From the NCBI GenBank assembly GCA_030620115.1, contig JAUXFG010000127.1, forward strand, positions 1-11,306: a DNA stretch of 11,306 bases. Direction: 5' to 3'. Below the pieces are notes generated by a model that searched no databases, had not been told where the DNA came from, and saw only the letters and a list, made by a program, of their open reading frames with translations. Positions 1 to 11,306 of this stretch are shown one piece after another. The DNA comes from Candidatus Fermentibacterota bacterium. Its GTDB lineage: Bacteria > JAFGKV01. How positions within the stretch are numbered: position 1 is the stretch's first letter; each line of letters begins with the position of its first letter. The position numbers and the translations under genes were made by a program.

Positions 1-34
1 AGACGCGTTCGGTCCTCCTACGGGGTCCTCGGTC

Positions 35-115
35 GTCCCGCACCCAAAGCATTGGGTGCGGGACAGCCACAACCATTTCTTCTGTCTCGCCACGAAAGCC
101 GGTGAGAAGTCCGGG
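35..115 (-). repeat. Structured repeat element, copy 1 (core plus 13-bp hairpin)
   Basis: Read on the minus strand, the core at 115-88 (cccggacttctcaccggctt followed by tcgtggcg) matches the plus-strand core at 4057-4084 at 25 of 28 positions. About 25 nt beyond the core is a perfect 13-bp stem with a 4-nt loop (35-47 / 52-64, arms gtcccgcacccaa and ttgggtgcgggac). Copy 2 has the same order of core, an ATGGT-like patch and hairpin, but a different stem sequence, so structure rather than sequence seems conserved. The core starts right after the TAA stop of the toroid gene. The hairpin could end that transcript, but no T-tract follows it on the minus strand, so it is not a typical intrinsic terminator. 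Confidence 0.6.
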
Positions 116-1135
116 TTATGGCGCTGACGTGAGCGAGCGATACCGCGCCAGGGCTTCGATACAAATGGCGGTGGTCAACTCCTCAGATCCCCACCACACA
201 TTATCTTCGCGGGCTGCGTAGAACGCCACCGCAGGCCAGGAGCCATCCCATTTCTGGTGTGCAAGCAGAGTGGCGATGGCCTTTTCGGTCATGGAATCCG
301 GCGGTGCTCCCAGGTTGAAGAGCGCACAAACGGCACTGGCCGTGGCAAGATCGTTGCCAAAGGAACCGTCCGGTTCCTGGAGGGCGTGAAGTCTGGAAGT
401 CATGGTATCTTGTACGCTCTCGAGGCATGAAACGCCCTGGAAGAGCGCACGGGATATCATGTAGTAGATTACATTCAGGTCCACGTAGTACACCGAGGAT
501 TCGAGTTCCCTGTTGGCCACAATCACGTCCCTCAAGAAGCCGCAGGCGCCCCGTGTTTGCTCGTTCTCCCCCAAGTACAAGAGCACGTTGGCATTCACTA
601 CGCAGTCGATATCATTGGGATTGGTGGATCCGGGGTCTCGAATCCAGGTAAGGAATACCCCCTTACCGTTCCGGTTTCTGTAGATGGCGCGAAGGTTTGA
701 ACCGAAGCGAACACCGTGCCTCTTGAGGAGGAATGAAATGCAGGATATGTCATCAAGATCCGGGTCAATCCTCTTCTCGTTCAACGACGTCCAGTACCGC
801 CAGAGACCGGAGCCTTCCTCTTCCTCCAAGAGAAAATCGAGGCCCTTCTTGGTGATCTCATGCACCCGGCCGTCATCCACGAAATCGAGGGAATAGAGCA
901 CGAATGTGGTCACAAAGGGAGAGCTGTCGAAGTGCAGCACATACCGCATGGCGCTGTCGGGGGATGCATATGTCCGAAATTCCCCGTGACGAAGCTGATT
1001 CTTGAGGAGGAAGTCCAAAGCCTTGGAAACCGTCTCGTAGAGGCGTTTCTCATCGAGAGGTGTCGCACCGCTTCCCTTCATGCCGCCGAGCAGGATCAGC
1101 ACGCACACCATGCTTGGAATCCACCGATGTGTCAC
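116..1135 (-). CDS. Exported alpha/alpha-toroid protein, prenyltransferase/squalene-cyclase repeat type
   Basis: A 339-residue protein starting at GTG 1135. An upstream ATG (1228 or 1183) is possible, but the GTG start gives a compact signal peptide (VTHRWIPSMVCVLILLGG, likely cut after GSGA near residue 24), has a GGGGG stretch about 7 nt upstream, and overlaps the stop of a preceding small ORF as GTGA. Helical repeat signatures of the alpha/alpha6 toroid fold are visible: QEPDGSFG (253-260) followed by a small-residue helix, HQKWDGSW (293-300), NDID (174-177) leading into a NANVLLYL helix, and PDLDD (125-129). DLDD matches the DxDD general-acid motif of class II terpene cyclases. However, the length is about half of a squalene-hopene cyclase and the protein appears secreted, so I do not call it a cyclase. 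The family is uncharacterised to my knowledge; role unknown, perhaps peptide or lipid binding in the envelope. The fold call is good; the function is open. Confidence 0.8.
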   Translation of the reverse strand: MTHRWIPSMVCVLILLGGMKGSGATPLDEKRLYETVSKALDFLLKNQLRHGEFRTYASPDSAMRYVLHFDSSPFVTTFVLYSLDFVDDGRVHEITKKGLDFLLEEEEGSGLWRYWTSLNEKRIDPDLDDISCISFLLKRHGVRFGSNLRAIYRNRNGKGVFLTWIRDPGSTNPNDIDCVVNANVLLYLGENEQTRGACGFLRDVIVANRELESSVYYVDLNVIYYMISRALFQGVSCLESVQDTMTSRLHALQEPDGSFGNDLATASAVCALFNLGAPPDSMTEKAIATLLAHQKWDGSWPAVAFYAAREDNVWWGSEELTTAICIEALARYRSLTSAP

Positions 1136-1290
1136 TCCGATGCCCCCAGTCTTGTCATCGTGCTCCGGCCAGAATAAATCCATAGAAAAAGCCAGGCCCA
1201 AGCTACCACCAACCCGCCCAACAGGCAATCGAGTTGCTGCGTAGAATACTCTAGTATTCCTATGGATTTACTAGAGTATTCTCTCGCCAT
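1132..1290 (-). CDS. Possible 52-residue single-pass membrane peptide, translationally coupled
   Basis: ATG at 1290 is preceded by a strong Shine-Dalgarno, AAGGAGGAG (1307-1299), 8-10 nt upstream. The frame is open for 52 codons and ends in TGA at 1134-1132, which overlaps the GTG start of the next gene (GTGA). That arrangement is typical of translational coupling. Residues 23-40 (LLGGLVVAWAWLFLWIYS) form one hydrophobic, aromatic-rich segment flanked by R3/K8 and R42/R47. No known family is recognised. A perfect 14-bp inverted repeat lies inside codons 4-17, which is odd for a gene and may mean the segment is instead a regulatory leader. It could act as a membrane anchor or partner for the exported toroid protein, as a regulatory leader peptide, or be a chance ORF. 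Confidence 0.4.
   Translation of the reverse strand: MAREYSSKSIGILEYSTQQLDCLLGGLVVAWAWLFLWIYSGRSTMTRLGASE
1243..1282. promoter_or_regulatory. Perfect 14-bp inverted repeat, operator-like or RNA hairpin
   Basis: Arms agaatactctagta (1243-1256) and tactagagtattct (1269-1282) are exact reverse complements around a 12-nt spacer. The left arm contains a second dyad (gaatac-tcta-gtattc, 1244-1259), so three GAATAC/GTATTC half-sites occur in 40 bp. It lies upstream of the toroid gene and just downstream of a strong Shine-Dalgarno. This layout fits a dimeric repressor operator, or an mRNA hairpin limiting ribosome passage. No protein is assigned to it. Confidence 0.4.
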
Positions 1291-1312
1291 TCTTCTTGCT
1301 CCTCCTTCTATC

Positions 1313-1480
1313 ATCTGCACGCTGAACGCTCTCTTGTTCCGACAGCCTGACCCAGATTGACAGATTATAGATTCTTCCTTCCCCCCCCAGATTCTTCGGT
1401 CGCTCCGCTCCCTCAGAATGACACATCATTCCCAATCTCCTCCCAATCTCCTCTCCCAATCTGTGTAATCTGTGGTTCCC
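1313..1480. repeat. Mosaic of short dispersed repeats between two minus-strand genes
   Basis: The 197-nt gap between the beta-helix gene and the small ORF is made of short repeat modules that recur elsewhere in the window: acgctgaacgct (1318-1329), cagattcttcggtcgctccg and its continuation to 1426 (also near 3648, 3877 and, inverted and diverged, 3944), and tandem ctcccaatct-like units (1431-1461) running into aatctgtgtaatctgtggtt. The same module order (ctgaacg run, pyrimidine-rich spacer, attcttcgg module) occurs at 3599-3686. No coding sequence or terminator is evident. Confidence 0.6.
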
Positions 1481-1487
1481 GCATTCA

Positions 1488-3239
1488 TTACCTCCCTGCC
1501 ATATCAAAATCAAACGCCCCGGCGCCCGAACTCGCTTCGCCTTCCACACCCGCCTTCACCGCGATAACTCGGAAGAAGTGGTTCATTTGCGGATCCGGCG
1601 CCACCCCCGGGACCAGGAAGGTGCTATCACTGACATCGGCCAGGAGAAGAATCGATGACGGCACAAGGAAAGCCTCGTGTGCTCCATAGAGACGATAGGT
1701 ATCAACTGACAGGGGGAGCCCGCAGGTATCCTGGAGTACTTGTCGCCATTGCACGGAAAGGTCGTCGCCCTCAGGTGTAACCGTGAGCCCTTGCACGGTG
1801 GAGGGGATTCCCCCGCCGTGGGGATACTCGTATGCTCCAATATCCAGGACCCCATTGGAGGCCCGGGCCTTTCTGCTATGATGCTTGACATATTCCAGCT
1901 CAACGATGTGTTCAGGAAAACAGGCGCCGGCCAGGTCCGTTCCCGCATCAAGACAATCCGATGTTCCAGTAGGCCAGTACTCCTGGGCTGCTTCGTCCGA
2001 GAAGCCCGGACTCGTGCCGTTGATCATGCCGCCCAGATCATTCACCTCTCCCGCCAATGTCCCGTGGCAGTTCGTCCAGCCCGTCTTGAACCAGTTGTTC
2101 CAAAGGTCCAGTGTGCCGTTCTCATTGAGCATGGCAAGGTGCGAGCCTGTTGCGGTGACGTAGACGATGTTATTGCGACAGTCGCACGATTCGTCATTCG
2201 TCGAGAGCCGGAAGAGCGTCGTATTCCCCGATCGTGTGGACACCACGGTGTTGTGATAGAAGTAGAGCGTTCCCTTGCGATAGTGCGAAAATGTTCCGCT
2301 GTCCCCCCCATAGTGACAAACCTGGCTATTGCCTGAATCATCCGGCTCGATGAGGATATTGCCGTAGACGAAGGTTTCACGGTAGGAAGGATCATTATAG
2401 AGCTCGGGATGATCGCTATCCACAAGATCCAGTTGTCGGTTGCCGCTCTCGATCCAGTTGAACCTGATCACACACCCACTGGAACGGTCCTTGAGGTTGT
2501 TTCCGCCGCATCCGGATCGGAGTGGCCCGTAGTGATTGAACTGGTAGACGATACCCTGGGCCTCGCAGTACGAATTGTGCTGGTAGATCGATCCCTCCAT
2601 ACCATTGTCGTAGAGTTCGCAACCGTCAACCAGTACCTCCTCGGTATTCCAGGAAATGAAGAGTCCGTTGGCGCAGTCTTGGAGTACACAGCCCCTGAGC
2701 GTGAGATGCACGCCCTTCTCGATGTACACTGCCGCGGCGTTATCGTTATACGGCGTGTAGCCCGACCTTCCGTAAAAGGAGTAGGGAGGCCTCGCGCTCC
2801 TCAAATCCAGGCCTTCCAGGATGATGTATGAGGGTGTGCAGTCTGGAGGGCTGTTGGCGCCCCCTATCTTCACCAGCCCACGCCCCTCATTCCAGAAGTT
2901 CAGCTCGGGCCGCGTCGTGGCATCGATCCCGCTGATCACGGGCAACTGCCCGCTTGGGCCCTTCACGCCCTGTACCACGATAGGATCCTCCTCGGTTCCC
3001 AGCCTGCAGATCACCCATTTCTCGTGGTAGGCATTTTCTTGCCAATATATGCGTACACTGTCACCAGCGGCCAACGATTCCCAGGGAACCGAACCAATTG
3101 TTGGGTAGCTGGGGTCAGAACCCACCTCGTAGGTGACGGCTTCACCCATCCCCACCAGGGAACAGAGCCATATTGCCGCCACAAAGACAGAGAGCACTCC
3201 TCTGTCCCATCCATCTTCAGACTCCATTTGTACAAACAA
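1488..3239 (-). CDS. Exported right-handed parallel beta-helix protein with fibronectin-III-like C-terminus
   Basis: A 583-residue protein. TTG at 3239 is chosen because AAGGAG (3251-3246) lies 6 nt upstream. The in-frame ATG at 3227 would have an 18-nt spacing but keeps the same signal peptide (hydrophobic GVLSVFVAAIWLCSLVG, probable cleavage after GEA, residue 34). Residues about 60-470 show the short turn-strand repeats of pectate-lyase-like beta-helices: IILEGLDLR, LTLRGCVLQDC, VLVDGCELYDN, CVIRFNWIES, FVYGNILIE, LYFYHNTVVST, CDCRNNIVYV, LDLWNNWF. The solenoid closes with VLDIGAYEY, a common ending in this superfamily. Residues about 479-573 resemble a fibronectin-III domain (VQGLTVTPEGDDLSVQW, then YRLYG and FFRVIAV). 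Such proteins often act on or bind polysaccharides outside the cell. No lyase catalytic Lys/Arg set can be assigned by eye, so enzyme activity is unproven. It is upstream of the toroid gene on the same strand, separated by a repeat-filled gap. Confidence 0.85.
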   Translation of the reverse strand: MFVQMESEDGWDRGVLSVFVAAIWLCSLVGMGEAVTYEVGSDPSYPTIGSVPWESLAAGDSVRIYWQENAYHEKWVICRLGTEEDPIVVQGVKGPSGQLPVISGIDATTRPELNFWNEGRGLVKIGGANSPPDCTPSYIILEGLDLRSARPPYSFYGRSGYTPYNDNAAAVYIEKGVHLTLRGCVLQDCANGLFISWNTEEVLVDGCELYDNGMEGSIYQHNSYCEAQGIVYQFNHYGPLRSGCGGNNLKDRSSGCVIRFNWIESGNRQLDLVDSDHPELYNDPSYRETFVYGNILIEPDDSGNSQVCHYGGDSGTFSHYRKGTLYFYHNTVVSTRSGNTTLFRLSTNDESCDCRNNIVYVTATGSHLAMLNENGTLDLWNNWFKTGWTNCHGTLAGEVNDLGGMINGTSPGFSDEAAQEYWPTGTSDCLDAGTDLAGACFPEHIVELEYVKHHSRKARASNGVLDIGAYEYPHGGGIPSTVQGLTVTPEGDDLSVQWRQVLQDTCGLPLSVDTYRLYGAHEAFLVPSSILLLADVSDSTFLVPGVAPDPQMNHFFRVIAVKAGVEGEASSGAGAFDFDMAGR

Positions 3240-3598
3240 ACCCCTCTCCTTTCAAAAAGTGACACACCGGGCCGGCAGGTGAGAATATGCCTCCCTGTCA
3301 AAACAAGCAAGAACCAGTGAGGCATCAGTTCTCAGCCATCTGGCACTCAAGCATCTCGTCTTGCTCCCAATCCCGGCTCAAGAGCATCAGTGGAGGGACC
3401 TCGGCTTGTTGGCGGATCGCGTCCAGAGGTATTTGTCCCAATGGCGGTCACGAGGGACCGCGGCCCTCCAGCGAGGAATGAGTACGTCTTATACTTTGGA
3501 GGGACGCGCTTCGTCGCGTCCGTTGAATCGAGCATCAATGGCCATGACCAAGCATCGAAGATCCGACAACCGGCGGATGGCCCTCCATCACCCTCATC
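3240..3598. other. Non-coding stretch with short hairpins
   Basis: No credible gene is seen on either strand. Two hairpin signals occur: cgcggccctcca (3459-3470) against tggagggacgcg (3497-3508), 11 of 12 positions pairing across a 26-nt loop, and the nested ggacgcg-cttcgt-cgcgtcc (3502-3521). The minus-strand promoter of the beta-helix gene probably lies here. A TATTCT hexamer with TTGCTT 17 nt upstream (about 3287-3315, read on the minus strand) is possible but weak. Confidence 0.4.
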
Positions 3599-4030
3599 TC
3601 AACGCTGAACGCTGAACCCTGAACGCCCTCTTCTTCCAACCCCCACCCAGATTCTTCGGTCACTCCGCTCCCTCAGAATGACACATGCACTCACGCTCGA
3701 TTTCCTAATTGTCAAATCCCCTCCCTCCGCCAGATTTCATATTATAGATTGTAGATTTCAGATTCTTCCCCCCCATCCCCCAAATCCCTTCTTTTCCTTC
3801 GATGTTGGATGTTGGATGTTTGGCGTTCAATCCAAATCCCGCAATCCCGCAATCCCGCAATTCCCCTCCTCCCACCCAGATTCTTCGGTCGCTCCGCTCC
3901 CTCAGAATGACACACACTTCCACTCCCTTCTGCCTCAAACCCTTGTCATTCTGAGCGACTCCAAGAAGCGAAGAATCTCTCCTACATCCTTCCTCCGTCA
4001 TCTGAACGCTGAACGCTGAACGCTTCCTTC
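3599..4030. repeat. Dense mosaic of dispersed short repeats
   Basis: This holds 7-bp tandem runs ctgaacg/ctgaacc (3605-3625) and ctgaacg x3 (4002-4022), the cagattcttcgg...cagaatgacaca module at 3648-3686 and 3877-3914, tandem atcccgca units (about 3836-3861), gatgttggat direct repeats (about 3801-3820), and attatagattgtagatttcagattc. Reading frames through it only give low-complexity peptides. This style of repeat is frequent in candidate-phylum and FCB metagenome assemblies (from memory). It looks like untranslated repeat accumulation rather than a gene. Confidence 0.65.
3877..3980. repeat. Head-to-head inverted pair of the 'attcttcgg...cagaatgaca' repeat
   Basis: The module at 3877-3914 runs on the plus strand; a diverged copy at 3944-3980 (tgtcattctgagcgactcca, then agaagcgaagaatct) runs on the minus strand. 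Their inner ends, cagaatgaca (3903-3912) and tgtcattctg (3944-3953), are perfect complements and their outer ends (agattctt / aagaatct) also pair. The pair can therefore fold as a long imperfect stem across a 31-nt loop. The middle of the diverged copy has changed while both ends are kept. Confidence 0.55.
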
Positions 4031-4052
4031 TCCCAATCCCCCAATCCCTCAG

Positions 4053-4138
4053 TTAGCCCGAACTTCTCACCAGCTTTCGTCGCGAAAGGGCGGAGATGGT
4101 ATTGCCTGCAATGCCTGCGACCAAGGCTGGTCGCAGGC
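4053..4138 (+). repeat. Structured repeat element, copy 2 (core plus 11-bp hairpin)
   Basis: The core cccgaacttctcaccagctt followed by tcgtcgcg (4057-4084) is the inverted partner of the element at 88-115 (25 of 28 identical), followed by agatggt and a perfect 11-bp stem gcctgcgacca / tggtcgcaggc (4113-4123 / 4128-4138) with loop aggc. Spacing from core to hairpin is close to that in copy 1 although the stem sequence is unrelated. The two copies face each other and enclose the beta-helix and toroid genes. Confidence 0.6.
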
Positions 4139-4230
4139 GTATCCTCTACGATACGCCGAGTTCGGTCGACCGAGCGCAACGAAGCAGGGAGTGCCGGATC
4201 AGTCGCTGCAGTCCCGCGGTGGACGCGGGA
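4136..4230 (+). other. Cluster of further hairpins upstream of the oligopeptidase gene
   Basis: Three dyads follow the 4113-4138 hairpin: ggcgtatc-ctctac-gatacgcc (4136-4157), the palindrome tcggtcgaccga (4162-4173), and tcccgcg-gtgga-cgcggga (4212-4230). The stem at 4136-4157 uses bases 4136-4138 that also close the preceding hairpin, so the two cannot form fully together. The cluster ends 78 nt before the pepF start, so it may lie in its 5' leader. It may equally belong to the neighbouring repeat element. No ligand-binding class is recognised. Confidence 0.35.
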
Positions 4231-4307
4231 TGAGAAATGCGAGTTAGGGTTGTAGATTGTATGGTCTTGCTCTGAGAATTCTCTGCGCGAACCCCAAGGA
4301 GAAGATG

Positions 4308-6083
4308 ATGGAGTTACAGTGGAATCTTGATGATCTATATCCTTCCTTTGAATCCGCGGCCTTTCGGCGCGACTTCGCAAGGGTTGACTCGGAGATCGAG
4401 AAGATCACCCGGTGGGCGGCATCGAATCTCAAAGATTCCGCGTCGCCGGTTGAGAAAGTCGAGGCCTATATCGCGCAATACAATGAGCTGGGGTATCTCC
4501 TGGAGCGGCTGAGCGCCTTTGCCAATCTCCAGGTGAGCGTGGAAGCCACGAACCAGATGGCGCTGAAGTACGCGGATAGAATTCAGAAAAAGATGATCGC
4601 CCTCACGCAACCATCTGTGGCATTCATGAAGTGGCTTTCTTCTCTGGAGGATCTCGAGGAGATCCTTTCACGATCACCAGTGCTGCAGGAGCATGCCTTC
4701 ATCATGAGGGAGTCCGCTGATAAGGCGAAGTACCTCTTGAGTGAAAAGGAAGAGGTGGCCATAGCCATGCTCAAGAGCACCGGGTCCAAGGCGTGGACGA
4801 ATCTGCAAAACCGGCTTTCTTCAACCCTGCTTGTTGATATCACCATTGATGGTGAGGAAAAGAAGCTCCCCTTGGCCGTGGTGCGAAACATGTACCATGA
4901 CAGCGATGCGGCCACGCGGAAGAACGCATATGAGGCGGAACTTGCGGCATATGATCGGATAGAGCAGTCCTCATGCGCATGTCTGAATGCCATCAAGGGC
5001 GAGGTTGTCGCGATGACGAAGATGCGCGGCTACGCGTCAATTCTGGAGATGACCTTGATACGTTCCAGGATGGACCGGGCAACCCTGGACGCCATGCTCA
5101 CCGCAATCAAGGAATTCCTTCCCACCATGAGGGAGTATTACCGGGGCAAAGCGAAACTCCTCCATCATGAGCACGGTCTCCCTTTCTACGATCTTGTCGC
5201 CCCGATGGGAGAGCTCACCACCCGCTTCACCTACGCCGAAGCCCACAAGTTCATTGTGAAGAACTTCCGATCGTTCAGTGATAAGCTTGCTGATTACGCC
5301 GACCAGGCATTCGAAAGTCATTGGATCGACGCCGAGCCCAGGGAAGGGAAACGCGGGGGCGCCTTCTGCGACAACCTCCATTGCATCAAGCAGAGCCGCA
5401 TCCTCGCCAATTTTGAAGGCTCGTTCGATAATGTGAGGACCTTGGCGCATGAACTGGGGCACGGTTACCATGGCGCCTGTCTGATGGATGAATCGTACAT
5501 GAATACGGACTATCCCATGCCCCTGGCGGAAACGGCATCGATCTTCTGCGAGACCATCATCAATAACGCTGCTCTGGCAGAAGCATCGGGAGAAGAGGAG
5601 CTTATGATTCTGGAGACGGACCTCGCCAGCGCCGGGCAGGTCATTGTCGATATCTTCAGCCGATACCTCTTTGAAACCGAATTGATCCGCCGCCGTGAGG
5701 ATTCGCCGCTCTCTGTTGATGAACTGAAGGAATGTATGCTGAACGCCCAGAAGGAAGCCTATGGCGATGGCCTCGATCACCGCTTCCTTCACCCGTACAT
5801 GTGGTTGAATAAGCCCCACTACTACTATGCTGAATCGAACTTCTACAACTTCCCTTACGCTTTTGGGCTCCTTTTTGCGAAGGGGCTCTATGCGAAGTAC
5901 TTGGAAGCCGGGGAAAGCTTCGTCAATGCGTACGACGATCTCTTGAGCGCCACGGGCAAGAACAACATCGCCGCGGTTGCCAAGATGATGGACGTCGATG
6001 TTGCGTCTCCAGAGTTCTGGCGGAGTTCCCTAGAGCTGGTCGCTCAGGATGTGAGGAGGTTCTTGGCCTTGTCATCTCGTTAG
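4308..6083 (+). CDS. pepF: M3-family zinc oligoendopeptidase F
   Basis: A 591-residue cytosolic metallopeptidase expected to cleave short oligopeptides. The start is ATG 4308, with AAGGAG (4296-4301) 6 nt upstream. The adjacent ATG 4305 has only 3 nt, and an upstream TTG at 4257 would add an unsupported extension. The N-terminus MELQWNLDDLYPSF is typical of the PepF group. Residues about 100-180 fit the oligopeptidase-F N-terminal helical domain. The catalytic domain carries HELGH (H381, E382, H385), with the third zinc ligand probably E408 in PLAETASIF, 23 residues after H385, as usual for family M3. Further M3/PepF features are GGAFCDN (about 356-362) and the tyrosine-rich HYYYAESNFYNFPYAFG near residue 510, which contributes to substrate binding. 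There is no signal peptide. Length and motifs look intact. It stands alone; its stop overlaps the end of the GGDEF remnant on the other strand. Confidence 0.93.
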   Translation: MELQWNLDDLYPSFESAAFRRDFARVDSEIEKITRWAASNLKDSASPVEKVEAYIAQYNELGYLLERLSAFANLQVSVEATNQMALKYADRIQKKMIALTQPSVAFMKWLSSLEDLEEILSRSPVLQEHAFIMRESADKAKYLLSEKEEVAIAMLKSTGSKAWTNLQNRLSSTLLVDITIDGEEKKLPLAVVRNMYHDSDAATRKNAYEAELAAYDRIEQSSCACLNAIKGEVVAMTKMRGYASILEMTLIRSRMDRATLDAMLTAIKEFLPTMREYYRGKAKLLHHEHGLPFYDLVAPMGELTTRFTYAEAHKFIVKNFRSFSDKLADYADQAFESHWIDAEPREGKRGGAFCDNLHCIKQSRILANFEGSFDNVRTLAHELGHGYHGACLMDESYMNTDYPMPLAETASIFCETIINNAALAEASGEEELMILETDLASAGQVIVDIFSRYLFETELIRRREDSPLSVDELKECMLNAQKEAYGDGLDHRFLHPYMWLNKPHYYYAESNFYNFPYAFGLLFAKGLYAKYLEAGESFVNAYDDLLSATGKNNIAAVAKMMDVDVASPEFWRSSLELVAQDVRRFLALSSR

Positions 6084-6268
6084 CTCTCGCCACTCGTCAT
6101 CGGGCCAGGGAGATCCACCATCCGGAGAGAGATGGAGTTCCGTCCCTTGTTCTTGGAGTCGTACAAGGCTCTGTCAGCCTCTCTTATGAGGGTCTCCAGC
6201 AGCTCGTGAACAAACTCCTCATGATATTCACCTGGGGAACTCATCACACCGACCCCTCCGGCTACACA
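6080..6268 (-). pseudogene. C-terminal remnant of a GGDEF (diguanylate cyclase) domain
   Basis: About 63 residues match the end of GGDEF domains: CVAGGVGVMSS (the VSIGVA-like strand), then LLETLIREADRALYDSKNKG followed by RNSI, the classic helix ending ADxALYxxKxxGRN. The catalytic GGDEF signature and everything before it are missing; no related sequence is found in the bases beyond 6268. A methionine at 6295 allows a 71-codon frame, but there is no good Shine-Dalgarno. The fragment cannot make cyclic di-GMP. The break falls at a short direct repeat (ggttgaat at 6271 and 6281, ttgaatcggg at 6296). Its TAA overlaps the pepF TAG by two bases. Confidence 0.75.
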
Positions 6269-6512
6269 CGGGTTGAATGGGGTTGAATCGTTCAATTGAA
6301 TCGGGGTCGGACCAAGCTGTCTCCTTGTAGTTCAATGGGAAACGGTCCTAATAGTATGTGTTCTCGGAGCTTAGATCGCTGTTTTTGCCCTCGGAATCGG
6401 TACTGTAAGAAATCTCCGGCTCTCGAAGCTCATTTACACCTTCTTTGGCAATGACGCTCCTACCTCACGCCTTGACGCCAAGCCGAATCAAGACTCTAAT
6501 CATCAATACGTG

Positions 6513-7319
6513 CTAGTGCTCCCCAAGGCACCAGAGGACCGCATTTTTCATCAGATCCCAATCCGAGCCCATATCATCATACCCATCGTCAGCAGGAAAC
6601 CCATCTCGATCACGGTCTTCCTCGAACTCGGGATGTGCGCCAATGATGAATACCCGGCCGAGACCGTACTCAAATGCGGCCACTGCGGGCTGACCCCCGA
6701 TGTCGTACTGGCCCAAAATGACGATGTCGGCGCCATCGTCAGGCGAGAACATCGGGCCATAGCAATAGAGAATCCATGTCGTGTCCGTCTCTGATTGCGT
6801 GATGGGATGCGTTGAGTTCACGATGTTGATTCTGCACATGGTGCATTGAGGATAGGGAGCAATTGCATCTACGGGGCCCCTGGCTTCGCCGGGAAATAGC
6901 CCCAGGGGATTCATGGGGAGTCTAGTCCCTTGCCATATCACGTCACTTGCCGTGAAGTAAGACCCACCGCAAATACCTATGTACGCTCCACCATTGCGGA
7001 TGAAACTTCTTATCTTCTCCTTGCCATCCTGAGAGATGTCTTGTGCGTATTGGTACATATCGCCACCTGGGAAGCAGAGAATACTGCAATCACAGGGATG
7101 TGCTGAGTTGAAGTAATCCGCCTTTACCAATTGAACCGAATAGCCCATCCATTCGAACATATTCTGAGTAGCTTTGATACAGCCTTCGTCCGCTCCTCGG
7201 TCACAATAGAGGGCCACGCGTGCACTGTTATCTTCGACTCCCTGGCAATTGATGACCAGCAATGGCAGCAGAAATGCGCACACCTGGCAACTCAGCCATC
7301 TCGCACAAATCTCTCTCAT
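6513..7319 (-). CDS. Exported glutamine-amidotransferase-fold protein, biotin-protein-ligase N-terminal-like
   Basis: A 268-residue protein. ATG 7319 is chosen because GGAGG (7329-7325) lies 5 nt upstream and the start is followed directly by a signal sequence (ARWLSCQVCAFLLPLLVINC). An ORF extends upstream to 7445 but without these signals. C25 follows VIN, which is not a canonical lipobox, so a lipoprotein is possible but unlikely. The mature part has the class I amidotransferase/DJ-1-like fold: ARVALYCDRGA strand, FPGGDMYQY (83-91), the nucleophile elbow GAYIGICGGSYF with C117, and GAHPEFEED (228-235) giving H229 and E231, a plausible Cys-His-Glu triad. Order and motifs match the BPL_N domain (PF09825), which also occurs in stand-alone secreted proteins of unknown substrate. 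An acidic DRDRDG...DDGYDD patch (235-249) may bind a cation. It lies 142 nt downstream of the serine hydrolase on the same strand, so they may be co-transcribed. Confidence 0.8.
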   Translation of the reverse strand: MREICARWLSCQVCAFLLPLLVINCQGVEDNSARVALYCDRGADEGCIKATQNMFEWMGYSVQLVKADYFNSAHPCDCSILCFPGGDMYQYAQDISQDGKEKIRSFIRNGGAYIGICGGSYFTASDVIWQGTRLPMNPLGLFPGEARGPVDAIAPYPQCTMCRINIVNSTHPITQSETDTTWILYCYGPMFSPDDGADIVILGQYDIGGQPAVAAFEYGLGRVFIIGAHPEFEEDRDRDGFPADDGYDDMGSDWDLMKNAVLWCLGEH

Positions 7320-7329
7320 GCGAACCTCC

Positions 7330-7390
7330 CCATGGGCGGTGGAGCTTCCGTCCTCGGAGAAGCTCCTCTCGCTTTGGCTCGCCCCCATGG
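7330..7390 (-). promoter_or_regulatory. Nested inverted repeat directly next to a ribosome-binding site
   Basis: Outer arms ccatgggcg (7330-7338) and cgcccccatgg (7380-7390) pair apart from a 2-nt bulge; inner arms ggagcttc (7341-7348) and gaagctcc (7359-7366) pair perfectly. The outer stem ends one base from the GGAGG of the amidotransferase-fold gene. The structure could tune translation initiation or protect the downstream message after processing. No T-tract follows, so a simple terminator is unlikely. Confidence 0.4.
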
Positions 7391-7461
7391 TCAGGAGCGA
7401 TGACCTCTCTCCAGGGTTTCTCTCTTTTTGGATTCCTTTCAACATACAGGGAATATTCTGG

Positions 7462-9141
7462 TTAATTCACCTTGTTCCCCGGCAGATCTTGGCCTCCTTG
7501 GTGGAGTATGACTTTTTCCACCGCTCCGTTGGAGTCGAATACAAAGGAGAGCTGCGCGTCCACGATCTTCAAGAAGAACTCGGTTTCCGATTCAGGGAAA
7601 ATCTGAACAGCTACTTGGCCAGTTGCCTGAAGCATGAGACGATTCTTGTCCCGGAAGACCTTGAGCAAGAAACCCGGCATGAGTTCATACTCTCCAACGT
7701 AACGGTCCAAAGTCTCCGGCGCCATTGTGATTTCTTCGTGAAGAGAGGGAAGTGGCTCGTCAGTGCGCACGGCCTTCTTCTCCCGTCCATTTTGGTGCAT
7801 CAACATGTACATGACATTGCCATCATCATCAAGCGCAAACTCGAAATCGGAGAGGGCGTTCGGATAGAAGAATTCGGTTTCTGATGAAGCGCACGCCTGC
7901 ATGATAGGGCCACCCAGGCGCTGAGTACATAAATAGTCATCGTGTCGTGTCACGTACCGAACATTTTCCTCATCGATACGGTAGACTCCGACGTATCGAT
8001 CGAGCGTTTCTCGAGGAAGCCGCACCTCGGTTCGTTCCTCGAAGGGCCTACCGATTGCGATGGCTGCCGCCTTCCGGGCCAGATATGGAGCGCTGGGCTC
8101 ATGTCCAATACAGTTGGTAAGAACCGCAACATAGGCATGTTTTTCCGGCACGCGGATGACGAAGCTCATGAATCCCCTGATACCACCTCCGTGCGCAGCA
8201 ACAGGAGAGCCCTGGAGTTCGGAGATCATCCAACCGTAGGCATATTCAGTGGGCTCTCCGTTATCCAGAAGGAAGGGCGTGAAGTAGCGCTCAAGTGCTT
8301 CCTTTGGTACAAGGTTTTGGGTGTAGAGGGCCGCATCCCAACGTGCCATGTCATCAACCGTCGACAGCAGCGCTCCTGCGGAAAAGGGAGGAGTCATGCT
8401 TATGAATCCGGCATTTTGCCATGTCCCGCCTTCCCCTTCATAGCCAGTCGCACGGTTCGGAATGATCCTGGTATGGCTCCCATAGTAGGAGTTGTTCATG
8501 GATAGTGGCGCGAAGATGCGCTCCCTCACGAACTCCGCGTAGCTCTTTCCGCTCACCTTCTCGATGATGCGACCTAGAAGGAAGTAACCAGAGTTGCTGT
8601 AAGTCCATTTCTCGCCCGGTGCGAACTCCCTTGGTTCGTCCTTGAAGAGGTCAATCATTTCGTCAGGAGCAAGGTCGTCTCGTGCATGCTGCCAGAAGCT
8701 CGACATGTTCGTGTAGCTCTGGATGCCGGATGTATGGGAGAGCAAGTGGGCTATAGTGATCGGCTCGTCACCCATGGGGAAGTTTGGCAGAAATACGGTG
8801 ATCGAATCGTCCAAGGAGAGTTTGCCCTCTTCCTCGAGCATGAGGATCGCCATAGCGGTGAACTGCTTGGTAACGGAACCAAGGCGAAAGACCGTCTGTG
8901 GCGTGACGGGAATTCCGTGCTCCAGGTTGGCTAAACCATAGCCCTTGCGAAGGATCGTTTGACCATCCTTGACCACGATAACTGCGGCGCCCGGAGCGCT
9001 GTCGGAGTATGCCGCCCTGAACAGAGCATCTATCTGCTGAGAGGCTTCGCCGTCCTTGCCGGAAGCCGCAGATGCCGCCATGACAAGCATGGCTGCTGCC
9101 CCCAGGATCGTTCCCACTATCGCTGTTCTTCCAAAGGTCAT
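7462..9141 (-). CDS. Exported serine hydrolase, class C beta-lactamase family, with two DUF3471-type domains
   Basis: A 559-residue protein; ATG 9141 with GGAGG 5 nt upstream. Residues 1-27 form a signal peptide (FGRTAIVGTILGAAAMLVMA, cut near ASA). The penicillin-binding/beta-lactamase fold (PF00144) spans about 33-365, with the full catalytic set: S89-V-T-K92 (acylated serine and lysine), Y181-S-N183, and H317-G-G319 in place of KTG. This HGG form is usual in esterase/D-aminopeptidase-like members rather than true AmpC. Two C-terminal beta domains, about 375-460 (LPRETLDRYVGVYRI) and 473-555 (MAPETLDRYVGEYEL), are similar to each other and to DUF3471; they normally pack against such hydrolase domains. 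It probably hydrolyses a peptide, ester or D-amino-acid-containing substrate in the periplasm or outside; antibiotic resistance should not be assumed. It is followed on the same strand by the amidotransferase-fold gene. Confidence 0.9.
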   Translation of the reverse strand: MTFGRTAIVGTILGAAAMLVMAASAASGKDGEASQQIDALFRAAYSDSAPGAAVIVVKDGQTILRKGYGLANLEHGIPVTPQTVFRLGSVTKQFTAMAILMLEEEGKLSLDDSITVFLPNFPMGDEPITIAHLLSHTSGIQSYTNMSSFWQHARDDLAPDEMIDLFKDEPREFAPGEKWTYSNSGYFLLGRIIEKVSGKSYAEFVRERIFAPLSMNNSYYGSHTRIIPNRATGYEGEGGTWQNAGFISMTPPFSAGALLSTVDDMARWDAALYTQNLVPKEALERYFTPFLLDNGEPTEYAYGWMISELQGSPVAAHGGGIRGFMSFVIRVPEKHAYVAVLTNCIGHEPSAPYLARKAAAIAIGRPFEERTEVRLPRETLDRYVGVYRIDEENVRYVTRHDDYLCTQRLGGPIMQACASSETEFFYPNALSDFEFALDDDGNVMYMLMHQNGREKKAVRTDEPLPSLHEEITMAPETLDRYVGEYELMPGFLLKVFRDKNRLMLQATGQVAVQIFPESETEFFLKIVDAQLSFVFDSNGAVEKVILHQGGQDLPGNKVN

Positions 9142-9604
9142 GATTTCCTCCCATCCAAATCTGTCTCATCCCTGCAATATGACAACACCTTCAAGACGGA
9201 TCTATGTTCCGAAAAGTTCCATGCGTGTTGATCACGCTCTTCGCAAGTGCCTACGTTCTCGGGAGGGCGATCATCTCATGGCAACTGGTGTCCTGACCTG
9301 AAACTCCGTCTCGAACTTCGTCCCGAACTTCATCAGGAGCTGCGTCGAGCCAAGTTTCTTCCATGTGTGGGTCAGTAGGAGTCGGGCGGATATTGCCTTT
9401 CGGCATTCGTCATGTCGAGTCCTCCCCGCATCCCAGGATGCAATGCCAGATCACATAATCCGTTTTTGATTAAGTTCCTGCGCATATACTTAAATAGTTT
9501 GCGTATCAAACGAAAGGATGAATGCGAATTGCGTGATTGAGAATCGAGGAATTGAGCGACTGCGGGAAACGAAGAATCCCTCACCATTCCATCATTCCAG
9601 CAAC
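9142..9604. other. Intergenic, no gene seen; AT-rich dyad and small duplications
   Basis: Upstream of the serine hydrolase. Nothing convincing is coded. There is a 12-bp imperfect duplication, tcgaacttcgtc / ccgaacttcatc (9311-9334), and an AT-rich nested dyad (ttaagt 9470-9475 with acttaa 9488-9493, flanked by tttgat 9465-9470 and atcaaa 9505-9510). The dyad stands out from the GC-rich surroundings and could hold a promoter or operator. Bases 9541-9600 resemble worn repeat modules (gaagaatccctc, ccattccatcattccag). Confidence 0.35.
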
Positions 9605-9776
9605 GTAGGTCGGGTTAGCCTAGCGTAACCCGACATTCTTCCGGCTCAGGCCCGCGGCGATACGTGGATGGGGGCGCGTACTCGGAGGATCTCAGAGCGG
9701 GGCGGTCGGGTTGCCGGAGGACGTGGGAAACGAGAGATATGGAGTTGTCGGGTTACGCTCTGCTAACCCGACCTAC
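9605..9776. mobile_element. 172-bp REP/MITE-like element, copy 1
   Basis: It is bounded by perfect 15-bp terminal inverted repeats, gtaggtcgggttagc (9605-9619) and gctaacccgacctac (9762-9776). Each end also folds on itself: gtcgggtta-gcctagcg-taacccgac (9609-9634) and gtcgggtta-cgctctgc-taacccgac (9747-9772). Two such palindromes in opposite orientation make a BIME-like unit; GTAGGTCGGGTTAGCG-type palindromes are known REP-like sequences linked elsewhere to REP-associated tyrosine transposases. The middle has no ORF of note. A copy with 6 differences in 172 bp lies in the same orientation at 11131-11302. Both copies are preceded by agcaac; no target-site duplication is obvious. Confidence 0.8.
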
Positions 9777-10125
9777 ACCTGCTGTTCCGTGCCTTGACCT
9801 TGATCCTCCTTGCTCATCGATGTCACTTCTCTTATCATCATTCCCCCTTTGTTTCATTCGTAAACGCACGGACCGGAGGCTGCTCTCAAAGACTCCCGCC
9901 CCATAATGTGAATAGATCTGGAGTACCTATGGCGGCCACACGACGTATAGTGAGTGCTGAGTGGTCTCTTCTCTGTGGAGCGACGCAGAAAGCCAATGGG
10001 GCGTTATGGGGTGTTGGAGAAACGGAGAATTGGAATGAGGGGGGAGTTGGAGCATGAGGATCAGGTATCGTGGTCATGCCTGAATTGATGCCATCGAGTA
10101 CGACAACACTCCACGAGGCTGACGC
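9777..10125. other. Leader region of the two-gene cassette; no clear gene
   Basis: Nothing is recognised as a complete gene. There is a purine-rich stretch with ggag repeats (10015-10059), and at its end a 17-codon frame (ATG 10076, encoding MPELMPSSTTTLHEADA) whose TGA overlaps the GTG of the next gene as GTGA (10126-10129). The promoter of the cassette should lie here, but I cannot assign -35 and -10 boxes. Confidence 0.35.
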
Positions 10126-10941
10126 GTGAACATCTACCTCGAGCTCACCGAACGGTTCAACCAAGGGAAACTGCGAGCTATCATCAGCTCTGGTCAGGCA
10201 GTGGTACTTCACCGGTTGGCCATCATGAGCAAGGACGGCGACTGGATTCTGAAAGAAGATAATGAAACCATGAAGCACGTTCTGGGGATTCTGTCTGAGT
10301 TCAACGCGCGATACCGCTTTGGCGCTCCACTCGACAAGCGATGGATGACCGGGGGATGGAGCTCACACTTCGAATTCCGCCATGAGCAGCTTCGGGTTCG
10401 AACTGATTTTGTCACCCGGCCACCTCGAATCCAGCGATCCGAGCTGGAAATGATCTGGGACGAACAGGCAGGTCACGGTACGCCATTTGTGGGCGCGAGG
10501 CATTTGGCTGAGATCAAGAAGACTAATCGCGAGAAAGACTATGCGATTATCGGTGAACTGGCCAGGATCATGGTAGATCCTGCGGACCAGCTGCTCTATT
10601 CTAGAAGCGCAAGAGATCTCATTGGCCTTGCTGAAGAGTATCCCGACCTCGTTCAGGATCTGAAGTCCAAGCGGCGTGTCTTGCAGTTCATCCGTAAGGG
10701 AAGAGAACGGCTGGAAGAAACCATCGACGCTGAGAGGCGCATGCTCATGCGAGCCAATGAGGATAGGCTTGCTGCCTATGCTGAGGCTGCACAGGCTTGG
10801 TCATCGGTCTGGTTGGATGTCAGGAATGAGATCACTGGTCGATCTCTGCTTGAGGCTCATGAGATCATCGTAAGAAAGGCAGAGTTGTTCTTGCCGTTTC
10901 AGCTTTCAAGAGGAGTGTCGAGTGATCAGGTTCCAAGATGA
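10126..10941 (+). CDS. Nucleotidyltransferase-fold protein, AbiEii/MNT-like, function unknown
   Basis: A 271-residue protein; GTG 10126 with GAGG 7 nt upstream and GTGA overlap with a 17-codon frame. Residues 19-42 (IISSGQAVVLHRLAIMSKDG then DWIL) match the nucleotidyltransferase start: helix after SG(Q)A, then D37-G-D39 in the place of the DxD metal-binding pair. The third acidic position is D94 in LRVRTDFV. KKTNREKDYAIIGEL (131-145) matches the later K...RxKD..D/I..L segment of AbiEii-type proteins. The conserved-looking stretch ARYRFGAPLDKRWMTGGWSS (61-80) lies between. Residues about 180-255 are a long charged helix region, possibly coiled coil. Motifs are weaker than in canonical toxins, so it could be a catalytic nucleotidyltransferase, a toxin, or an inactive relative. 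The downstream gene overlaps it by 20 nt; both are framed by two copies of the 172-bp element. Confidence 0.65.
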   Translation: MNIYLELTERFNQGKLRAIISSGQAVVLHRLAIMSKDGDWILKEDNETMKHVLGILSEFNARYRFGAPLDKRWMTGGWSSHFEFRHEQLRVRTDFVTRPPRIQRSELEMIWDEQAGHGTPFVGARHLAEIKKTNREKDYAIIGELARIMVDPADQLLYSRSARDLIGLAEEYPDLVQDLKSKRRVLQFIRKGRERLEETIDAERRMLMRANEDRLAAYAEAAQAWSSVWLDVRNEITGRSLLEAHEIIVRKAELFLPFQLSRGVSSDQVPR

Positions 10942-11134
10942 GTTCCTGAGCGAAGAAGATCTGGATCTACGGAATCTCTCAGATGAAGAACTCATGGCAT
11001 ATTGGGAGTTGTGGCTCCAGCAAGCGCAAGTAACGAACGATTTGGATGAACACACCTATTCGCACGGGGTCTTCACCGCGGAACCAACACCAAAGAAGAA
11101 TATCGAGGCGCGAGATCGACCACAAGCAACGTAG
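10922..11134 (+). CDS. Small acidic protein (70 residues) paired with the nucleotidyltransferase-like gene
   Basis: GTG 10922 has AGGAG (10911-10915) 6 nt upstream, a strong site inside the end of the previous gene; the two frames overlap by 20 nt, indicating one operon and coupled translation. The first 30 residues are strongly acidic (ten Asp/Glu, two Arg: FQDEFLSEEDLDLRNLSDEE), followed by an amphipathic AYWELWLQQAQ helix and a basic, proline-containing tail. No known family is recognised. The stop TAG (11132-11134) is made by bases 2-4 of the 172-bp element, so the C-terminus may be altered by insertion. It could be the antitoxin or partner of the preceding protein; this rests on size, charge and coupling only. 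Confidence 0.65.
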   Translation: MIRFQDEFLSEEDLDLRNLSDEELMAYWELWLQQAQVTNDLDEHTYSHGVFTAEPTPKKNIEARDRPQAT

Positions 11135-11302
11135 GTCGGGTTAGCCTAGCGTAACCCGACATTCTTCCGGCTCGGGCACGCGGCGATACGTGGATGGGGG
11201 CGCGTACTCGGAGGATCTCAGAGCGGGGCGGTCGGGTTGCCGGAGGATGTAGGAAACGAATGATATGGAGTTGTCGGGTTACGCTCTGCTAACCCGACCT
11301 AC
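11131..11302. mobile_element. 172-bp REP/MITE-like element, copy 2
   Basis: Same length, orientation, 15-bp termini (11131-11145 / 11288-11302) and end hairpins as the copy at 9605-9776. The six differences are all internal. Its first bases supply the stop codon of the 70-residue gene. The two direct copies are 1526 bp apart start to start, so homologous recombination could delete or duplicate the two-gene cassette. Confidence 0.8.
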
Positions 11303-11306
11303 ATCT

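What the first reader, a model, noticed from the sequence alone, without database searches (positions are those of the whole stretch)
9605..11302. Two-gene nucleotidyltransferase cassette framed by direct copies of a REP/MITE-like element
A degenerate AbiEii/MNT-like protein and a tightly overlapping small acidic protein sit alone between two direct 172-bp repeats. Gene order, overlap, size ratio and charge resemble toxin-antitoxin or abortive-infection modules, but the order (nucleotidyltransferase first, small acidic partner second) and the central FGAPLDKRW...GGWSSHFEF block do not match a system I can name. Mobility by recombination between the repeats is plausible.
Basis: partly seen in the sequence, partly recalled or inferred. 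Interest (0 to 1): 0.7.

Follow-up and report, generated by a model that had tools for sequence, protein, structure and literature searches.

The report
Mobile nucleotidyltransferase toxin-antitoxin-like gene pair
Two overlapping genes, an intact nucleotide-transferring enzyme and a tiny acidic protein, form a compact unit that recurs at unrelated places in dozens of mostly uncultured bacteria; it has the marks of a toxin and its antidote, but no family in the libraries searched has its name.

Summary
The two overlapping genes (10126-10941 and 10922-11134) and the flanking 172-bp direct repeats (97% identical) are real. The first protein is not degenerate. It has a high-confidence nucleotidyltransferase (NTase) fold (pLDDT 96), and D37, D39, D94 and S35 are invariant in 60 relatives. 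Nearest solved folds are MenT1, JHP933 and ANT(2'')-Ia/LnuA. No Pfam, NCBIfam or PADLOC family covers either protein.

A genome scan found 72 relatives in more than a dozen phyla. All 69 with readable sequence past the NTase carry the small gene directly downstream, most often with a 4-nt ATGA overlap. Eight of nine large NTase deletions are in frame and keep the small gene. Four orphan small genes were found, and no orphan NTase of this type. In the 16 closest pairs the flanking genes are unrelated.

Best explanation: a mobile toxin-antitoxin-like module, NTase as toxin and small protein as antitoxin, probably controlled as in MenAT1. Toxicity is untested.

The repeats are GTAG-type REP doublets around the 3' end of a RAYT transposase gene, present elsewhere in the genome. 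Four other relatives are also bracketed by direct duplications, each of a different local sequence, so the repeat type is probably incidental.

The parts
10126..10941 (+). NTase gene (putative toxin), 271 aa, GTG start; motif S35-K36-D37-G38-D39 and third carboxylate D94; KKTNREKDY at 131-139
10922..11134 (+). small acidic partner gene (putative antitoxin), 70 aa, GTG start, overlaps the NTase gene by 20 nt; conserved core DEFLSEEDLDL...W..WL.QAQ.TN..D...YSHGVF
   Evidence: orphans
9605..9776 (+). 172-bp REP doublet, left copy: GTAG REP, 3' end of a RAYT gene, inverted GTAG REP
11131..11302 (+). 172-bp REP doublet, right copy, 97% identical; holds the stop codon of the small ORF
9599..9604 (+). 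AGCAAC, 6 bp upstream of the left repeat, also present upstream of the right repeat (11125-11130); suggests the duplicated unit is longer than the REP element
9777..10125 (+). leader between left repeat and NTase start; no sigma-70-like promoter found by consensus scan

Best explanation
The pair is a compact, horizontally moving toxin-antitoxin-like module. The first gene makes an active pol-beta-type NTase that is the likely toxin; by analogy with MenT and AbiEii toxins it would add nucleotides to tRNA or another cellular target and stop growth. The second gene, translated by termination-reinitiation across the overlap, makes a 45-residue acidic core (linear motif, one helix, HGVF motif) that binds and silences the NTase. 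Silencing may be by covering the active site, or as in MenAT1 by inducing autophosphorylation of S35, which sits two residues before the first catalytic Asp like MenT1 T39 and MenT3 S78. Shown here by computation: fold, conserved active site, obligate pairing, purifying selection on both genes, asymmetric loss, scattered phylogeny, unrelated flanks. Inferred: toxicity, its target, direct binding, the S35 switch, and how the unit is inserted.
For: Pairing: 69 of 72 relatives have the small gene immediately downstream; the other three stop at a contig end or a run of N. Fold: pLDDT 96.3, with nearest structures JHP933 (Foldseek E 1e-4) and MenT1 (Z 9.5), ANT(2'')-Ia (9.2), LnuA (8.8) and TglT/MenT3 (7.9). 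Active site: D37, D39, D94, S35, K131, R135 and D138 invariant in 60. Asymmetry: 8 of 9 large NTase deletions are in frame and keep an intact small gene; four orphan small genes with no NTase remnant nearby and no orphan NTase of this type in 32 genomes. Selection: dN/dS 0.06-0.20 where dS is measurable, for both genes. Mobility: phylum labels need 23 changes against a minimum of 10; 16 of 16 closest pairs share no flanking homology; DNA similarity in such pairs stops near the two ends of the gene pair. MenA1-induced autophosphorylation of MenT1 at T39 is described in PMC11375011.
Against: No growth or biochemical data exist. The small protein is about as conserved as the NTase (mean core identity 54% against 50%), which is unusual for an antitoxin. 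It has no detectable DNA-binding domain and no detectable kinship to MenA1. A model of a natural read-through of NTase and small protein (L069) did not dock the small part (pLDDT 36-77 there, pTM 0.76); only four paired rows were available, so this is inconclusive. No copy was found among plasmids or phages, where toxin-antitoxin pairs are common. VIA-align Z of 8-9.5 is only a middling match.
Confidence: 0.6

Rival explanations
1. The NTase modifies a small molecule (antibiotic-modifying enzyme of the ANT/Lnu kind) and the small protein is an obligatory subunit or chaperone.
For: ANT(2'')-Ia and LnuA are as close in fold as MenT1 (Z 9.2 and 8.8 against 9.5); resistance genes are mobile and patchy.
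Against: Orphan small genes and in-frame NTase deletions that spare the small gene make little sense for a mere subunit. Neighbouring genes show no resistance or biosynthesis theme. The hosts are mostly uncultured environmental bacteria.
Confidence: 0.15
2. Reverse roles, as in MNT-HEPN (type VII): the small protein is toxic and the NTase is the antitoxin that nucleotidylates it, for example on the invariant His of HGVF or the nearly invariant Tyr.
For: NTase antitoxins exist (MntA/HepT, PMC7641770, abstract seen). The small protein has near-invariant Y and H residues.
Against: Small genes survive without an intact NTase (8 in-frame deletion derivatives, 4 orphans), whereas no NTase of this type is found alone. 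The small protein is too short for a HEPN domain and has no conserved R-x4-6-H motif.
Confidence: 0.12
3. A non-toxic regulatory or RNA-processing enzyme with a small cofactor, kept for a cellular benefit.
For: Strong purifying selection on both proteins; slow divergence of the small core.
Against: Patchy scattered distribution, unrelated flanking genes and frequent decay of the NTase do not look like a core function.
Confidence: 0.13

Closest known systems
MenAT1 (rv0078B-rv0078A; MenA1 small antitoxin, MenT1 NTase toxin)
   Same: Two-gene pair with small protein partner; NTase fold (Z 9.5); Ser/Thr two residues before the first catalytic Asp
   Different: Gene order reversed (NTase first here); 271 aa with a longer helical C-terminal part; no sequence kinship of the small proteins detected; no AbiEii Pfam match
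AbiE (AbiEi/AbiEii, type IV)
   Same: NTase-fold second component; bicistronic
   Different: AbiEi is a much larger two-domain antitoxin that represses transcription (abstract of PMC7319586); here the partner has a 45-residue core and the order is reversed
JHP933 of Helicobacter pylori (4o8s, 4ok0)
   Same: Best Foldseek match (E 1e-4)
   Different: Only about 10% sequence identity
MNT-HEPN (type VII)
   Same: NTase plus small partner, mobile two-gene module (PMC2701414)
   Different: Partner is not a HEPN domain; NTase is 271 aa rather than minimal; loss pattern points to the NTase as the toxin
Small-first NTase pairs found here (L044, L045, L046, L047, L048, L050, L061)
   Same: NTase homologous (hhalign probability 99.7, E 3.5e-26); overlapping small gene
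   Different: Small gene comes first; its kinship to the window's small protein is not significant (E 0.19)
GTAG REP / RAYT elements (PMC3733652)
   Same: GTAG-tagged palindromes, 49 exact copies, RAYT genes present
   Different: The 172-bp form is an internally deleted REP-RAYT-REP unit

Membership tests
NTase (pol-beta) superfamily | NTase fold with G..., DxD and a third carboxylate | tested here: met
   Model pLDDT 96.3; GQA, D37/D39 and D94 invariant or nearly so; MenT1, JHP933 and ANT matches
AbiEii/DUF1814 (Pfam) | Match to a curated Pfam NTase model | tested here: not met
   No NTase Pfam hit for any of 60 members at E <= 0.1
MenAT | Phosphoacceptor Ser/Thr two residues before the first catalytic Asp | tested here: met
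   S35-K36-D37 invariant in 60; MenT1 T39/D41 and MenT3 S78 from PMC11375011. Position only; phosphorylation not tested
MenAT | Antitoxin kin to a known MenA | tested here: inconclusive
   Profile of 65 small proteins finds no MenA chain in the PDB; sequence search only
MenAT | Antitoxin gene precedes the toxin gene | tested here: not met
   NTase first in all 69 readable loci; MenAT1 order from PMC10435456
AbiE (type IV) | AbiEi-type winged-helix antitoxin next to the NTase | tested here: not met
   Partner core of about 45 aa, no Pfam domain; no recurrent third gene
MNT-HEPN (type VII) | HEPN partner with R-x4-6-H | tested here: not met
   No consistent HEPN match (one of 65 members at E 0.046); no conserved Arg before the invariant His
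Toxin-antitoxin module | Conserved two-gene operon | tested here: met
   69 of 69 readable loci
Toxin-antitoxin module | One protein toxic alone and neutralised by the other | not testable with these tools
   Only indirect: asymmetric loss
GTAG REP / RAYT element | GTAG-tagged palindrome in many copies with a RAYT in the genome | tested here: met
   49 exact copies against 0 for the reversed pattern; four Y1_Tnp genes; REP-RAYT-REP at G000:C200:12673-13299

The most novel reading that the evidence does not exclude
An unnamed class of toxin-antitoxin module in which a near-invariant acidic micro-antitoxin (about 45 residues) switches off an NTase by driving autophosphorylation of S35, carried by a cassette of about 1.1 kb that enters new sites by homologous recombination of a circular or tandem intermediate, leaving direct duplications of 70-570 bp of whatever sequence lay at the target.
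Probability: 0.2. Interest if true: 0.7.

Novelty: new variant of a known kind. Interest (0 to 1): 0.5.

Why it matters
The pair recurs in more than a dozen phyla, mostly known from uncultured genomes, yet no curated family searched names it. If the toxin reading holds, it extends the MenT/AbiEii group with a reversed gene order and a minimal, highly conserved antitoxin. It would also test whether antitoxin-induced autophosphorylation of NTase toxins is general. The duplications of local sequence around several copies raise a testable question of how a cassette with no recombinase of its own moves.

Tried and rejected
Plasmid and phage collections: no match to the NTase. Viral contigs: none. 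PDB sequence searches with the NTase profile: only coiled-coil chance hits; with the small-first NTase profile, MenT1 appears at E 0.28 among kinase chance hits. The small-protein profile hit an engineered cytochrome c555 trimer (E 1.5e-4, no stretch passing on its own), judged a repeat artefact. The SLATT_4 hit of the NTase (E 0.007) covers a helical stretch in one of 60 members and was rejected. Adding separate small proteins to the fusion alignment misplaced them on the NTase. Integron attC sites: no attC-like core sites seen by eye in the flanking repeats of the window, L098 or L115. Defence-island context: neighbours are diverse, no Pfam family in more than 3 of 100.

Full report
Observation. 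The window holds an NTase ORF at 10126-10941 and a small acidic ORF at 10922-11134 overlapping by 20 nt, between direct 172-bp repeats at 9605-9776 and 11131-11302, 97% identical. The small ORF ends on a TAG inside the second repeat. The contig ends 4 bp after that repeat, so nothing is known to the right.

The repeats. Each 172-bp copy is two GTAG-tagged palindromes in inverted orientation. The genome has 49 exact copies of the palindrome against 0 for the reversed pattern, and four Y1_Tnp genes. One of these, at G000:C200:12721-13261, is a RAYT-like gene directly between two such palindromes. Positions 50-172 of the element match the 3' end of this gene plus the palindrome behind it at 81%, and in two frames the element reads RRYVDGGAYSEDL and LPEDVGNE, like the RAYT C-terminus. 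So the 172-bp repeat is an internally deleted REP-RAYT-REP unit. Other 96%-identical copies lie at both ends of contig C101. GTAG REPs and their link to RAYTs are described in PMC3733652.

The proteins. Neither has a curated family: Pfam, PADLOC, NCBIfam; PHROGs only a weak hit of unknown function for the NTase. The NTase model, from 60 relatives, has pLDDT 96.3 and pTM 0.92. Foldseek ranks JHP933 first (E 1e-4); VIA-align gives MenT1 Z 9.5, ANT(2'')-Ia 9.2, LnuA 8.8, TglT/MenT3 7.9. These Z values are middling and show the fold, not the function. D37, D39, D94, S35, K131, R135 and D138 are invariant in 60, so 'degenerate' is wrong.

Pairing. One GTDB scan found 72 relatives, mainly in Planctomycetota, Acidobacteriota, Lentisphaerota, Fibrobacterota, Verrucomicrobiota and Kiritimatiellota, with single members in several other phyla. 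In 69 the small gene follows at once, most often with a 4-nt ATGA overlap; the other three (L100, L103, L111) end or run into N. Across 70 small proteins E23, W31, A35, Q36, D42, H48, G49 and V50 are invariant, while the tail after HGVF varies from 2 to 62 residues. dN/dS is 0.06-0.20 for both genes in close pairs where dS is measurable.

Asymmetric loss. Nine relatives have large NTase deletions. In eight (L098, L107, L109, L126, L127, L129, L132, L133) the remnant is in frame and, except in L133, still overlaps the small gene; L130 is out of frame. If frames were random, 8 or more of 9 has a binomial probability of about 0.001 (hand calculation). For L127 and L129 almost no C-terminal codons remain, so their frame rests on the ORF ending at the overlapping stop. 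L106 and L128 have frameshifts that could be assembly errors. The scan was anchored in the N-terminus, so loss of that part would be missed. In 32 genomes, four small genes stand without an NTase or remnant (G401, G404, G410, and a more divergent one in G414); no NTase of this type stands alone. That is the pattern expected if the NTase is toxic and the small protein protects.

Mobility. Phylum labels need 23 changes on the NTase tree against a minimum of 10; the tool warns that bins and ranks are imperfect. In the 16 closest pairs (70-86% identical NTases) no flanking gene is shared within the 3 kb (or available) flanks, and DNA similarity stops near the ends of the gene pair. Neighbours show no common theme. 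Tight direct repeats of at least 70 bp and 87% identity flank 5 of 69 loci (window, L063, L069, L091, L098) against 1 of 402 control placements. The duplicated sequence differs each time: the start of a BrnT-like gene (L063, named from the sequence by eye), a methylase-like gene start (L069, by eye), the 3' end of a phosphosugar isomerase gene (L098), a gmhA-like fragment (L091, by eye), and the REP element in the window. In the window the duplication includes 6 bp outside the REP element. A single-crossover insertion of a circle or tandem carrying local sequence would leave this pattern; that is inference.

Wider family. A second group of NTases with the small gene first (L044, L045, L046, L047, L048, L050, L061) is clearly homologous (E 3.5e-26) but its small proteins are not demonstrably related to the window's (E 0.19). 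S35 is conserved in both groups.

Mechanism. In MenAT1 the antitoxin MenA1 both sequesters MenT1 and induces autophosphorylation of T39, two residues before the catalytic D41; MenT3 S78 is equivalent (PMC11375011). S35 of the window NTase has the same spacing. I take this as the likeliest form of control, marked as inference. A read-through fusion model did not place the small protein.

Verdict. The pair is best filed as a new variant of NTase toxin-antitoxin modules that is not a member of AbiE, MenAT or MNT-HEPN by the features tested.

Noticed in passing
window 1382-1432, 3642-3692, 3871-3921: A second dispersed repeat, 51 nt (CCCACCCAGATTCTTCGGTCGCTCCGCTCCCTCAGAATGACA...), three direct copies, unrelated to the REP element.
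   Followed up: no
G000:C101 (L138), both ends: A 3.6-kb contig starts and ends in the same 172-bp REP element (96% identical; the far copy is cut by the contig end) and could adjoin the window's right end; it carries three ORFs.
   Followed up: partly
L096 5994-6033 and 10040-10774: A 40-bp fragment 14 bp behind the cassette matches a sequence 4 kb downstream (95% to the L101 counterpart; ychF-like by eye), hinting at another local duplication.
   Followed up: partly
L063 6108-8000: Downstream of the cassette lie BrnT/BrnA-like genes and a TIR-like protein, judged by eye from the translations.
   Followed up: no
L206 2007-2225 and 2522-2989: An orphan small gene lies near a PIN-like (VapC-like, by eye) gene on the opposite strand.
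   Followed up: no
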